A stretch of DNA of 64,000 bases from positions 372,001 to 436,000 of the forward strand of contig NZ_JALJRB010000001.1 of assembly GCF_022968795.1 (NCBI RefSeq), in the 5' to 3' direction. The notes under the pieces were generated by a model. It ran no database searches. It was not told the DNA's origin and was given only the letters and a program-made list of their open reading frames with translations. Position numbers and translations under genes: made by a program. The stretch comes from Desulfatitalea alkaliphila (lineage in GTDB: Bacteria; Desulfobacterota; Desulfobacteria; Desulfobacterales; Desulfosarcinaceae). Below, one piece after another: positions 1 through 64,000 of the stretch; position 1 is the first letter of the stretch; the number at the start of each line of letters is the position of its first letter.

Positions 1-14
1 AAGGCGTCGCCGCT

Positions 15-848
15 TTATTGCAGTGGGATGTAGCCGGCGGCCCGGATGATGCCCGCGCCTTCCGCACTCAGGATGTAGTCGATGAAGGCCCGCGCCAGAG
101 GCTTGGGATCACCCTTGGTGTTCATATAGAGCTGCCGCACCGCCGGATAGGTGCCGTCAATGGCCGTTGCCTGGGATGGCAGGACCCCGTCCACGGCCAG
201 GGGTTTCACGCTGTCGTCGATGTGGCCGATACTCATGTAGCCGATGGCGTAAATGTCTCGGGAGACGGCCACCTTCATTGCACCGTTGGATTGAATGATG
301 TTGGCACTGCCCACGACGGTTTCCTTGTTCAACAATTTCTTCCAGAACACCTCGTGGGTACCGCTGGCCTCTTCCCGGCCGTACACATGGATGGCGGCAT
401 CGGGTCCGCCCACGGCCTGCCAGTGGGTGATGCGGCCGGCAAAGATGTCCCGGACCTGCTGAACGCTCAAACCGGCCACGGGGTTGTCCGAATGCACGAC
501 GGGCGCCACACCGTCCACGGCGAAGGCGAATGAGCGCAGGCCGAAACGGGCCACCTCCTCCGCGGACAAGGCGCGCCCTGTATTGCCGATATCCACCAGC
601 CCCTCACCGGCCTTTTGGACACCGATACCGGTGCCGCCGCCGGTAACCGTGATGCGGATCTTGGGGTTGGCGGTCATGATGCGTTTGGCCGCCTCGTTCA
701 TCACTGGAATATGGGCCGTTCCGCCGGCGATATCCAAAGTGCCCTGGAGGTCGGCAAAGGATTTCAAACTGCCGGCCCAGGCCGGAATCGTCAGCAAAAT
801 GGCCATCAACAGTGTTACTGTTCCACACCGAATTAATTTCTTTTGCAT
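15..848 (-). CDS. PstS-like periplasmic substrate-binding protein
   Basis: A 277-residue exported protein of the PstS/phosphate-binding family (type II periplasmic binding fold). The first ~25 residues are a signal peptide ending in an AWA-type cleavage site. The segment GGGTGIGVQKAGEG followed by DIGNTGR resembles the anion-binding loops of PstS, and YGREEASGTHEVFWK is the family's conserved R-x(3)-SGT block. The ATG at 848 is chosen over upstream starts because GGAGAGGA precedes it and the signal peptide then begins directly. No pstCAB or phoU genes are nearby; it lies 96 bp downstream of the YedE/TusA cluster on the same strand. It may bind phosphate or a related oxyanion; the ligand cannot be told from sequence. 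Confidence 0.85.
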   Translation of the reverse strand: MQKKLIRCGTVTLLMAILLTIPAWAGSLKSFADLQGTLDIAGGTAHIPVMNEAAKRIMTANPKIRITVTGGGTGIGVQKAGEGLVDIGNTGRALSAEEVARFGLRSFAFAVDGVAPVVHSDNPVAGLSVQQVRDIFAGRITHWQAVGGPDAAIHVYGREEASGTHEVFWKKLLNKETVVGSANIIQSNGAMKVAVSRDIYAIGYMSIGHIDDSVKPLAVDGVLPSQATAIDGTYPAVRQLYMNTKGDPKPLARAFIDYILSAEGAGIIRAAGYIPLQ

Positions 849-944
849 GCTGTCCTCTCCATTTTTGAATTCTGCGGCAATGAATGCCATTGTGCTGCCA
901 TCTACCTTGTCTTGCATCGATCAGGTGATGCCCTTTTCATATTG

Positions 945-1808
945 TCAGACCACCGCCGGCAGCACGCGCTCAACGGCGCGGCCGATGCGGGCAATGATGT
1001 TGGTGACCTGCGTGGCGGGGGTGGGGTTGGCCGCTTGTCCGGCCATCCGGTTGATCCGGGCGGCGGCTTCGGCGGCGGCGGCAATGGGCATGCCCTGGTG
1101 CGCCAAGGCGGCGGCGATGCCGGTGACCGTGTCGCCGGTGCCGCCGATGGGCTCCAGGTTGGGCACGTCGGGCGCGTCGATGGTGACGCGAATGCCGGTC
1201 GCGTCGGCCACGTAATCCCGGCGCCCTTTGACCAGCAGATGGCGCGCCGCGTTTTGATGGCGGTAGGCCATGGCGATCATCTCCGGGGCCCGATCCGCCA
1301 TGTGCAGTATAAAGCCGCGGGTGTAGAAGGGGTGGGGCGCCTGCTCGTCGGCCAGAAAGGAGAGTTCGCCGATGTCCGGGGTGAACAGGTCGTAAGCCTC
1401 GGCCTGGCCGCTCATTTTGGCCACATACATGAAACCGGCGTCGGCGATGAGGATGGGCCGTGTGGCCATCTCCTCTACGGCGAAAAGTACGCGATTGTGC
1501 CAATCCACATCGGGCTGGAGGTAGTGGAACACCAACACTTCGTGGTCGGTGCCGGCGATGTGATCGCTCAGGTGGGCATAGAGCCGACGACTGCCGTCGC
1601 CGCGGCCGATGTCACCGACCAGGTAAGCGATGGGCGGCGGCTGGCCCAGTACGCGGCCTGCGGCAATGGCCGCCGCCAGCAGGGCCGGGGTGCCCCGATT
1701 GACCGCAAAGCGACGCCCCTGGACAACGATGGTGTCGCCGTCCAGGTCGGCCGGCCCCACCAGCACCGGCACGCTGTCGTCGGGGACGGTGCCTATGATG
1801 GCGAGCAT
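945..1808 (-). CDS. YjeF C-terminal/ribokinase-fold protein (NAD(P)H-hydrate dehydratase-like)
   Basis: A 287-residue protein resembling the C-terminal domain of YjeF/Nnr, which performs ADP-dependent dehydration of damaged NAD(P)H hydrates. The diagnostic GGTGDTVTG motif near residues 240-248 carries the catalytic Asp of the ribokinase fold. The N-terminal epimerase half of bifunctional Nnr is missing. The start overlaps the end of the DUF3343 gene by 16 nt, suggesting translational coupling in one operon with yedE, the tusA-like gene and DUF3343. In that company it may act on a sulfur- or selenium-related metabolite instead of NADHX. The fold is fairly sure; the substrate is an inference. 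Confidence 0.72.
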   Translation of the reverse strand: MLAIIGTVPDDSVPVLVGPADLDGDTIVVQGRRFAVNRGTPALLAAAIAAGRVLGQPPPIAYLVGDIGRGDGSRRLYAHLSDHIAGTDHEVLVFHYLQPDVDWHNRVLFAVEEMATRPILIADAGFMYVAKMSGQAEAYDLFTPDIGELSFLADEQAPHPFYTRGFILHMADRAPEMIAMAYRHQNAARHLLVKGRRDYVADATGIRVTIDAPDVPNLEPIGGTGDTVTGIAAALAHQGMPIAAAAEAAARINRMAGQAANPTPATQVTNIIARIGRAVERVLPAVV

Positions 1809-2359
1809 TGGCGCACCAACTCCTCGTAGGCCAACTGCAGGGCGTACCCGCAAAGGGTGTGGCCCAGCGCCCGCGGGCTGGGCGCCTCCTCCAGGGTCTT
1901 GCCCACCAGCATGGCGGCCAGGTAAGGCACATCCGGGCAACCGCCGCCGGAAATATTGACGATGGTGCGGGTCGCCTTGGCGATGCAGATTTTCATGTTG
2001 GCGGCCCGGATCATCAGCCAATCGCCATAATCGGTGGTTTGAAACAGGTCCACCGGCTGCAGCAACGGCCCGGTGACCGGCACTGTTTCCAACGGGGTGA
2101 AGCCGGATGCTTCCAACAAGCGGCTGATGTTGAGCCGCTCGATCAAGGGAAAGGCGATCACCAGATCGCAGCCGCGCTGGATCTCGGGCGGCGGCCCCAT
2201 GACCTGTACGGGCCAACCGGCCGCTTTGAGCAGGTTTTCGGCCTGGATCACCTCGCTGGTGTTTTCGAACACCAGAAACCCGCGGTCCATCCGCGCAGCA
2301 GTCTCCGGACCGGTGGCCGACGGTGCGAAAACTTTTTTCAGGCGGGCCAGGAGGGTCAT
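1793..2359 (-). CDS. DUF3343-domain protein, putative Se/S carrier-like
   Basis: A 188-residue cytosolic protein. The stretch GFLVFENTSEVIQAENLLKA followed by PPEIQRGCDLVIAF matches the DUF3343 pattern, a small domain annotated as a putative selenium/sulfur carrier; the Cys in RGCD is the likely functional residue. The second half contains ISGGGCPDVPYLA and LGHTLCGYALQLAYEE, an additional conserved part not in minimal DUF3343 proteins. The ATG at 2359 lies 2 nt beyond the tusA-like stop and is preceded by AAGGGGT, so the two genes are almost certainly co-translated. No biochemical activity is known for the family. Confidence 0.75.
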   Translation of the reverse strand: MTLLARLKKVFAPSATGPETAARMDRGFLVFENTSEVIQAENLLKAAGWPVQVMGPPPEIQRGCDLVIAFPLIERLNISRLLEASGFTPLETVPVTGPLLQPVDLFQTTDYGDWLMIRAANMKICIAKATRTIVNISGGGCPDVPYLAAMLVGKTLEEAPSPRALGHTLCGYALQLAYEELVRQCSPS

Positions 2360-2361
2360 GA

Positions 2362-2580
2362 TCACCCCTTGACAATGGTCAGGCGATAGCCGCCGTCGTC
2401 GGGCCGCACATCCTTGACGCTGCACCCCTGGCTTTCGGCCGCCCGGGTGACATTCTCCCGGGAGGTATCGGTATCCACCAGCACGATGATCTCTTTGTCC
2501 GCACCTGATTTGATCTCGTCAAGGGTCATCAACACCGGTTGGGGACAGGACAAACCCCTTGCATCCACAGTGGTCGCCAT
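2362..2580 (-). CDS. TusA/YedF-like sulfurtransferase carrier
   Basis: A 72-residue TusA/SirA-family protein. The N-terminal block ARGLSCPQPV holds the family's CPxP motif with the sulfur-relay Cys at residue 12. TusA relays persulfide sulfur; homologues next to YedE in selenium-using bacteria (YedF) are proposed to handle selenium. The gene starts 12 nt after the yedE stop, has AAGGAG 8 nt before its ATG, and is followed within 2 nt by DUF3343. Length and fold match stand-alone TusA (70-80 residues). Family assignment is secure; selenium versus sulfur specificity is inferred from neighbours. Confidence 0.88.
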   Translation of the reverse strand: MATTVDARGLSCPQPVLMTLDEIKSGADKEIIVLVDTDTSRENVTRAAESQGCSVKDVRPDDGGYRLTIVKG

Positions 2581-2592
2581 ATGCCGTTCTCC

Positions 2593-3687
2593 TTATCGCG
2601 CCGTTTTGCGCATGGTGAAGCCGATGAACAGACAAACCGCCAGACCGACGAAGACGGCGGCGATGCCGTTGGGCCCAACGCCGGCCGGTGAGCTGGCCAA
2701 GCCGAAGTTGTGTGCGAAGGCCGCGCCGACAATCATCCCGAACACAAAGACCGCCGCGTCGCCATCTCCCTCACCGGCCATGAAAAGTTGCCGCCCCGGG
2801 CAGCCGCCGGCCAGGGCGAAGGCCAAGCCGGCCAACAGCATGCCCATGAAGTTCCAGAGATGCATGGTGTGGGCCACCGGCTGTCCGACAAATCCCGGTT
2901 TGAACTGGCCCAACAGCAGGTTGGCCAGAAAGGCGAACAGTACCAGGGCCAGAAAGCCGCTTGCCAGATGGGTCTGGCGGAAAAGAAGCAAGTCGCGGAT
3001 CGCCCCCATGGTGCAAAACCGGCTGCGCTGGGCCAACAGGCCGATCACCAGGCCGGCCACCAGGGAAACCACCAGCGGCGCATGCATGCTGCCCGGCCCT
3101 TTGAGGCTGTAAAAGAGCACGCCGCTTTGCGGTTCGCCGGCCACCTTGGGATAGATCAGCATCAACACCAGGAACCCGGCCATGACCAGCGGCATGAGCC
3201 AACCCACGGAGGTGTAGGTGGCCTGGGCCCGTCCCAGGTTGTAGCCCTTTTTGAGAAAGAGCGCGCCGATCCAGATGCCGGCGACCAGGCCGGCCAATCC
3301 CAGAATGGCATTGCCGTCACCGCCCGCCAAACGCAGTACCGCACGCCACGGGCATCCGAGAAAAACCAGGGCGCCGATCATGGCGAACACCCCCAGAATG
3401 AAGCGTACGATGGGCGCCGAACCGGCCCGGGGGCGGAACTCGCTGAACAGGTAGGCGGCCGCCAGGGCGCCGAGCACGAAGCCGATGATCTCCGGGCGCA
3501 TGTACTGCACCACCGCGGCCCGGTGCAGCCCCAAGGCGCCGGAGATGTCGCGCTCGAAACAGGCGACGCAGATCCCCATGTTGGCCGGGTTGCCCCAATA
3601 CTGCAAAAGGGCCGCCAGCACACCGATAAAGGCGCCCACACTGATGATTCCCCAACGACCGGCAAAAAACCGCTTGACAGCATCCAT
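2593..3687 (-). CDS. yedE: YedE/YeeE-family inner-membrane transporter (selenium/sulfur)
   Basis: A 364-residue polytopic protein with about ten hydrophobic segments. It carries the YeeE/YedE family Cys motifs: RSRFCTMGAIRD near residue 225 and GGCPGRQLF near residue 297, plus GICVACFE and LGCPWR. Members import thiosulfate (TsuA/YeeE); the YedE branch is associated with selenium metabolism. It is the first gene of a four-gene minus-strand operon (yedE, tusA-like, DUF3343, YjeF-like), a grouping that comparative genomics links to selenium use. An inverted repeat lies about 70 bp upstream of the start. No selD, selA or selB gene appears in this window. Confidence 0.88.
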   Translation of the reverse strand: MDAVKRFFAGRWGIISVGAFIGVLAALLQYWGNPANMGICVACFERDISGALGLHRAAVVQYMRPEIIGFVLGALAAAYLFSEFRPRAGSAPIVRFILGVFAMIGALVFLGCPWRAVLRLAGGDGNAILGLAGLVAGIWIGALFLKKGYNLGRAQATYTSVGWLMPLVMAGFLVLMLIYPKVAGEPQSGVLFYSLKGPGSMHAPLVVSLVAGLVIGLLAQRSRFCTMGAIRDLLLFRQTHLASGFLALVLFAFLANLLLGQFKPGFVGQPVAHTMHLWNFMGMLLAGLAFALAGGCPGRQLFMAGEGDGDAAVFVFGMIVGAAFAHNFGLASSPAGVGPNGIAAVFVGLAVCLFIGFTMRKTAR

Positions 3688-3757
3688 GGTCCCGTTGCCC
3701 CCCTTTTGAAGTCTGTGTTCGATCCGCGATCACGCGACGCAAACTTCATACAACAGG

Positions 3758-3778
3758 CCGATTGGCCGGTCCAATCGG
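3758..3778. promoter_or_regulatory. Inverted repeat, possible operator between divergent operons
   Basis: CCGATTGG-CCGGT-CCAATCGG is a perfect 8-bp inverted repeat with a 5-nt spacer in the 292-bp divergent region between yedE (-) and the PA2779-like gene (+). The symmetry suits a dimeric repressor. No regulator gene is adjacent, so its function is inferred from position only. Confidence 0.4.
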
Positions 3779-3876
3779 AAATATCGATTTTAAAGATGCT
3801 AAGGATTCCTTTTGTCTATGCATTACGCACACACCTTTGTTTGTCTCTCCATCTCCGCCGACCCACCTCATTCCTA

Positions 3877-3904
3877 TTGACATCCACCCCAAAGCGAATA
3901 AAGT
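3877..3904 (+). promoter_or_regulatory. Candidate sigma-70 promoter for the PA2779/PA2778 pair
   Basis: A perfect -35 box TTGACA (3877-3882) is followed after 16 nt by TAAAGT, a 4/6 match to the -10 consensus. It lies about 75 bp before the GTG start at 3980 in the correct orientation. Visual match only. Confidence 0.45.
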
Positions 3905-3979
3905 ATTGGCACAATTCAACCTGAAGGCCATCGGTTTCTTTTCAAAAACGCCTCTCTCCCCCTAAGAGAAGGAAGGATT

Positions 3980-4396
3980 GTGAAAATGAAACAGTCTCAT
4001 GGCATGAAAAAGGCAGTGGCCGGCATAATGACCTTCGTATTCGGGTTCTTGTGCCTTTTCGTGGCGCCGGCGCAGGCCGCCATGATGGGAACGGGCGACC
4101 TGTTACGGCTCCCGGGTTCCGACACGGCCCCTTCGGCCGAAATCCTGAATGACACCCGCCAAGCGCTGGCGCACCAACTCCAGGAGTGGGGCGTTTCCCC
4201 GCAGGAGGCCCGGGCAAGGGTCGCCGCCATGACTGACAGCGAAGTGATTCGACTGGCCGAGGCCATCGAGCAAATGCCGGCCGGTGCCGGTGTGCTTGAA
4301 TTCCTGGCGGTATTGGCGTTGCTGGGCTTCATCACCTTGGTGATCACCGATATCGTCGGCGTCACCGATGTCTTCACCTTCATCAAAAAAATGTAG
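3980..4396 (+). CDS. PA2779-family exported protein
   Basis: A 138-residue protein starting with GTG, preceded by AGAGAAGGAAGG. It has a signal peptide ending near APAQAA and a C-terminal hydrophobic helix (about residues 104-128), so it is probably anchored in the inner membrane with its soluble part in the periplasm. The middle contains the family segment of short helices (LNDTRQALAHQLQEWGVS, then ARVAAMTDSEVIRLAEAIEQ). In many proteobacteria this family sits directly upstream of a PA2778-type C39-like peptidase, as here, where the reading frames are 7 nt apart. Function is unknown; a substrate, chaperone or partner role with the peptidase is a guess. Confidence 0.72.
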   Translation: MKMKQSHGMKKAVAGIMTFVFGFLCLFVAPAQAAMMGTGDLLRLPGSDTAPSAEILNDTRQALAHQLQEWGVSPQEARARVAAMTDSEVIRLAEAIEQMPAGAGVLEFLAVLALLGFITLVITDIVGVTDVFTFIKKM

Positions 4397-4403
4397 CCCA
4401 GCC

Positions 4404-5366
4404 GTGGCCGGCGACGTCCGTTGCGATTGCAAACGGGCGTCGCTACTGCTGCTGGTTCTCTTCTTCCTGGCGGGATGTGCCACCCCAAACGGACAATGGT
4501 CCTCCCTGTCTACCGACGTCAAGCCGGTACGGGTTCATCTGACCGAGGTGCCGTTCCATAGCCAGGCGGCGTTGCAATGCGGGCCGGCGGCGCTGGCCAT
4601 GACGCTGCAATGGAGCGGCGTCGACGTCGGCCCGGACACCTTGAAAGAACAGGTCTTTACACCGGGCCGCCGGGGCAGCCTGCAATCCGAACTGATCAGC
4701 GCCGCCCGCCGCTACGGCCGCCTGGCCTACCCCGTTGCCGGTCTTGGGTGTTTGTTGGAAGCCGTCCACGACGGTCAACCGGTGGTGGTGCTGCAAAACC
4801 TGGGGTTGTCCTGGCTGGCGCGCTGGCATTATGCGGTGGTGGTGGGTTACGATCTGGAGGCAGGCCAGGTGGTGCTACACACGGGCGACAAGGCCCACCG
4901 CCCGGTGCGGCTGGCCACTTTTGAAAGGACCTGGCGGCGGGCGGACCACTGGGGGTTGTTGGTCCTGCGCCCCGCCGAGATACCGGCCTGCGCCGATGAA
5001 ACCGCTTATCTGCAAGCGGCGCTGGGACTGCAACAGGCCGATCGTCCGGCAGCCGCCCGCGTCGCCTTTGAAACCGCCGTCGGCCATTGGCCCGGCAGCG
5101 CGACCGCCCGCTTGGCTCTGGGCAATGCCCTGTATGCCGAAGGCCGGCCCGCAGCGGCCATAGCGGCCTTTGAAGCGGCCGCCCGGATGGCACCGGACCA
5201 CGCCGGGGCATTCAACAACCTGGCCCATGTCCTGGCCGAGCAGGGCCGCCTGGCCGAAGCCGAGGCCGCCGCCCGCCGGGCGGTCGCCCTGGGCGGCCCC
5301 CATGCGGCCACCTACCGCCGAACCCTTGATGAGATTCTTGAGCGAACAGGACCGGCAGCGCAATAA
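4404..5366 (+). CDS. PA2778-family C39-like cysteine peptidase lipoprotein with TPR repeats
   Basis: An outer- or inner-membrane lipoprotein of about 320 residues. The lipobox LAGC follows a short hydrophobic stretch, so the GTG at 4404 is chosen; an ATG at 4368 (overlapping the previous gene) is possible. The N-terminal half is a C39-like papain-fold domain with catalytic Cys in LQCGPAALAM and His in WHYAVVVGY. The C-terminal half (about residues 200-310) is two or three TPR-like helix pairs rich in Ala, such as ARLALGNALYAEGRPAAAIA. C39 peptidases trim double-glycine leaders, but members of this stand-alone family have no known substrate. It pairs with the upstream PA2779-like protein. Confidence 0.75.
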   Translation: MAGDVRCDCKRASLLLLVLFFLAGCATPNGQWSSLSTDVKPVRVHLTEVPFHSQAALQCGPAALAMTLQWSGVDVGPDTLKEQVFTPGRRGSLQSELISAARRYGRLAYPVAGLGCLLEAVHDGQPVVVLQNLGLSWLARWHYAVVVGYDLEAGQVVLHTGDKAHRPVRLATFERTWRRADHWGLLVLRPAEIPACADETAYLQAALGLQQADRPAAARVAFETAVGHWPGSATARLALGNALYAEGRPAAAIAAFEAAARMAPDHAGAFNNLAHVLAEQGRLAEAEAAARRAVALGGPHAATYRRTLDEILERTGPAAQ

Positions 5367-5381
5367 CAAATACAGCGCGCT

Positions 5382-6146
5382 CTAAACGGTCACCCCGCCA
5401 TCGACCACCAGCACCTGACCGGTCATGAAGGCGGATGCATCCGACACCAGGAAAAGCGCGACGCCGGCCACATCCATGGGATCGCCGATACGCCGCAGGG
5501 GAGTGGCTTTCAGCCGTTGCTCGCGGTATTCGGGATTGTCCCACAGCGCCTTGGCGAAATCGGTTTTGATCAGCCCCGGCGCGATGGCATTGACCCGGAT
5601 GTTGTGGGGACCATACTCCGCGGCCAGGTTGCGCACCAAGGCGATCTCGCCCGCCTTGCTGATACCGTAGGCGCCAAGAGCCTCCGACGCGCGCAAACCG
5701 GCGATGGAAGACACCACCACGATGTTACCGGCGCGCCTTTGCAACATACCGGGCAGCACCATGTGGCAAAGCCAGTGGGTCGACTTGAGGTTGCTGTCGA
5801 TGATCTTGGCGAATGCCTCATCCGGGATGGTGGCCGACGGCCCGTGGTGCACATTGACCGCCGCATTGCACACCAGGATGTCCACCTGCCCGTAATGGGC
5901 GCTGGTTCTGTCCACCAGGGCCTGGAGCTGATCCTTGTGGGAGATGTTGCAGGGCACCGGCAAAGCACTGCCCGCCCCTTCTCCGACCTTGGCATTGATC
6001 TGCCCGGCCGCCGCCTCGCATGCATCGGCCTTGCGGCTGGAGACCACCACCCCGGCACCGTGCAACGCGAACAGCTCGGCAATGGCTCGCCCGATGCCGC
6101 GTGTCGCACCGGTGACGATGGCCGTTTTTCCGCTCAAATCGAACAT
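5382..6146 (-). CDS. SDR-family oxidoreductase
   Basis: A 254-residue classical short-chain dehydrogenase/reductase. It has the Rossmann motif TGATRGIG near residue 13, the structural CNAA segment, the catalytic Ser of VVSSIAG, and the YGISK active-site Tyr/Lys. The C-terminal block FLVSDASAFMTGQVLVVDGG is typical of FabG-like and dehydrogenase SDRs. The ATG at 6146 is preferred because AAGGGAG lies 6 nt before it. The gene is convergent with the PA2778-type gene (15 bp apart) and precedes the THX gene end by 41 bp. Substrate is unknown; a 3-oxoacyl or alcohol substrate is likely. Confidence 0.85.
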   Translation of the reverse strand: MFDLSGKTAIVTGATRGIGRAIAELFALHGAGVVVSSRKADACEAAAGQINAKVGEGAGSALPVPCNISHKDQLQALVDRTSAHYGQVDILVCNAAVNVHHGPSATIPDEAFAKIIDSNLKSTHWLCHMVLPGMLQRRAGNIVVVSSIAGLRASEALGAYGISKAGEIALVRNLAAEYGPHNIRVNAIAPGLIKTDFAKALWDNPEYREQRLKATPLRRIGDPMDVAGVALFLVSDASAFMTGQVLVVDGGVTV

Positions 6147-6187
6147 GGCCGCTCCCTTCATCCGCTCCGGGGTGGAACTCGGGACGG

Positions 6188-6289
6188 TTATTCGGATGGT
6201 TTGTTCTTCTTGGCTTTTTTGGGACGGGAGTTGCCGGTGCTGCTGCGCCAGATCTTGCCCCGCTTGGTACGACGATCACCTTTGCCCAT
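6188..6289 (-). CDS. 30S ribosomal protein THX (bS31-like)
   Basis: A 33-residue, highly basic protein. MGKGDRRTKRGKIWR is the signature of the THX family, which sits in a pocket at the head of the 30S subunit in Thermus, followed by SRPKKAKK and a short acidic end. AAGGAGGT lies 7 nt upstream of the ATG, one of the strongest Shine-Dalgarno sequences in the window, fitting a highly expressed ribosomal protein. The gene is easily missed because of its length. Same strand as the downstream SDR gene. Confidence 0.85.
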   Translation of the reverse strand: MGKGDRRTKRGKIWRSSTGNSRPKKAKKNKPSE

Positions 6290-6436
6290 TGGTCTTACCT
6301 CCTTGTAAATTGAATTCACAGGTCCGAAATCATGCCGCTTACATATCACGGGCCAACCGGCGTGCCAAGCGCGCATTGCGCACCTTGACAGCCGATCCGA
6401 TTTTGCATAGGAAAAGAAGTCAATTTGAGGACATTC

Positions 6437-6645
6437 GCTTTTCGGTCCCATTATCGGGCGAACAGGGAAACCGGTGTGAATCCGGTGCGGACCCGCCGCT
6501 GTAACCCCGCCCTTTGCGCGTTGTCGCCGCAGAGGGAACCTTTGCGACCATGGGCGCCACTGCTGCAACCGATTGCAGCGGGAAGGCCGTCGCCAAGGCG
6601 GGGAAGCCAGAAGACCTGCCGCAAAAGCGTGTGACTTGGTGGCGA
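6437..6645 (+). ncRNA. Cobalamin riboswitch aptamer
   Basis: The leader of cobT contains the conserved cobalamin-aptamer elements in order: GGGAAACCGGTGTGAATCC, then GCGGACCCGCCGCTGTAA, a variable arm, and the B12-box-like GAAGCCAGAAGACCTGCC at 6603-6620. A terminator follows immediately, so B12 binding likely promotes premature termination. A TTGACA at 6385-6390 with TAGGAA 17 nt downstream is a weak candidate promoter. The boundaries are approximate. The 444-bp spacer between the THX gene and cobT is mostly this leader. Confidence 0.92.
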
Positions 6646-6651
6646 TGGTAA

Positions 6652-6693
6652 AGCCCCGAGCTGATGCAGTGTATCGGCTTGGGGCTTTTTTTA
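6652..6693 (+). terminator. Rho-independent terminator, riboswitch expression platform
   Basis: AGCCCCGAGC (6652-6661) pairs with GCTTGGGGCT (6677-6686), and four more pairs extend the stem inward; seven Ts follow. It lies between the cobalamin aptamer and cobT, 40 bp before the cobT start, the classic position for a B12-controlled transcription attenuator. Confidence 0.88.
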
Positions 6694-6733
6694 TGCGGTT
6701 ATCTGCAAAAGCCAAAAAAGAAGGAGAACGCAT

Positions 6734-7807
6734 ATGACATCCCTCTCCCTGCCCGCCATTCTGGCGGCCATCCAACCCCTGGATCGCACTTGGATCGAAA
6801 AAGCCCGCCAACGCACGGCCCAACTGGTGATGCCGCCCAGGGCCCTGGGCCGGTTGCACGACATCGCCGAACAGTGCTGCGCCATCCAGCAAACCTTGTC
6901 CCCGTCATTGGAACACAAGGCGGTGGTGGTGATGGCCGGCGATCACGGCATTGCCGCCGAAGGGGTCAGCGCCTTTCCCCAGGAGGTCACCGGCGCCATG
7001 GTGCGCACTTTCCTGGCCGGCGGAGCCGGCATCAATGCCATCGCCCGCCATGCGGGGGCCCGGGTGCAGGTGGTGGACATGGGCATGGCGGCCACCCTTG
7101 ACCCGCAAACCACGCCCGGCGGCGATCAGCTCAAGATCAGCAAGATCGCACCGGGCACCGCCTCCTTCGCCCGCGGCCCGGCCATGGCGCGTACCCAGGC
7201 CGAAGCGGCCATCATGGCCGGCTTCGCCCATGCCACTGACCTGTTCGACGCCGGTGTGCAGATGTTGGGGACCGGCGACATGGGCATCGCCAACACCACC
7301 CCCTCGGCGGCCATCGGGGCCGTTTTGACCGGTTGTACGGTGGACCAAATGACAGGCCGCGGCACGGGCGTGGACGATGCCGGATTGGCACGCAAGATAG
7401 CGGTCATCACCGACGGCATCGCCCTCAACCGGCCCGATCCGACCGATGGCCTGGATGTGCTGGCCAAGGTGGGCGGTTTCGAAATCGGCGGCATCGCCGG
7501 ATTGGTGCTGGCCGGCGCCTACCACCGGCGAGCGGTGGTCATCGACGGGTTCATCTCCACCGCCGGGGCGCTGATCGCCCACGCCCTCTGTCCCACGGTG
7601 GCGGACTATCTGTTCGCCGGCCACCAATCGGAAGAACCGGGCCATGCCCTGATGCTCCACCACTTGGGCCTGGCGCCCCTGCTTTCCCTGGGCATGCGCC
7701 TGGGCGAAGGCACCGGCGGCGCCATGGCCATGACCATCATGGAGGGCGCCGTGCGGGTCTTCAAGGAGGTGATGACCTTCGACCAGGCCGGGGTGACCGC
7801 CGGCTGA
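6734..7807 (+). CDS. cobT: Nicotinate-nucleotide-dimethylbenzimidazole phosphoribosyltransferase
   Basis: A 357-residue CobT, which transfers phosphoribose from nicotinate mononucleotide to 5,6-dimethylbenzimidazole (or another lower-ligand base) to make alpha-ribazole phosphate for cobamide nucleotide-loop assembly. Family blocks include MAGDHGIAAEGVSAFP (residues 67-82), LGTGDMGIANTT (178-189) and MRLGEGTGGAM with the catalytic Glu at residue 325. Length matches the family (about 350). AAGGAG precedes the ATG. It is the only corrinoid-synthesis gene here and is controlled by the upstream cobalamin riboswitch. It ends 9 bp from the convergent oxidoreductase gene. Confidence 0.96.
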   Translation: MTSLSLPAILAAIQPLDRTWIEKARQRTAQLVMPPRALGRLHDIAEQCCAIQQTLSPSLEHKAVVVMAGDHGIAAEGVSAFPQEVTGAMVRTFLAGGAGINAIARHAGARVQVVDMGMAATLDPQTTPGGDQLKISKIAPGTASFARGPAMARTQAEAAIMAGFAHATDLFDAGVQMLGTGDMGIANTTPSAAIGAVLTGCTVDQMTGRGTGVDDAGLARKIAVITDGIALNRPDPTDGLDVLAKVGGFEIGGIAGLVLAGAYHRRAVVIDGFISTAGALIAHALCPTVADYLFAGHQSEEPGHALMLHHLGLAPLLSLGMRLGEGTGGAMAMTIMEGAVRVFKEVMTFDQAGVTAG

Positions 7808-7816
7808 ACAAGCCGC

Positions 7817-8947
7817 CTATGGCTGCTCGCCGATGCGTTCCAGAAAGGCATCCCGTTCGGCCTTGGTCCACTGGCTGCAAAAAGCCGGCTTGCCCGTCAT
7901 GACGCGCTTCATACACAAGGAGCAGGTGGGCTCGCAGACCACGATGGGATCGTTGCTTTCCCCCAAAGCCTTGCGTGGCCAGAGCGGATCGGCCAGCAGC
8001 ACCCGGGCCAGCCCGATCAGATCGGCGCTGCCCCGCTCGATGATCTCGGCGGCCGTGGCCGGTGTCTGAATGCGTCCGGCGGTGATGACAGGCACTTGGG
8101 GCAACTGCGCCTTGACCTGATCGGCGAAGTGCACCATGTACCCCTCCCTTTTTTCGGCCGAATTGTATTCCGGCAGCGCAAAGGCATCGTAGGTGCCGGC
8201 CATGACCGACAAGTAGGCGATGCACCGCTCGACCAGCGCCACGGCATAGGGGGTGGTCTCATCCAGGTGCAGCCCATCCTGTTGCCACTCATCGGCCAGA
8301 AAGCGGTAGCCCACCGGAAAGGCATCGCCCACGGCGGACCGCACGGCATCCACCACGCGCAGGGGAAACCGCATGCGGTTTTCCGGGGAACCGCCATAGT
8401 CATCGGTACGCTGGTTGGTGCGCGGCGAGAGAAACTGCACCAGCAGGTAACCGGTGCCCCCATGGATCTCCACGCCGTCGAACCCGGCGGCTTGAATGCG
8501 CCGGGCGGCGGCGGCGAAGGCATCCACCATGGCGTCGATCTCGGCCACGCGCATGGCCTTCGGGGTCACCTTGCCGGTGGGATGGGCGGAGGGCGCGATG
8601 CGCTCCGGCCCGAAGGCATAGCGGCCGGCATGGTTGATCTGGGCGAAGGCCAGGGCCCCCTCGCCTTTGATGGTGGCGGCCAGCTTGGCCAAGCCCGCCA
8701 CAAAGCGGTCGTCGTCCGCCCGCAAGGTGAAGGGCGAACCCAGCCCCGATGGATCCACCACCACATTTTCCACCACGATCATGGCGGCCCCGGAGGCGGC
8801 CATGCGGCGGTAGTGATCGATCAGCAGATCGCTGATGGTGCCGTCCGGTTGCGCATAGCCCAGAAACAGGGGCGCCATGGTCAAACGGTTCTTCAGGGTC
8901 AGCGAACCGATTTTAAAAGATTGTGCGAGGGTTTCGGCGGGGGTCAT
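7817..8947 (-). CDS. Old Yellow Enzyme-family FMN oxidoreductase with Cys cluster
   Basis: A 376-residue NADH:flavin oxidoreductase of the Old Yellow Enzyme fold: an FMN-binding TIM barrel with the QINHAGRYA segment, the GVEIHGGTGYLLVQFLSP active-site block, and RTDDYGGSPENRMRFP. The C-terminus adds C338-x3-C342-x2-C345-x11-C357, resembling the 4Fe-4S ligands of the 2,4-dienoyl-CoA reductase/trimethylamine dehydrogenase group, but the usual C-terminal FAD/NAD domain is absent. AGGAGG lies 7 nt before the ATG at 8947, so that start is chosen over the GTG 3 nt upstream. It probably reduces an activated alkene, taking electrons from a separate partner. Confidence 0.85.
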   Translation of the reverse strand: MTPAETLAQSFKIGSLTLKNRLTMAPLFLGYAQPDGTISDLLIDHYRRMAASGAAMIVVENVVVDPSGLGSPFTLRADDDRFVAGLAKLAATIKGEGALAFAQINHAGRYAFGPERIAPSAHPTGKVTPKAMRVAEIDAMVDAFAAAARRIQAAGFDGVEIHGGTGYLLVQFLSPRTNQRTDDYGGSPENRMRFPLRVVDAVRSAVGDAFPVGYRFLADEWQQDGLHLDETTPYAVALVERCIAYLSVMAGTYDAFALPEYNSAEKREGYMVHFADQVKAQLPQVPVITAGRIQTPATAAEIIERGSADLIGLARVLLADPLWPRKALGESNDPIVVCEPTCSLCMKRVMTGKPAFCSQWTKAERDAFLERIGEQP

Positions 8948-9155
8948 CACATACCTCCTTAAAGCTTCTGGTGAAAGTGCATCCTAATTACCCACCCGGG
9001 CGGCCAAGACCATTTTTAGCTGTGGAAATTTTACCCGCTCCGGAGATTAAGAAAGCGCCAAGCAAAGCCGCGCAAACGGTGCGGCCGCCTGTTCGGATTA
9101 TAATTTGTTTACGTTTCGGCATGTTGCAAATGCTCAGGCCGACCGCGCCAAATCT

Positions 9156-9171
9156 TGGCACACGGCTTGCT
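9156..9171 (+). promoter_or_regulatory. Strong sigma-54 promoter candidate for the metal-stress operon
   Basis: TGGCACACGGCTTGCT matches the sigma-54 consensus TGGCACG-N4-TTGCW at all but one of the specified positions, with GG and GC exactly 10 nt apart. It lies 65 bp upstream of the ZraP-like gene. E. coli zraP is itself sigma-54 dependent, which supports the reading. It needs an enhancer-binding regulator not found in this window. Confidence 0.75.
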
Positions 9172-9235
9172 CAGTATCAATGGCAACGGAACAAACTCTT
9201 AACGGAATGTAACACGAAAGTGAAAGGAGAAAAAC

Positions 9236-9736
9236 ATGAGATCCAATCGCATTAAAAAGACCTTGTTGATCAGCACGGTGTTGTTGCTCGCGGGCGCTTC
9301 CTTGGTCTTTGCCCGGGGAGGTTCCTGGGGGGATCGCGGCGGCCACATGATGGGACCCGGCTATGGCATGGGACCCGGTGCCGAGTATGGCTATCGGGGC
9401 CAGGGGTACCCTGCGAACTTGACCGATGCGCAACGCGCCGCCGTGGACGCGGCCCGGGAAAAGTTCTTCAATGAAACCGAAACACTGAGAGGCGAGCTGC
9501 GCCAGAAGCATCTGGCCCTGCAGGCCGAGCTGGCCAAGACCGATCCCGACCCGGCGGTGGCCACCCAGCTGCAGCGGGAGATTTCTCAGCTGCAATCCAC
9601 CTTCGATGAGCAACGCATCCGCCATCGCCTGGAAATGCGCCAACTCCTGCCCGATGAAATGGGTCCCCGCGGATATGGCCGCGGCTTCCACCGAGGCGGT
9701 GGCTATGGCGGCGGTTACGGTTACTGCTGGCGGTAA
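9236..9736 (+). CDS. ZraP/CpxP-like periplasmic metal-stress protein
   Basis: A 166-residue exported protein: signal peptide ending near LVFA-RG, a Gly/Met/His/Tyr-rich segment (HMMGPGYGMGPG), a helical core of about residues 60-140 with LTDAQRAAVDAAREKFF and LRQKHLALQAELAK, and a second Gly-rich tail ending in GYGYCWR. This layout matches ZraP and related Spy/CpxP-type chaperone or zinc-sensor proteins. It leads an operon with a SHOCT protein and a CopA-type ATPase, so it likely binds copper or zinc or protects periplasmic proteins during metal stress. A terminator follows directly, which should raise its level relative to the downstream genes. Confidence 0.8.
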   Translation: MRSNRIKKTLLISTVLLLAGASLVFARGGSWGDRGGHMMGPGYGMGPGAEYGYRGQGYPANLTDAQRAAVDAAREKFFNETETLRGELRQKHLALQAELAKTDPDPAVATQLQREISQLQSTFDEQRIRHRLEMRQLLPDEMGPRGYGRGFHRGGGYGGGYGYCWR

Positions 9737-9766
9737 CAACAACCCATCCAACAATACCGCACGACG

Positions 9767-9805
9767 GCCGGAGGCGGCATAAGCGCCGCTTCCGGCAATT
9801 TTTTT
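9767..9805 (+). terminator. Intra-operon Rho-independent terminator
   Basis: GCCGGAGGCGGC (9767-9778) pairs with GCCGCTTCCGGC (9785-9796) with one G-U pair and a 6-nt loop, followed by AA and seven Ts. It lies between the ZraP-like gene and the SHOCT gene, 44 bp before the latter, and probably acts as a partial attenuator. Confidence 0.85.
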
Positions 9806-9849
9806 CGCTGAACCGACAATTTCCAACCACACTCAAGATTGGAGGCATT

Positions 9850-10194
9850 ATGAAACGCATGACCACTACTTGGATCGGCATCGGCATAACGGCTGCCCTT
9901 GTTGCGGCCGGTTTATGGTTTTTATATGGCTGGGGAACGGGCTACGGTTATGGCGGCGGCAGCCGGCTGATGCCCCATGGCATGATGCCGGGGGGCGGCA
10001 TGGGACTTGTCATGATCCTATTCTGGGTTATTGTACTGATTGCGCTTGCGTCCATCGTTTCCGGACTGTTGGCCGATCGCGGAAACCCGCGGGATGACCC
10101 GCCGGATGCGCTGGAGCTGCTCAAACGCCGATACGCCCGCGGTGAAATCGACAAGGAGACGTATGCATCCATGCGACGCGACCTGAACATGTAG
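9850..10194 (+). CDS. SHOCT-domain small membrane protein
   Basis: A 114-residue protein with two membrane segments (about residues 8-27 and 51-73) separated by a Gly/Met-rich loop ([12 protein letters not shown]), then a C-terminal SHOCT motif ([20 protein letters not shown], residues 86-105). SHOCT is a short oligomerisation-like domain at the ends of many membrane proteins. The Met/His-rich periplasmic loop may bind Cu(I). It lies between the ZraP-like and CopA genes, in the same operon. Function beyond this is unknown. Confidence 0.82.
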
Positions 10195-10234
10195 TCCCCG
10201 GGCGGTCCATTGCCGAGAAAGGAGTATCTTGCCC

Positions 10235-12688
10235 ATGGCCGACCGCACCGTATCCCTGCCGATCACCGGCATGACCTGCGCCAACTGCGCGGCCAATATC
10301 GAGCGCGGCCTGTCCAAGCTCGAAGGCGTGCGCCAAACCAATGTCAACTTCGCCAGCGAGCGAGCGGAGGTGGCCTACGACCCCGCGCAGGTGAAAGTGC
10401 CGGAGCTGGTGGCACGAATCCGCAAAAGCGGTTACGATGTACCCACCGCCCGCCTGGAGCTGCCCATCACCGGCATGACCTGCGCCAATTGCGCGTCCAA
10501 TGTGGAACGCACCTTGAACAAGAAGGTGGCGGGGGTGGTGGCGGCCGATGTCAATTTCGGCAGCGAACGGGCCCAGGTCACCTACCTGCCCGACCTGATC
10601 ACCGTGGAGCAGATGGTGGCGGCCATTGAAAAGGCCGGTTACGGCGCCATCGCCCCGGATGCGGCCGATGAGGACGGCACGGACGCCGAAGCGGCGGCGC
10701 GGCAGGCTGAAATCGCCGATCAAACCCGCAAGTTCATCGTGGGCGTGATCTTCGCCGCGCCCCTGTTCGTTTTGAGCATGTCCCGCGACTTCGCCCTCCT
10801 GGGCCCCTGGAGCCATGCGGCCTGGGTCAACTGGCTCTTCTGGGCCCTGGCCACGCCGGTGCAGTTCTACACCGGCTGGGACTATTACGTGGGCGGCTTC
10901 AAAAGCTTGCGCAACGGCAGCGCCAACATGGATGTCCTGGTGGCCCTGGGGTCCTCGGTGGCCTATTTTTATTCCCTGGCCCTGCTGCTGGTGCCGGGCA
11001 TCGGCGATCACGTTTACTTCGAAACCGCCGCAGTGATCATCACCCTGATCAAACTGGGCAAGCTGCTGGAAGCACGCACCAAGGGCAAGACCGGCCAGGC
11101 CATCCGCAAGTTGATCGGCCTGCAACCCAAAACCGCCGTCGTGATCGAGGATGGCGAAGAGCGGGAACTGCCTTTGGCCCAACTGGGGAAAGGGGTGGTG
11201 GTGATCGTGCGGCCCGGCGAACGCATGCCGGTGGACGGCGAGGTGCTGGAAGGCACCTCGGCGGTGGACGAATCCATGCTCACGGGCGAGCCCCTGCCGG
11301 TGGACAAAGGGCCCGGCGACACAGTGGCCGCGGGCACCATCAACGGCCAGGGACGGCTCAAATTCCGCGCCACGCGCGTGGGCCGGGAAACCGCCCTGGC
11401 CCAGATCATCCGCCTGGTGCAGGAAGCCCAGGGCAGCAAGGCCCCCATTCAGGCCCTGGCCGACCGGGTGGCGGCGATTTTCGTGCCGGCGGTGATGGGC
11501 ATCGCCCTGGCGGCCTTCGCCATTTGGTGGACGGCCACCGGCGATTTCGTCCCTTCCATGATCCGCCTGGTGGCCGTGCTGGTGATCGCCTGTCCCTGCG
11601 CCCTGGGACTGGCCACGCCGACGGCCATCATGGCCGGCACGGGCAAGGGCGCGGAAAAGGGCATCCTCTTCAAGAAGGCTGAAGGACTGGAGCGCAGCAC
11701 CCACCTGGATGCGGTGGTGCTGGACAAGACCGGCACCATCACCGAAGGAAAACCGGCCGTGGTGGCGGTGCATGCGCTCAACGACACACTGGCCTCGGCG
11801 CAGGAGGCGCTTTTTTGGGCCGCCGCCGCCGAGCGGGGTTCCGAACATCCCCTGGGCAAGGCCATCGTCCGCGCGGCCCGGGAAAAGGACCTCCATCCGC
11901 CGGAGCCGGAGGATTTCCAGGCCGAAGGCGGCGCCGGTGTGTCAGCGGTTGTAAATGGCCGGCGGGTCCGGGTGGGCAAGCCGGGCTGGTTCGACGAAGC
12001 CACGGCCCAAGGCCTGCAAGCCGCATCGCAACAGGTGCAACGCATGCAGTCCGAAGGGCACACGGTGATGGTGTTGGCTTTGGACGATAAAGCAGCGGGC
12101 CTGATCGCCGTGGCCGACACCCTCAAACCCGACTCCCGTGAGGCCATCGATGCCCTGCACCGCATGGGGCTGAAGGTGGTGATGCTCACCGGCGACAACC
12201 AGCAGACCGCCCGTGCCATGGCCGACCAGGTGGGCATCGACGAAGTGTTCGCCGAGGTGCGCCCCGAGGAGAAGGCGGCCAAGGTCCAGGAGCTCCGCGA
12301 CCAGGGCCTGCGGGTGGCCATGGTGGGCGACGGTATCAACGATGCCCCGGCCCTGGCGCAAGCCGATCTGGGCATGGCCATCGGCACCGGCACCGACGTG
12401 GCCATCGAAACCGCCGATGTGATCCTCTCCAGCGGCCGCCTGACCGGCATTCCGCGAGCCATCGCCGTGGGCCGCCGGACCATGGCCACGGTGCGCCAGA
12501 ATCTTTTCCTGGCCTTCATCTACAACGTGACGCTGATCCCCGTAGCGGCCGGCGTGCTGGCACTGGTGGCCGGCATGCCCCAAATGCTGCGCGAACTGCA
12601 CCCCATCCTGGCCGCTTTGGCCATGGCGTTGAGCAGTATCTCGGTGGTGTCCAACAGTCTGCGTTTGTATAAGGCGAAGATAGATTAA
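10235..12688 (+). CDS. copA: Copper-translocating P1B-type ATPase CopA
   Basis: An 817-residue Cu(I)-exporting P-type ATPase. Two N-terminal heavy-metal-associated domains each carry GMTCANC (residues 12-18 and 80-86). The transmembrane CPC metal site is at 453-455 ([13 protein letters not shown]), the phosphorylated Asp at 497 in DKTGTITEG, and the hinge motif [16 protein letters not shown] follows. Eight membrane helices are expected. The ATG at 10235 is used; an in-frame TTG 6 nt upstream also has AAAGGAG nearby. It pumps cytosolic copper outward and is the third gene of the sigma-54-type metal-stress operon. Confidence 0.95.
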
Positions 12689-12786
12689 GAGATCGGGTTT
12701 GTTGAGTTTATCGGCGATCCAAATCGTCGTTCGCGTACTCAGCCCCGAAGGGGCGGTTCTCGTACGCGTACTCGAAAAGGTGCAAA

Positions 12787-12954
12787 ATGTTCGACCATGA
12801 AAGACTTGACGTATACCGTGTCAGCATGACTTTTGTTGCCCGGGCATATCGTTTGTGCAAAAGGCTCAAGGGTATTGATCGCCATGCCAGGGATCAACTA
12901 TTGCGTTCCTCTCAATGCTGGGAAAGATGTCTCGGCACCGATGCAGGTTCGTGA
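12787..12954 (+). pseudogene. Internally deleted four-helix-bundle gene
   Basis: The first 45 or so codons match the intact copy at 13148 almost perfectly, then about 185 bp corresponding to roughly 13280-13463 are missing. The reading frame is shifted and stops at TGA 12952-12954, leaving a 55-codon fragment that lacks two or more helices. The DNA after the deletion still matches the end of the intact copy, so the lesion is a clean internal deletion. Confidence 0.85.
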
Positions 12955-13147
12955 GAGTAGCGATTACGAGTACGCGTACGAGAACGAGTACGAGAACGAA
13001 TAATTCGGAAGAACGTCGCCAATCAATAGCTGGAGGCGACGTAAAAAAGCGGCGCGCTTCAGCTTGGTGTTGGGTGATCCAAAATCGTCGTACGCGTACT
13101 CAGCCCCGAAGGGGCGGTTCTCGTACGCGTACTCGAAAAGATGCAAA

Positions 13148-13570
13148 ATGTTCGACCATGAAAGACTTGATGTATACCGTGTCAGCATGACTTTTGTTGC
13201 CTGGGCATATCGTTTGTGCAAAAGGCTCAAGGGTTTTGATCGCCATGCCCGGGATCAACTATTGCGTTCCTCTCAATCGATTCCACTGAATATCGCTGAG
13301 GGCAATGGAAAGCCCCCTTCAGCGGATCGTAATCGGTTTTTCCGAATTGCTCTTGGCTCTGCACTCGAATGTGCTGCCACAATAGATGTTTTGATTGCAT
13401 GCGAAGCAATTGATTCAAAAACCGGTAATGATGGTAAACGTCTTCTTGTTCGTATCGTTTCGATGCTGGTAAAGATGTCATCGGTGCCGATGCAGGTTCG
13501 CGAGAGTAGCGAGTACGCGTACGCGTACGAGTACGAGAACGAGTACGATAACGATAACGAGAACGAATAA
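13148..13570 (+). CDS. Four-helix-bundle protein (S23/IVS-encoded family)
   Basis: A 140-residue protein of the four-helix-bundle family (TIGR02436-like), first known from open reading frames in 23S rRNA intervening sequences. The motifs DVYRVSMTFV, LLRSSQSIPLNIAEG and FFRIALGSALECAATID are typical. The start is placed at the ATG of MFDHERLDVYR; an in-frame upstream extension of 28 codons encodes only the repeat. The C-terminus ends in an odd Tyr/Glu/Asn/Asp-rich tail (EYAYAYEYENEY...) produced by hexamer repeats. It sits in an intergenic repeat element, not in an rRNA gene. The family also resembles Avd of diversity-generating retroelements, but no reverse transcriptase is nearby. Molecular function is unknown. 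Confidence 0.83.
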   Translation: MFDHERLDVYRVSMTFVAWAYRLCKRLKGFDRHARDQLLRSSQSIPLNIAEGNGKPPSADRNRFFRIALGSALECAATIDVLIACEAIDSKTGNDGKRLLVRIVSMLVKMSSVPMQVRESSEYAYAYEYENEYDNDNENE

Positions 13571-13752
13571 TGTGGAAGGACGTCGCCAACCAACAGCCCC
13601 GAGGCGACGTAAAAAACGGCGCGCTTCAGGTTGGTGTTGGGCGATCCAAAATCGTCGTTCGCGTACTCAGCCCCGAAGGGGCGGTTCTCGTACGCGTACT
13701 CGAAAAGGCGCAAAATGTTCGACCATGAAGGGTTTTTTGGGTTGGGGGTGTG

Positions 13753-14694
13753 ATGATTCAGACGCATACCATCGGCATTGTGGGGACCGGTCAGGTGGGG
13801 ATGGCGGCGGGGTACGCCGTTTTCTTGCTGGGTTTGGCCAACGAGATCATCCTGATCGACAAAAACCGGCAGCGGGCCGAAGGCGAGGCCATGGACCTGA
13901 TGCACGGGCAGGCCTTTGCCGGGCGGGTGACGGTGCGGGCCGGTGATTATGGCGATCTGGCGGCCGCCCAGGTGGTGATCGTCACGGCCGGTGTGGCCCA
14001 GCAGCCGGGGGAGTCGCGGCTGGACCTGCTCAACCGCAATGCGGCGGTGTTCCGGGAAATCGTCGGTCAACTGGACCGCCACTGCCCCAAGGCGGTACTG
14101 ATCATCGCCAGCAATCCGGTGGATGTGCTGACCTACGTAACCCAGGCTCTTTCCAACCGTTCAGCCAAGCTGGTGATCGGCACCGGCACCATGCTGGACA
14201 CGGCGCGGTTCCGCGCTTTGCTGGGGCAGCACTACGATGTGGATCCCCGCTCGGTGCACGCTTATATTTTTGGGGAACACGGCGACTCGGAGGTGCCTGT
14301 CTGGAGCTCGGCCACCATCGGCGGCGTTCCCCTGGTGGACCACACCATCGCCGGCAAGCCCTTTGACCGGGAGGCCATGGCGCGGCTTTTCGGGAATGTA
14401 CGCGATGCGGCCCAGGAAATCATCAGCCGCAAGGGATACACCAACACCGCCATCGGCACCGCCATAGCCCGTCTGGTGCGGGCGGTGCTGGAGGATCAGC
14501 GGTCGGTGCTGCCGGTGAGTCGACGGCTGGACGGACAGTACGGGATTGACGATGTGTGCTTGAGCATTCCCACCATCGTGGGCCGCCATGGCGCGGCGGA
14601 TACGTTGCTGCCCAAGCTCGATGATGTGGAATCGGCCGGTCTGCGCCGCTCGGCAAAGATTCTGCGGGAGCGCCTGGACGGCATCTCATTGTGA
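13753..14694 (+). CDS. ldh: L-lactate dehydrogenase
   Basis: A 313-residue NAD-dependent dehydrogenase of the lactate/malate family. It has GTGQVG (Rossmann motif), DKNRQRAEGEAMDL, the specificity loop QQPGESRLDL with Gln at the position that is Arg in malate dehydrogenases, SNPVDVLTY, and the catalytic His in GEHGDSEVP. The Gln marks lactate (pyruvate) as substrate. The ATG at 13753 is used; a GTG lies 3 nt upstream. The start is only 24 bp after the partial third repeat copy, so its promoter probably lies within the repeat. The 3' end overlaps the next, convergent gene by 9 bp. Confidence 0.88.
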   Translation: MIQTHTIGIVGTGQVGMAAGYAVFLLGLANEIILIDKNRQRAEGEAMDLMHGQAFAGRVTVRAGDYGDLAAAQVVIVTAGVAQQPGESRLDLLNRNAAVFREIVGQLDRHCPKAVLIIASNPVDVLTYVTQALSNRSAKLVIGTGTMLDTARFRALLGQHYDVDPRSVHAYIFGEHGDSEVPVWSSATIGGVPLVDHTIAGKPFDREAMARLFGNVRDAAQEIISRKGYTNTAIGTAIARLVRAVLEDQRSVLPVSRRLDGQYGIDDVCLSIPTIVGRHGAADTLLPKLDDVESAGLRRSAKILRERLDGISL

Positions 14695-15453
14695 CGGGGC
14701 ACCCACGCCGGGCGATGCACCGTCGGTCTGCCGCGGGCCCCGTGGATCAACAACCGGCCGAAGGTGGTCGGGCCATTTGCGCAACACCTCCCCCACGCCG
14801 TGGGCGGCCAGCTCATCGGCGTTCAGCCAACGCAGCCCCATGCGAATTTGTTTCCTGGCCTGAAAGAGATCCTCCAGGACCGTTTGCTGCGTGGCGTCGT
14901 AAATCTCGCGCCACAGCAAGCGTCCCGTGGCGGCTTCGACGGCATACAGGGCGAAGGCCACCGAGGCGCCGCCATCCGGCCGCTCCGCCACGACGCCCCG
15001 TTCACGATAGCGCCACACGATGCCGATGATCACCACCTCGGCCTCCACCAGGCGGCCGAGCCGCCGCGCCAGGTCGATGGGCGTGTCCCGGCCCTGGTCC
15101 AGCGCCATTTGCATTTCCGCCGCTTGCACCTGCGCGCGGCCGACGACCCAGGGGGTGAATCGGCTGCGCAGCTTTTCGTTCACCAGGCGGGTCAGGGTGA
15201 TGCCGGCATGGGGCAGAATGGTGGGATCGTCCTTGCAGATTTCTCCGATGGGGCAGCTCAGGGTCAAGTCCATGCTTTCGTCCATGTGGGGCTTGTGCCG
15301 CCCCACCAGGAAGGAAGCCACGGCCACCCGTTGAAAAACCATCGGCTCCGGCTGGGCCGCGGTGCCGCCATCCTCGGCCGCGGCCGGAAGGCATGTCATT
15401 GCAACGGCCACAACACCGATCATCAAGGGAATGATGACAACTCTGAAAATCAT
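14686..15453 (-). CDS. Exported protein of unknown function
   Basis: A 255-residue protein with a signal peptide (hydrophobic residues 3-22, cleavage near LPAAA-ED). The mature part has the pattern EAEVVIIGIVWRYRERG followed by FALYAVEAATGRLLWR, an alternating strand/helix layout also seen in periplasmic TolB-N/CsgG-like and GNA1162-type lipoproteins that judge or build envelope complexes. Two Cys in LSCPIGEICKDD could form a disulfide. There is no lipobox. The similarity is by pattern only, so no function is assigned. Convergent with ldh. Confidence 0.6.
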   Translation of the reverse strand: MIFRVVIIPLMIGVVAVAMTCLPAAAEDGGTAAQPEPMVFQRVAVASFLVGRHKPHMDESMDLTLSCPIGEICKDDPTILPHAGITLTRLVNEKLRSRFTPWVVGRAQVQAAEMQMALDQGRDTPIDLARRLGRLVEAEVVIIGIVWRYRERGVVAERPDGGASVAFALYAVEAATGRLLWREIYDATQQTVLEDLFQARKQIRMGLRWLNADELAAHGVGEVLRKWPDHLRPVVDPRGPRQTDGASPGVGAPSQ

Positions 15454-15586
15454 GGACCACCTCTTGTCTTTCTAAACGGCCGATCCCGCCGCCCCACCCG
15501 GCATTGCCGATGTGGGACGCCCGTCGCGGGACGCCTGTGGTTGACGGATCATAGGCCTTGTCCGCCTCGCCTTAAGGCAACAATAG

Positions 15587-17128
15587 TCATGGTCGGTCGA
15601 AAGTCCCGTCACCGAGCGTCCCTTGCCGCCGCTGCCACTCATAGAGCGCCACGGCGGCGGAGGTGGCGGCGTTGAGGGACTCCACGACCGGGCTTAGGGG
15701 AATCCGCACCGCCTTCGAGCGCCAGACAGCGGGCAGCCCTTGTCCTTCCAGGCCGGCCAGCAGGCCGAAGGCCGGCGGGAAAGCGGCAGCGGCGATATCC
15801 GTTCCTTCCGCGGAGAGGGCCACCAACGGCAGATCGGGCGGCAAATCGGCCAGGAACGGTCCCTGACGCAGCGGGAGCCGCAGGGCAGCCCCGGCCGAGG
15901 CGCGCAGGGCTTTGGGATGAAAGGGATGGGCGCTTTCGCCTAGCAGGATGACTTGGCGCACACCAAAGGCGGCGGCCGAGCGGATGACGGCGCCGATGTT
16001 CTCCGGGTCCTGAAAGGGCACCAGCAGGCTGCACCCCAGTGGAAAGCCTTCCGCCGGGGACCAGGGCGTGATGGCCGGCGCTTCCAGGCACAGCAAGGGC
16101 GCACGGGTGCCGAAGATATCCAGGGTTTGGTACAGGGGTTCGGCCAGTTGCAACCACTCCATATGGGACGGTGCACCTTCCGGCGGCGGATCCTGGGTGT
16201 CGCGGGTGATCCACGCCCGGCACCGTTGGGGCAGCGCCGCCATGGCCTCGTGAACGGGTCGGGCGCCGGCCACCAAGACCATGGCCCCCTTTTTGATGCC
16301 CCGCCCGGTGAGCATCTTTTTCAAGGCCTTGAACCGGCTGTTTTGATCGCTGGTCAAGGCCGTCACCCGATGCCGCCCTGCGGCCTGCGCTGCCACGGCA
16401 TGGCGCGGCGCGTCCAGACGCTCGAAAACCACCAGGCGCCGTTCGTTAGAGGTTCCGCCGATCCGGTAGGCCGTATCGGCCACCAGGGCGAAACGGCCGT
16501 CGAAACGTTGCTGCGCCACTGCGATTTCAGGATCGCAGCCCGGCCCTTTCATCAAAATCACCCGCCCGCCCTGCGCCAGGCAGCCCTGCACCCGCGCCAG
16601 GGTATCGGCGATCACCTCCACGGCCCGGGTGATCACCCCGGCCACGGGCTGTTCAAAGGCAGGGGTGATATTGCGGTCCACCACCGTGGTTGCATCGAGG
16701 CCCAACTGCGCCACCGCCTCCAGCAAAAAGGCGGCCCGTTTGGCCCGCCCCTCGGCCAACACCATTTGCACTTGCGGGTGCATGATCTTCAACGGGATCC
16801 CCGGCATGCCGGGACCACTTCCCAGATCCATCAAGGGGGACGGCAGGTCTGTCATACGGCCCGGCAGCACGGAATCCACATAGAGTTTGAGCACCATTTG
16901 GTTGAAGTTGTGAATGCGGGTGAGATTCAACGCGGTGTTGTGATGGCGCAGCAAGCCGTGATAGAGCCAGAACTGTTCGATCTGGCGTTCGGTCAGGATC
17001 AGACCGCAATCCTGAAACAACGCCGCCAGCGCCGCCGGGCCGGGTTGATCCTCGCGCGGTCGTTGCGCCGTGCGTCGGGTGTGCTCGGTTTTCTTGCGGG
17101 AGGACGATGCCCCATGACCTTTTTTCAT
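15587..17128 (-). CDS. Fused 16S rRNA methyltransferase RsmG and SpoU/TrmH-family RNA methyltransferase
   Basis: A single 513-residue open frame holds two methyltransferases. Residues about 30-240 match RsmG (GidB), which methylates N7 of G527 in 16S rRNA: MDLGSGPGMPGIPLKI is the SAM site, EGRAKRAAFL and ITRAVEVIA follow. Residues about 255-505 match a SpoU/TrmH-type ribose methyltransferase: substrate domain (LTSDQNSRFKALKKML), motif 1 DPENIGAVIRSAAAFG (374-389), motif 2 GLLAGLEGQGLP and motif 3 IPLSPVVESLNAATSAAVAL with a knotted fold. No internal stop or frameshift is visible. The start overlaps the divergent rluA-like start by 15 nt. Confidence 0.85.
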   Translation of the reverse strand: MKKGHGASSSRKKTEHTRRTAQRPREDQPGPAALAALFQDCGLILTERQIEQFWLYHGLLRHHNTALNLTRIHNFNQMVLKLYVDSVLPGRMTDLPSPLMDLGSGPGMPGIPLKIMHPQVQMVLAEGRAKRAAFLLEAVAQLGLDATTVVDRNITPAFEQPVAGVITRAVEVIADTLARVQGCLAQGGRVILMKGPGCDPEIAVAQQRFDGRFALVADTAYRIGGTSNERRLVVFERLDAPRHAVAAQAAGRHRVTALTSDQNSRFKALKKMLTGRGIKKGAMVLVAGARPVHEAMAALPQRCRAWITRDTQDPPPEGAPSHMEWLQLAEPLYQTLDIFGTRAPLLCLEAPAITPWSPAEGFPLGCSLLVPFQDPENIGAVIRSAAAFGVRQVILLGESAHPFHPKALRASAGAALRLPLRQGPFLADLPPDLPLVALSAEGTDIAAAAFPPAFGLLAGLEGQGLPAVWRSKAVRIPLSPVVESLNAATSAAVALYEWQRRQGTLGDGTFDRP

Positions 17129-17896
17129 CCGCGATGGCCCGTTTTTTATGAGGATAATCACCTGCTGGTGCTTTATAAACCAGCGGGTTTGATAATGCAA
17201 CGCGGGCCGGCGCACAAACCCAACCTGGTGGATCTGGCCAAGGCCTGGCTCAAACAGCGCTATGCCAAACCCGGGCGGGTCTTCGTGGGCATGGTGCACC
17301 GGCTGGACGGGCCGGTGGCGGGGGTGTTGGTGTTGGCCCGCACCTCCAAGGCGGCGGGACGACTGAGCGCCCAGTTTCGCGACGGCACCATCGAAAAAAC
17401 CTATCTGGCCGTGGTGCAAGGCCGACCACCGGCCACCGCCGACCGCCTGGTACACCACTTGGTGCGCCAGGGTCGCTACAGCCGCCCGGCCCAGGCCGGT
17501 AACGCCGGCGCCCAAGCCGCCGCCCTCCACTACCGCCTGTTGGAACGCCAACCCCAGCGCAGCCTGCTGTCCGTCACCCTCGAAACCGGCCGCCGCCACC
17601 AGATCCGCTGCCAGTTGGCGGCCTTGGGATGCCCCATCTGGGGCGACAAGGCCTACGGCGCCGATCAACACCTGCCCCACGGCAGCATCGCCCTGCTCTC
17701 CCACCGCCTGGCCTTCGATCACCCCACCCGCCCAGCCCACTTGCAGTTCGAATGTCCACCGCCCGAAGGTTGGCCGTGGTCCCCGACGACGGACCCGGCG
17801 GCGCCGCTTTGGTCCATCGAGGGTTTCTATGCGCAACAATTGTCTTTGCCGCGGGTGGCGGAAACACAATGGATATCCAAGGGCGGGAACCAATGA
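17114..17896 (+). CDS. RluA-family pseudouridine synthase
   Basis: A 260-residue RNA pseudouridine synthase. FYEDNHLLVLYKPAGLIMQ opens the catalytic domain, and VHRLDGPVAGVLVLARTSKAA holds the catalytic Asp (residue 65). Near the end, TLETGRRHQIRCQLAALGCPIWGDKAYG is typical of the RluA/RluC/RluD group. No S4 domain is present, as in RluA and TruC. GGGAGGA lies 9 nt before the ATG, inside the opposite-strand rsmG-trmH frame. The target base in rRNA or tRNA cannot be told from sequence. Confidence 0.88.
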   Translation: MTFFHPRWPVFYEDNHLLVLYKPAGLIMQRGPAHKPNLVDLAKAWLKQRYAKPGRVFVGMVHRLDGPVAGVLVLARTSKAAGRLSAQFRDGTIEKTYLAVVQGRPPATADRLVHHLVRQGRYSRPAQAGNAGAQAAALHYRLLERQPQRSLLSVTLETGRRHQIRCQLAALGCPIWGDKAYGADQHLPHGSIALLSHRLAFDHPTRPAHLQFECPPPEGWPWSPTTDPAAPLWSIEGFYAQQLSLPRVAETQWISKGGNQ

Positions 17897-17969
17897 ATGC
17901 CGGTGAAACCGCGCTGCCAATCGCGAGGCAGTGCGCCGTCATGTCAGGGGAAAAAGTGAATGGGGTTAT

Positions 17970-19469
17970 CTACAGGTCGGCTTCCGGTAACGGCAGCAGC
18001 ACCGCAAAGGTACTGCCTTTATCGGGAATGCTTTCCACCGTGATGCGACCGCCCAGGGCATCCACAAGGCCCTTGACGATGGGCAAGCCCAGACCGGTGC
18101 CGGTGATGTAGCGCGTCTTTTCGGTCTTGACGCGGTAAAAGCGCTCGAAAATCTTGCCCAGGTGACGCGCTTCGATGCCGAAACCTTCGTCCCGCACGGC
18201 GATTTGCACTTGGGTGTCGACCCTTTGAACCGTGACCTCGATGGTGGTGCCGGCCGGCGAATAGTTGACGGCATTGGTGATCAGATTGCCGAAGATGCTC
18301 TCCAAGGCCAATGGATCGGCCTGGATGGCGGGCAGTAGGGACGATGCGCGGCGCAAGGCGATGGTCTGCTGCTTGGCGGCCGCCTTGGTATTGAGAAAGA
18401 CGATGATGTTTTCCAGCAGCTCTTCCACTTGCACCGCCGTCGGCGTGCGGCACACCACGCCCGATTCGATGCGCGACAAATCCAGCAAATCGCCGATGAG
18501 GGCGATCAACCCCTGGGTCTTCTCCTTGGCCCGCGACAACAGATGCGCATCCGAGGGGGACAACTGCCCCACCAGATCACTGAGCAACATGGCCAACTGC
18601 TCGTGGATGGTGGACAGCGGTGAACGCAGTTCGTGGGACACCTTGGCGACAAACTCGCCGCGCAACCGGTCCAGCACCTTCATGGCCGTGATATCCACCA
18701 AGGTCACCACGGCCCCCAGGCATTGGCCCTGCTCCCCCACCACGGGACGGCCGCGGGCCAGCAAAAAGGTCTCGCCACCCGTGCACAGCTCGTAAGCAGT
18801 GCCCTCTTCGCCGTCCGTGGCGCAACCGCCGGACAGCGCCGCGATGCGGCTGCGCAAACCGTCGTCCCGGACATAGCGCGCCAGTTCCCGGCCGGGGGGC
18901 GTGTCCGCCGGTAGCTCCATGAAGCTGGCAAAGGTGGGGTTGAACAGAACAACGCCCCCCTGGTTGTCGGTAACCAGCACACCGATGGGCAGGGTGTCGA
19001 GGATGGCCCGCAACCGGCTCTGCTCCAGGGAGAGGTCGGCCAGGGTGCGCAGCTTTTCCTGCTGCAGATGCCGCGCCTCGGCTTCCAGGGCCATCTTCTC
19101 CCGCGCCCGGTTGATGGCCAGGCGCAGCTGGGCGGGGTCGAAGGGCTTGGGCAGCAGGTCGTAGGCGCCGCTGCGCATGGCTTCGGCGGCCGTTTGAACG
19201 GTGCTGAACCCGGTGATGATGATCACCACGATGTGGGGATAGCGCTCGCGAATGCGATGCAGAATCGCCATGCCGTGCATGTCGGGCAACTGCAGATCGA
19301 GCAGGACGATGGCCACGGGTTCACGGTCCAACACCGCCAGGGCCGCCTGGCCGTCGGCGGCCGTGCGGACGCAATAGCCCATGGGATCGAGCACCCGCCG
19401 CAAGCTCTCCCGGATGCGCGGCTCGTCATCCACCACCAGGACACACACCCGCTCAGGATCCTTGGCCAT
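17970..19469 (-). CDS. Receiver-PAS-histidine kinase hybrid sensor
   Basis: A 499-residue cytosolic signalling protein. An N-terminal receiver domain (about 8-120) has the phospho-acceptor Asp58 in LLDLQLPDMHG and Lys108 in LPKPF. A helical linker and PAS domain (about 150-262, ILDTLPIGVLVTD) follow, then the HisKA dimerisation helix with His279 in KVSHELRSP and a HATPase domain with Asn399, DEGFGI and TGTGLGLPIVKG. No membrane segments. AAGGAG lies 6 nt before the ATG at 19469, which is inside the end of the HNH gene (17-nt overlap). A receiver-first kinase usually takes phosphate from another kinase; no output regulator is adjacent. Confidence 0.92.
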   Translation of the reverse strand: MAKDPERVCVLVVDDEPRIRESLRRVLDPMGYCVRTAADGQAALAVLDREPVAIVLLDLQLPDMHGMAILHRIRERYPHIVVIIITGFSTVQTAAEAMRSGAYDLLPKPFDPAQLRLAINRAREKMALEAEARHLQQEKLRTLADLSLEQSRLRAILDTLPIGVLVTDNQGGVVLFNPTFASFMELPADTPPGRELARYVRDDGLRSRIAALSGGCATDGEEGTAYELCTGGETFLLARGRPVVGEQGQCLGAVVTLVDITAMKVLDRLRGEFVAKVSHELRSPLSTIHEQLAMLLSDLVGQLSPSDAHLLSRAKEKTQGLIALIGDLLDLSRIESGVVCRTPTAVQVEELLENIIVFLNTKAAAKQQTIALRRASSLLPAIQADPLALESIFGNLITNAVNYSPAGTTIEVTVQRVDTQVQIAVRDEGFGIEARHLGKIFERFYRVKTEKTRYITGTGLGLPIVKGLVDALGGRITVESIPDKGSTFAVLLPLPEADL

Positions 19470-19797
19470 CCAGCGCTCCTTCATCGCCACCGCGCATTGC
19501 CCGCACAAAGGCCTCCCACTCCATGGGCAGCATCTGCTTCTTTTTGGTGTTGCACGATTTGCAGGAAGGCACCACATTGCCCTTGGTGCTCTTGCCGCCC
19601 CGGGCGATGGGCACCACATGATCCATGGTCAAGGCCTTGGCCGGCGTGGCGCTGCCGCACCAGTGGCAAACCCCTTTGGCGCACTGCCGTTTCCACCACT
19701 GGGAGGTGCGCAACTCCCGCGCCTTGCGCTTCTCGGCCGCAAGGTCCGTTGCCTCCAAATCATAGGCAAAAGGCGCGAAAGAGCGATTTTTGGCCAT
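19453..19797 (-). CDS. HNH endonuclease-domain protein
   Basis: A 114-residue protein with a complete HNH nuclease motif: CHWCG (zinc pair), MDHVVPIARGG (His of the catalytic pair), GNVVPSCKSCNTKK (second zinc pair and Asn). The N-terminal ~40 residues are basic and helical. The ATG at 19797 is used, with an ATG 18 nt upstream as an alternative. Its end overlaps the hybrid kinase start by 17 nt. Stand-alone HNH proteins occur in phages, restriction and repair systems; no such partner is adjacent, so its role is open. Confidence 0.82.
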   Translation of the reverse strand: MAKNRSFAPFAYDLEATDLAAEKRKARELRTSQWWKRQCAKGVCHWCGSATPAKALTMDHVVPIARGGKSTKGNVVPSCKSCNTKKKQMLPMEWEAFVRAMRGGDEGALDGQGS

Positions 19798-19871
19798 ATT
19801 CCCCGTCCATTTCATCAACATGCCCAGCAAGCCCCGGAGTGTAACCGAATAGCCAAAAAAATCAAGGAGAA

Positions 19872-20726
19872 CTAATTCATCGTGCCGGATAACCGACGCC
19901 GCAACCCCATTTCCGCCAACCAATGGTCCACGGCTTCCGCCAGCATTTGGTAATAGGCCTCCGAGCCGCCGAGGCCGGTGCGGCCGAAAAAGTAGTTGAT
20001 CTCCAGCATCAGGGGCGCCACGCGGCCGGCGGCCAGGTTGTGTTCGGCAAAAATGAGATCGCAACCGGCCAACTGCAAGCCGGTGCGCCGGCAAAAATCC
20101 CGCACCACGGCAACACCGGCGGCTTGCAAGTGGGGATCGGCGGCGCCATCGATACGGGCGCCTTGGGCCAGGCTGGTGCCGAAGCGGTCCGGCTGGGGCT
20201 GGATGCGCCAATAGGCGACCAACCGGTGGCCGATGACGGTCACGCGGAGGCACCGTTGCCGGTGTGGCAGATAGGGTTGCAGGAGAAACCCCCGCTGACC
20301 GGTGCCTTCGCAGGCGCGCAGGTGCGCAAGCACCTTTGCCAATCCTTGCTGATCGTCGATTTTGAACACCGTTCGCCCTTCGCCGCCCCAATCCAACTTG
20401 ATCACCGCCGGCAAAGGGATCGCATCCCCGTCTTGCCGGAACGCCGCAACGCTGCCGTAGAGACGGGTGGGGGGATGGGGGATACCCAATTGGCGAAACA
20501 GCGCGATCTGACCGCGTTTGCCGGGATGGTCGAAGCGCACGTCGAGGTTCGGAAACAGGTGGGGGCCGTTTTCACGGGCCAAACGATAAAGCTCCGGGCC
20601 GCACCCCTGGGGCAGAATCACGGCCGCGGCCCGGCGGATGGCCGCCGCATCGGCGGCATCGGGCAGGCGGCCGGCACACAAGCGGTTTTCATCGGCAGTG
20701 ATGATGGGATGGAAGGAGAGGATCAT
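19872..20726 (-). CDS. ATP-grasp family protein
   Basis: A 284-residue ATP-grasp-fold protein. The central PAVIKLDWGGEGRTVFKI and FLLQPYLPHRQRCLRVTVIG match the nucleotide-binding strands of RimK/glutathione-synthetase-like ligases, and LMLEINYFFGRTGLGG holds the Mg-binding Glu and Asn near residue 250. Such enzymes join an acyl-phosphate to an amine or thiol. It sits between era and the HNH gene with 22-bp and 74-bp spacing, on the same strand. Substrate is unknown. Confidence 0.78.
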   Translation of the reverse strand: MILSFHPIITADENRLCAGRLPDAADAAAIRRAAAVILPQGCGPELYRLARENGPHLFPNLDVRFDHPGKRGQIALFRQLGIPHPPTRLYGSVAAFRQDGDAIPLPAVIKLDWGGEGRTVFKIDDQQGLAKVLAHLRACEGTGQRGFLLQPYLPHRQRCLRVTVIGHRLVAYWRIQPQPDRFGTSLAQGARIDGAADPHLQAAGVAVVRDFCRRTGLQLAGCDLIFAEHNLAAGRVAPLMLEINYFFGRTGLGGSEAYYQMLAEAVDHWLAEMGLRRRLSGTMN

Positions 20727-20748
20727 GGGCCTTGCATCGACCCTTCGC

Positions 20749-21663
20749 TCAGTAGCCGAAACGGGCCATGGCCTTACTGTCCCGCGACCAGTTTTTCTGT
20801 ACCCGCACGAACAGTTTCAAAAAGACCCGGCAACCCAACATGCGCTCGATTTCGCGGCGGGCGGCCTCGCCGATCTGTTTGAGCTTGGCGCCGCCCTTGC
20901 CGATGACGATCCCCTTTTGGGAGTTGCGCTCCACATGGATGGTGGCATGGATCTTGACCAGGCGCCCGCCCTTCTCCTCCTTGAAAGCGTCGATGGTCAC
21001 GGCCACGGCGTAGGGCACCTCCTCGCCGGTCAGGCGGAACACCTTTTCACGAATCATCTCGCCGGCAATGAACCGCTCGGGCAGATCCGTGAGGCTACCG
21101 GGCGGAAAGAGGGGCGGCCCTTGGGGCAACACCTGGATCATGGCGTCGACGAGACCATCCAGCTGGGTCCCCTTAACCGCCGATACGGGCACCACGGCGG
21201 TAAAATTGTGCGCCCGGGACCAACGCTCGATCAATGCCAGCAACTGTGGTTTGTGAATCAGGTCGATCTTGTTCAACGCCAACACCGCCGGCGTCGCGCG
21301 GGCCGCCAGTTTTTCGATGAGATAGTTTTCCGCATCACTATCGGGCGCGGCCGCATCCATCATCACCAACACCAAATCGGCATCCGCCAGGGTGGACAAG
21401 GCCACATCCACAATGCGCACATTGAGGGGTTTGCCGGCCCGATGCACGCCGGGGGTATCCAGAAAAATCAGTTGGGCCCCGGGTCGATCCATCACTCCCA
21501 GGATGCGGTTGCGGGTGGTCTGGGGCTTCTTGCTGGTAATGGAGATCTTCTGGCCCAGCAGGCGGTTGAGCAAGGTGGATTTGCCCGCATTGGGGGCGCC
21601 CACGATGGCCACCAGGCCGGATTTGAAATCGCGATGGGGTTCCAGGACATTGTCAGGTGTCAT
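20749..21663 (-). CDS. era: GTPase Era
   Basis: A 304-residue Era, an essential GTPase that binds 16S rRNA and guides 30S maturation. The GTPase motifs are VGAPNAGKST (G1), LDTPGVH (G3) and LALNKIDL (G4). The C-terminal KH domain carries HVERNSQKGIVIGKGG. Length matches the family (about 300). It overlaps the end of engB by 11 nt, so the two GTPase genes are translationally coupled. Confidence 0.97.
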   Translation of the reverse strand: MTPDNVLEPHRDFKSGLVAIVGAPNAGKSTLLNRLLGQKISITSKKPQTTRNRILGVMDRPGAQLIFLDTPGVHRAGKPLNVRIVDVALSTLADADLVLVMMDAAAPDSDAENYLIEKLAARATPAVLALNKIDLIHKPQLLALIERWSRAHNFTAVVPVSAVKGTQLDGLVDAMIQVLPQGPPLFPPGSLTDLPERFIAGEMIREKVFRLTGEEVPYAVAVTIDAFKEEKGGRLVKIHATIHVERNSQKGIVIGKGGAKLKQIGEAARREIERMLGCRVFLKLFVRVQKNWSRDSKAMARFGY

Positions 21664-22249
21664 CGGTATGCGCGAGTATCCCTTCCAGCCGCTGCCAGAG
21701 GGCCTCCTTGCCCAGTCTTGATTTGGCCGAAAAGAGGATCAGGGCCTCCTCCGCCATATCGAGGGCCTGGGCGGCGGCCCGGCGCTGCTTGATCAATTCG
21801 GTCTTGGACAGTTTGTCCGCCTTGGTCAGCACCGGCACCACCGCCACCCGGTGTTGGCGCAGCCAGTCGATCAGATTCAGCTCTTCCACCTCCGGCCGGC
21901 GCCGCGCATCCACCAACACCACGGCCCCCTTGAGGCTGGTGCGCCGGGCGACATAGGTCTCCACCATGGGCCCCCACTGCTTGCGCACCGCCGCCGGCAC
22001 CTTGGCATAGCCGTATCCGGGCAGGTCCACCAACATGAGATCGCCGTTGATCAGGAAAAAATTGATCAGCTGGGTACGGCCGGGCGTGGAAGAGGTCTTG
22101 ACCAGCCGTTTGCGCCGTACCAGGGTGTTGATCAAGGACGATTTGCCCACGTTGGAACGACCGGCAAAGGCGATCTCCGGATGGTCGGGGGGCGGATAGT
22201 GCGCCGGTTGGACGGCGCTGGTGATGAATTCGGCCGATTTGATGATCAT
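21653..22249 (-). CDS. engB: GTPase EngB (YihA/YsxC)
   Basis: A 198-residue GTPase involved in 50S subunit assembly. It has FAGRSNVGKSSLIN (G1), the TPGRTQLINFF switch, VDLPGYGYAKVP (G3) and LTKADKL (G4), as in YihA/YsxC. Length matches the family. It precedes era in a minus-strand pair and is divergent from the HAD hydrolase gene, 99 bp away. Confidence 0.96.
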   Translation of the reverse strand: MIIKSAEFITSAVQPAHYPPPDHPEIAFAGRSNVGKSSLINTLVRRKRLVKTSSTPGRTQLINFFLINGDLMLVDLPGYGYAKVPAAVRKQWGPMVETYVARRTSLKGAVVLVDARRRPEVEELNLIDWLRQHRVAVVPVLTKADKLSKTELIKQRRAAAQALDMAEEALILFSAKSRLGKEALWQRLEGILAHTDDT

Positions 22250-22348
22250 GCCTGCTGCTTACCAAATCGGGCGGACGATTGAAACCGATTTTGTGCGATG
22301 GTAAGCTTGAACAAACACACCGCATACGGGAAAGGACGATCGCAAAAA

Positions 22349-23089
22349 ATGCTGCAAGCTATATTGCTGGACCTGGACAACACCCTGGTGCTGTTCGACG
22401 AAACAGGCTTCTATCTGCGCTACATGGAACGCATCACGCCCTGTTTTGCCGACCTGATGCCCGCGGAAGCGTTTCGCGACCGGTTGTTGCGAGGCATCCG
22501 CGGCCTGGCGCGCAACGACGGCTCGCGACCCAACAGCGACCACTTCATGGAACGCTTCTGCGAAGGGCTGGACGGCGCCCGCGAAGCAGTCTGGGAGCGG
22601 TTCATGACTTTCTATGCCAGCGAGTACGACCGCATACCGGTGACAGTGAAGCGGCCCGCCGGCCTGGCGGAGCTGCTCGACCGGCTGGAAGGGTGGGGCC
22701 TGCGCCTGGTGGTGGCCACCAACCCGCTGTTTCCCGAGCTGGCCCAGACCAAGCGCCTGGCATGGGCCGACCTGGCGCCGGAACGGTTCGAGCTGCTCAC
22801 CCACCTGGAAAACATGTCCTATGTCAAACCACGGGCCGATTACTACCGGCAAATTTGCAAGAAACTGGACCTGACGCCGGAACAGTGCCTGATGGTGGGC
22901 AACGATGCGGTCAACGACATGGTGGCCGGCACCGTCGGCATGACCACCTACTTGACCACCGAGGCGGGGGTCATCGATTACGGCGCCGTCACCGAGGGGC
23001 GCCGGGTCAGCCGCGGCACCAGCCACCCGGCCGACTTCAGCGGGCCTTTGTCAGGCGTGGCGGAAGTGGTGGCCCGGTTGCGCGGGTAA
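22349..23089 (+). CDS. HAD-superfamily hydrolase
   Basis: A 246-residue haloacid-dehalogenase-type phosphatase. The nucleophile motif LLDLDNTLV (Asp8, Asp10) opens the protein, VVATNPLF is motif II, and MVGNDAVNDMVAG is the C-terminal acidic motif IV. A helical cap domain lies between motifs I and II. GAAAGGA lies 11 nt before the ATG at 22349. Substrate is unknown; the size suits small phosphomonoesters. Divergent from engB. Confidence 0.85.
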   Translation: MLQAILLDLDNTLVLFDETGFYLRYMERITPCFADLMPAEAFRDRLLRGIRGLARNDGSRPNSDHFMERFCEGLDGAREAVWERFMTFYASEYDRIPVTVKRPAGLAELLDRLEGWGLRLVVATNPLFPELAQTKRLAWADLAPERFELLTHLENMSYVKPRADYYRQICKKLDLTPEQCLMVGNDAVNDMVAGTVGMTTYLTTEAGVIDYGAVTEGRRVSRGTSHPADFSGPLSGVAEVVARLRG

Positions 23090-23162
23090 TTCCGCCCGGC
23101 CTATGCGACCCGCTTACCCGGATCAAGCAGCGGCCCGGCGGCATCCCAAACCGTGATGCCGA

Positions 23163-23528
23163 TCAGCGGCCGGGCACGATGATGCGGGATTCATCCTTTT
23201 TTTGTTGGGATTGCTCCTGGCGCATCTGCTGCAATTGGGCCACCATTTCGTTGAGCGCCTTTTGCATGGCGCCGGGAAATTCCGTGAAGGCGTCGGCCAG
23301 GGTGGTGGCCTGCAAGCGTGCCTGCAGCGGCAAGGGGCCTTCCGGCGTCATGAGCTGGGAGCTGGCCAGGAAGATGGGCGTGCGACTGCTGTCATCGCTG
23401 CCGTCGGGCAGAACAGGCACCAGGCGGCGAATGGAGGCGACCTTCAGGTCGGTGATGGCTTCTTCGCGGTACAGATGTTTCTGATCCACGGTGAAATCGA
23501 TTTCCCGGGGGTCTTTGAATTGTGACAT
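23163..23528 (-). CDS. Conserved hypothetical cytosolic protein
   Basis: A 121-residue soluble protein with no signal peptide or membrane segment. The first half looks like a beta-sheet of charged residues (IDFTVDQKHLYREEAITDLKVASIRRLVPVL), followed by a proline-rich turn and a long Gln-rich helix (LNEMVAQLQQMRQEQSQQ). I do not recognise a family. It is convergent with the HAD gene (74 bp) and lies downstream of nfo on the same strand (123 bp). Confidence 0.65.
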   Translation of the reverse strand: MSQFKDPREIDFTVDQKHLYREEAITDLKVASIRRLVPVLPDGSDDSSRTPIFLASSQLMTPEGPLPLQARLQATTLADAFTEFPGAMQKALNEMVAQLQQMRQEQSQQKKDESRIIVPGR

Positions 23529-23651
23529 GGCTTTACTCCAAGAGGGTTGTCGCTCGGTGAGCGGTTATGGCGGTTGGGGTTTGCCCTTCGGCGGACCGTC
23601 AGGGCACCCGGCAATGGTATCGGGCCAACTAATCCCATGGCGGAACGGTTG

Positions 23652-24521
23652 TCAATCTTTTAAGGGGCGGGGCGAAGACGCTTCGGCCATGCCCCGCAGC
23701 AGGGCGATCTCCTCTGCCCAGCGCGTTTCGTCCGGGGTTTCCAGGATCAGGGGGATGTCGTCCAAGCGCGGATCCTGCATGATCCAGCGAAAGGGATCGA
23801 GTCCCAGGGTGCCTTCGCCCAGACTGGCATGGCGGTCCACGCGGCTGCCCGTATCCTTTTTGGAATCGTTCAAATGCATGCCTTTTAAATAGCGCAATCC
23901 CACGATGCGATCGAAATGCGCCATGGTCTCCTTGAAACCCGTCTCGGTTTTGATCTCATAGCCCGAAGCGTAGGCATGGCAGGTGTCCAGGCAGACGGCG
24001 ACCCGGCCCTTGTCTTCCACCTGGTCGATGATCTCGGCCAGGTGCTCGAAGCGGTACCCCACATTGGTGCCCTGACCGGCGGTGTTCTCGATCACCGCCG
24101 TCACCGAACGGGTCCGGTCCAGGACGATGTTGATCGACTCGGCGATCAGGGCCATGCTGCGGCTCTCGGAAATCTTGCCCAGGTGGCTGCCGGGATGAAA
24201 ATTGAGCAGCTGCAACCCCAGCTGTTCGCAACGCCGGAACTCATCCAGAAAGGCGGTTCTGGACTTCTCCAATCCTTCCTTTTCCGGGTGGCCCAGGTTG
24301 ATCAGATAGCTGTCGTGGGGCAGGATATGGCGCGGATCGTATCCCGCCTCCCGGCAATTTTGGCCAAAGGCGGCGATGCTCTGTTCGCTCAGCGGCTTGG
24401 CATGCCACTGCCGCTGGTTTTTGGTGAACATGGCGAAGGCCGTGGCGCCGATGGCCTTGGCGTTGAGGGGGGCGTTTTCCACCCCCCCACCGATGCTGAC
24501 GTGGGCGCCGATATATTTCAT
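23652..24521 (-). CDS. nfo: Deoxyribonuclease IV (endonuclease IV)
   Basis: A 289-residue AP endonuclease of the Nfo/xylose-isomerase fold, which cuts DNA 5' of abasic sites during base-excision repair. Typical blocks are [14 protein letters not shown] at the N-terminus, [35 protein letters not shown] and [16 protein letters not shown], which carry the three-zinc-site His, Asp and Glu ligands. Length fits (about 285). Its ATG overlaps the MFS stop codon by 4 nt (ATGA), so the two are translationally coupled. Confidence 0.95.
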
Positions 24522-25909
24522 TTGCCGATCTCCCCTCGTGCCATGGAAAAGTAAATGCCAAAAATACACATCCCTGCGAAAATCGCCAGCAAGATTTGAA
24601 GACTGCCGAGCAGTTGCGGGTAGTTGGCCGGCGCGATGGCCGCCTGGCCGATAGTGATGGCCAGCACCACCGCGGCAACGGCCATGCTGATCATCTGCCC
24701 CAGCAGCCGCATGGTAGCCACCGCGCCGGAAGCGATGCCGTATTGGTGCTTGGCCACCGATCCCATGATGGCACTCATGTTGGGCGATGAAAAAAGGGCG
24801 AAGCCCAAACCGAGCAGGGCCAGGTTGACGACGATGCGCCCAATGGCCACATCGGGGTGCAGGAACAGCAATCCGACCAGCCCCAGGGTGGTGAGCAGCA
24901 TGCCGGCGCTGGCGATCCAGCGCGGCTGGATGCGGTCCGCCCAGCGTCCGGCCAAGGGCGAAAAGAGGGCCATCACCGCCGGTTGGGCCACCAGCACCAG
25001 GCCGGCCGTCTGGGGCGGCAACCCTTTGATATACTGCAAGAAGAGACTGAGCATGAACGTAATGGCGAAGGTCGCCGCATAGTTGATCAAGGCGGCCAGG
25101 CTGGAAAAAGCAAAAACCCGATTGGTGCGAAACAGGGAAACATCGAACACCGGGTGGGCGATCCGTGCCTGCCGCCGGGCGAACAGCAACAGGCCGACGA
25201 GGCCGCCCAGCGCCAGCAAGCCCCCGGCCGCGGACGGCAGCGCGGTACCGCCGTAGACCAGGGCGAAGATGGCGCCGGCGTAAAGCAGACTGCCGACGAT
25301 GTCCAACGGTTCGCCACGGGCTTCGGCCCATTCGCCTTTGAGGAAACGGAGTGTCACGCCCACCGATACCGCGCCCAGGGGCAGCATCAGGGCAAACAGG
25401 CTGCGCCAGCCCACGTGCTGCACCAGCAGCCCGCCGGCAAAGGGTCCCACCGACAGACCGATATAGACCGCCGCCACATAGATGCCGATGGCGCGACCGC
25501 GCCGTTGGGGCGGAAAAACGGAGGTCACGATGGCCATGCCGGTGGTGACGAACATGGCGGCGCCGATGCCCTGGCCCACCCGCAGGGCGATGAGCCATGC
25601 GGTGGTGGGCACCAGGGCGGCCAGGGTGGAAGCGATGGTGTAGACGACCAGACCGGCGGTGAAGATCCGCTTGCGGCCATGAATGTCGGCCACCCGCCCC
25701 GCCGGCACCAGCACCATGGCCATGGCCAGCAGATAGGCGGTGGGAATCCAGCTCAACTGCACCGCGCTCATGCCCAACTCGGCTTGGATGGACGGCAGGG
25801 CCACATTCACCGACGAAATCATGAACGGCCCCATGAAGGAGGTGAGGGTCGCCACGAACAGGGCCGACCGCTCACGGGCGGCAGCATCATGGTCGCCGTC
25901 GGCGGGCAT
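24518..25909 (-). CDS. MFS transporter, DHA2-type (multidrug efflux-like)
   Basis: A 463-residue major facilitator with about 14 hydrophobic segments, as in the DHA2 (EmrB/QacA) drug:proton antiporters. The family loop between helices 2 and 3 is [13 protein letters not shown], and the antiporter motif C region [19 protein letters not shown] is in helix 5. The substrate is unknown. It overlaps nfo by 4 nt and begins 3 nt after the glnS stop, forming a compact glnS-MFS-nfo minus-strand run. Confidence 0.9.
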
Positions 25910-25912
25910 GGA

Positions 25913-27622
25913 TCAAGGCGCCTTTCGGGAGCTTTGCTGGGCGATCCGCGCCCAGGTGTCCTTGAGGGTCACGGTGCGGTTGAACACCAGCCGCGTTCCG
26001 GCGGTTTCCCGGCTGTCGAGACAGAAATAGCCCAAGCGCTCGAACTGGTAGACCGTATCCGGCACGGCGTGGGCCAGGGCCGGCTCCAGGCGGCAATCGG
26101 GCAGAATTTCCAAGGATTCGGGATTGAGAAAATCCTTGAAGGTCCGACCCTCTACTTTTTCGTCGGGGTCCGGTTTGCTGAACAGCCGATCATAGAGCCG
26201 CACCTCGGCCGGTGCTGCATGGGCGGCCGACACCCAATGCAAAGTCGCCTTGACCTTACGCCCGTCGGGGGCATCGCCGCCCCGCGTGGCCGGATCGTAG
26301 GTGCAACGCAGTTCCACAATCTTCCCCGTGGCCGGATCCTTGACCACCTCCTTGCAGGTGATGAAATAGGCGTAGCGCAACCGCACTTCCCGGCCCGGCG
26401 CCAGGCGGAAGAACTTTTTGGGCGGGTCCTCCATGAAATCGTCCTGCTCGATGTAGATCTCCCGCGAAAAGGGAACCTCGCGGGTGCCCGCGGCCGGATC
26501 CTCGGGGTTGTTGATGGCCGTCAACATCTCCACCTGATCCGCGGGGTGGTTTTCGATCACCACCTTCAACGGTCGCAGCACGCCCATCATGCGGGGCGCC
26601 ACCGGGTTCAAATCTTCCCGAATGGCATGCTCCAGCAAGGCGATGTCCACCACGCTGTTGGCCTTGGCCACCCCGATGCGATCACAGAAATTGCGAATAG
26701 CGGCGGGGGGGCAGCCCCTGCGGCGCAGGCCCGAAAGAGTGGGCAGTCGCGGATCGTCCCAGCCGCTCACATGACCCTCTTCCACCAGCTGGATCAGCTT
26801 GCGCTTGCTCAAAACGGTGAAATTGAGATTCAAGCGGGCGAACTCGTACTGCCGCGGACGGCAGGGCAGGTCCAACTGATCCAGGATCCAGTCGTAAAGC
26901 GCACGGTTGTTTTCAAACTCCAGGGTGCAGATGGAGTGGGTGACGCATTCGATGGCGTCGGAGAGGCAGTGGGCAAAGTCGTACATGGGGTAGATGCACC
27001 AGGTGTCGCCGGTCCGATGGTGGGCCGCCTTGCGGATGCGATACAAGGTGGGATCGCGCATCAACAGGTTGGGATGGGCCATGTCGATCTTGGCGCGCAA
27101 CACATGTTGGCCGTCTGCGAAGGCACCGTCGCGCATCTGCCGGAACAAGGTCACATTCTCCTCGACGGAGCGGTTGCGGAAGGGGCTCTCACGACCCGGT
27201 TCGGTCAAGGTACCCCTGTGTTCGCGAATCTCGTCGGCACTCAGGCTGTCCACATAGGCCTTGCCGTCCTTGATCAGCCGCAGGGCCAGATTGTAAAGCT
27301 GTTCAAAATAATCCGAGGTGAAATGGGCCTCTCCCGGCCAATCGAACCCCAACCAGCGCACATCGGTTTTGATCGCTTCCACATAAGCGGTTTCTTCTTT
27401 GGTGGGGTTGGTGTCGTCGAAGCGCAGATTGCACTGGCCGCCGAAGATGCGCGCCAGGCCGAAGTTGAGGCAGATGGATTTGGCATGGCCGATGTGCAGA
27501 TAGCCGTTGGGCTCCGGCGGAAAGCGCGTGACCACTCGCCCGCCATGTCGATCGGCCTTGAAGTCCTCTTCGATGATGGTCTTGATGAAATTGGGCGGCC
27601 CCTGGTTATCCGTTTCGGCCAT
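25913..27622 (-). CDS. glnS: Glutaminyl-tRNA synthetase
   Basis: A 569-residue class I synthetase charging tRNA-Gln with glutamine. The HIGH motif is in [15 protein letters not shown], the KMSKS-like motif is VLSKRKL, and FDDTNPTKE and [14 protein letters not shown] are GlnRS signatures. Length fits the bacterial/eukaryotic-type GlnRS. AGGAG lies 9 nt before the ATG at 27622, so it is preferred over a GTG 6 nt upstream. Its presence means the window's GluRS is probably discriminating; a tRNA-Gln gene lies at 42.1 kb. Confidence 0.96.
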
Positions 27623-27867
27623 GATCACGCTCTCCTGAATGAGGGTTGGCGCACATTACATTGGTGTTCCATGGGACGCAAAATAGCCAAAGCGTGCAGG
27701 GGTGTCAAATGGGGATTGCTTTCTCTGCTTTTGGTATTATTATCTTTAGATAGTTCCTGCCAGAGAACCCATGCAGTACGACTGCCGGGTCGCCATGTGG
27801 CGCTCGGTATGTTCGTGTTGTTCACTAAATCGGAAAACCATTAAACCCGGAAACGAAAGGAGCATCC

Positions 27868-29046
27868 ATGCAAAGAAAATCGTTGTTTTTCGCGGCGGCC
27901 GCGCTGTTGTCCCTGCTGGCGATGGCCTGTGCCACCACAGTGCCACCGGACATGACCGTACGGGACCTGGCCCGCGAATACCAGGCAGACCGAGTCAAGC
28001 CCAAGGTGGACAATTTCCTGGTGGTGCTGGACTCCTCCGCCTCCATGGAGGACAGCGACGGCACCCACGTCAAATTCGACACGGCCAAAGCCGTTGTCTA
28101 CCGCATGAACAACACCCTGCCCCCCATGGACATGACCGCCGGTCTGCGCACCCTGGGCCACGACCTGAGCGTCGCCCGGCAACCCACCGTGCTGGCATGG
28201 GGCATGACCGCCTATGAGCGGGCAGCACTGACCGAGGCGATGAACAAGCAGACCATGCCCGGCGGCAACACGCTTATGTTGCAGGCCCTGCAAGCCGCGG
28301 CCGAAGACATCAAGCCCCTGTCGGGCAAAACGGCGCTGATCATCATCAGCGACGGCATCGGTATCGACCCCCGGCCGGTGGCGGTGATTGACGGTTTGAA
28401 GCAGGAACTGGGCGACCGCCTCTGCGTTTACACCGTCCTGGTGGGCAACAACCCGTCCGGCGCCGCATTGATGCAGCGTTTGGCGGGCGCCGCGGCCTGC
28501 GGCTTTGCCACCACCGCCGACGAATTAGCCGGTCCGGACCGGATGGCCGACTTTGTCAAGCGGGTCTTCGTCGCCGATTATGTGCCGCCGCCTCCCCCGG
28601 CCCCGGCCCCGGCTCCCGCGGCCGATCCCGATTCGGACGGCGACGGCGTGCCCGACCGCCTGGACCGCTGTCCCGGCACCCCCAAGGGTGCACGGGTCAA
28701 TGCGCAAGGCTGCTGGGTCCTGGCCGACCTGAACTTCGACACCAACAAGGCGGAGATCAAGCCGAACATGATGTCGGTATTGAATGAAGCCGTAACCGTG
28801 CTGCAACAGAACCCCACCTTGCGCATCGAAGTGCAGGGCCATACCGACAGTGTAGGCGCCGCCGCCTACAACCAGCAACTTTCGGAACGGCGGGCGGATG
28901 CGGTGAAAAACCACTTCGTCCAGAACGGCATTGCCGCCTCGCGGGTGACCGCCAAGGGTTATGGTGAAGAAAAACCCATCGCCGACAATGCCACCGCGCA
29001 AGGCCGCGCGCAGAACCGACGGGTGCAGCTGCAACCGATCCAATAG
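27868..29046 (+). CDS. OmpA-family lipoprotein with von Willebrand A domain
   Basis: A 392-residue lipoprotein: signal peptide with lipobox ending AMAC (Cys21), a VWA-type domain (about 46-235) with the metal-binding FLVVLDSSASM (Asp55) and ALIIISDGIG, a Pro-rich linker, a thrombospondin type-3 calcium repeat (DSDGDGVPDRLDRCPGTP), and a C-terminal OmpA/Pal peptidoglycan-binding domain (NFDTNKAEIKPNM ... GHTDSVGAAAYN ... RADAVKNHF). It should be anchored in the outer membrane, gripping peptidoglycan while its VWA part binds another protein. AGGAG precedes the ATG. A strong terminator follows. Confidence 0.9.
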   Translation: MQRKSLFFAAAALLSLLAMACATTVPPDMTVRDLAREYQADRVKPKVDNFLVVLDSSASMEDSDGTHVKFDTAKAVVYRMNNTLPPMDMTAGLRTLGHDLSVARQPTVLAWGMTAYERAALTEAMNKQTMPGGNTLMLQALQAAAEDIKPLSGKTALIIISDGIGIDPRPVAVIDGLKQELGDRLCVYTVLVGNNPSGAALMQRLAGAAACGFATTADELAGPDRMADFVKRVFVADYVPPPPPAPAPAPAADPDSDGDGVPDRLDRCPGTPKGARVNAQGCWVLADLNFDTNKAEIKPNMMSVLNEAVTVLQQNPTLRIEVQGHTDSVGAAAYNQQLSERRADAVKNHFVQNGIAASRVTAKGYGEEKPIADNATAQGRAQNRRVQLQPIQ

Positions 29047-29076
29047 CTGACCCCTGAACGCACACTCAACAATCCA

Positions 29077-29114
29077 CCGGCCGCCGCGCACATGCATGTG
29101 GCGGCCGGTTTTTT
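29077..29114 (+). terminator. Rho-independent terminator after the OmpA-VWA gene
   Basis: CCGGCCGCC (29077-29085) pairs perfectly with GGCGGCCGG (29100-29108), with an inner CACATG/CATGTG extension, and six Ts follow. The rest of the 355-bp spacer (29115-29401) is the leader of the cold-shock gene; no other gene is visible in it. Confidence 0.9.
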
Positions 29115-29401
29115 GCCCTGGCGCGCGCCGGCCTGTGTGATTGCCGGCGGATTGGATTCCCCACCCCCTGGTGCGGAGACAGCGCCCTGTTCAGGGGCGC
29201 GTTGCACGCCAAAAGACCGGTCCGGATTCGTTGCGCCATCGAATTCGCTTGCTTTCGCCGCCCGAATGTCGGATCATGGAAAATCAATTAAGCGCCACCC
29301 GCCGGGTGGAGCGATTTTTCGCTGAAGGACAAAACCATTATCCGCGGCACCATCCTCCAGTAAAAAATTTTGAACATCCCACAAGAAAGGAGGATATCCA
29401 C

Positions 29402-29602
29402 ATGCCCAACGGAACAGTCAAATGGTTCAACGACAAAAAAGGGTTCGGCTTCATCGAGCAAGAGAGCGGACCCGACGTTTTTGTCCATCACTCGGCGATC
29501 AATGCATCAGGCTTCAAAAGCCTCAAAGAAGGCGACAAGGTCACCTTTGAAATCGAGCAAGGACAAAAAGGCCCTTCCGCCACAAATGTCACTTTAGCCT
29601 AA
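29402..29602 (+). CDS. CspA-family cold-shock protein
   Basis: A 66-residue cold-shock domain protein. [16 protein letters not shown] holds RNP1 (KGFGFIE) and VFVHHSAI holds RNP2. It binds single-stranded RNA/DNA and melts structured mRNA. GAAAGGAGG lies upstream of the ATG. The leader is long and AT-rich, as in cold-shock genes that are regulated through their mRNA. A terminator follows directly. Confidence 0.96.
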
Positions 29603-29609
29603 TCTGCCC

Positions 29610-29653
29610 GACAGGGGGGCATCCGCATTGCCGGATTGGCCCCCTGTCTTTTT
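29610..29653 (+). terminator. Rho-independent terminator after the cold-shock gene
   Basis: GACAGGGGGGC (29610-29620) pairs with GGCCCCCTGTC (29638-29648) around a short loop and is followed by five Ts. It ends the cold-shock transcript 8 bp after the stop codon. Confidence 0.88.
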
Positions 29654-29684
29654 ATGAAGCCAGCGCTTCTGGAAATGAGAGACA

Positions 29685-29942
29685 ATGACGGATGAACTCA
29701 AATTCGAAGTGGGAGGGGTCTACAAAAACATGAAAGGCCCCTTTGAGGTCGTTTCGATTCACAGGGACGACATGGTCATTCGCTGGGGCAACGGGACGGA
29801 GATCACAACCACCGTCAACCTGCAAAAGCGCATCATCGAAAGAATGGCCCACGAAAAAACCATCAAGCAACAGCAAGCCGAGAAGCTGAAGAAAGCCAAG
29901 GCCCCGAAAAAGAAAAAAGCGGCGCCCGCGAAAAAAAAGTAG
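29685..29942 (+). CDS. Small hypothetical protein with lysine-rich tail
   Basis: An 85-residue protein. Residues 1-45 (FEVGGVYKNMKGPFEVVSIHRDDMVIRW) look like a small beta-barrel with a KOW/SH3-like turn; residues 46-65 are helical; the C-terminus is a histone-like run of Lys, Ala and Pro (KKAKAPKKKK...). The basic tail suggests binding of DNA or RNA. It follows the cold-shock terminator and precedes the convergent radical SAM gene by 6 bp. No family is recognised. Confidence 0.62.
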   Translation: MTDELKFEVGGVYKNMKGPFEVVSIHRDDMVIRWGNGTEITTTVNLQKRIIERMAHEKTIKQQQAEKLKKAKAPKKKKAAPAKKK

Positions 29943-29948
29943 CCGCCC

Positions 29949-31445
29949 TCAAGGCCGACGGCCGGCGTCGAGAATGTTCATCTCGCAAATTCTCCTGAAA
30001 TGGTGCCCGTAGATGGTGAGGGTCACCGCCAAAGGCAACTGCCGGGGTTTGCGCAGCAATGTCCAGAGCAGCAGATACCAGTAGTGCAGCCGCTCCTTTC
30101 CCAGCACCCCCAGACGCAAACAGGATCGCCCGAACGCCAGGCAGCGCTGAAGATCCAGGGGGGTCCTGACCCGGGGCGCGCCGAACGCTTTGAGCAGGGT
30201 CCGCACCCGCTGGTAATAGTGGCGGGGCGCATATATATGGGCCATGATCGATCGGTAGCCTTCGATCAAGGGGGCCATCCCCATTTTGGGCACGATGTTG
30301 GTGGTGCCGTCCACGTTGTCCCCTGAAATCGGCCCCGTCACCCGGTTCTCCCGCAGCAGACGATCGAACAGGCGGGTCCCCGGCGGGGCCTGGAGCAGGC
30401 CCACCATGGCGGTGACGATGCCGCTTTGCTGAATGAAATCGATGTGACGCTGGAAAATGGACGGCGTGTCGCAATCGAAACCGACGATGAAACCGCCCGA
30501 CACCTGCAGGCCCGCCTTTTGAATCCGCCGCACATTCTCCAGCAGGTCTCTGTCCCTGTTCTGTGTTTTGCGGCATTCCGCCAGGCTCTGCGCGTCGGGC
30601 GACTCGATGCCGATGAACACCGAATCGAAGCCCGCCCGGACCATCATTTCCATCAGCACCGGATCGTCGGCCAGATTGATGGAAGCCTCCGTAAAAAAGA
30701 CGCAGCCCCGCTTGCCCTTGCGCCAGTCGATCAGCGCCGGCAGCAATTTTTCCTTGAGGTAGCCCCGGTTGCCGATGAAATTGTCGTCCACAAAGAAAAT
30801 GTTGCCGCGCCAGCCGGCCCGGTACAAGCTGTCCAACTCGGCCACCACCTGCCGGGGCGACTTCATGCGCACCCGATGGCCGAACAGGGCGGTCACATTG
30901 CAAAAATCGCAATTGAACGGGCAACCCCTGGAAAACTGGATGCTCATGGAAGCATAGCGTTTCATGGAAACCAGCCCCCAGTCGGGCACGGGTGTCCGGC
31001 CCAAATCGCAGAAACCGGATGACCGGTAAATCTTTCGGGTGTTTCCCTGGGCCAGGTCGGCCAGAAAAGGTGCCAGGGTGAGTTCGGCCTCGTCGAGGAC
31101 CAGGTGGTCCACATCCGCAAAGGCCTCCGGCTCGGCCGTGAACAGCGGCCCACCCGCGACCACCTTCACGCCGTGGGCGCGGCAGCGCCGGATCACCTGC
31201 CGCGCCGACACCCGCTGTACGGCCATCGCCCCGATGAACACCATGTCCGCCCAATCCAGATCGGCGGCCGTGAGGTCGGTCACATTGATATCCACCAGCC
31301 GTTTGCGGAAACCTCGCGGCAGCATGGCCGCCACCGTGAGCAGGCCCAAGGGTGGATAGGCCGCCTTCTTGCCGATGAACTGCAGCGCATACTTGAAGCT
31401 CCAGAAGGTGTTCGGATAAGCGGGATTGATCAGCAGCACGTTCAT
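29949..31445 (-). CDS. B12-binding-domain radical SAM protein
   Basis: A 498-residue enzyme. The N-terminal ~150 residues form a B12-binding-like Rossmann domain (VLLINPAYPNTFWSF, VKVVAGGPLFT, VLDEAE). The radical SAM motif is C175-x3-C179-x2-C182 in GCPFNCDFC, and GFDSVFIGIESP is typical of the TIM barrel. The C-terminus fits the DUF4070 type found with this class, which includes hopanoid and other lipid methylases. Such enzymes use cobalamin or only its domain fold. GAGAGGA precedes the ATG at 31445. The substrate is unknown; B12-dependent methylation or ring chemistry is plausible. Confidence 0.85.
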   Translation of the reverse strand: MNVLLINPAYPNTFWSFKYALQFIGKKAAYPPLGLLTVAAMLPRGFRKRLVDINVTDLTAADLDWADMVFIGAMAVQRVSARQVIRRCRAHGVKVVAGGPLFTAEPEAFADVDHLVLDEAELTLAPFLADLAQGNTRKIYRSSGFCDLGRTPVPDWGLVSMKRYASMSIQFSRGCPFNCDFCNVTALFGHRVRMKSPRQVVAELDSLYRAGWRGNIFFVDDNFIGNRGYLKEKLLPALIDWRKGKRGCVFFTEASINLADDPVLMEMMVRAGFDSVFIGIESPDAQSLAECRKTQNRDRDLLENVRRIQKAGLQVSGGFIVGFDCDTPSIFQRHIDFIQQSGIVTAMVGLLQAPPGTRLFDRLLRENRVTGPISGDNVDGTTNIVPKMGMAPLIEGYRSIMAHIYAPRHYYQRVRTLLKAFGAPRVRTPLDLQRCLAFGRSCLRLGVLGKERLHYWYLLLWTLLRKPRQLPLAVTLTIYGHHFRRICEMNILDAGRRP

Positions 31446-31646
31446 TTTGCATCCTCTCGTTGCGGGTGTTTTTCCATTGAGGAAAAGAGGTGCCCAGCGC
31501 AGCCAAATCGAATCGAGGATACGGCGAATCGACAGCAGGAAGCAATCAGGGAGGGCAACGGCAATGATCCGCATCCGTTGCTTTATTATTGCAATCAAAG
31601 CCGCTGAATGCAACGATCTTTGGTCAAAAGCCGAAAATCAGCCGGA

Positions 31647-31676
31647 TTGACACCCTGCCCCGCGGCTCCGTATGAT
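31647..31676 (+). promoter_or_regulatory. Near-consensus sigma-70 promoter
   Basis: TTGACA (31647-31652), an 18-nt spacer, and TATGAT (31671-31676) give an 11/12 match to the sigma-70 hexamers. The expected transcription start is 31682-31684, on or next to the ATG at 31682, so the mRNA may be leaderless. Confidence 0.68.
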
Positions 31677-31681
31677 GTGCG

Positions 31682-32293
31682 ATGGACCGCTATGCAAACT
31701 TCGATAACCTCATGCTCAACGCGCGCCGGGGGATCGACTATCGTATCCGGCTGCGCCGCGGCGGTTCGGGCGTCGCCATCCTGAGCATTCACGGCGGGGA
31801 CATCGAGCCCGGCACCACCGGCATCGCCGACGCCATCGCCGGGCCGGATCACACCTTCTACACCTTCGAGGGCATCAAGCCGGCCGGCAACTTCGCCCTG
31901 CACATCACCAGCGCCAACTTCGACGAACCTTCGGCCATGGAGATCATCTGCGCCGCCGAGACCGTCGTCTCCATCCATGGGTCGGCCGGCGCGGCCCCGA
32001 TGGTCACCCTTGGCGGATTGGATGTGCGACTGCGGGATCGCATCCTGCAGTCGCTGCGGGCGGCCGGGTTTCAAGCCGTTATAGCGACGGGACGACGTTT
32101 GGAAGGCATCGACCGCGAAAACATCTGCAACCTCTGCGGCCGGGGCATGGGGGTCCAAATGGAGATCAACCGGGGCTTGCGCGCACGCATGTTTCGTGAT
32201 CTCACCCCTGCCGGACGACGCTTTCCCACCGCCGTGCTGGATCGCTTCTGCCGGGCGGTGAGAGCCGCCATCACGCCTGATGGCGCTGGGTGA
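31682..32293 (+). CDS. Poly-gamma-glutamate hydrolase-family protein
   Basis: A 203-residue protein matching the phage-type poly-gamma-glutamate hydrolase family (PghP, DUF867). ILSIHGGDIEPGTTGIADAI is the zinc-binding opening with HGG and Glu, VVSIHGSAG the second His site, and ENICNLCGRGMGVQMEINRGLR the later Glu motif. Phage PghP cuts host poly-gamma-glutamate capsules; chromosomal copies have no fixed role. No Shine-Dalgarno precedes the ATG, and the promoter position suggests a leaderless message. It lies alone, convergent with the SLC13 permease gene. Confidence 0.8.
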   Translation: MDRYANFDNLMLNARRGIDYRIRLRRGGSGVAILSIHGGDIEPGTTGIADAIAGPDHTFYTFEGIKPAGNFALHITSANFDEPSAMEIICAAETVVSIHGSAGAAPMVTLGGLDVRLRDRILQSLRAAGFQAVIATGRRLEGIDRENICNLCGRGMGVQMEINRGLRARMFRDLTPAGRRFPTAVLDRFCRAVRAAITPDGAG

Positions 32294-32449
32294 ACCGGCC
32301 GGTGTGCCATCCCTGCAGCCGTATCCTTCGACACCGCCCGTTGATCGCCCTGTTTGCCACCCCGTGCCACGCCGACAGGCCGAACCTGCGCATCGAACAC
32401 GGCGCCCCCATCAGGCCCCCGGCCACACCAATGAACCGGCCTATAGCTG

Positions 32450-33841
32450 CTAGACAGCACCGACGAGCAACCAAAAGGGGATGCAAAACACCAGGATGAA
32501 CACGATGTTGGCCACCATGCGCACACTGAAATAGCCGATGAAATGTTTCAGGGAGATGTATCCGTACCCGAAGGCCAGCAGTATCAGCGCGTATTCATAG
32601 GGCAGAATGATCTGCTCCAATCCTTGGTTCCAGGCATACATGACCGGCACGATGGCCGCTTCCGGATTGGCGCTCACGATGCCGGCAAGGGGCCCTGAAA
32701 GACAGGCCACCGCGGCAAGGGGGGTCATTACAAAATTGAGGATCACCGCCATCAGCCAGGATGCGGCCACCGTGTGCACCAATCCGCCGCTGATATAAGG
32801 CTGCAGTATTTCGGCGATGAAAATGCCGGCGCCCAGTTGATTGGACACGGCACCAATGGCCATACAGGACGCCACGAAAATCACCAGGGCGTAATTGGCG
32901 TCCTTGTAGGAGTGCTCGGTGCCGAGGTTGATACCGGGCAGATAGCAGATAAAAACCGCCGCCACAAAACCCCACCCCACGGCTATCCCGTGATAGGATT
33001 CCAAAATCACGAAAAGGGAAAGGGCAAGGGAAAGGACCGCCAGTTTCTTTTCCTTGGCATTCAGCCCGCCCATTTTACGGTATTCTTCCTCGAAGTACAC
33101 CTTGTAGTTCTCCTTCTGCGCGCCGCCGAACATCAGTTGAATCATCAGAATCGTCACAAAACACCACACCAGGGTGGGAAAACCGTTGTACAGCAGATAT
33201 TGCAGCCAGGAAATGGAAAAGCCCGCCGCTTTGGCGGCCTCCCAGGCGATCAGTGTCTGGGCGGCGGAGGTGTAATAAATGTAGGACGGTGTCAGCGCGG
33301 ACATAATTCCGGCCAGCATCACGGCCGAGGCGCGTTTGGATAAAGGCGGAAGCTTGAGGGCCTTGCATATGCCGAAGGAGATGGCCACGAAAAGCACGGC
33401 CCTGGAAGCGATATCGGGTAGAATCAGGGCGATGATGATCCCGGAGATCATAAGCCCGTAGAGAAGACCGCTGAAGCTTCCCCCGGTTTTGAGAATGGCC
33501 CAGTAGCTGATGCGGCGCAGCAGGCCGGCATCGTCGAAAATGTGGGTCAGGATCATGCCTGCCAGCAGCATCCAGGGGATGTAGTGCCCCCAGGGTGCAA
33601 AGGCGGCTGCCGGCGTTGCGATGCCGGTGACCAGATAGAGCACCGGGAGCAGAATGGCCGGTATGACGAAAGGCATCAGCTCAAAGGCCCAGAGAAAAAT
33701 CACAAACAGGGTGACGGCGAAGAAACATTTCATTTCCTGGGTAAAGGATCCGGTCAAAGGAATGGTCATGATGAGAAGCGGTAAAAACAAGGTTACCGCC
33801 CACATGATCGTTTTCCGGGTACTGACGGCGGAGTTGCGCAT
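32450..33841 (-). CDS. SLC13/DASS-family anion permease
   Basis: A 463-residue permease with about 11-12 membrane segments and the divalent-anion:sodium symporter layout: two repeated halves, with the helix-turn segments near LILPDIASRAVLF and LNFVMTPLAAVACL in the positions where carboxylate or sulfate binds. DASS proteins import sulfate, dicarboxylates or citrate. It is the last gene of the thioredoxin, sulfotransferase, thioredoxin-reductase operon (38 bp after trxB), so a sulfated or sulfonated compound, or sulfate itself, is a plausible substrate. AAGGAG precedes the ATG. Confidence 0.82.
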   Translation of the reverse strand: MRNSAVSTRKTIMWAVTLFLPLLIMTIPLTGSFTQEMKCFFAVTLFVIFLWAFELMPFVIPAILLPVLYLVTGIATPAAAFAPWGHYIPWMLLAGMILTHIFDDAGLLRRISYWAILKTGGSFSGLLYGLMISGIIIALILPDIASRAVLFVAISFGICKALKLPPLSKRASAVMLAGIMSALTPSYIYYTSAAQTLIAWEAAKAAGFSISWLQYLLYNGFPTLVWCFVTILMIQLMFGGAQKENYKVYFEEEYRKMGGLNAKEKKLAVLSLALSLFVILESYHGIAVGWGFVAAVFICYLPGINLGTEHSYKDANYALVIFVASCMAIGAVSNQLGAGIFIAEILQPYISGGLVHTVAASWLMAVILNFVMTPLAAVACLSGPLAGIVSANPEAAIVPVMYAWNQGLEQIILPYEYALILLAFGYGYISLKHFIGYFSVRMVANIVFILVFCIPFWLLVGAV

Positions 33842-33879
33842 AATTTTCTCCTTGCCCGAGTGTTAGTTCCCCGGGGTCG

Positions 33880-34842
33880 CTATTTGAGCGATTCAATATA
33901 GCGCGCGGCTGCCTGGGCGGCCAGCGCGCCATCGTTGCATGCCGTAACGATCTGCCGCAGGTTCTTGCTGTTGATGTCGCCGGCTCCGAAAACACCCTCC
34001 GCCCTGGTGGCCATCCAGGCATCCGCTTCAATGTATCCGTGCACATTCAGGATGCCCAGGTTGGCGAAGGCCCCGGCTTCGGGCTCCAGACCGATGTATT
34101 CAAAAACCCCCTCGGTTTCCACGACGACCTCCGCGCCGGTTTTCGTGGAACGGGCCCGCACGGCCTCCAGGTGATCGCTGCCGATGAATTCAAGAATCTC
34201 CTGAAATTCATGGATGGTCACATTGGGCAAGGCCCTTAATTTGTCGCAGGCCCTTGGATCGGCGGTCAGGTCGAAAAGGGTCAACACGGTCAGGTGGTCG
34301 GCGATGCTCGCCAGGTAGAGGGATTCCTCCACGGCCGAGTTGCCACCGCCGATCACGACCACCTTTTTGCACCGATACTGGGCGCCGTCGCAGATGGCGC
34401 ACCAACTGATGCTTTCGCCGGCGAACCGGTCCTCGCCGGGTACGCCGAGCCGCCGGGGATTAGTGCCGGTGGCGATGATCACCGCCTTGGCCTTATATGT
34501 CGGGCCTTCCCGGCAGACCACTTCTTTCAGGCCGCCTTTTTCGCGGACCTGTGTCACCGTTGCGTATTCAAAGGGAACGCCCAGTTGCTGTGTCTGCTCG
34601 AACATCTGAATGGCAAGCTCGGCGCCGTTGATGGTTCCGGTACCGGGATAGTTCTGAACTTCCAGGGTGTTGATCACCTGGCCCCCCGGTGCCAGTTTGT
34701 CCAGCAGCAGCAGGCGCAGGTTGGCCCGGATGGCATAAATGGCCGCCGTCATGCCCGCGGGACCGGCGCCGATGATGACCAGGTCGTATTCATTGGTTTC
34801 TGAAAAACCGGTATTGTCCTTTGTCGGGTCGCATTGTGTCAT
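33880..34842 (-). CDS. trxB: Thioredoxin reductase
   Basis: A 320-residue NADPH-dependent low-molecular-weight thioredoxin reductase. FAD site GAGPAG (25-30), redox pair C148-A-I-C151-D in SWCAICDG, and NADPH site VVVIGGGNSAVEE (161-173) are all present, ending with GAGDINSKNLRQI. It sits between the sulfotransferase and the SLC13 gene and presumably reduces the thioredoxin encoded at 36.8 kb. Operon-specific reductases usually serve one local enzyme rather than the whole cell. Confidence 0.93.
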   Translation of the reverse strand: MTQCDPTKDNTGFSETNEYDLVIIGAGPAGMTAAIYAIRANLRLLLLDKLAPGGQVINTLEVQNYPGTGTINGAELAIQMFEQTQQLGVPFEYATVTQVREKGGLKEVVCREGPTYKAKAVIIATGTNPRRLGVPGEDRFAGESISWCAICDGAQYRCKKVVVIGGGNSAVEESLYLASIADHLTVLTLFDLTADPRACDKLRALPNVTIHEFQEILEFIGSDHLEAVRARSTKTGAEVVVETEGVFEYIGLEPEAGAFANLGILNVHGYIEADAWMATRAEGVFGAGDINSKNLRQIVTACNDGALAAQAAARYIESLK

Positions 34843-34906
34843 TCTCTTCGTCCCCCTTCTTTTGTTCTGATGCCTGCAAACGAGATCGGACGGATTTCAC
34901 AAGCGG

Positions 34907-36790
34907 TCATGGGCAGAAAAAGCTGACGCCGGTATCGAATTTCTTGTCGTTGATGATGATCTTGACGGCAAACTTTCCTTTGAGGCCTTCCTTGCTGATG
35001 TTCATTTTGATATCCCGGTCATCGTCTTCCAGAAAGGCGCCGGAGCACATGGCCAGGTGCCAGGAGGCCGAGGTGTTGAGAAAATAATGGTGACTCTCCT
35101 TGTCGTTCTCGAGGCAAATCATGGCAAGGGTACCCCGTTCGAACCGACCGTGGAACACCATGCGGTCTTCGTCTTCTTCAATGACGATGTTGTGCCATGC
35201 ATCGGGCTGGGCATCCACGGGCTCGGCGTCGGGAACCGTATCGAACTCGGGGGTCACATCCAGGCGGCCCAAGAGCTTGCCGGGACCAAAGCAGAGATTT
35301 TCGCCATGATGGTAGATGGACAGTTTCTCGGCGCGGTAAAAATTGCCCTCGGTTTCCAGCTCATAGAGAACGGTGCCGTCTTTCTCCTCGACGGTTACGG
35401 ATCGAAGCGCAACGGCCGGGTCCTTGGCATCCAGGAACGGCCCCAGCATATCGGCGGCATATCCGTCCTTGAAGCCGATACCGCCGGAGTGAACCATGTA
35501 GTGGCCCTCTTCATAAAACTCCACATTGCAGATATAAGGTGAGAAAAATTCCTGGCCTCGTTCCTTGCCGTACTGCCAGACCTGTTCGATTTCCATTTTT
35601 TCCGTATCGATGCGGTATCGGACCCCCCTCGAGAAGTTGTCACGGTTTTTGATGTAGTTTTCTTTTTTCTTGGCGCGATACTGCCCGTTGTCAAAGCACA
35701 TCACATCGCCGTTGGGGCATATCAGCGCCGCATGCTGCTCATACTGCCAGTCGAAGTTGGCCACATCCCCCACCGGCGTGAAGAAATATTTTTGCACCAT
35801 ATCCTGCGGCCATCCTTCCGGATCACCGATGATCCAGTTCAGCTTGCCGGAATCGAAATCGATATTGACAATGGCGTCCTGGTGGCGTCCGGAAAAGGTC
35901 AGGCTGTGGGTCGCCTTGTCGTACCAGACCGAATTGTTGTGAAACCAGTCGTGGGCGTCCTGTGAGCCCGATCCGGCCACATCCTGGGGCAAGAAGGTGG
36001 TGTAATCCCACTGCTTGAGAATTTCGCCGGTATTGCGGTCGATCAGCACACACATGTCTTCCACGGTTTCCCTGTGAAAATCCTGGGTGAGCACCAGCAA
36101 ATTGCCGTCCTCCATTTCGAATTGATCGTGGTGGTAATTGCCGGGCAGCCGGTATTCCTTGTAGATCTTGCCCAGCATGTCCAGTTCGACCAGGCCGGTG
36201 GAGTTGTACGGCATTCTGCAGAACCGGCTGGATCCGGTGAGCAGGTTGCCGTTGGCCGCCCGTTTGATGTCGAACATGGTGTTTTCGGTCAGAAGCCACC
36301 GTATATCCCCTTTGTAGTCATACGCCGTGGGCAGATTCTTGCCCGCCGGCGTCAGAAACATGAAGTTGTCCTGCATATAATCGGCCGAGGTCATGATATT
36401 CAGGCAACGGCAGACATCCTGCGGCAGCTTTGCGGTCTGGATGACGATTTCCTTCTCGGTGCCGTCGGGCAGGGAGATGATCACCCTGTTGGCAAAATCT
36501 TCATACAACCCCAAGACCGGCAGTTTGTGGAAAGTGTCGGCGGCAAAGGTGTGCCTCAGGTCTTCCCTTTCAAAGCGTTTGCCGCAAACGGTGACGGTGG
36601 GTGCGGTTTCCCGGGGCGTGTGGAACAGGATCAAGGCGCACAATGGATTGATCAGATAAGGGTTTTGGACCACGAAGGGGTTGTCGATGGTGTATTTGTT
36701 TTCTTCGAATTGGGCCAGGAACTCTTTTTCGGCGTTTGCCTGGCGGGTGATCAGATGTTCGGAGCTGGTGTATTTGACTTTCTGGGACAT
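34907..36790 (-). CDS. Aryl-sulfate sulfotransferase (cytosolic type)
   Basis: A 627-residue arylsulfotransferase, which moves a sulfuryl group from one phenyl sulfate to another phenol through a sulfo-histidine, without PAPS. The six-bladed-propeller catalytic set is visible: His221 in NYHHDQFEMEDGN, His284 in DWFHNNSVWY, Arg302 in SGRHQDAIVNID and His353 (the likely nucleophile) in YEQHAALICPNG. Unlike the E. coli enzyme there is no signal peptide (N-terminus MSQKVKYTSSEHL), so it should act in the cytosol. AAGGAGG precedes the ATG. It is flanked by thioredoxin and thioredoxin reductase genes in one operon. Confidence 0.87.
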   Translation of the reverse strand: MSQKVKYTSSEHLITRQANAEKEFLAQFEENKYTIDNPFVVQNPYLINPLCALILFHTPRETAPTVTVCGKRFEREDLRHTFAADTFHKLPVLGLYEDFANRVIISLPDGTEKEIVIQTAKLPQDVCRCLNIMTSADYMQDNFMFLTPAGKNLPTAYDYKGDIRWLLTENTMFDIKRAANGNLLTGSSRFCRMPYNSTGLVELDMLGKIYKEYRLPGNYHHDQFEMEDGNLLVLTQDFHRETVEDMCVLIDRNTGEILKQWDYTTFLPQDVAGSGSQDAHDWFHNNSVWYDKATHSLTFSGRHQDAIVNIDFDSGKLNWIIGDPEGWPQDMVQKYFFTPVGDVANFDWQYEQHAALICPNGDVMCFDNGQYRAKKKENYIKNRDNFSRGVRYRIDTEKMEIEQVWQYGKERGQEFFSPYICNVEFYEEGHYMVHSGGIGFKDGYAADMLGPFLDAKDPAVALRSVTVEEKDGTVLYELETEGNFYRAEKLSIYHHGENLCFGPGKLLGRLDVTPEFDTVPDAEPVDAQPDAWHNIVIEEDEDRMVFHGRFERGTLAMICLENDKESHHYFLNTSASWHLAMCSGAFLEDDDRDIKMNISKEGLKGKFAVKIIINDKKFDTGVSFFCP

Positions 36791-36811
36791 GGGATCCTCC
36801 TTGGAATGAAA

Positions 36812-37120
36812 TTATAAAATGTCCTCGATGGCTTTTTTAATGACCGGTTTTTGCTTTAGCCCGGCGAGGCGATCCATCTCCCGGCCGTCCTTCATCAACA
36901 GGATGGTGGGGAACCCCTTGACGCCCAAGCGCTCCTTCAATTCCTGGTTTTCATCGTAATCGATGGTGTACATCTTGAAATCCGGCAGCGTTTTGTCGAT
37001 GTCGCGCAAAACAAACGCCAGCATTTTGCAGGGCCCGCAGGTCTTCGAATAGAATTCCACCAGCATGGGGCCGGATTTGTCGAGTTGATCATAGGTTTGT
37101 GTGTCGATTTCCTGAATCAT
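36812..37120 (-). CDS. Thioredoxin-family protein
   Basis: A 102-residue thioredoxin with the redox motif C28-G-P-C31 in YSKTCGPCKML and the cis-Pro segment GVKGFPTILLMKDG. It is cytosolic (no signal peptide). It is the first gene of the operon that continues with the aryl-sulfate sulfotransferase 21 bp downstream and trxB, which suggests a dedicated thiol-disulfide relay for these proteins. GGGGGAG precedes the ATG at 37120. Confidence 0.9.
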   Translation of the reverse strand: MIQEIDTQTYDQLDKSGPMLVEFYSKTCGPCKMLAFVLRDIDKTLPDFKMYTIDYDENQELKERLGVKGFPTILLMKDGREMDRLAGLKQKPVIKKAIEDIL

Positions 37121-37271
37121 TGGTCTCCCCCCTGTTTGTATTTTGCGGCTGTGTTTGTGCCCGCGGCACGGTTCGCGTTGGGTTGCTTCCGGTGACGCTT
37201 TTCCCTCTCGGGAATGTTCAAATCTGGCTTTGATCTGTTGTCCATAAAACAGGGTTTTGAAAAACCGTTCC

Positions 37272-37287
37272 ATGACGGCCGTCATGT
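37272..37287. promoter_or_regulatory. 16-bp perfect palindrome upstream of the thioredoxin-sulfotransferase operon
   Basis: CATGACGGCCGTCATG lies 152 bp before the thioredoxin start in the 267-bp gap between that gene and the Crp/Fnr gene. It is a possible operator, though it does not match the Crp or Fnr consensus. No other gene is seen in this gap. Confidence 0.3.
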
Positions 37288-37387
37288 ACGAACCATTTTT
37301 CTTACAATTTTATTCGGAATCGAATTTGAAAAGCCCGCGGAAAATGGACGGCAGGGGGGAATTAGGGCGGTTGTTTCTATGGTGGGG

Positions 37388-38074
37388 TCAAATCTTGATG
37401 GCACCGAACTCCGTATCTTTGAGGGCCGGAGGATCATGGATCCAAATCTTGCCGCGCTGCGTGGAAAGGATGCCCATTTCCCGCAGCAGGCCCATGGTTC
37501 TGAGGGTGGATTCCGGGGTGGTGCCCGCTATTTCCGATATTTCCTGGCTGGTAAACAACAGGGGAGAGCCGAATTTCTGGTGCAGTGTGCTCAAAACCCT
37601 CAGAATTCGGGTTTCCACCTTTTTTTCCATCAGGTCGAGCAGGCGGGAGTTGGCACTATCAAGGCTTTTGCCGATCCATTGGAGGATGTTGTGGACGATT
37701 GCAGGGTGCTGTTCCACGAACTTGAGATAGTCGCGGTCGCGGATTTTCAGGCAGCGGGTTTTCTCAAGTGCCTGGGCCTCAAGGAATCGGGAGCGGTTTA
37801 AATAGGGCCCCAGCAGGTTGTAAGGTTCTGCCTCTTTGACCAACAGGAAGGTGATCCGCCGTCCGCTGGCAGAGCAGACACTTACGCGCAAAAGACCTGA
37901 AATAACGAATAAAACAGTGCCGAAATTGTCTCCGATCGAAGAGATGAGGGTGTCTTTTGCAAAGGTTGCGCAATCGCCCACGGCAAAAAGGCGCTCTACG
38001 GTCTGCCTGGCAAGCCCCTTGAAAAAGGGTGCCCTGCAAAAAGTATCCATATCGTTTTTGTCAAAGTCCGCCAT
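37388..38074 (-). CDS. Crp/Fnr-family transcriptional regulator
   Basis: A 228-residue regulator: an N-terminal cyclic-nucleotide-binding-type beta-roll (about 10-125, with TVLFVISGLLRVSVCSASGRRITF), a long dimerisation helix, and a C-terminal winged helix-turn-helix (SQEISEIAGTTPESTLRTMGLL). Five Cys are spread along the protein, not in the Fnr pattern, so an Fe-S cluster is not evident. The ATG at 38074 is used; a TTG start 39 nt upstream is possible. Same strand as and just upstream of the thioredoxin-sulfotransferase operon, which it probably controls, with the acyl-CoA ligase gene upstream. Confidence 0.85.
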   Translation of the reverse strand: MADFDKNDMDTFCRAPFFKGLARQTVERLFAVGDCATFAKDTLISSIGDNFGTVLFVISGLLRVSVCSASGRRITFLLVKEAEPYNLLGPYLNRSRFLEAQALEKTRCLKIRDRDYLKFVEQHPAIVHNILQWIGKSLDSANSRLLDLMEKKVETRILRVLSTLHQKFGSPLLFTSQEISEIAGTTPESTLRTMGLLREMGILSTQRGKIWIHDPPALKDTEFGAIKI

Positions 38075-38149
38075 AACCCCATGAGGACACCACACAGACG
38101 TGTGTGATATCAACCGTTATCGGATCCGGCCCCCAAGTGATCACGATCT

Positions 38150-39955
38150 TCAAGCGCCTTCCGGTTGCCCATACAGTTGGTTGATCGCTGCCTGGTAATT
38201 TTCGATCACCACGCCACGTTTGAGCTTGAGTGTCTGCGTGAGCATGTTGTTTTCCACCGAAAAGTCATTTTCGAGGAAAATGAACTTTTTAGGCACCTCG
38301 TAGCCGCCGAAGGTCTTTTTCAGGTGCGCAGTAATGTCACGCGCCATCATAGCGGTGAACGCTTCATTGGCGACAAGGTCCGCCGGCCGTGCCGAAACGC
38401 CATTTGCCGCGGCCCAGCGTGCAGCCACCTCGTAGTCGGGATAAACAAGGCTCACGTTGTAGGCTTTGCCGTCTCCGTACACCATGGCGTTGGTCACATG
38501 GGGCATAAGCTTCATTTCTTCTTCTATTACGGCGGGGAACACGTACTTTCCGTTTTGGAGCTTGTACTGTTCCTTTATGCGGCCGGTGATCCACAAAAAG
38601 CCGTCTTCATCAAAACGGCCGCGGTCACCGGTGCGGAAACCGCCATCCGGCATAATGACTTTTTGGGTCTCTTGCGGCATGTTGTGGTAGCCTTGCATGA
38701 CATTGGGGCCGTACACCACGATTTCACCGTCGATCGGGTCGCCCTCGACAACCGATTTGTCAATCACGACCCTCTGCCCTTCGAGCACTTTGCCGACGCT
38801 GCCCAAGCGCCATGCGGCACTGCAGTTCATCGTCACCGCGGGCGAGGTTTCGGTGAGGCCATAACAATCGTAGATGGGGATGCCGATGTCAAAGAAAAAC
38901 TCGCCGATTTCACGGTTCATTACCGCGCTTGCGGTGAGCGCGCCGGTCAGCCGGCCGCCGAATGCGGCACGGATTTTTGAAAATACAAGCTTATCGAGAA
39001 TCGCCGTTTTTATGTTCGTTATCAAACTTGACCGGCCTTGTGCGGCAAGCTCCCGTTTTTTCTTCGCGTTTCTGCAGGCCGCGTCAAAAAGCGCTTTCTT
39101 TGCGCCGCCGGCATCGTTCATCTTACTCCGGATGCCATCATAAATCTTGTTGAAAACGCGGGGCACGGAAATCATATAGGTCGGGCGAACGCGCTGCAAA
39201 TCTTCCGCGAGCGTGGTCACGTCGCGCATGAATCCCAGCGAACCGCCAAACTGGATCCAGTTGTTGAGCTCTCCGCTGAGCGCATACGAGTGGGCCCAGG
39301 GCAACATGGAAATCCCCACCTGGGTTTCGTTCAGCTCGGGATAGATCTTATACCCGCCGCGCGAGCAGTAGGTGAGGTTTCCGTGCGACAGCAGGACGCC
39401 CTTGGGCGCCCCGGTCGTACCCGAGGTGTAAATCAGCACCGCGATATCGTCATGGTGTGGAATAAGCGGCTCGGCAGGGTTCTGCATGCCCAGCTGTTCA
39501 AGCGCCGCAAGGCTTTCGGGGCCCTCCGATTCAATGATGTAGATATTTTCGAGCGTCGCGATTTCGTCTTTGAAGTGTTTGACTTTTTCGTATACTTCAG
39601 GTGTGGACACCAGCAGGAACTTGATCCGGCTGTCTTTGATGATATACTTCCAGGTCTGCACAAGTTCTTTTTCGTACATGGGGATGTATCGCGCATTGCG
39701 CCCGTAGGTTGCAAACGCCAAAACCACCCATTCGGGCCTGTTGGCAGAGATGATGCCGACGGCATCGTTTTTCTCGATACCGAGCTTGGCAAGCCCGCCG
39801 CGGGCATTTTTGATGCGCGTGCCGATTTCGCCGTAGGTCATCGTGTCAAGCGCACCCGCGCTGTTTCCGACCCGGAAAAGGACGTTCGCGCCGAACTTTT
39901 TCTCGCTTTCCAACCACCATTCAACCAGATTGTCCGGCTTCTCGTAGGTCCACAT
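38150..39955 (-). CDS. Long-chain acyl-CoA synthetase (AMP-forming)
   Basis: A 601-residue adenylate-forming ligase of the long-chain fatty-acid-CoA ligase type. The P-loop is LIYTSGTTGAPKGVLLSH, the A5 motif YGLTETSP, the A7 motif FRTGDRGRFDEDG, the FACS linker GFLWITGRIKEQYKLQNGKY, and the catalytic Lys lies in TQTLKLKRG near the end. GAGGAG lies 6 nt before the ATG at 39955. It activates a fatty or aromatic acid for the acyl-CoA dehydrogenase encoded 75 bp upstream, forming a small degradation operon. Chain-length preference is not readable. Confidence 0.92.
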   Translation of the reverse strand: MWTYEKPDNLVEWWLESEKKFGANVLFRVGNSAGALDTMTYGEIGTRIKNARGGLAKLGIEKNDAVGIISANRPEWVVLAFATYGRNARYIPMYEKELVQTWKYIIKDSRIKFLLVSTPEVYEKVKHFKDEIATLENIYIIESEGPESLAALEQLGMQNPAEPLIPHHDDIAVLIYTSGTTGAPKGVLLSHGNLTYCSRGGYKIYPELNETQVGISMLPWAHSYALSGELNNWIQFGGSLGFMRDVTTLAEDLQRVRPTYMISVPRVFNKIYDGIRSKMNDAGGAKKALFDAACRNAKKKRELAAQGRSSLITNIKTAILDKLVFSKIRAAFGGRLTGALTASAVMNREIGEFFFDIGIPIYDCYGLTETSPAVTMNCSAAWRLGSVGKVLEGQRVVIDKSVVEGDPIDGEIVVYGPNVMQGYHNMPQETQKVIMPDGGFRTGDRGRFDEDGFLWITGRIKEQYKLQNGKYVFPAVIEEEMKLMPHVTNAMVYGDGKAYNVSLVYPDYEVAARWAAANGVSARPADLVANEAFTAMMARDITAHLKKTFGGYEVPKKFIFLENDFSVENNMLTQTLKLKRGVVIENYQAAINQLYGQPEGA

Positions 39956-40030
39956 ATATGTCTCCTCGATGGCTTTCGCCTGGATCAAAACCGTTCTACA
40001 TCCCCGTTCGGATTTTCGCCTCGATGTCGT

Positions 40031-41734
40031 TTACGGATTCATTGCATACGTATCCTTCAGCGCGTACACCTGCTGTTCCCAGATACGTTGGAAACGTTCG
40101 GTATCCACTACGGGCCGCTTGATCATCTTCATGCACAACGCCATCTGTTTGTCGGTGCTGTCCGGCTTGGAATAGATCTGGAGGGCGAATTTTGAAAAGT
40201 CCCGCACCATGAAGTCAAAGATCTGCTCAACGAGATCATTATCCAGGTTGTCCATCCGATACTTTTCCAGCAGAAGCTGGCCGTAGGCCACCAGGGTGAA
40301 CAGCTCGCCCAGGGAGAGCAGAAAGTCGATATTTTTCGCCTGTGCCTCGCTGGGGGTGGCGGTGGCGAGAAATTCCTTCAAGGTGCCGATCTGTTCCTTG
40401 AACAACGACACATTGGGCAGATCCACGCCGTCGTAGGCCAGGTTGTAGTCGTGAAACTGGATTCGGCCCAGCCCCTTGGTGGGGCCCTGGTTGAACAAAA
40501 AGGCATCGTCCGCCGGGTCGTCGCGTTTCGGAATCTCCGGAAACGTGCCCGGATTGAAAAAATAGTTGGCCATGAACTTGATGATCAGGGCCATGTTGAC
40601 ATGCACCGTGCCTTCCAGCTTGGGCAGGGAGCGGATATCCTTGACGGCCATTTCGAAATACATGTCCTTTTCAAATCCCCGGGCCGCGATCACGTCCCAA
40701 AGCAGGTTGATCACTTCTTCTCCCTGGGTGGTGACCTTCATCTTGACCATTGGGTTGTACAGCAGATAGCGCCGGTCTTGCGCACCGGCGCAGCGGAAAT
40801 AGTCCGTCGCCCGTTGCGAAAACAGTTTCATGGCCACCAGGCGGGCATAGGCATCCACGAAAAGCTGTTTGATGTGCGGAAAATCGGTGACCCATTTGCC
40901 ATACAGGTTCCTCTGGGCGGCGTGGTTGAGGGCCTCGTAAAAAGCATGGGTGGCGATGCCGATGGCGCCCCAACCGAGGTTGAATTTGCCCACGTTGACG
41001 GTATTCAAGGCCGCATCCCAGGCATCCCGGCCCGTTGACAGAAGGTCATCGTCGGTGATGGGATAGCCGTTCAACGCGTATTCGGCCACATAGCCCTCCC
41101 AACTGACCACGTTCTGGATCAAGTCGTAATTGGGATGCTCGGGGCTGACCGCGAAAAAGACATATTCATCGGTTTCGGAATTTTTGCCGAAGGTGGAAAC
41201 CAGCGCCGCCTTGTTGGCGTTGCCGATATAGTATTTGCCGCCGTCGGCCACATACTTGCCTTCCGCAAGCGGGGTCAGGGCCATTTCCGATGAATAGAGG
41301 TCCGCGCCGTGGGCCCGCTCGGACAAGCCGAAGGCAAAGATCCCGCCCTCTTTGAGCAGGGTCGCGGTTTTCTTCTTGATGGCCTCGTTGCCGCTCATCC
41401 AGATGGGCCCCAGCCCCAGAATGCTCACCTGCCAGGTGTACCAGTGGGACAGGTTGTAGAATCCGAGGATTTCATTTAGATCACAGATCCGCAAGGTGTC
41501 CCAGCGGGTGTCCGGGTCGCCGTCGGCATAGGCCGCCGGCGTCAGCAGGGTGGCGAACACCCGGTTCTCCTTCAAAAAATTAATGAAATCAGCATACCAT
41601 AGCCGTTCGTGACTGTCCGATTTGAGTTTTGCCTTGCCTCGGGACTCGAAATATTCAACGGTTTTTTGCATGATTTCCCTGGATCGGGGATCCAGGTGGG
41701 CGAACGTCTCGGTTTTCGGATTGAGCAGTATCAT
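40031..41734 (-). CDS. Acyl-CoA dehydrogenase
   Basis: A 567-residue acyl-CoA dehydrogenase, longer than the usual ~380, with a C-terminal helical extension as in the VLCAD-type group. The substrate/FAD loop is GLSERAHGADLYSSEM instead of the common TEPxAGSD. The probable catalytic Glu is in KLEGTVHVNMALI, matching the YEGT site of the family. AAGGGGA precedes the ATG at 41734. It introduces the alpha-beta double bond in beta-oxidation. The gene pairs with the ligase downstream, and a perfect 56-bp inverted repeat with a FadR-like core lies 147 bp upstream. Confidence 0.9.
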   Translation of the reverse strand: MILLNPKTETFAHLDPRSREIMQKTVEYFESRGKAKLKSDSHERLWYADFINFLKENRVFATLLTPAAYADGDPDTRWDTLRICDLNEILGFYNLSHWYTWQVSILGLGPIWMSGNEAIKKKTATLLKEGGIFAFGLSERAHGADLYSSEMALTPLAEGKYVADGGKYYIGNANKAALVSTFGKNSETDEYVFFAVSPEHPNYDLIQNVVSWEGYVAEYALNGYPITDDDLLSTGRDAWDAALNTVNVGKFNLGWGAIGIATHAFYEALNHAAQRNLYGKWVTDFPHIKQLFVDAYARLVAMKLFSQRATDYFRCAGAQDRRYLLYNPMVKMKVTTQGEEVINLLWDVIAARGFEKDMYFEMAVKDIRSLPKLEGTVHVNMALIIKFMANYFFNPGTFPEIPKRDDPADDAFLFNQGPTKGLGRIQFHDYNLAYDGVDLPNVSLFKEQIGTLKEFLATATPSEAQAKNIDFLLSLGELFTLVAYGQLLLEKYRMDNLDNDLVEQIFDFMVRDFSKFALQIYSKPDSTDKQMALCMKMIKRPVVDTERFQRIWEQQVYALKDTYAMNP

Positions 41735-41880
41735 GGGTATCCCCTTTTCAGAAAAGTGAAGTGCATATTTGCGGTCCATCGGCGACCGAATTCAAAATGC
41801 CGCGGGGGCGGTTTTGGCCAAACCTGCACCCGGGTGGTGGATCTCGGAACCGGAGGGTCGTTGCCCGCATTGTGTTGCAA

Positions 41881-41936
41881 GGGCAACGGCCCTGATAAAT
41901 GAATGAACACTCATTCATTTATCAGGGCCGTTGCCC
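41881..41936. promoter_or_regulatory. Perfect 56-bp inverted repeat with FadR/TetR-like operator core
   Basis: Two exact 26-nt arms (41881-41906 and 41911-41936) flank a 4-nt centre, ACAC. The innermost 18 bp are TGAATGA-ACAC-TCATTCA, one base off the Bacillus FadR operator consensus TGAATGAMTANTCATTCA. It is in the spacer between tRNA-Gln and the acyl-CoA dehydrogenase/ligase pair. No T-run follows on either strand, so a terminator is less likely than an operator. The remainder of the 337-bp gap (41735-42071) shows no gene. No TetR gene is in the window. Confidence 0.65.
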
Positions 41937-42022
41937 CAGGTCAAGCAAATACGGCGGAGCGATAGCCTTACGGGAAACGCATTTCGGGATTTTTTCACAC
42001 ACAGCGTCTCGGACGGACCATG

Positions 42023-42061
42023 AAAAACAAAAGGGGCCCGGCCGGAAAGCCGCAACCCCTT
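42023..42061 (-). terminator. Rho-independent terminator for tRNA-Gln
   Basis: Read on the minus strand, AAGGGG and GCGGC pair with GCCGG and CCCCTT around a small loop, followed by TTGTTTTT. It lies 11 bp beyond the tRNA 3' end. Confidence 0.75.
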
Positions 42062-42071
42062 GATTTTAAAG

Positions 42072-42145
42072 TGGCTGAGGGACCAGGATTCGAACCTGGG
42101 CTGACGGAGTCAGAGTCCGTAGTCCTACCGCTAGACGATCCCCCA
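42072..42145 (-). tRNA. tRNA-Gln (anticodon CTG)
   Basis: A 74-nt cloverleaf on the minus strand. The acceptor stem TGGGGGA pairs with TCCCTCA and is followed by G and an encoded CCA (42072-42074). The anticodon stem ACGGA/TCCGT surrounds the loop CTCTGAC, giving anticodon CTG (42111-42113), which reads CAG. The T arm contains GTTCGAATC. It follows gltX by 41 bp on the same strand, so the two may be co-transcribed. Confidence 0.95.
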
Positions 42146-42186
42146 GCGAAAATTCACCCCGTTATTAATGAAGATGACCGTTCGAG

Positions 42187-43593
42187 TCAAGGGGTTTTGT
42201 GCACAATGTGGTCGATGGCCCGGTCGAGCCGAGCCACCACCCGTTCGCGCCCCAGCACGGTGATGATCTCGAAAATGCCCGGGCTGACGGTGGTGCCGGT
42301 GAGGGCCACGCGCACCGGTTGGGCGATTTTGCCCAGCTTGAGGTCGAACTGTTCCATGACCTGCGCAAAGACCTCTTCCAGGGCCTTTTCGTCGAAGGTC
42401 GCCAGGGCGACGAGCCGGTCGCGCAGTCCGCGCAGGGGGTCGAGCACATTGGCCTTGAGAAACTTGGCGGCGGCCTTTTCGTCCAGGGCGATGGCGTCGT
42501 TGAAATAGAAGTGGGCCTGCTCGGCCATCTCCACCAGGGTTTTACTGCGCGCCTGGAGCGTGGCGATGGCGGCCTGCAGGTAGGCGTCGTCCGCGGCGTC
42601 CCAGCCCCGGGCGGCCAGAAAGGGGCGCAGGTGGGGCGCCAGGTCCGCCGGCGCGGCGGCTTGGATGTGATCGGCGTTGAGGGCGGTCATTTTGACCGGG
42701 TCGAAGACGCCGGCCGATTTGCCCACCCGCTCCAGGGTGAACTTTTCGATCAGCTCGCTGCGGGTGAAGAACTCCTGGTCGCCGTAGGACCAGCCCAGGC
42801 GGGCCAGGAAATTGATGAAGGCGTCGGGCAGCAGCCCCATGTCCCGGTAAGCGGTGACCGAGGTGGCGCCGTGGCGCTTGGACATGCGGGTGCGGTCATG
42901 GCCCAGCACCATGGGTACATGGGCGAATTCGGGCAGGGGGTGGCCCAGGGCCTGATAGATCAAGATCTGCTTGGGGGTGTTCATCACGTGGTCATCGCCG
43001 CGGATGATGGTGGTGATGTTCATGGTCATGTCGTCCACCACGGCGGCGAAGTTGTAGGTGGGCATGCCGTCGCCGCGCCGCAGCACGAAATCGTCCAACT
43101 CCTCGTTGGCAAAGACGATGGCGCCCTTGATGCGGTCGTTGACCACGGTGGTGCCGGTGAAAGGCGCCCGCAGGCGCACCACCGCGCCGGGGCGCGGTCC
43201 CAACCCCTTGTCGCGGCAGGTGCCGTCGTAGCGCGGCTTGGCCCCGGTGGCGCGGGCCTTTTCGCGCATGGCCTCGATGGCCTCGGGGGCGCAGGTGCAG
43301 TAGTAGGCGTGGCCGGCGTCCACCAAGCGGTCGATGTGGGTATTGTAGGCTTCCAGGCGGTCGCTCTGATAAAAAGGGCCTTCGTCGTAATCGATGCCCA
43401 GCCATTGAAGGGCCTCGAAGATGGCTTGCACCGATGCGTCGGTGGAGCGCACCCGGTCGGTATCCTCGATGCGCAAAATGAAATGCCCGCCGGTGTGACG
43501 CGCGTGGAGCCAGTTGAACAGGGCGGTGCGGGCCCCGCCCACGTGCAGGTAACCGGTGGGGCTGGGGGCGAAACGGGTGCGAACGGTGCTCAT
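42187..43593 (-). CDS. gltX: Glutamyl-tRNA synthetase
   Basis: A 468-residue class I GluRS. The N-terminal RFAPSPTGYLHVGGARTA holds the HIGH-type motif, and TRMSKRHGATSV holds the KMSKS motif. YYCTCAPEAIEAMREKA with CRDKG is the partial zinc-type region. Length matches the family (about 470). With glnS present, it is expected to charge only tRNA-Glu. It lies just upstream of tRNA-Gln on the same strand and is divergent from rpmF. Confidence 0.96.
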   Translation of the reverse strand: MSTVRTRFAPSPTGYLHVGGARTALFNWLHARHTGGHFILRIEDTDRVRSTDASVQAIFEALQWLGIDYDEGPFYQSDRLEAYNTHIDRLVDAGHAYYCTCAPEAIEAMREKARATGAKPRYDGTCRDKGLGPRPGAVVRLRAPFTGTTVVNDRIKGAIVFANEELDDFVLRRGDGMPTYNFAAVVDDMTMNITTIIRGDDHVMNTPKQILIYQALGHPLPEFAHVPMVLGHDRTRMSKRHGATSVTAYRDMGLLPDAFINFLARLGWSYGDQEFFTRSELIEKFTLERVGKSAGVFDPVKMTALNADHIQAAAPADLAPHLRPFLAARGWDAADDAYLQAAIATLQARSKTLVEMAEQAHFYFNDAIALDEKAAAKFLKANVLDPLRGLRDRLVALATFDEKALEEVFAQVMEQFDLKLGKIAQPVRVALTGTTVSPGIFEIITVLGRERVVARLDRAIDHIVHKTP

Positions 43594-43870
43594 GGTGTTT
43601 TTTCCTTATGTATAGTCAAACAGGACTAGTCAACCAGCGGCCGGCACTCCTTGCCGGCGATTTTTGGCGGGTGTTGCTGCGAACCGGCGCGCTTTTGGAT
43701 GCCCCCGACGGGCCGTCGCACCCGGTCCGGACGGACTTCCCGGGGCGACTTTCCATTGAATATTCAGGCTATTGCCCATCACGTGGGTCGGCACTGAAAC
43801 AACCGTTATGCATACCATATCCCCCAGGCCGGCACAAGCCGCATGAAAGCCGGACGGCCGGATAAAAGCC

Positions 43871-43899
43871 TTGACAAGGTCCGGGAATTTAATTACTAG
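43871..43899 (+). promoter_or_regulatory. Candidate promoter of the rpmF-fatty acid operon
   Basis: A perfect TTGACA (43871-43876) is followed after 17 nt by TACTAG, a weak -10. It lies 73 bp before rpmF within a 378-bp divergent gap (43594-43971) in which no gene is seen. The AT-rich stretch around 43930-43960 could hold an alternative -10 element. Confidence 0.45.
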
Positions 43900-43971
43900 A
43901 TGCCACAGCCTGAGACTGGGAAGTTATTTTAAATATATAATCTATAATTACAAACAGTTGGGAGATTACTC

Positions 43972-44148
43972 ATGGCACTGCCGAAACGCAAGATATCCAA
44001 GTCAAGAAGGGACAAGCGACGCACCCACCAGAAAGTCGATGTGCCCGCGCCGTCCACCTGCCCGGAATGCGGCGAACCGATCATGCCCCACCACGCCTGC
44101 CCCAAGTGCGGTGTTTACAAGGGTCGCACGGTCACCGAGACGGAATAG
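43972..44148 (+). CDS. rpmF: 50S ribosomal protein L32
   Basis: A 58-residue bL32. [17 protein letters not shown] is the family N-terminus, and the zinc ribbon is C30-x2-C33 ... C43-x2-C46 ([20 protein letters not shown]). The upstream TGGGAGATTACTC gives GGGAG 9 nt before the ATG. It heads the operon with the acyl-CoA dehydrogenase, fabG, acpP and fabF; rpmF is a common leader of fatty-acid synthesis operons. Confidence 0.95.
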
Positions 44149-44200
44149 CCTTTTTCGTTCCTTATATTCATCCGCCATTCAAATACAAGGAAACGCATTG

Positions 44201-45847
44201 ATGAGTGCCGACATGTACCGGGGTTTGGATCTCAAATCACGGCAGATGGTGGTGGACACCGTCCACCAGTTGCGTAAAAAGTTGTTGAACAAGGAGAACA
44301 TCCTGACCTGGGACAAGGACGAGGTGTTTCCCGAAAAGGCCATCCGCCAGATGCTGGGCCCGGACATCGGCCTGCAGCTGCTGTTCATTCCCGAGGAATA
44401 CGGCGGCGCCGGCGGCGGCGCCCGGGACTGTTGCAAGGTGACCGAGGAGATGGCCAAAATCTGCCTGGGGGTGGCCACCGGCTTTTTCGCCATTCAACTG
44501 GGCACCGACCCCATCCTGGTGGGCGCCACCGAGGAGCAGAAGCAGCGCTGGCTGACCCGCATCGCCGATGGCGACACCCTGGTGGCCTACGCCGTCACCG
44601 AACCGGAGGCGGGCAGCAACCTGGCCTCCTTGAAAACAACGGCCGATCCGGTGACCGACGGCGACGGCAAGGTGACCGGCTACACCATCACCGGCAACAA
44701 GCAGTTCATCTCCACCGGCGGCTACGCCGACCTGATCACGGTGCTGGCCCAGACCCCCGACGGCCCCTCCTTTTTCGTGGTGGAGAAGGGCATGAAGGGG
44801 TTCACGCCCCTCAAGGGCGAGGAGAAGCACGGCATCCGCGCCTCCAACACTTCGCCGCTGAGCTTCGACGAAGTGTTCGTGCCCATCGAGAACCTGGTGG
44901 GCGGGGTACCGGGCAAGGGCCTCAAACAAGCCAATGTGGTGTTCGGCTACACCCGCCTGATGGTGGCCTCCATGGCCCTGGGCGCCGGCAAGGCCGCCCT
45001 GGAGATCGCCATTCCCTATGCCAAGGAGCGGATCCAGTTCGGCGGCCCGCTGTCCGAAAAACAGGGCTACACCCACAAGCTGATCGTGCCCAACGTGGTG
45101 CGCCTTGCCGCCGCCGATGCCTACATCGACCAGGTGGCCCACATGCTGGACGGCAGCGAGGAGGACTTGCAGGTGGAAGGCTCCATCGGCAAATACTTCG
45201 CCACCGAGGCGGCCGACCGCGCGGCTAACGACTGCATGCAGGCGCTGGGCGGCTACGGCTACATCCGGGACTTCGAAGTGGAGAAGATCAAGCGGGACGT
45301 GAAGATCACCTGCATTTACGAAGGCACCAGCGAAATTCAGCAGAACATCATCAGCACCTTCCGCTGGAAGGCCAGCCGCAAAAGCAAGGGCGCCTTCTAC
45401 ACCACCATGGCCGAGGAGATGGACACCCTGGCGGCCGAGGGGCCCGACGGCGGCTATCGCTTCTACGCCCAGGCGGCGCGGGCCCTGAACCTGACCATCG
45501 ACCTGGCGCACAACAACCGCCTGACCCGCCAACAGGCCGTCATGTTCGACCTGGCCGACATGATGACCCACTTGGAGGTGGGCGTGGCCCTGGCCCGCAA
45601 GGCGTCCCGTCTGAACCGGGAAAAGGCCCCCGAGGCGGAGCGCTTCACCCTGATGGCCCGGGTGTTCGCCGGCGAGGTGGCCCGCCTGGTGAGCGAAAAC
45701 GCCCTGCGCATCGCCATGTGCGGTGAGTTGGACGACCAGATCGCCCAACAGCATCTGGCGGCCATCGGCTACCAGGAGATGACCGCCGCCCGCGCGGGCT
45801 GGATGGGCGCCATGGACCGCATCGCCGACATGATTTTCAAAAGATAG
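44201..45847 (+). CDS. Acyl-CoA dehydrogenase in the fatty-acid synthesis operon
   Basis: A 548-residue acyl-CoA dehydrogenase with the VLCAD-like long C-terminus. TEPEAGSNLAS is the family substrate-binding loop, LQVEGSIGKYFATEAADRA and CMQALGGYGYIRDFEVEK lie in the FAD-binding C-terminal domain, and the catalytic Glu is in CIYEGTSEIQ. It is second in the rpmF operon, 52 bp after rpmF and 43 bp before fabG, where plsX-fabH-fabD often lie in other bacteria. Running in reverse it could act as an enoyl reductase, or it may desaturate acyl chains; this is inference. Confidence 0.92.
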   Translation: MSADMYRGLDLKSRQMVVDTVHQLRKKLLNKENILTWDKDEVFPEKAIRQMLGPDIGLQLLFIPEEYGGAGGGARDCCKVTEEMAKICLGVATGFFAIQLGTDPILVGATEEQKQRWLTRIADGDTLVAYAVTEPEAGSNLASLKTTADPVTDGDGKVTGYTITGNKQFISTGGYADLITVLAQTPDGPSFFVVEKGMKGFTPLKGEEKHGIRASNTSPLSFDEVFVPIENLVGGVPGKGLKQANVVFGYTRLMVASMALGAGKAALEIAIPYAKERIQFGGPLSEKQGYTHKLIVPNVVRLAAADAYIDQVAHMLDGSEEDLQVEGSIGKYFATEAADRAANDCMQALGGYGYIRDFEVEKIKRDVKITCIYEGTSEIQQNIISTFRWKASRKSKGAFYTTMAEEMDTLAAEGPDGGYRFYAQAARALNLTIDLAHNNRLTRQQAVMFDLADMMTHLEVGVALARKASRLNREKAPEAERFTLMARVFAGEVARLVSENALRIAMCGELDDQIAQQHLAAIGYQEMTAARAGWMGAMDRIADMIFKR

Positions 45848-45890
45848 TTCCAAGATACAATCAAGATACAATCAAGCACAAGGGGTTGAG

Positions 45891-46655
45891 ATGACGGAGA
45901 ACAGCGACCGCACAGTGGTGGTGACCGGCGGGTCGCGGGGGATCGGAAGGGCCATCTGCAAAGCCTTCGCCGAACCCGGCACCCGGATCTTTTTCAACTA
46001 CTTTTCCCCGGCCGATCCCGAAGGGGAAAAGGCGGCCGCGGAAGAGACCATCGCCCTGGTGCGCCAAAACGGCGCCGAGGCCCAAGGCATGTGGGCCAAT
46101 GTGGCGGTCCCGGCCGAAGTGTCCCAATTTTTCGATCAGGTCATGGAAGCCACCGGACGTGTGGATGTACTGGTCAACAACGCCGGCATATTGCGCGACG
46201 CGCTCATGGCCCGCATGAAAGAGGCCGATTGGGACGCGGTGCTGTCCGTCAATCTCAAAGGCCCCTTTCTCTGCACCCAGGCGGCCGCCCGCATCATGGC
46301 CAAGCAGCGCAGTGGTCGGATCGTCAACATGGCGTCGGTGGTCGGCGTCATCGGCAATATCGGCCAGGCCAATTATGTGGCCGCCAAAGCCGGCCTGATC
46401 GGCCTGACCAAAACCGCGGCCAAGGAGTATGCCTCCCGCGGCGTGACGGTCAATGCCGTGGCGCCGGGTTTCATCGACACCGACATGACCGCCGGGCTGC
46501 CGGAAAAGGTCCGCACCGCCATGCTCGCCTCCATCCCCCTGGGCCGCTCCGGCAGCCCCGAGGATGTGGCCGGGGTGGTCCGCTTTCTGGCATCGGACGC
46601 CGCCGCCTATTTGACCGGCCAGGTGCTGCATGTCAGCGGCGGGATGGTGATGTAA
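45891..46655 (+). CDS. fabG: 3-oxoacyl-[acyl-carrier-protein] reductase
   Basis: A 254-residue SDR matching FabG: NADP site TGGSRGIG, structural NNAG, catalytic Ser in NMASVVG and Tyr/Lys in YVAAKAGLIG, with the C-terminal GQVLHVSGGMVM. It reduces 3-oxoacyl-ACP in each elongation cycle. Its place directly before acpP and fabF supports the fatty-acid role over a generic SDR. AAGGGG lies 7 nt before the ATG. Confidence 0.9.
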   Translation: MTENSDRTVVVTGGSRGIGRAICKAFAEPGTRIFFNYFSPADPEGEKAAAEETIALVRQNGAEAQGMWANVAVPAEVSQFFDQVMEATGRVDVLVNNAGILRDALMARMKEADWDAVLSVNLKGPFLCTQAAARIMAKQRSGRIVNMASVVGVIGNIGQANYVAAKAGLIGLTKTAAKEYASRGVTVNAVAPGFIDTDMTAGLPEKVRTAMLASIPLGRSGSPEDVAGVVRFLASDAAAYLTGQVLHVSGGMVM

Positions 46656-46772
46656 TACCCAAGGTATTGTTAAAAATAGCTGTTTTGTCGATTTCTTATA
46701 GATATATTTCATTTTTCAGGACGCCCTGTTGTGTTTCGGGGGCGTGCCTAACTTCCGGAAAGGAGAAGGTCG

Positions 46773-47000
46773 ATGTCTGTCGAAGATAAAGTCAAAAAGA
46801 TCATTGCGGAAAAACTGAGCGTGGATTTGGAGGAAGTGGTGCCGGAGGCCTCGTTTGTGGATGACCTGGGGGCCGACTCCCTGGACCTGGTGGAGTTGAT
46901 CATGTCCATGGAAGAGGAGTTCGACATCGACATCTCGGACGAAGATGCCGAAAAGCTGGTGACGGTGCAAAACGCCATCGACTACATCAAGGCCCATTGA
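46773..47000 (+). CDS. acpP: Acyl carrier protein
   Basis: A 75-residue acidic acyl carrier protein. The phosphopantetheine Ser36 is in [26 protein letters not shown] precedes the ATG, a strong ribosome site that suits a very abundant protein. It follows fabG by 117 bp and precedes fabF by 216 bp; a stem-loop lies in the latter gap. Confidence 0.96.
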
Positions 47001-47036
47001 ACCGGTACGGCGCACCCGGCGTCGTGTGCCGCGGTA

Positions 47037-47069
47037 CGTCCGGCAGGAGCGCCAACTCTCTGCCGGACG
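47037..47069 (+). other. Stem-loop between acpP and fabF
   Basis: CGTCCGGCAG (47037-47046) pairs perfectly with CTGCCGGACG (47060-47069) around a 13-nt loop, with no following T-run. It may stabilise the acpP mRNA end or reduce read-through into fabF. The rest of this 216-bp spacer shows no gene. Confidence 0.5.
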
Positions 47070-47216
47070 CACCCGGGGACGCCGGACGCTGAACCTTTAC
47101 CGGGTCGCACCCCTGCGACCGAATGCAACGCAACGCTTTCCGCTGCTGCCGGAAATGCGGCACCTATCGATATTGTTTCGCTCCAATGCGAAGGACGTGG
47201 TGACAAGGAGGTACAT

Positions 47217-48458
47217 TTGGAAAAACGGGTAGTGGTAACCGGAATCGGTTTGGTCACGCCCTTGGGCATTGGCGTTGAGGAGACCTGGTCGGCGCTGGTG
47301 GCCGGCAAATCCGGCGTGGGCGAAATCACCCGGTTCGACGCGACGGGCTACAACACCCGCATCGCCGCCGAGGTCAAAGGCTTCAATCCGGAAGATTTCA
47401 TGCCCAAAAAGGATGCCAAGCGAACCGAACACTTCATCGCTTACAGCATCGCGGCCTCCCGCATGGCCCTGGAGGATGCCCGGCTGACCATCGACGCCGC
47501 CAACGGCCCGCGCATCGGCGTGCTCACCGGCTGCGGCCTGGGCGGTTTGAACATGCTGGAAATCACCGCGCGCACCGTGGACACCGCCGGACCGAAACGG
47601 GTCAGCCCCTTTTTCATCCCCATGCTGATCGGCAACATGGCCGCCGGCATGATCTCCATCCAGTTCGGCGCCAAGGGCCCCAACGCATCGGTGGCCACGG
47701 CCTGCGCCGCAGGGGCGCACGCCATCGGCGACGCCTTCGACCTGATCCGCTACGGCAAGGCCGACGCCATGATCACCGGCGGCGTGGAATCGGTGGTCAC
47801 CCGCACCTGCATCGCCGGCTTCGGCGCCATGAAAGCCCTGTCCACCCGCAACGACGATCCCCGGAAGGCCTCCCGCCCCTTTGATAAGGATCGAGACGGT
47901 TTCGTGGTGGGCGAAGGCAGCGGCATACTGATCCTCGAATCCTTGGAACACGCCTTGGAACGCGGTGCCCACATATACGCAGAAATGGCCGGCTACGGCA
48001 TGAGCGGCGACGGCTACCACATGACCTCGCCGCCCCCCGACGGCGAAGGCGCCGCCCGCTGCATGCAAGCGGCCATCGACGACGCCGGCATTCAACCGAC
48101 CCAGATCGACTACATCAACGCCCACGGCACCTCAACGCCGCTTAACGATCTGTACGAGACGCGGGCCATCAAGATGATGTTCGGCGACCAGGCCCACAAA
48201 GTGCCCATCAGCTCCACCAAATCAATGACCGGCCACCTGCTGGGCGGCGCCGGCGGCATCGAAACCGTCTTCACCGCCCTGGTGATCCAGCACGGCATCC
48301 TGCCGCCCACCATCAACCTGGACAACCCCGGTGAAGAGTGCGACCTGGACTACGTGCCCCACACCGCCCGCAAGAAGGAGGTCACCTACGCCATGACCAA
48401 CTCCTTCGGCTTCGGCGGCACCAACGCCTCCTTGATCTTAAAAAAGTTTACACAATAG
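47217..48458 (+). CDS. fabF: 3-oxoacyl-[acyl-carrier-protein] synthase II
   Basis: A 413-residue FabF condensing enzyme. The start is a TTG, chosen because AAGGAGG lies 6 nt upstream and translation begins with the family N-terminus EKRVVVTGIGLVTPLG. The catalytic triad is Cys163 in VATACAAGAH, His in NAHGTSTPLND, and His in KSMTGHLLGGAGG. It elongates acyl-ACP with malonyl-ACP and ends the rpmF operon. The TTG start may keep its level below that of acpP. Confidence 0.96.
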   Translation: MEKRVVVTGIGLVTPLGIGVEETWSALVAGKSGVGEITRFDATGYNTRIAAEVKGFNPEDFMPKKDAKRTEHFIAYSIAASRMALEDARLTIDAANGPRIGVLTGCGLGGLNMLEITARTVDTAGPKRVSPFFIPMLIGNMAAGMISIQFGAKGPNASVATACAAGAHAIGDAFDLIRYGKADAMITGGVESVVTRTCIAGFGAMKALSTRNDDPRKASRPFDKDRDGFVVGEGSGILILESLEHALERGAHIYAEMAGYGMSGDGYHMTSPPPDGEGAARCMQAAIDDAGIQPTQIDYINAHGTSTPLNDLYETRAIKMMFGDQAHKVPISSTKSMTGHLLGGAGGIETVFTALVIQHGILPPTINLDNPGEECDLDYVPHTARKKEVTYAMTNSFGFGGTNASLILKKFTQ

Positions 48459-48470
48459 CCTTCACGCAAA

Positions 48471-48510
48471 CCCGTCGGGCGCCTGTGCTGTAAGGCTGGC
48501 GCCCGACGGG
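48471..48510 (+). terminator. Strong stem-loop after fabF
   Basis: CCCGTCGGGCGCC (48471-48483) pairs perfectly with GGCGCCCGACGGG (48498-48510) around 14 nt, 12 bp after the fabF stop. No T-run follows, so it may be a Rho-assisted terminator or a 3'-end stabiliser instead of an intrinsic terminator. Confidence 0.5.
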
Positions 48511-48924
48511 CCGCGTGGCCCTCCTCGACCATACTGGTCCCACACCCGGCCTGCGGCTTGTCCGCCAACCCTTCGATGGCCGGCGATGGCCGGACCATGA
48601 ATCTTAAAAACGTCACCCCAATACCAAACTGCGTCACGCCATGTTCTAAATCCGTCACATCACACCACAACCAGCCGTTAATACTATAATTATCAAACGC
48701 CAAAACTACACTGACGCCGTATTCCATGCCCGCTGGGCCAGCCGAACCTAAAATTTTTTTATAGCTTCGCCTTCACCCGTCGCCAATTCAGCCCACCACT
48801 CTGCAAGCACCAACAGAGATTCTGAAACGTGGCCGACCAATCCATCAATCTGCTGAATTATTTTCATATTCCGCCGACCACGACCCGCCGCCCCAAAGAA
48901 TCCGAAACCACCCTCGCAGAATGC
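48511..48924. other. Intergenic region upstream of the first pilin operon
   Basis: About 410 bp, more AT-rich than its neighbours in the second half. No ORF with a convincing start or ribosome site, RNA gene or repeat was seen. It ends with the sigma-54-type promoter; enhancer sites for a PilR-like activator would be expected somewhere in this stretch but none could be recognised by eye. Confidence 0.5.
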
Positions 48925-48940
48925 TGGTACGACTATTGCA
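48925..48940 (+). promoter_or_regulatory. Sigma-54 promoter candidate for pilin operon 1
   Basis: TGGTACGACTATTGCA fits TGGCACG-N4-TTGCW with a single mismatch, and GG and GC are exactly 10 nt apart. It is 54 bp before the fimT-like start, giving a leader of about 40 nt. Pilin genes are commonly sigma-54/PilR controlled. Confidence 0.72.
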
Positions 48941-48993
48941 GTACTCCTGAACACAATTCATCTATCCCCATACACACGAAGATAGAGGACCGT

Positions 48994-49470
48994 ATGAACG
49001 GAAGCGAAGCCACTACAGCTTACAAGAAAGTGCCATGGCCCAATGGCAAAAAAGGGTTCACCCTGGTTGAATTGATGGTGACCATTGCGATCATCGCCAT
49101 TTTGTTGGGGGTGGCAACTCCCGCGATGGTAAGCTACATGCAACAAAAAGGGGTGCGCGATGCCGCCGACCAATTGGCAATGGATTTTCAACGCGCCAAA
49201 ATGTTAGCCATATCCCGCAGCGCACCATGCTCGATTATCTTTGATACCGCCAATAATCGTTACACCATATCGCTGACCAACCAGACCATCGATCTGGTCA
49301 ACTACCGTGGCGGTGTGACTTTTGCTGCGCCGTTTCCCGATCCGCCACAAGTTACATTCAATCCCCAAGGCACTTGCTTTCCTGCCAGCCAACTTTTTTT
49401 AACGAATGCGGCCGGTTCCAGAACTTTGGGGGTCAGAACCTCAATCGCCGGTGGCATCACACAGTTTTGA
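48994..49470 (+). CDS. fimT: FimT/GspH-type minor pilin (cluster 1)
   Basis: A 158-residue type IV minor prepilin. The prepilin cleavage site is KKG/FTLVELMVTIAIIAILLGVA with Glu at +5, followed by the long pilin helix (GVRDAADQLAMDFQRAKMLAISRSA) and a GspH-type beta domain. The ATG at 48994 is preferred over upstream starts, with GAGG 7 nt before it. It leads the fimT-pilW-pilV-pilX-pilY1 operon that builds the pilus tip/initiation complex. The homologue at 57437 shares most of the N-terminal helix. Confidence 0.87.
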   Translation: MNGSEATTAYKKVPWPNGKKGFTLVELMVTIAIIAILLGVATPAMVSYMQQKGVRDAADQLAMDFQRAKMLAISRSAPCSIIFDTANNRYTISLTNQTIDLVNYRGGVTFAAPFPDPPQVTFNPQGTCFPASQLFLTNAAGSRTLGVRTSIAGGITQF

Positions 49471-49511
49471 GTTTTTGCCAATGGGTGGCTGCCGTTTCAA
49501 GGAGATGCCCG

Positions 49512-50324
49512 ATGAAAAAGTTGAATTATAAGAAAAAGTTTTTAAGTGTTTTTTGCCGCAACGAGGATGGGTTTACGCTCGTCGAGTTGTTGATCGCAAT
49601 GGTCGTTGCGGCCATCGTGGGCGGCGCCATGGTTGCCAACTATGTCAGCCAGCAGCGTTCGGCAACGATGGTCCGGCAGGTGGCCCAAATGCAGCAGCAG
49701 TTGAGGGGGGCCTTGTTCATTATGGAAAGCGATATCCGTGTCGCCGGATTCAACCCTCAAAATATTACAGAGGTGTTCGGCGTTACGGATATCCGCCGAA
49801 GACTTATAGAGGATGGCACGCCTTCGACGGAGGGTATCCCCGCTCTGATGGTAGCCTATGACTGGTCACCCGGCAACCCATCGCCGGCAACCACCGGTAA
49901 TGGTGTGTTGGACCCTGGAGAGTCACCGATCTATTACCTGCTGGATAACGGCAGAGGGTTGACCGACCTGATGCGTGATCTAGGTGGCGATCCCCAGTTA
50001 GTGGCCGAGAATATCGAAGCAATGGCATTTATTTTCGCATATCGCGACGATAACGGCGACATGGTGTGGGCGATGGATACCAACAATGACAACCGGTTGG
50101 ACACGCGAATCGATGACGACGGCAATACCACGCCCCTGACTGCAGCAGTAGCACTTGATAATATTGTCGCCATCAGGGTTCAGCTACTGGCGCGTGCACC
50201 AAATCCGTCGCGGAACTTCTTCAGCCAACAGTTTTTTTTAGGTGATCTGCCGCCAATCGGTAACGATGCCTTTCGGCGTCGCTTGCTGGAGCGGGTCATC
50301 GAAATTCGAAATGCCGACCTTTGA
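49512..50324 (+). CDS. pilW: PilW-type minor pilin (cluster 1)
   Basis: A 270-residue prepilin with cleavage site EDG/FTLVELLIAMVVAAIVGGAMV. The mature helix reads QMQQQLRGALFIMESDIRVAGF, a PilW hallmark, and the globular part contains a Ca-like acidic stretch (DTNNDNRLDTRIDDDGN). AAGGAGATG precedes the ATG. It works with PilV, PilX and PilY1 to prime pilus assembly. Confidence 0.87.
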   Translation: MKKLNYKKKFLSVFCRNEDGFTLVELLIAMVVAAIVGGAMVANYVSQQRSATMVRQVAQMQQQLRGALFIMESDIRVAGFNPQNITEVFGVTDIRRRLIEDGTPSTEGIPALMVAYDWSPGNPSPATTGNGVLDPGESPIYYLLDNGRGLTDLMRDLGGDPQLVAENIEAMAFIFAYRDDNGDMVWAMDTNNDNRLDTRIDDDGNTTPLTAAVALDNIVAIRVQLLARAPNPSRNFFSQQFFLGDLPPIGNDAFRRRLLERVIEIRNADL

Positions 50325-50367
50325 ATACTAATGATCCGCAATACTCAGGTACATTGGGGGCAACGCA

Positions 50368-50772
50368 ATGAAAGCTGATCCTTCACACAAGAAAAAAATA
50401 CATCGTGACGAAACGGGATTCACGTTGATCGAGGCCATGATTGCCATTCTCGTATTCACCATAGGCATTTTGGCCACCATCAGCATGCAGATCACCTCCA
50501 TCCAAGGAAACGCCTTGGCCAGGAACAATACAGAGGCGGCGGCCATTGCCGCGAACCTGGCGGAGGAGTTGCGCTCTTTTCCCTACTCGGATGCTTCCTT
50601 GCAGCAGGGAAACCATGCGTTGCCTGATGTGGGGAATTACAGCGTTTCATATACGGTGCAGGATGACGCGATCCTTGCAGATACGAAATCGGTCCGTATC
50701 ACGGTGGGTTGGACGACTCGCGCCACCCCGCGCAACGTCATCGTTGATTATTTATTCTATGACACCATCTAA
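50368..50772 (+). CDS. pilV: PilV-type minor pilin (cluster 1)
   Basis: A 134-residue prepilin, cleavage site ETG/FTLIEAMIAILVFTIGILATISMQ, with Glu at +5, which is the PilV signature. The rest is a short beta-rich head (VGNYSVSYTVQDDAILADTKSVRITVGW). GGGGGCAACGC precedes the ATG. Third gene of the operon, 43 bp after pilW. Confidence 0.87.
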   Translation: MKADPSHKKKIHRDETGFTLIEAMIAILVFTIGILATISMQITSIQGNALARNNTEAAAIAANLAEELRSFPYSDASLQQGNHALPDVGNYSVSYTVQDDAILADTKSVRITVGWTTRATPRNVIVDYLFYDTI

Positions 50773-50791
50773 CTAAAAAAGGGATCAAAAA

Positions 50792-51391
50792 ATGATAACC
50801 CGTCCGCATCTTAACGATCTTAGCGATGAAAGGGGTTCGGCCCTCATAACGAGCATTCTGATTCTGATGGTCGTCACCGCGATCGGCATCATCGCTACTC
50901 GCACTGCCGACATGGAAATTCAAATCGCCGCTTTTGATAAATTCCATAAATCAACCTGGTTTGCCACGGAGTCCGTCGTGGAGGCGATGGTACCTGGAAT
51001 GGCGGAACAGGCTATTGATATGCGCCTTCAAGAAGGCGACGATGTTGAAACCGTCTTTCGTGTTTTATCGCCCCATATTACGTTGAATCCAGATTTTTTC
51101 TGGAACGAGGCCACCGGTATCTGCGCAGAGGATACGCCTACCGCCGCAAATGCCGACATCGCCTTGACCAATCGGACCATGGGCTCCGCGGATATCTTTG
51201 TTCGCACCTATGGACCGGGCGCCGATTTCATGCACGGCGCTGGCGTCGCTCTGCCCGAAGGCTACCATGGTTTTGGAAAGAGTTTGGCCAGAGGCGGCGC
51301 CCACATCACCTATACCAACAGGGGGCTTGGAGAGGGAGCAGGTAACAGCGTGGCCAGAATCTCAACCCAATGGAGATACGTCATCCAGTAA
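50792..51391 (+). CDS. pilX: PilX-type minor pilin (cluster 1)
   Basis: A 199-residue minor pilin of the PilX type: ERG/SALITSILILMVVTAIGIIATRTADMEI. As in other PilX proteins the usual Glu at +5 is missing (it is Thr here). It starts 19 bp after pilV. The homologue at 59366 has the same layout, including KxTWFATE/D after the first helix. It couples the minor pilins to PilY1. Confidence 0.83.
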   Translation: MITRPHLNDLSDERGSALITSILILMVVTAIGIIATRTADMEIQIAAFDKFHKSTWFATESVVEAMVPGMAEQAIDMRLQEGDDVETVFRVLSPHITLNPDFFWNEATGICAEDTPTAANADIALTNRTMGSADIFVRTYGPGADFMHGAGVALPEGYHGFGKSLARGGAHITYTNRGLGEGAGNSVARISTQWRYVIQ

Positions 51392-51464
51392 ATCCTCCAT
51401 GGGCTCGCCGCAGCACAATCGGTGAGCAACCGTTCATTCGGGTTCTGCGAAGGGAGTTTCGAAA

Positions 51465-54400
51465 ATGCAACGATTACTGAAATCGAAATACGGCAAGACC
51501 AATAACAGCGTCGGGAATAGGCCCCGCACTGCAGCGGCGGTATTCTTCTTGGTTTGTTTGCTCATCACCGGTGGGGTCGCAAGTGCTAATAATGACTGGC
51601 AGGCACCGCGCATGGCCGACTATGTCAAGCTGCCGCCGTTCGTTTCCTTTGATGCCAAACCCAACATCATGATCCTTCTGGACAATTCCGGCAGTATGAA
51701 CGCACCGGCATACGACATGGATTACTATGCCGGCGAGCCTTATAATAGCCAGGATGAGAGCCTGGGCGTTGAGGAGAGTCTCCGATCCTATTTTGTTGTA
51801 CGGGAGATCGATGACGTGCACCAAATTGGCAGCGACCTGGTCGATGGGGAAGTATTGAACATCGGCGACCGTCAAGTGGGCATCCGTTTTCAGAATGTCG
51901 ATATCCCTCAAGGATCGATTATCACCGAGGCCTACATCCAGCTTACTGCTTATGCCGATGGCTTCGATGATCTGACAGTGACCATCAGGGGCGAGGATGC
52001 CGATGATGCGGCGTTTTTCAACATTGATGATCCCAACAACCTTACCGACCGCACGTTGACATCCGCTTCCGCCGATTGGACCATTGGTCCGTGGCAGGCG
52101 GGAGAAGCATATGACACGTCCGATATTAGCGCTGTTCTGCAAGCCATTGTGTCGCGTCAAGAATGGCGCTTGGGCAACGCATTGGTGCTGACCTTGGAGC
52201 ACAGCCTCGATGCCGGCTATAGGCGGGCTGAGGCTCACCTGAGGGATGAAGACGATGAAGAGCAAATCGTCAACTACGGCCCGGTTTTGCATGTCAAATA
52301 CCAGTCGGTCAAGCCCGGGGTCAGCTATTACGGCTACTTCAATCCGAAATATTTCTACGAATACCGGGCAAGCGACAACACCTTTCACCCGAAATATCAA
52401 AAAATCAACTACGATTACTCTGCAGGGCGCTGGAATGTCAGGAATCTCAGCGGCACCTCTCTCACATTGAACAACACCGATATCGCACCTGTGTATAACA
52501 GTCAAAAGCAGTCCCAAGGGCTGTGGGACGGCAATTGGGCCAACTGGCTTAGCATGCGCCGCATCGATGTCATGCGCAAAGTGCTGGTGGGCGGCAAAGC
52601 GGATCCACCTCTCGGAAACAACAACGGCTTGCAGAAACTCATTGCCGAAAGCCCGCCGAGCGGGTCCTTTTCCCGTCAATATTCAAAAACCTTCAGCAGT
52701 CATCTCGGTCCGCCGACATCTCCCTACCATGGGAACTTTACGTACGACTTATGGCAAGCTACTGACAACCGGCCGTTGATAAGAGTAAGATACAGGTCAG
52801 GCTGGACCACGTATACCCACACCTACACCAACCACATCCAGAAGGACAGAACCATCGAGCCCCAGGACTTCCTCGGCGGCAATCTGGCCGGTATACTGCA
52901 GAGGGTGGGGGACCGGGCGCGCTGGGGCAACATGTGGTTCAACCAAGGCGGAAGCTACGCAAGCGGCGGCAAGGTAGCAAACCCCGTCGACCACGGTTTT
53001 AGCAATGCGATGCTGCAGGATTTGCAAACCAAGGGCTGTGACACCTGGACACCGCTGGCGGAGACTTTTTACGTTGCCTTGCAATACTTCAAGCAGCAAA
53101 GCATTCATAGCAACTACCAGTATCCAACCGATTTATTTCAGATCAATCAGGATTGGGATCCCTACTATGACAAGGAAGCAGGCGAACACGTGCCCTGCGC
53201 CAAGAGCTTCGTACTGCTGTTGACCGACGGCGCCTCCACAATGGATGGCAGGGTTCCCATACACCGCGGGTACGCAAGCAATGCCAACAACTTTCCCGAA
53301 GGGTGGCAAAAATACCTGGACAGCGAATACACGAGTGCCCATTTCAATCCCATGACCTCCGGCAACACCTGCAATGAAGGCACCGGCGCCGGCTGTATTT
53401 ACCCTTCCAGCGGTACAGACTATCTCGCCGACCTGGCTTTGTATGCCCGACACAACGATCTGAGGCCGGACTTGTCCAGCTGGGAGGACAATAAATACCT
53501 CACGCTTTATACGGTGCTGGCGTTCGGCGGCTTGACCGACGTGGAAGCCGAAAATGCGCGCGCATTGCTCAAGAAGGCATCACTGCTCGGCGGCTACGGC
53601 GATTCCAACAGCGATGGTATTCCGGACACCTACTTTGAAGCCGATGACGGTTATCTTTTGGAAAAAGAGCTGCTGCGCGCCATCAGCGACATGCTTTCGC
53701 GCACCTCATCGGGTACCGCCGCCTCGGTGGTTTCCGGGACGCGTTCCGGCGAGGGCGCGGTCTATCAAGCCATTTTTCAACCCCAGGACTACGACGGTAC
53801 CAATACGGTCTACTGGACCGGACAGGTCAACGCCCTATTGGTCGACGCTTATGGGAATATGCGGGAAGACACCACCGGCGACCAACGGTTGGATGTCGCC
53901 GAGGACCTCTTTCTGGTCTTCTGCGATGCTGGTTCATGTCAAGATGATCCAGACGGTCCTTGTTGCGGACCCCAACCCGATTTTTCCCCCTTCGTACGAA
54001 AATTCAGGGATATCAACGCTGATGGGCAATTTGACGCGGAGGAACGCGCCGCCGACCCTGTCAGCTCGGGAGGAACGGAAAACTTTGCGCTGCATGAGGT
54101 CAATTATTTGTGGACCAGCAGCCAATGGCTGAACTCAAATGATTTGAATCCGGTTTTTCAAAGAAATTACACTTCCAACGACCACCGGCGATACATTTTC
54201 ACCTTCGTGGACGCAGATGGCTCCATGGTGCCCAACAGCACCAATGCGGTCAAAGATTTTATTGCCTATAGCAGCCCGGAGTGGATGCAGTTGACCGATC
54301 CGCAAGACTTCTTTGCCTATCTGCATACTTACGAACCGTTCACGCCGCCGGCGCCCTTCGATCCAGACGATGCCGCCTCGGTTCCCGAATTTCGTACAAT

Positions 54401-56360
54401 GGTATCGCGCCAGGCCGAGCGTGTGGTCAACTTCATCCGTGGCGAGGACCAACCGGTGGAATTCGTCGGAGGGGTGAAACAGGAGTTTCGCAGCCGACAA
54501 ATCGTCCCCAAAACGGGTAACACGGAGGTCACTTGGCGCCTGGGGGACATCGTTCATTCCTCACCCACTGTGGTCAGCCGCCCGGCGGAAAACTTCGATC
54601 TGCTCTACGGCGATAGAAGCTATACCGATTTTTATCGCAAATACCGCTTTCGCCGCACGGTGCTTTATGTTGGCAGCAACGGCGGCATGTTGCATGCGCT
54701 CAACGGGGGCTTTTTCGACGAATCAAACAAGCAGATCGTGACGCGTCCGGTGGACAACCTCGGCAATGAAATTTCAATGCCCAACGGCTCGTCTTACAAT
54801 GATTTTCCCCTTGGAGCGGAGTTGTGGGCATACGTGCCCTTCAACTTGCTGCCCCACCTGTACTGGTTGACGAAACCCGACTACGAGCACGTTTATTTCA
54901 TGGATTTGGAGCCCCGGATCTTTGATGCCCGCATCTTTGCGCCAGACGCCGACCATCCCAACGGATGGGGCACGGTGCTGGTGGCCGGCATGCGATTCGG
55001 CGGCGGCAAGATCGCCGCGGATATGATCAAAGGAACCGGACCGTACAACCCGGATGTGGACCGGGTCATGAGTTCCGCTTATGCCGTTTTCGACATCACC
55101 AACCCCGAAATGCCGCCACGGTTGCTGGCGGAATTGACTTTTCCCGAATTGGGATTCACCACCTGTCATCCCGGAGTGATTCTGATGCAGGGTGCCGATG
55201 CCGATAATGACAGGACGAACCAATGGTACCTGATTTTCGGCTCGGGCCCGGCTTCCCGGGACGCTTTCGGCGACAATGGAGCCAACACGGTAGCGCTCGT
55301 GGATGGCATCAGCACCCAAAACGCCTCGATGTATGCCGTCGATCTGGTTGCGCTGGCGCAAGACGGCCAAGTCAGAATGGTGACTCCCACTGGATTGGAG
55401 AACTACTCCACCGCCTCCGGTTCGGGACCATATTATATGGTTCGGTTCGACGAACCCAACAGCAGTGTTTCCAAGCCCATAGTGGTCGACTGGGATCTGA
55501 ACTACAATTCCGATGCGGTCTATTTCGGCACCAGTTCCGGTGACCATGATACCGGCTGGACCGGAAGAATGCGACGCCTGGTGCTGGATGACGGTTCCAA
55601 TGATCCCACCGATCCCAAACAGTGGCAGGTCGACAGCATTTTGTTGGATTCCGCCCAACCGATCATGGCGGCGCCGACGCCCGCCGTGGATGGTAACCGT
55701 AACCGTTGGGTCTATTTCGGCACTGGGCGCTTTTACTCGCAAAAGGACAAGGCCGATTACATGCAACAGTCCTATTACGGCGTGAAAGAGCCCTACACCC
55801 TTTCCAGCGGTGAAATGCGCTGGACCTTCAATACAGTAAGCAAGGACAACCTGTTTGATGTCAGCAACATCGATGTCTTCCAGACCGGCCATCATCTGGA
55901 CGGCTATACCGGCACCTTCTGGGATCTGGCTGACGAAATCGAGGATGACTATTCCGGCTGGCGCCTCGATTTTCCGGATCCGTTCGAACGCAATTTGGGC
56001 CAGGCGACATTAGCAGGGCAAGCTTTGACCTTCACCACCTTCTCTCCTGCCGATGCAATTTGCGCCAGTGAAGGCCAGAGCCAACTGTATGCGCTCTATT
56101 ACCGCACCGGAACAGCCTATATCAACCCGATTATCGGCGCCAGCGATTCGATTTTTTCGGATGGTAATCCGTTGATGAAGAAGCGACTTGTGCTGGGACC
56201 CGGCATGACGATCACGCCCAACATTCATGTTGGGCGCCAGAAAGGCGCCAGTGCGTTCGTTGCAACCGAGGGGGGCCCCATCGAAGTTATGCAACAGCAA
56301 ACCCCTGCTTCCGTCAAAAGCGGGCAACAGGGCTGGATGCCTGACAAAGAATGTGACTGA
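51465..56360 (+). CDS. pilY1: PilY1-type pilus tip adhesin (cluster 1)
   Basis: A 1631-residue exported protein. After a signal peptide (hydrophobic 23-41), a VWA-like region carries the MIDAS motif DNSGSM (73-78). A domain of about 180 residues (roughly 100-282) absent from the second pilY1 interrupts it. A calcium-like loop GDSNSDGIPD is near 712-721. The C-terminal half is the PilY1 beta-propeller (VGSNGGMLHALNGG, ELWAYVPFNLLPHLYWL, WYLIFGSGPASRD). PilY1 caps the pilus and controls extension, adhesion and surface sensing. GAAGGGAG precedes the ATG. Confidence 0.9.
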   Translation: MQRLLKSKYGKTNNSVGNRPRTAAAVFFLVCLLITGGVASANNDWQAPRMADYVKLPPFVSFDAKPNIMILLDNSGSMNAPAYDMDYYAGEPYNSQDESLGVEESLRSYFVVREIDDVHQIGSDLVDGEVLNIGDRQVGIRFQNVDIPQGSIITEAYIQLTAYADGFDDLTVTIRGEDADDAAFFNIDDPNNLTDRTLTSASADWTIGPWQAGEAYDTSDISAVLQAIVSRQEWRLGNALVLTLEHSLDAGYRRAEAHLRDEDDEEQIVNYGPVLHVKYQSVKPGVSYYGYFNPKYFYEYRASDNTFHPKYQKINYDYSAGRWNVRNLSGTSLTLNNTDIAPVYNSQKQSQGLWDGNWANWLSMRRIDVMRKVLVGGKADPPLGNNNGLQKLIAESPPSGSFSRQYSKTFSSHLGPPTSPYHGNFTYDLWQATDNRPLIRVRYRSGWTTYTHTYTNHIQKDRTIEPQDFLGGNLAGILQRVGDRARWGNMWFNQGGSYASGGKVANPVDHGFSNAMLQDLQTKGCDTWTPLAETFYVALQYFKQQSIHSNYQYPTDLFQINQDWDPYYDKEAGEHVPCAKSFVLLLTDGASTMDGRVPIHRGYASNANNFPEGWQKYLDSEYTSAHFNPMTSGNTCNEGTGAGCIYPSSGTDYLADLALYARHNDLRPDLSSWEDNKYLTLYTVLAFGGLTDVEAENARALLKKASLLGGYGDSNSDGIPDTYFEADDGYLLEKELLRAISDMLSRTSSGTAASVVSGTRSGEGAVYQAIFQPQDYDGTNTVYWTGQVNALLVDAYGNMREDTTGDQRLDVAEDLFLVFCDAGSCQDDPDGPCCGPQPDFSPFVRKFRDINADGQFDAEERAADPVSSGGTENFALHEVNYLWTSSQWLNSNDLNPVFQRNYTSNDHRRYIFTFVDADGSMVPNSTNAVKDFIAYSSPEWMQLTDPQDFFAYLHTYEPFTPPAPFDPDDAASVPEFRTMVSRQAERVVNFIRGEDQPVEFVGGVKQEFRSRQIVPKTGNTEVTWRLGDIVHSSPTVVSRPAENFDLLYGDRSYTDFYRKYRFRRTVLYVGSNGGMLHALNGGFFDESNKQIVTRPVDNLGNEISMPNGSSYNDFPLGAELWAYVPFNLLPHLYWLTKPDYEHVYFMDLEPRIFDARIFAPDADHPNGWGTVLVAGMRFGGGKIAADMIKGTGPYNPDVDRVMSSAYAVFDITNPEMPPRLLAELTFPELGFTTCHPGVILMQGADADNDRTNQWYLIFGSGPASRDAFGDNGANTVALVDGISTQNASMYAVDLVALAQDGQVRMVTPTGLENYSTASGSGPYYMVRFDEPNSSVSKPIVVDWDLNYNSDAVYFGTSSGDHDTGWTGRMRRLVLDDGSNDPTDPKQWQVDSILLDSAQPIMAAPTPAVDGNRNRWVYFGTGRFYSQKDKADYMQQSYYGVKEPYTLSSGEMRWTFNTVSKDNLFDVSNIDVFQTGHHLDGYTGTFWDLADEIEDDYSGWRLDFPDPFERNLGQATLAGQALTFTTFSPADAICASEGQSQLYALYYRTGTAYINPIIGASDSIFSDGNPLMKKRLVLGPGMTITPNIHVGRQKGASAFVATEGGPIEVMQQQTPASVKSGQQGWMPDKECD

Positions 56361-56438
56361 CCAGGACCATGCGGCATGCTGAAAAGTTTGCTGTATGATA
56401 GCAAAGTGAATCATGGGACCACTATCAGGAGTGAAACG

Positions 56439-56879
56439 ATGAACCCAAGCGTAATATGCGAAACCCATAGTAAATGGTTAAAGTCGCGAACATACCGTCG
56501 GATAGGCGTGTTGGCCTTCCTCCTGCTACTTGCAACATTGATTGCTCCAGCCTTATCTTTGGCGCAAACAAACTATCACCAGGGACCGGAGGCCGCACCG
56601 GCAGAGCAAGCCGTACCTTTGCCCCAAGTCGAGGTCACGCTTCAGAACAAAACCTTGCAAAGCGTCATCTCCAGCATCGGTGACCGCTTCGTCATCAATA
56701 GCCGGACACTCATCGTAGGTCCGGACGGCAAGGAACTGGGCACCGCCAACCTTGCGGTGCCATGTGAAGCAAAGGTAACCTACAGTACCCATAAAAGGAA
56801 GAAAACGGCACGGCGAATCGATGTTATCAGGGTAGGTGCCAATGCAACAACCCGGATGACATCGGAGGTTCCGCATTAA
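56439..56879 (+). CDS. Hypothetical exported or membrane-anchored protein after pilY1
   Basis: A 146-residue protein with a long N-terminal region, one hydrophobic helix (about 23-41, IGVLAFLLLLATLIAPALSLAQ) that could be a signal peptide, and a beta-rich domain (LPQVEVTLQNKTLQSVISSIGDRFVINSRT) ending with a basic KRKKTARRIDVIRVG stretch. AGGAG lies 8 nt before the ATG at 56439. It follows pilY1 by 78 bp and probably shares its mRNA. The family is unknown; a pilus-linked periplasmic role is a guess. Confidence 0.65.
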   Translation: MNPSVICETHSKWLKSRTYRRIGVLAFLLLLATLIAPALSLAQTNYHQGPEAAPAEQAVPLPQVEVTLQNKTLQSVISSIGDRFVINSRTLIVGPDGKELGTANLAVPCEAKVTYSTHKRKKTARRIDVIRVGANATTRMTSEVPH

Positions 56880-57239
56880 GAACGCTTGGGCTACTATTAG
56901 CAGGTATTGCTTTTCGTGGCTTTATTATAAAGGTCCATGTTCTATATGACCGCCTACAGCGATGTGACAAAATTTGTCACATCGCTGATTCGTGCTGAAA
57001 TAACAAGTCTTTTTCCAATAACAGCAGAACCCTTAGCTCTACGCACGACGCACACGGACCCAAGCTTAAAAAAAATTAATAGATAACAGCCCAAACCTCG
57101 CGAGGTGCCGGGGCTTATTCTTGTCCTGCCGACATACCGGTACGGTATTTACACCAACCTCCAACAACCTGATAATCAATCATTATAAACCAACTTGCGG
57201 GCCACCGCACACCCCCACCAACCATCCTCCCATGAAAAA
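56880..57239. other. Intergenic region between the two pilin operons
   Basis: About 360 bp, clearly AT-richer than the flanks, with no credible ORF or RNA gene. It contains a perfect 31-bp palindrome (56957-56987) and ends at the sigma-54-type site upstream of the second pilin operon. The composition may mark the junction of a past duplication. Confidence 0.5.
56957..56987. promoter_or_regulatory. 31-bp perfect palindrome
   Basis: CAGCGATGTGACAAA, a central A, then TTTGTCACATCGCTG. The 15-nt arms are exact reverse complements. There is no T-run, so it is a possible operator or a bidirectional end of the first pilin transcript. The TGTGA/TCACA halves are 9 nt apart, unlike the 6 nt of Crp sites. 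Confidence 0.5.
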
Positions 57240-57255
57240 TGGCGTATTTTTTGCT
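57240..57255 (+). promoter_or_regulatory. Sigma-54 promoter candidate for pilin operon 2
   Basis: TGGCGTATTTTTTGCT has TGGC and TTGCT with GG and GC exactly 10 nt apart. It lies 181 bp before the fimT start, a longer leader than in operon 1 and a weaker match (the CACG part is lost). The sequence from 57256 to 57436 has no gene. Confidence 0.58.
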
Positions 57256-57436
57256 TATAATTTGGGCGGCTTCAGTACTTCTTAATATACAATTGAATTG
57301 GTAACCGATCCCGCTGCGCTCCCACTTGGCTTCTGTTGATCCTGACAGCAGAGGCCGACCGAGGCCGCAGGATCATCCGTTTCGGTTGATGTCGGATCTC
57401 AAGCTCAACCCGACGCCCTGACGAATTGAGGAAGAG

Positions 57437-57940
57437 ATGAATATCACAAACATTATTCCCAGCGCCAAACCCACGCCCGTCGCCCGATCAGGTTTTACCG
57501 TCGTAGAACTTCTGGTGGTCATTTCCCTGATTGCCATTTTGCTGTCTGTGGCCACGCCTTCCACAATGGCCTACCTGCGCCAACGGGGTGTGCGTGAAGC
57601 CGCCGACCAATTGGCCATGGACCTGCAGCGGGCCAAGATGGCGGCTGTTTCCCGTAATGCCGACAGTTCCATTGTGGTGGATACGGCGGGTAACAGCTAT
57701 CGCACCCAACTGCCCGGCAGGGCCGACGAAACCACTGCACTTTCACGCTTCCGCGGAGGAGTGGCTTTTGCGAACATCGACGGGCAGGTCAACACCCCCA
57801 GAATCACCTTCAATTCCAGGGGGATCACCAATCCGGGGGCCAACGGCAGTATTTTTCTGACCAATGATGGCGGCGCCGTGACGATACGTCTGACCGTGAG
57901 TGCGGCAGGCGGCATTTCCCAATCCATTGTTACCCCATGA
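57437..57940 (+). CDS. fimT: FimT/GspH-type minor pilin (cluster 2)
   Basis: A 167-residue prepilin, cleavage site RSG/FTVVELLVVISLIAILLSVA. The helix GVREAADQLAMDLQRAKMAAVSRNA is nearly the same as in the cluster 1 protein (48994), and the head is diverged. GAGGAAGAG precedes the ATG. It heads a second fimT-pilW-pilV-pilX-pilY1 operon with higher GC than cluster 1. Confidence 0.87.
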   Translation: MNITNIIPSAKPTPVARSGFTVVELLVVISLIAILLSVATPSTMAYLRQRGVREAADQLAMDLQRAKMAAVSRNADSSIVVDTAGNSYRTQLPGRADETTALSRFRGGVAFANIDGQVNTPRITFNSRGITNPGANGSIFLTNDGGAVTIRLTVSAAGGISQSIVTP

Positions 57941-57963
57941 AAAGAACCACCAGGAGGTCCGTC

Positions 57964-58848
57964 ATGCAATCCCCCGGTCCCCATAACTGCGCCTTTTCAC
58001 GACATCACGCACGAGCTGGTTTCACCCTCGTTGAATTGCTGATCGCCATGGTGGTGGTCGCCATCGTGGGTGGGGCCGTGATCACCAACTACATCAGTCA
58101 ACAGCGCGCCGCCGTCCTGGTACGGGAGATGGCCCAGTTGCAGCAGCAGTTGCGCGGGGCCATCTATGTGATGGAAGACGATCTGCGACTGGCCGGCTTC
58201 GATCCGACCGGACGGGGCGGTGCGGGCTTCGGCATCACCGACATCAAGCCTGTCGCCCTGACCGGCAATGGAACGGACGCAGAGTCGCGCCCTGCGCTGC
58301 AGGTGGCCAGGGATTGGTTGCCCCGCCGTATCGTGCGCGCCATCCACCCTAACGCCGGGGAGGACACCAACGGCAACGGTGTACTGGATGCCGGTGAACA
58401 AGCCACCTATTTCCTGCGCCTCAACGACCGGGGGGCCACCGATCTGATGCGTCGACTCAACGACTGGGGCGGTGCCGAACTGGTGGCTGAGAACATCGAA
58501 CACATCTTCTTCGCCTTCGCCTACGAAGACGATGCGGGCAACATCGCCCACCAGGGCAACGACATCATCTGGACCGCCCCCGGCGCCAACAGTGTTAATG
58601 AAATCAACATGCGGTTGACGGCCGATCTGACCCTGCAGCCCATGGCCGTCCCGGTGCCGCTGGACCGCGTGCGCATGGTGCGCGTGTGGTTGCTGGCCCG
58701 CGCCCCCCACCCATCGTCCCGTTTTGTCAACACCGAGCCCTATGCCATGCCCGGATTGCCGGAGGATGTCCGCGCCAACGGTTTCGGGGACGGGTTCCGG
58801 CGACGGATGCTGGTGCGCACCATCGATCTGCGCAATATGAACCTTTAG
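57964..58848 (+). CDS. pilW: PilW-type minor pilin (cluster 2)
   Basis: A 294-residue prepilin, cleavage site RAG/FTLVELLIAMVVVAIVGGAVI, then QLQQQLRGAIYVMEDDLRLAGF. AGGAGG lies 6 nt before the ATG at 57964, so this start is chosen; an ATG at 57937 overlaps the previous stop and would lengthen the leader by 9 residues. The acidic NAGEDTNGNGVLDAGE loop parallels the cluster 1 protein. Confidence 0.87.
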   Translation: MQSPGPHNCAFSRHHARAGFTLVELLIAMVVVAIVGGAVITNYISQQRAAVLVREMAQLQQQLRGAIYVMEDDLRLAGFDPTGRGGAGFGITDIKPVALTGNGTDAESRPALQVARDWLPRRIVRAIHPNAGEDTNGNGVLDAGEQATYFLRLNDRGATDLMRRLNDWGGAELVAENIEHIFFAFAYEDDAGNIAHQGNDIIWTAPGANSVNEINMRLTADLTLQPMAVPVPLDRVRMVRVWLLARAPHPSSRFVNTEPYAMPGLPEDVRANGFGDGFRRRMLVRTIDLRNMNL

Positions 58849-58918
58849 GGCGGGGCGGCGGGGCGCAAGCGTCCGGCATCCATCGATCACCGAACCGAAA
58901 AACCGCGAGAGAGGATGT

Positions 58919-59329
58919 ATGGCAACACACCACAGACAACCCGGCACCATCGGCGGTCCCGGTCGCCAGGGGGGCTTCACCCTGATCGAAGCGCTGATCG
59001 CCATCTTCGTTTTCACCGTCGGCATTCTGGCTACGGTCAGCATGCAGATCAGCTCCCTTGAAGGCAACAACCTGGCCCGCAGCAACACGGAGGCCGCCGC
59101 CGTGGCGGCCAGTGTGGTGGAAGAGCTGCGCGCTTTGACCCACGAACATCCGCTGTTGCAGCCGGGAAGTCGCGATTTGGCTCCCGTGGGCCGCTACACG
59201 GTTTCCTATGCCGTCACCGATGAAGATCTGATCCGCAACACCAAAAACATTGCGGTAACGGTGGGCTGGGCGGACGGCGGCAATCAAAGAAGCGTGGAGA
59301 TCCACTATCTACTGGCCACCTTGATCTGA
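58919..59329 (+). CDS. pilV: PilV-type minor pilin (cluster 2)
   Basis: A 136-residue prepilin, cleavage site QGG/FTLIEALIAIFVFTVGILATVSMQ. The helix continues EGNNLARSNTEAAAVAASVVEELR, very close to the cluster 1 PilV. GAGAGAGGA precedes the ATG. It lies 70 bp after pilW and 36 bp before pilX. Confidence 0.87.
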   Translation: MATHHRQPGTIGGPGRQGGFTLIEALIAIFVFTVGILATVSMQISSLEGNNLARSNTEAAAVAASVVEELRALTHEHPLLQPGSRDLAPVGRYTVSYAVTDEDLIRNTKNIAVTVGWADGGNQRSVEIHYLLATLI

Positions 59330-59365
59330 CAAAAATGCACAAAACCTTCAATTCAGAGGAAACAC

Positions 59366-59980
59366 ATGCAACCCTGCTACGACCGCCACACCGGCCCATC
59401 GGGGCAAAGCGGGTCCGCCCTGATCACCACCGTGCTGATTTTGCTGGTGGTGACCATCATCGGTATCCTTTCCACCCGCACCGCCAACATCGAGGTGAAC
59501 ATCGCCACCCATGACAAGCTGTACAAACGCACTTGGTTCGCCACCGACGCCACGGTGCAGGAGTTCGTGCCCGAATTGACGGAACAGGCCATCGAGCTGC
59601 GGCTGGCGGCCGAGGATGTCGAGAAGGAGCTGTCGGACGCCCTAGACGGTGGATTGACCCTCAACGATGCGCAATTTTACCTGAACGAATCGCCCGGGCC
59701 CGACAGCGTTTTGACAGCGTGCTATGACAAAATTCCCGAACCGGACAATGCCGATATGGTTTTGGCCGCCGGCGCCATCGGGCCCACCGACCTGTATGTG
59801 CGGATATACGGCGACACGGAATTTTCGCCCGGCAACGCCTTGCAATTGACGGAAGGCTATGAAGGCGAGGGCCTGGGGGCGGGCCGCGGCGGGGCCATGA
59901 TCATTTACGACATCCGCGGATTGGGTGTCTCCAACAGCGAAGTGCGGATCATGAACCGCTACCGGCATGTCATTCGATGA
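59366..59980 (+). CDS. pilX: PilX-type minor pilin (cluster 2)
   Basis: A 204-residue PilX-type pilin, QSG/SALITTVLILLVVTIIGILSTRTANIEV, again lacking Glu at +5. The YKRTWFATDATVQEFVPELTEQAIELRL segment parallels cluster 1. CAGAGGAAACAC precedes the ATG. The 153-bp spacer to pilY1 (59981-60133) shows no gene. Confidence 0.84.
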   Translation: MQPCYDRHTGPSGQSGSALITTVLILLVVTIIGILSTRTANIEVNIATHDKLYKRTWFATDATVQEFVPELTEQAIELRLAAEDVEKELSDALDGGLTLNDAQFYLNESPGPDSVLTACYDKIPEPDNADMVLAAGAIGPTDLYVRIYGDTEFSPGNALQLTEGYEGEGLGAGRGGAMIIYDIRGLGVSNSEVRIMNRYRHVIR

Positions 59981-60133
59981 ACCCCCGCGATGCCCGCTCC
60001 CGCGACCCGCTGCCCGACGCGCGCCGCCGTTCGCCGGTCGCCGCAGCCGTAGGCATGTGCACCATCGCCCAATACCGGGAACGACCACCGACCGTCGGCC
60101 TTCCCGTCAGACCAAGAGAGGACTAAGCCAGCG

Positions 60134-63100
60134 ATGAAAACCAACAGGCGCACCATCAGGGCCGGCCGGGCGGCCGGCATCGCCCTCGCCCTTCTGTGGG
60201 GCCTTCTCGGATCCGGCATGGTCGCAACGGCTGCGGCCGGCAACGACTGGACCAAGCCGAAAATGGCCGATTATGTGCAACTACCCCCCTTCGTGGCCTA
60301 TTCGGTCAAGCCCAACATCATGATCCTTCTAGACAACTCGGGCAGCATGAACGAAACGGCCTACGGGGGCAGCTACCAAGGCGAACCCTACAACGGTCCG
60401 GATCAGCCCGCTGTTCGCTACTACGGCTATTTCAATCCCGATTTCTTTTACACCTACGACAACGCCAACGATCTGTTCGTGCCCACCCACCGCAGAGGCG
60501 ACTACAACACCGCTTCGCGCAGCTGGCAGGTGGCCGAGGTGCTGCGGTCCGGTGCCGGCAGCGGACCGCTGGACAGCACCGCCATCGTGGAGCGCCGCCT
60601 GTGGGACGGCAACTGGCTCAACTGGCTGACCATGCGCCGCATCGACATTCTGCGCAAGGTGCTGGTGGGCGGCAGGGTGGAGGATTCTTCCGCGGGATCC
60701 GGTACCGGTGTCCAGGACCTTGTCGGGGAAAACAACGCCATCATGGGTGTCATCAACAAAACCAGCACCCCCGGGGCCGACATCGCGGTATCGCCCCACG
60801 CCAACGACCAAAACTATCGGGTGAACCTGGACGGCACGCTGGAGGCGGGATCGGCGCGCTACCGGGTACGAGTGCAAAAAAACAGTCGTTTCGAACCCGA
60901 TGAATTCCTGGATGGCGAATTGGTAGGCGTGCTGCAGCGGGTCGGCGATCAGGCGCGCTGGGGCAACATGTGGTTCAACCGCAGGATCACCGACCGCTGG
61001 GGGGTTGAAGACGTGGCCGGCGGTTATGTGGCCCATCCCATCGACAACGGAGTTACCCCCGACATGGTCCTGGATCTGCGGACCAAAACCTGCGACACCT
61101 GGACTCCCCTGGCCGAAACCTTCTATGTGGCGCTGCACTATTTTCGGGGCGATCCGGTCACCCACTCGGCATACACCAACACTTTCGCAACCGGCAGCAA
61201 TTATGTGGATCCCTTTGTCGACACGGAACTCAATCAATTGGTCCCCTGCGCCCCCAACTTCGTCCTGCTGCTCACCGACGGCGCCTCCACCCAGGACCAG
61301 GCCATCCCGCGCAGCAGCGCCGGCAATCTCATGGGTTACGGCTACGCCCGCCAAACTGCGGGCAATATTCCGGAACACTTGCTGAATTACGACCCCGCGC
61401 CGTGGACGGTCGAGAATCCGGGCTATGCCAACAACGGCACCGACTACCTGGCGGACCTGGCCCTCTACGCGCGATACAACAACCTGCGCGAAGAGGGCGC
61501 TTTCGCCTGTTATGAAAACAACATCGTTCTTTACACCATCGTCGCCATGCTGGACGAGCAGGACAGGGAATACGCGGCGACCCGGGAACTGCTGATGAAA
61601 GCCGCCCTGCTGGGCGGCTACGGCGACAGCAACGGCGACGGCATCCCCGACACCTATTACGAGGCGGCGGACGGCTACCAATTGGAGCGGGACCTGATGC
61701 AGATTTTCGGCGACATGGTGGCCCGCGCCGCAACGGGCACCGCCGCCTCGGTGGTGTCCAACCCCCGATCCGGCCAAGGGGCCGTTTACCAATCCCTCTT
61801 TTTCCCGGCCCTCAGCGATGACGCGGGCAACACCATCAAGTGGGCCGGCCAGGTGCACGGTTTGCTGATGGATCGCCATGGCAACCTGCGAGAGGACACC
61901 AACAGCAATGCACGGCTGGATCTGAACCGGCCGGCCGGTGGGACCGCGGACCGCTTCCTGGTGTTCAACACCGAAGCCCCGGAACAGCAGGATGGCTGCC
62001 CGCCGCCGGAAGGCGAGCGGGTGACGGTCAGCCGTTACAGCGGTACCGACGCCGACGGCAATCCGCTCAACGCACCGGACTTGGAAAGCGATCCCGTGGA
62101 CACCGTCGAACCCCTCGCGATCCATTATCTGTGGTCCTCCAGCGACTGGCTCAACGCACCCGACTTGCAACCCACCGCGCAACGCGCCTACGACGCCAAC
62201 GAGCCCAAGCGACACATCTTCACCTTCGTCAATGCAAACGGTTCCATGGTGGTGCAAAACGACAGCGATATCAGACCCTTCGTCGCCGATGCGCAGCACC
62301 CCCCGACCTGGCGGGAAATGACCACCCCCGCCGACTTCTGGGCCTATCTGCATGTCCACGAACCTTTTTCGCCGCCTGCGAACATGGTCGAGAACCCGTC
62401 CCGATTTCAAGAAATGGTCACCCACCAGGCCCGACGGGTCGTCAACTTCATTCGCGGCGAGGATCAAGACGCCACCACCACTCCCGGCGGTGTCCCGCTG
62501 GCAACCTTTCGCAGCCGCCAACACAATGGCCGCACCTGGCGCCTGGCGGACATCGTGCACTCTTCGCCCACGGTGGTGGGCCGACCGGCCGAAAACTACG
62601 ACCTGATTTACCGCGACAGCAGTTACAGCGCCTTCTACCGCCGCTACCGCCACCGCCGCAACGTGGTCTACGTGGGCAGCAACGGCGGTATGCTGCACGC
62701 TTTCAACGCCGGTTTTTACAACGATTTCAACCGGCAATTTTCCACTGTGCCCCTGGATGATGCAGGCGAACCGATTCCGCCGCCCCAAGGGGCGGTGCCG
62801 AGACAGTACAATCCCCTGCCCCTCGGCGCCGAGCTGTGGGCCTACGTGCCGTTCAACCTTTTGCCCCACCTCTACTGGTTGACCCGGCCCGACTACGAGC
62901 ACATCTACTACGTCGACCTGGAACCGCGCATATTCGACGCCCGCATTTTCGACGCCCGCGATCCCGACTATCCGGGGGGCTGGGGCACCGTGCTGGTGGC
63001 CGGCATGCGCCTGGGCGGCGGCAAGATCGGCGCGCAGATCGTCAAGGGGGATAGCGATTTCGATCCGGAAAACGACCGCGCGCTGAGTTCGGCCTATGTC

Positions 63101-64000
63101 GTCTTCGACATCACCAACCCGGAAAAGCCGCCCCGCCTGCTGGCCGAGCTCACCTTTCCGGAATTGGGCTTCACCACCTGCCATCCGGGGGTGATCCTCA
63201 TGGAAGGGACCGATGACGAAATGGCCGATGGCGGCGACAGCCCAGCGGCCAACCCCCAATGGTACCTGATCTTCGGCTCGGGCCCCATTTCGCCGGGCAA
63301 GGACGACATCAACGGCCCAAACACCACCGCCCTGACCGAAGGCACCAGCAGCCAGCGGGCGGTGATGTATGCCGTCGATCTGGTCAAACTGGCCGCAGGG
63401 CAACTGGTGATGCTCACCCATGGCGCGGCCGGGGGGCCCGGCATCACCACTCTGACCGCCGCCGCCAACCCGGCGTCGCGCTACATGGTGCGGTTCGAAG
63501 AACCCAATAGCAGTGTCTCCAGGCCCATCGCGGTGGACTGGAACCTGAACTACAAAACAGACACCGTCTATTTCGGCACCAGTTCGGGCAACCATGATGA
63601 CGGATGGGGCGGCAAACTGCGGCGCCTGGTGCTCAACGCCAACACCAACCCCGGACATTGGCAGGTGGACAACACCATGCTCGACCTGACACCCGGCGCG
63701 CCGGGCAACACGCGCGCCACTGGCCAACCCATCACGGCCCGGCCCACGGCCGCCATCGACCGTGAAGGCAACCGTTGGGTCTTTTGCGGCACGGGGCGCT
63801 TCCTAACCGCCGGCGACAAGGGCAACATCGACCGACAATCTTTTTACGGCCTCAAGGAGACCCGGTCCGACGACGGCGCCTTCAATTACGAACCGGTATC
63901 GTTTTCTGATCTGGAGAATGTCTCCAACGTGGTGGTTTACGAATCCGGCAACCGCCTGGACGGGTTGGCGCGGAGTTACACCCCGGTCGGCGGCGGAGAC
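60134..64000 (+). CDS. pilY1: PilY1-type pilus tip adhesin (cluster 2), cut by window end
   Basis: The frame is open from the ATG at 60134 to the end of the window (1289 codons). The signal peptide is followed by the VWA-like MIDAS motif DNSGSM near residue 67, then directly by the YYGYFNPDFFYTY segment: the extra domain present in the cluster 1 PilY1 is absent. GDSNGDGIPD recurs, and the C-terminal propeller reads VYVGSNGGMLHAFNAG and ELWAYVPFNLLPHLYWL. Much of the protein is alignable by eye with the first copy. The C-terminus lies outside the window. Confidence 0.88.
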   Translation, partial: MKTNRRTIRAGRAAGIALALLWGLLGSGMVATAAAGNDWTKPKMADYVQLPPFVAYSVKPNIMILLDNSGSMNETAYGGSYQGEPYNGPDQPAVRYYGYFNPDFFYTYDNANDLFVPTHRRGDYNTASRSWQVAEVLRSGAGSGPLDSTAIVERRLWDGNWLNWLTMRRIDILRKVLVGGRVEDSSAGSGTGVQDLVGENNAIMGVINKTSTPGADIAVSPHANDQNYRVNLDGTLEAGSARYRVRVQKNSRFEPDEFLDGELVGVLQRVGDQARWGNMWFNRRITDRWGVEDVAGGYVAHPIDNGVTPDMVLDLRTKTCDTWTPLAETFYVALHYFRGDPVTHSAYTNTFATGSNYVDPFVDTELNQLVPCAPNFVLLLTDGASTQDQAIPRSSAGNLMGYGYARQTAGNIPEHLLNYDPAPWTVENPGYANNGTDYLADLALYARYNNLREEGAFACYENNIVLYTIVAMLDEQDREYAATRELLMKAALLGGYGDSNGDGIPDTYYEAADGYQLERDLMQIFGDMVARAATGTAASVVSNPRSGQGAVYQSLFFPALSDDAGNTIKWAGQVHGLLMDRHGNLREDTNSNARLDLNRPAGGTADRFLVFNTEAPEQQDGCPPPEGERVTVSRYSGTDADGNPLNAPDLESDPVDTVEPLAIHYLWSSSDWLNAPDLQPTAQRAYDANEPKRHIFTFVNANGSMVVQNDSDIRPFVADAQHPPTWREMTTPADFWAYLHVHEPFSPPANMVENPSRFQEMVTHQARRVVNFIRGEDQDATTTPGGVPLATFRSRQHNGRTWRLADIVHSSPTVVGRPAENYDLIYRDSSYSAFYRRYRHRRNVVYVGSNGGMLHAFNAGFYNDFNRQFSTVPLDDAGEPIPPPQGAVPRQYNPLPLGAELWAYVPFNLLPHLYWLTRPDYEHIYYVDLEPRIFDARIFDARDPDYPGGWGTVLVAGMRLGGGKIGAQIVKGDSDFDPENDRALSSAYVVFDITNPEKPPRLLAELTFPELGFTTCHPGVILMEGTDDEMADGGDSPAANPQWYLIFGSGPISPGKDDINGPNTTALTEGTSSQRAVMYAVDLVKLAAGQLVMLTHGAAGGPGITTLTAAANPASRYMVRFEEPNSSVSRPIAVDWNLNYKTDTVYFGTSSGNHDDGWGGKLRRLVLNANTNPGHWQVDNTMLDLTPGAPGNTRATGQPITARPTAAIDREGNRWVFCGTGRFLTAGDKGNIDRQSFYGLKETRSDDGAFNYEPVSFSDLENVSNVVVYESGNRLDGLARSYTPVGGGD

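Follow-up and report, generated by a model that had tools for sequence, protein, structure and literature searches.

Tandem copies of a repeat-armed S23 element in Desulfatitalea alkaliphila and the co-variation of S23 proteins with their hexamer arms

Introduction

At 12713-13729 of the window (the whole stretch of DNA that was analysed, 64,000 nucleotides of Desulfatitalea alkaliphila contig NZ_JALJRB010000001.1) lie what are probably tandem copies of an S23 element with repeat arms, in which the protein is paired with its own repeat-arm palindrome and which is moved by other recombinases. The element is dispersed, protein and repeat type co-vary, the arrangement is spread across phyla, and gene-less forms move in a MITE-like manner. 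A four-helix-bundle protein with the S23/Avd fold is encoded between inverted hexamer arrays that fold into a long stem; in the proposed mechanism, it would recognize this armed hairpin in its RNA or single-stranded DNA form. Because the unit encodes no recombinase, copying would be carried out by enzymes in trans, namely IntI acting at G|TT junctions in the window genome and in Rhodopirellula, and putative DDE-type transposases acting on the gene-less palindromes of relatives. RNA cleavage of the unit transcript and some benefit to the host may also belong to this mechanism.

The function of S23, or intervening-sequence, proteins has been a question since their discovery in rRNA insertions. 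An S23 subfamily that predicts its own arm sequence across phyla would turn this question into a binding assay, with own and foreign arms as built-in controls, and would connect rRNA intervening sequences, intergenic hexamer/heptamer repeats, and those MITE-like palindromes that have a repeat core. No prior report of a pairing between S23 and repeats was found in the open-licence papers searched, and the observations suggest that the repeat-armed S23 unit is a little-recognized kind of protein-linked repeat element.

Structure of the Locus Between copA and ldh

The region consists of two head-to-tail units and the 5′ end of a third, and is situated between copA and ldh, not inside an rRNA gene. 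The 5′ flank occurs three times as direct repeats (12683-12801, 13044-13162, and 13611-13729), and a 196-nt direct-repeat pair of 97% identity is also present. The triple flank and the internally deleted copy had both been described in an earlier sequence-only reading, and direct-repeat comparison found them real and at the positions it had given.

Unit 1 (12713-13069, plus strand, as are all features below) comprises a 5′ hexamer arm with a mini-hairpin, the remnants of an S23 ORF whose middle is deleted, a 3′ hexamer arm (12964-12999), and a 3′ tail. It meets unit 2 at a G|TT joint (13069/13070). Unit 2 (13070-13636) is complete and runs from TTGGGTGATCC to CAGGTTGGTG, its ends having been compared with dispersed copies. 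Its 5′ arm (13085-13135) is an array of (TCGNNN) hexamers broken by the G+C-rich mini-hairpin TCAGCCCCGAAGGGGCGGT (13100-13118; form TCAGCCCCGAAGGGGCGG), of which the related forms TCAGCGAAGCGG and TCAGTGAAACGG are found in other hosts. The intact S23 ORF (13148-13570, 140 aa) ends in an acidic tail, EYAYAYEYENEYDNDNENE, which is the in-frame translation of the (CGANNN) hexamers of the 3′ arm (13510-13566). The weakly attC-like 3′ tail (13571-13636) contains the inverse-core-like CGCCAAC, the stem ACGTCGCC/GGCGACGT, and the end TTGGTG; as the earlier reading had noticed, this stem is retained in both copies with different loops.

Unit 3 (13637-13729) is represented by its first 93 bases only and stops just past the S23 start codon. 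This start is fused to the ldh leader in a short ORF of 12 codons, MFDHEGFFGLGV (13715-13753), whose TGA shares bases with the ldh ATG (TGATG), and a leader or translational-coupling role for ldh is possible. The proposal that the third flank serves as the ldh promoter did not hold up, as no sigma-70-like site was found there.

The 18-nt inverted arms reported earlier are real (12756-12777 with 12964-12985, 95% complementary), but their repeat nature and their link to the protein had been missed. Each arm is an array of hexamers: the left one follows the pattern (TCGNNN)n, and the right one (CGANNN)n, with the 3′-side hexamers GAGTAC, GAGAAC, and GATAAC. Because the arms are arrays, many alternative pairings are possible, and 38 arm pairs were found at the locus. 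A search of Rfam gave no match. The predicted RNA fold of unit 2 pairs the 5′ arm with the 3′ arm (z -3.36), as in rRNA intervening sequences.

This pairing is also what would be seen if the unit were an intervening-sequence-like RNA element, an explanation that we regard as fairly unlikely. Here, the arms would form a long transcript stem cut by RNase III, removal from operon mRNAs would make the insertion harmless, S23 would be a passenger ORF, and the repeats would be slippage products in the stem. The 23S rRNA intervening sequence of Coxiella offers a precedent: RNase III excises it, its terminal stem is 28 bp long, and its S23 ORF is immediately preceded by heptamers GACAGAT (PMC4990558). 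In Leptospira, too, a long stem closes the S23-bearing intervening sequence, and the window unit is likewise predicted to loop out its S23 ORF from such a stem. Some S23 genes are moreover situated between genes of the same pathway, such as cas6/cas4 or the ribonucleotide reductase subunit genes. Unlike the rRNA insertions, however, the window unit lies outside rRNA, has long inverted arrays that match its S23 subfamily, and is accompanied by dispersed gene-less palindromes with target duplications.

The S23 Protein

The ORF of unit 2, taken from the sequence alone to encode an S23-type four-helix bundle, does so by profile comparison: it scores 77.3 bits against PF05635 (cut-off 33.8; E 1.2e-21) and 72.4 bits against TIGR02436 (cut-off 24). 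PF05635 is the only Pfam family found in the unit's protein. The AlphaFold2 model (mean pLDDT 85) matches best the S23 proteins 2gsc and 2rld, followed by Avd (4dwl/8ub7). The scores above the curated cut-offs and the four-helix-bundle fold thus place the protein in the S23/23S_rRNA_IVP family.

The fold is shared with Avd of diversity-generating retroelements, whereas sequence identity is only ~10% and the unit contains neither reverse transcriptase nor template repeat. Avd is a protein of retroelement ribonucleoproteins. Most likely, the S23 protein would bind the hairpin formed by its own arms, whether RNA or single-stranded DNA. Among the related loci described below, the ORF runs into the right array in 51/65 cases, in the one frame that places D or E at alternate positions. 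The acidic tail that results is left unexplained if the ORF is a mere passenger of a transcript stem.

Copies in the Same Genome and in Congeners

Further copies are present at five sites on four other contigs of the same genome (C56, C6, C45 with two sites, and C13). All five are internally deleted and none has an intact ORF. The interval between copA and ldh in two congeners consists of a few dozen bases and contains no unit. Copy number and presence at the same locus in all relatives had been named beforehand among the points on which the idea of a mobile element could fail, and both came out in its favor. Local duplication alone is ruled out by the dispersed copies. Together with the S23 ORF and the inverted ends, these copies bear out the earlier view of a discrete, non-autonomous unit of mobile type.

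The copies in this genome have G|TT junctions and head-to-tail tandem joints, with one exception, the 3′ junction of the C56 copy, which is G|TG. No target-site duplication was seen at the copies in this genome, and the combination of TIRs and a target-site duplication that marks a MITE was not found for the window unit.

Armed S23 Genes Across Phyla

GTDB genomes were scanned with a five-sequence alignment, giving 80 loci of this S23 subfamily. They span Desulfobacterota (Thermodesulfobacteriota), Planctomycetota, Lentisphaerota, Pseudomonadota, Acidobacteriota, Chloroflexota, Calditrichota, Verrucomicrobiota, Kiritimatiellota, Riflebacteria, Sumerlaeota, and Hydrogenedentota, and the layout of a gene plus arms recurs in at least 10 bacterial phyla. 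Arrays were called as (TCGNNN)2TCG within 200 nt upstream and (CGANNN)2CGA downstream in the 76 loci with enough flank. A left array was found in 63/76 loci and a right array in 62/76, compared with 17/951 and 25/951 background windows of the same loci, i.e., 2-3% (Fisher p < 1e-60). In the lag profile of the arrays, the only peaks are those at 6 and at its multiple, 12. The mini-hairpin is present upstream in 31/80 loci vs. 3/982 background windows.

Arm length varies by whole repeat units between near-identical copies, a point in favor of slippage in a transcript stem. The idea that S23 units generally have outer TIRs was rejected: only 6/73 exceeded the control, and several of these fell inside repeats or attC. 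Searches of IMG/VR, phages, and plasmids gave no match to this subfamily.

Repeat Type and the Protein Tree

When the hexamer class is defined as the base preceding each TCG in the array, it requires 6 changes on the S23 tree, a tree of low resolution (built from 116 columns, with 35 of 67 branches open), against a mean of 26.4 and a minimum of 20 in shuffled data. Shuffling within phyla gave a minimum of 11 changes, and host phylum on the same rows of the tree requires 21. Cross-phylum pairs of at least 70% identity have the same hexamer class in 91% of cases, vs. 20% for pairs at 50-60%. The classes are told apart by a single N-terminal residue, the one before H4: where it is D, C-type hexamers prevail 26:1, and where it is another residue, the ratio is 0:35.

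These results suggest that the protein and the repeat type travel as a pair, in inheritance as well as in transfer. Common ancestry of gene and arms, as a whole locus, must explain part of this co-variation. Nevertheless, because the repeat type persists through many host changes, recognition of the repeat by the protein is suggested. A transcript stem with a passenger ORF leaves unexplained why the repeat type tracks the protein tree.

Co-evolution of repeat type and protein is also known from the REP/REPIN elements with their RAYT proteins (PMC2817692, PMC3116915), which resemble the S23 unit further in having inverted palindromic repeats around the gene and dispersed, intergenic, non-autonomous palindromes. 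On the other hand, the S23/Avd four-helix bundle has no HUH/Y1 tyrosine transposase domain, and its tandem repeats, which are 6-, 7-, or 8-mers, lack a GTAG head. Because its protein is not a HUH transposase, the S23 unit is not a member of the REP-RAYT group.

Links to Integrons

Rhodopirellula solitaria has eight S23 units, seven of them ~96-99% identical, with the sharp ends G|TTCTGG...ACCG|TT. One is situated in an integron array, with intI ~1.5 kb away, and the neighboring attC sites share the stem geometry of its 3′ end. In Rhodopirellula, S23 units are therefore integron cassettes. The units of the window are likely to be cassettes as well. Their G|TT junctions and head-to-tail joints resemble those of gene cassettes, and intI is encoded in the same genome on contigs C10 (408.8 bits) and C24 (350 bits; cut-off 265). 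An integron integrase gene on C17 of this genome (L216 9980-10940) is apparently split by a frameshift.

The weak point of the likeness is the attC structure. At the 3′ end of the window unit, the core complement CGCCAAC/GTTGGCG is accompanied by a weak L stem and resembles attC weakly, whereas R″/L″/L′/R′ are clear in R. solitaria; most hosts show no attC structure. That S23 units in general carry attC was considered and rejected: 28 of the 80 loci matched vs. 9.7 expected, but outside Pirellulales the matches are mainly in repeats. Likewise, hexamer palindromes were discarded as integron-array parts in Desulfatitalea, as no hexamers occur in the stretches examined beside intI.

One could go further and regard the units as plain integron cassettes, S23 being one more cassette gene that IntI has spread into attI, attC, and secondary G|TT sites, with the hexamers incidental. 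The R. solitaria arrays and the junctions and tandem joints of the window genome fit this explanation, as does the presence of intI above the curated cut-off in 12/13 genomes of the first set and of a strong intI match in 12/20 S23 genomes. It is nonetheless improbable, since core/inverse-core matches among the 80 loci are largely confined to Pirellulales, with most others falling in repeats, and since arms occur without attC in most hosts. Moreover, the gene-less palindromes have target-site duplications, and IntI makes none.

Gene-Less Palindromes and Their Mobility

The hexamer-palindrome pattern, counted with overlaps, has 111 matches in G006, 32 in G001, 528 in G053, 294 in G073, and 236 in G072, vs. 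0-2 for a reversed-pattern control. In the second genome set, palindromes are present in 15/21 genomes with the S23 subfamily vs. 1/9 without any S23 (p 0.004), while the subfamily is missing from G006, which has more GAGTAC palindromes than any other Desulfatitalea genome. In G070, one of the 15, the palindromes adjoin the S23 gene. The hexamer type at the S23 gene of G001 differs. Because of G006 and G001, S23 is not needed for the palindromes to spread at present.

Two palindromes of G007, the congener Desulfatitalea sp. UBA4791, have exact empty sites in G002. They have imperfect 5-bp duplications of type CTNAG and the ends TACAC...GTGTA. Palindromes in G053 end in GGCATCYTTCAT and have 8-bp duplications, with a mean of 6.5/8 matches vs. 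2.9 for mixed pairs and 6/12 perfect; those of G006 have 9-bp duplications, perfect in 3/5 cases. These target duplications of 5, 8, or 9 bp indicate that the gene-less palindromes move as MITE-like elements, and an RNA element removed from operon mRNAs does not account for them. Like MITEs, the gene-less forms are short, palindromic, and non-autonomous, with TIRs. Unlike MITEs, they carry a hexamer core common to unrelated TIR families. They may be derivatives of S23 units, although their outer ends vary from genome to genome.

If these were ordinary MITEs accompanied by local duplications, a DDE transposase family would by chance have mobilized a palindrome with an S23 gene inside, with no functional link between protein and repeat. 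The TIRs and target duplications in G006, G007, and G053 are in keeping with this, as is an S23 unit of G053, in which TIRs AGTTTTCGAA form the ends and the 10-bp direct repeats CCGGGAAAAC are offset from the left end by four bases. We consider it very improbable, given that arms and gene are associated across phyla despite unrelated outer ends and that each S23 subfamily has a different repeat.

Other S23 Subfamilies and Heptamer Repeats

Hexamer arms were absent from all 23 S23 genes of relatives that lie outside the subfamily (0/23). Out-of-subfamily genes have inverted heptamer arms instead (lag-7 identity 0.66/0.71 vs. 0.43), and in 21/24 of them the left and right arms match better than 95% of mixed pairs. 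Heptamer arms are present at most of 11 S23 genes on cyanobacterial plasmids, which belong to other subfamilies (lag-7 identity 0.77/0.82 vs. 0.44 in a set of twelve), and a Gemmatirosa S23 gene has octamer arms. Intergenic 7-nt tandem repeats (TAACTGA) of cyanobacteria and Beggiatoaceae have been reported as direct repeats, with S23 unmentioned (PMC4679880). Lineages such as cyanobacteria also have heptamer-armed S23 genes, a likeness of repeat length and lineage.

A tentative generalization, which we would not yet expect to hold in full, is that S23 proteins are dedicated partners of inverted 6-, 7-, or 8-mer arms, with one sequence type per subfamily. They would then form a phylum-spanning class of elements from which rRNA intervening sequences, as well as some of the cyanobacterial and other intergenic heptamer repeats, were derived, the protein reading the repeat and directing or protecting the copying of the palindrome.

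Several individual loci are recorded here in addition. The window genome has a second S23 gene (C38, L017 ~2190-2680), which adjoins a tgt-like gene and has inverted heptamer arms AAGTGTT/AAGTTTT. Heptamer-armed S23 genes are situated between cas6 and cas4 of CRISPR loci on plasmids of Anabaena sp. 90 (L348, 1183-1551) and Pseudanabaena galeata (L350, 1189-1548). On the Nostoc edaphicum plasmid pNe_5 (L344, 1183-1551), an S23 gene armed with (TAGGGAG)n is flanked by the two genes for the ribonucleotide reductase subunits and runs opposite to them. Finally, G002, a genome without hexamer palindromes, has dozens of occurrences of ACTTAAAACTTTACACTTAACGCTTTAAACTT (L044 ~1590-1650), which looks like a heptamer counterpart of the hexamer palindromes.
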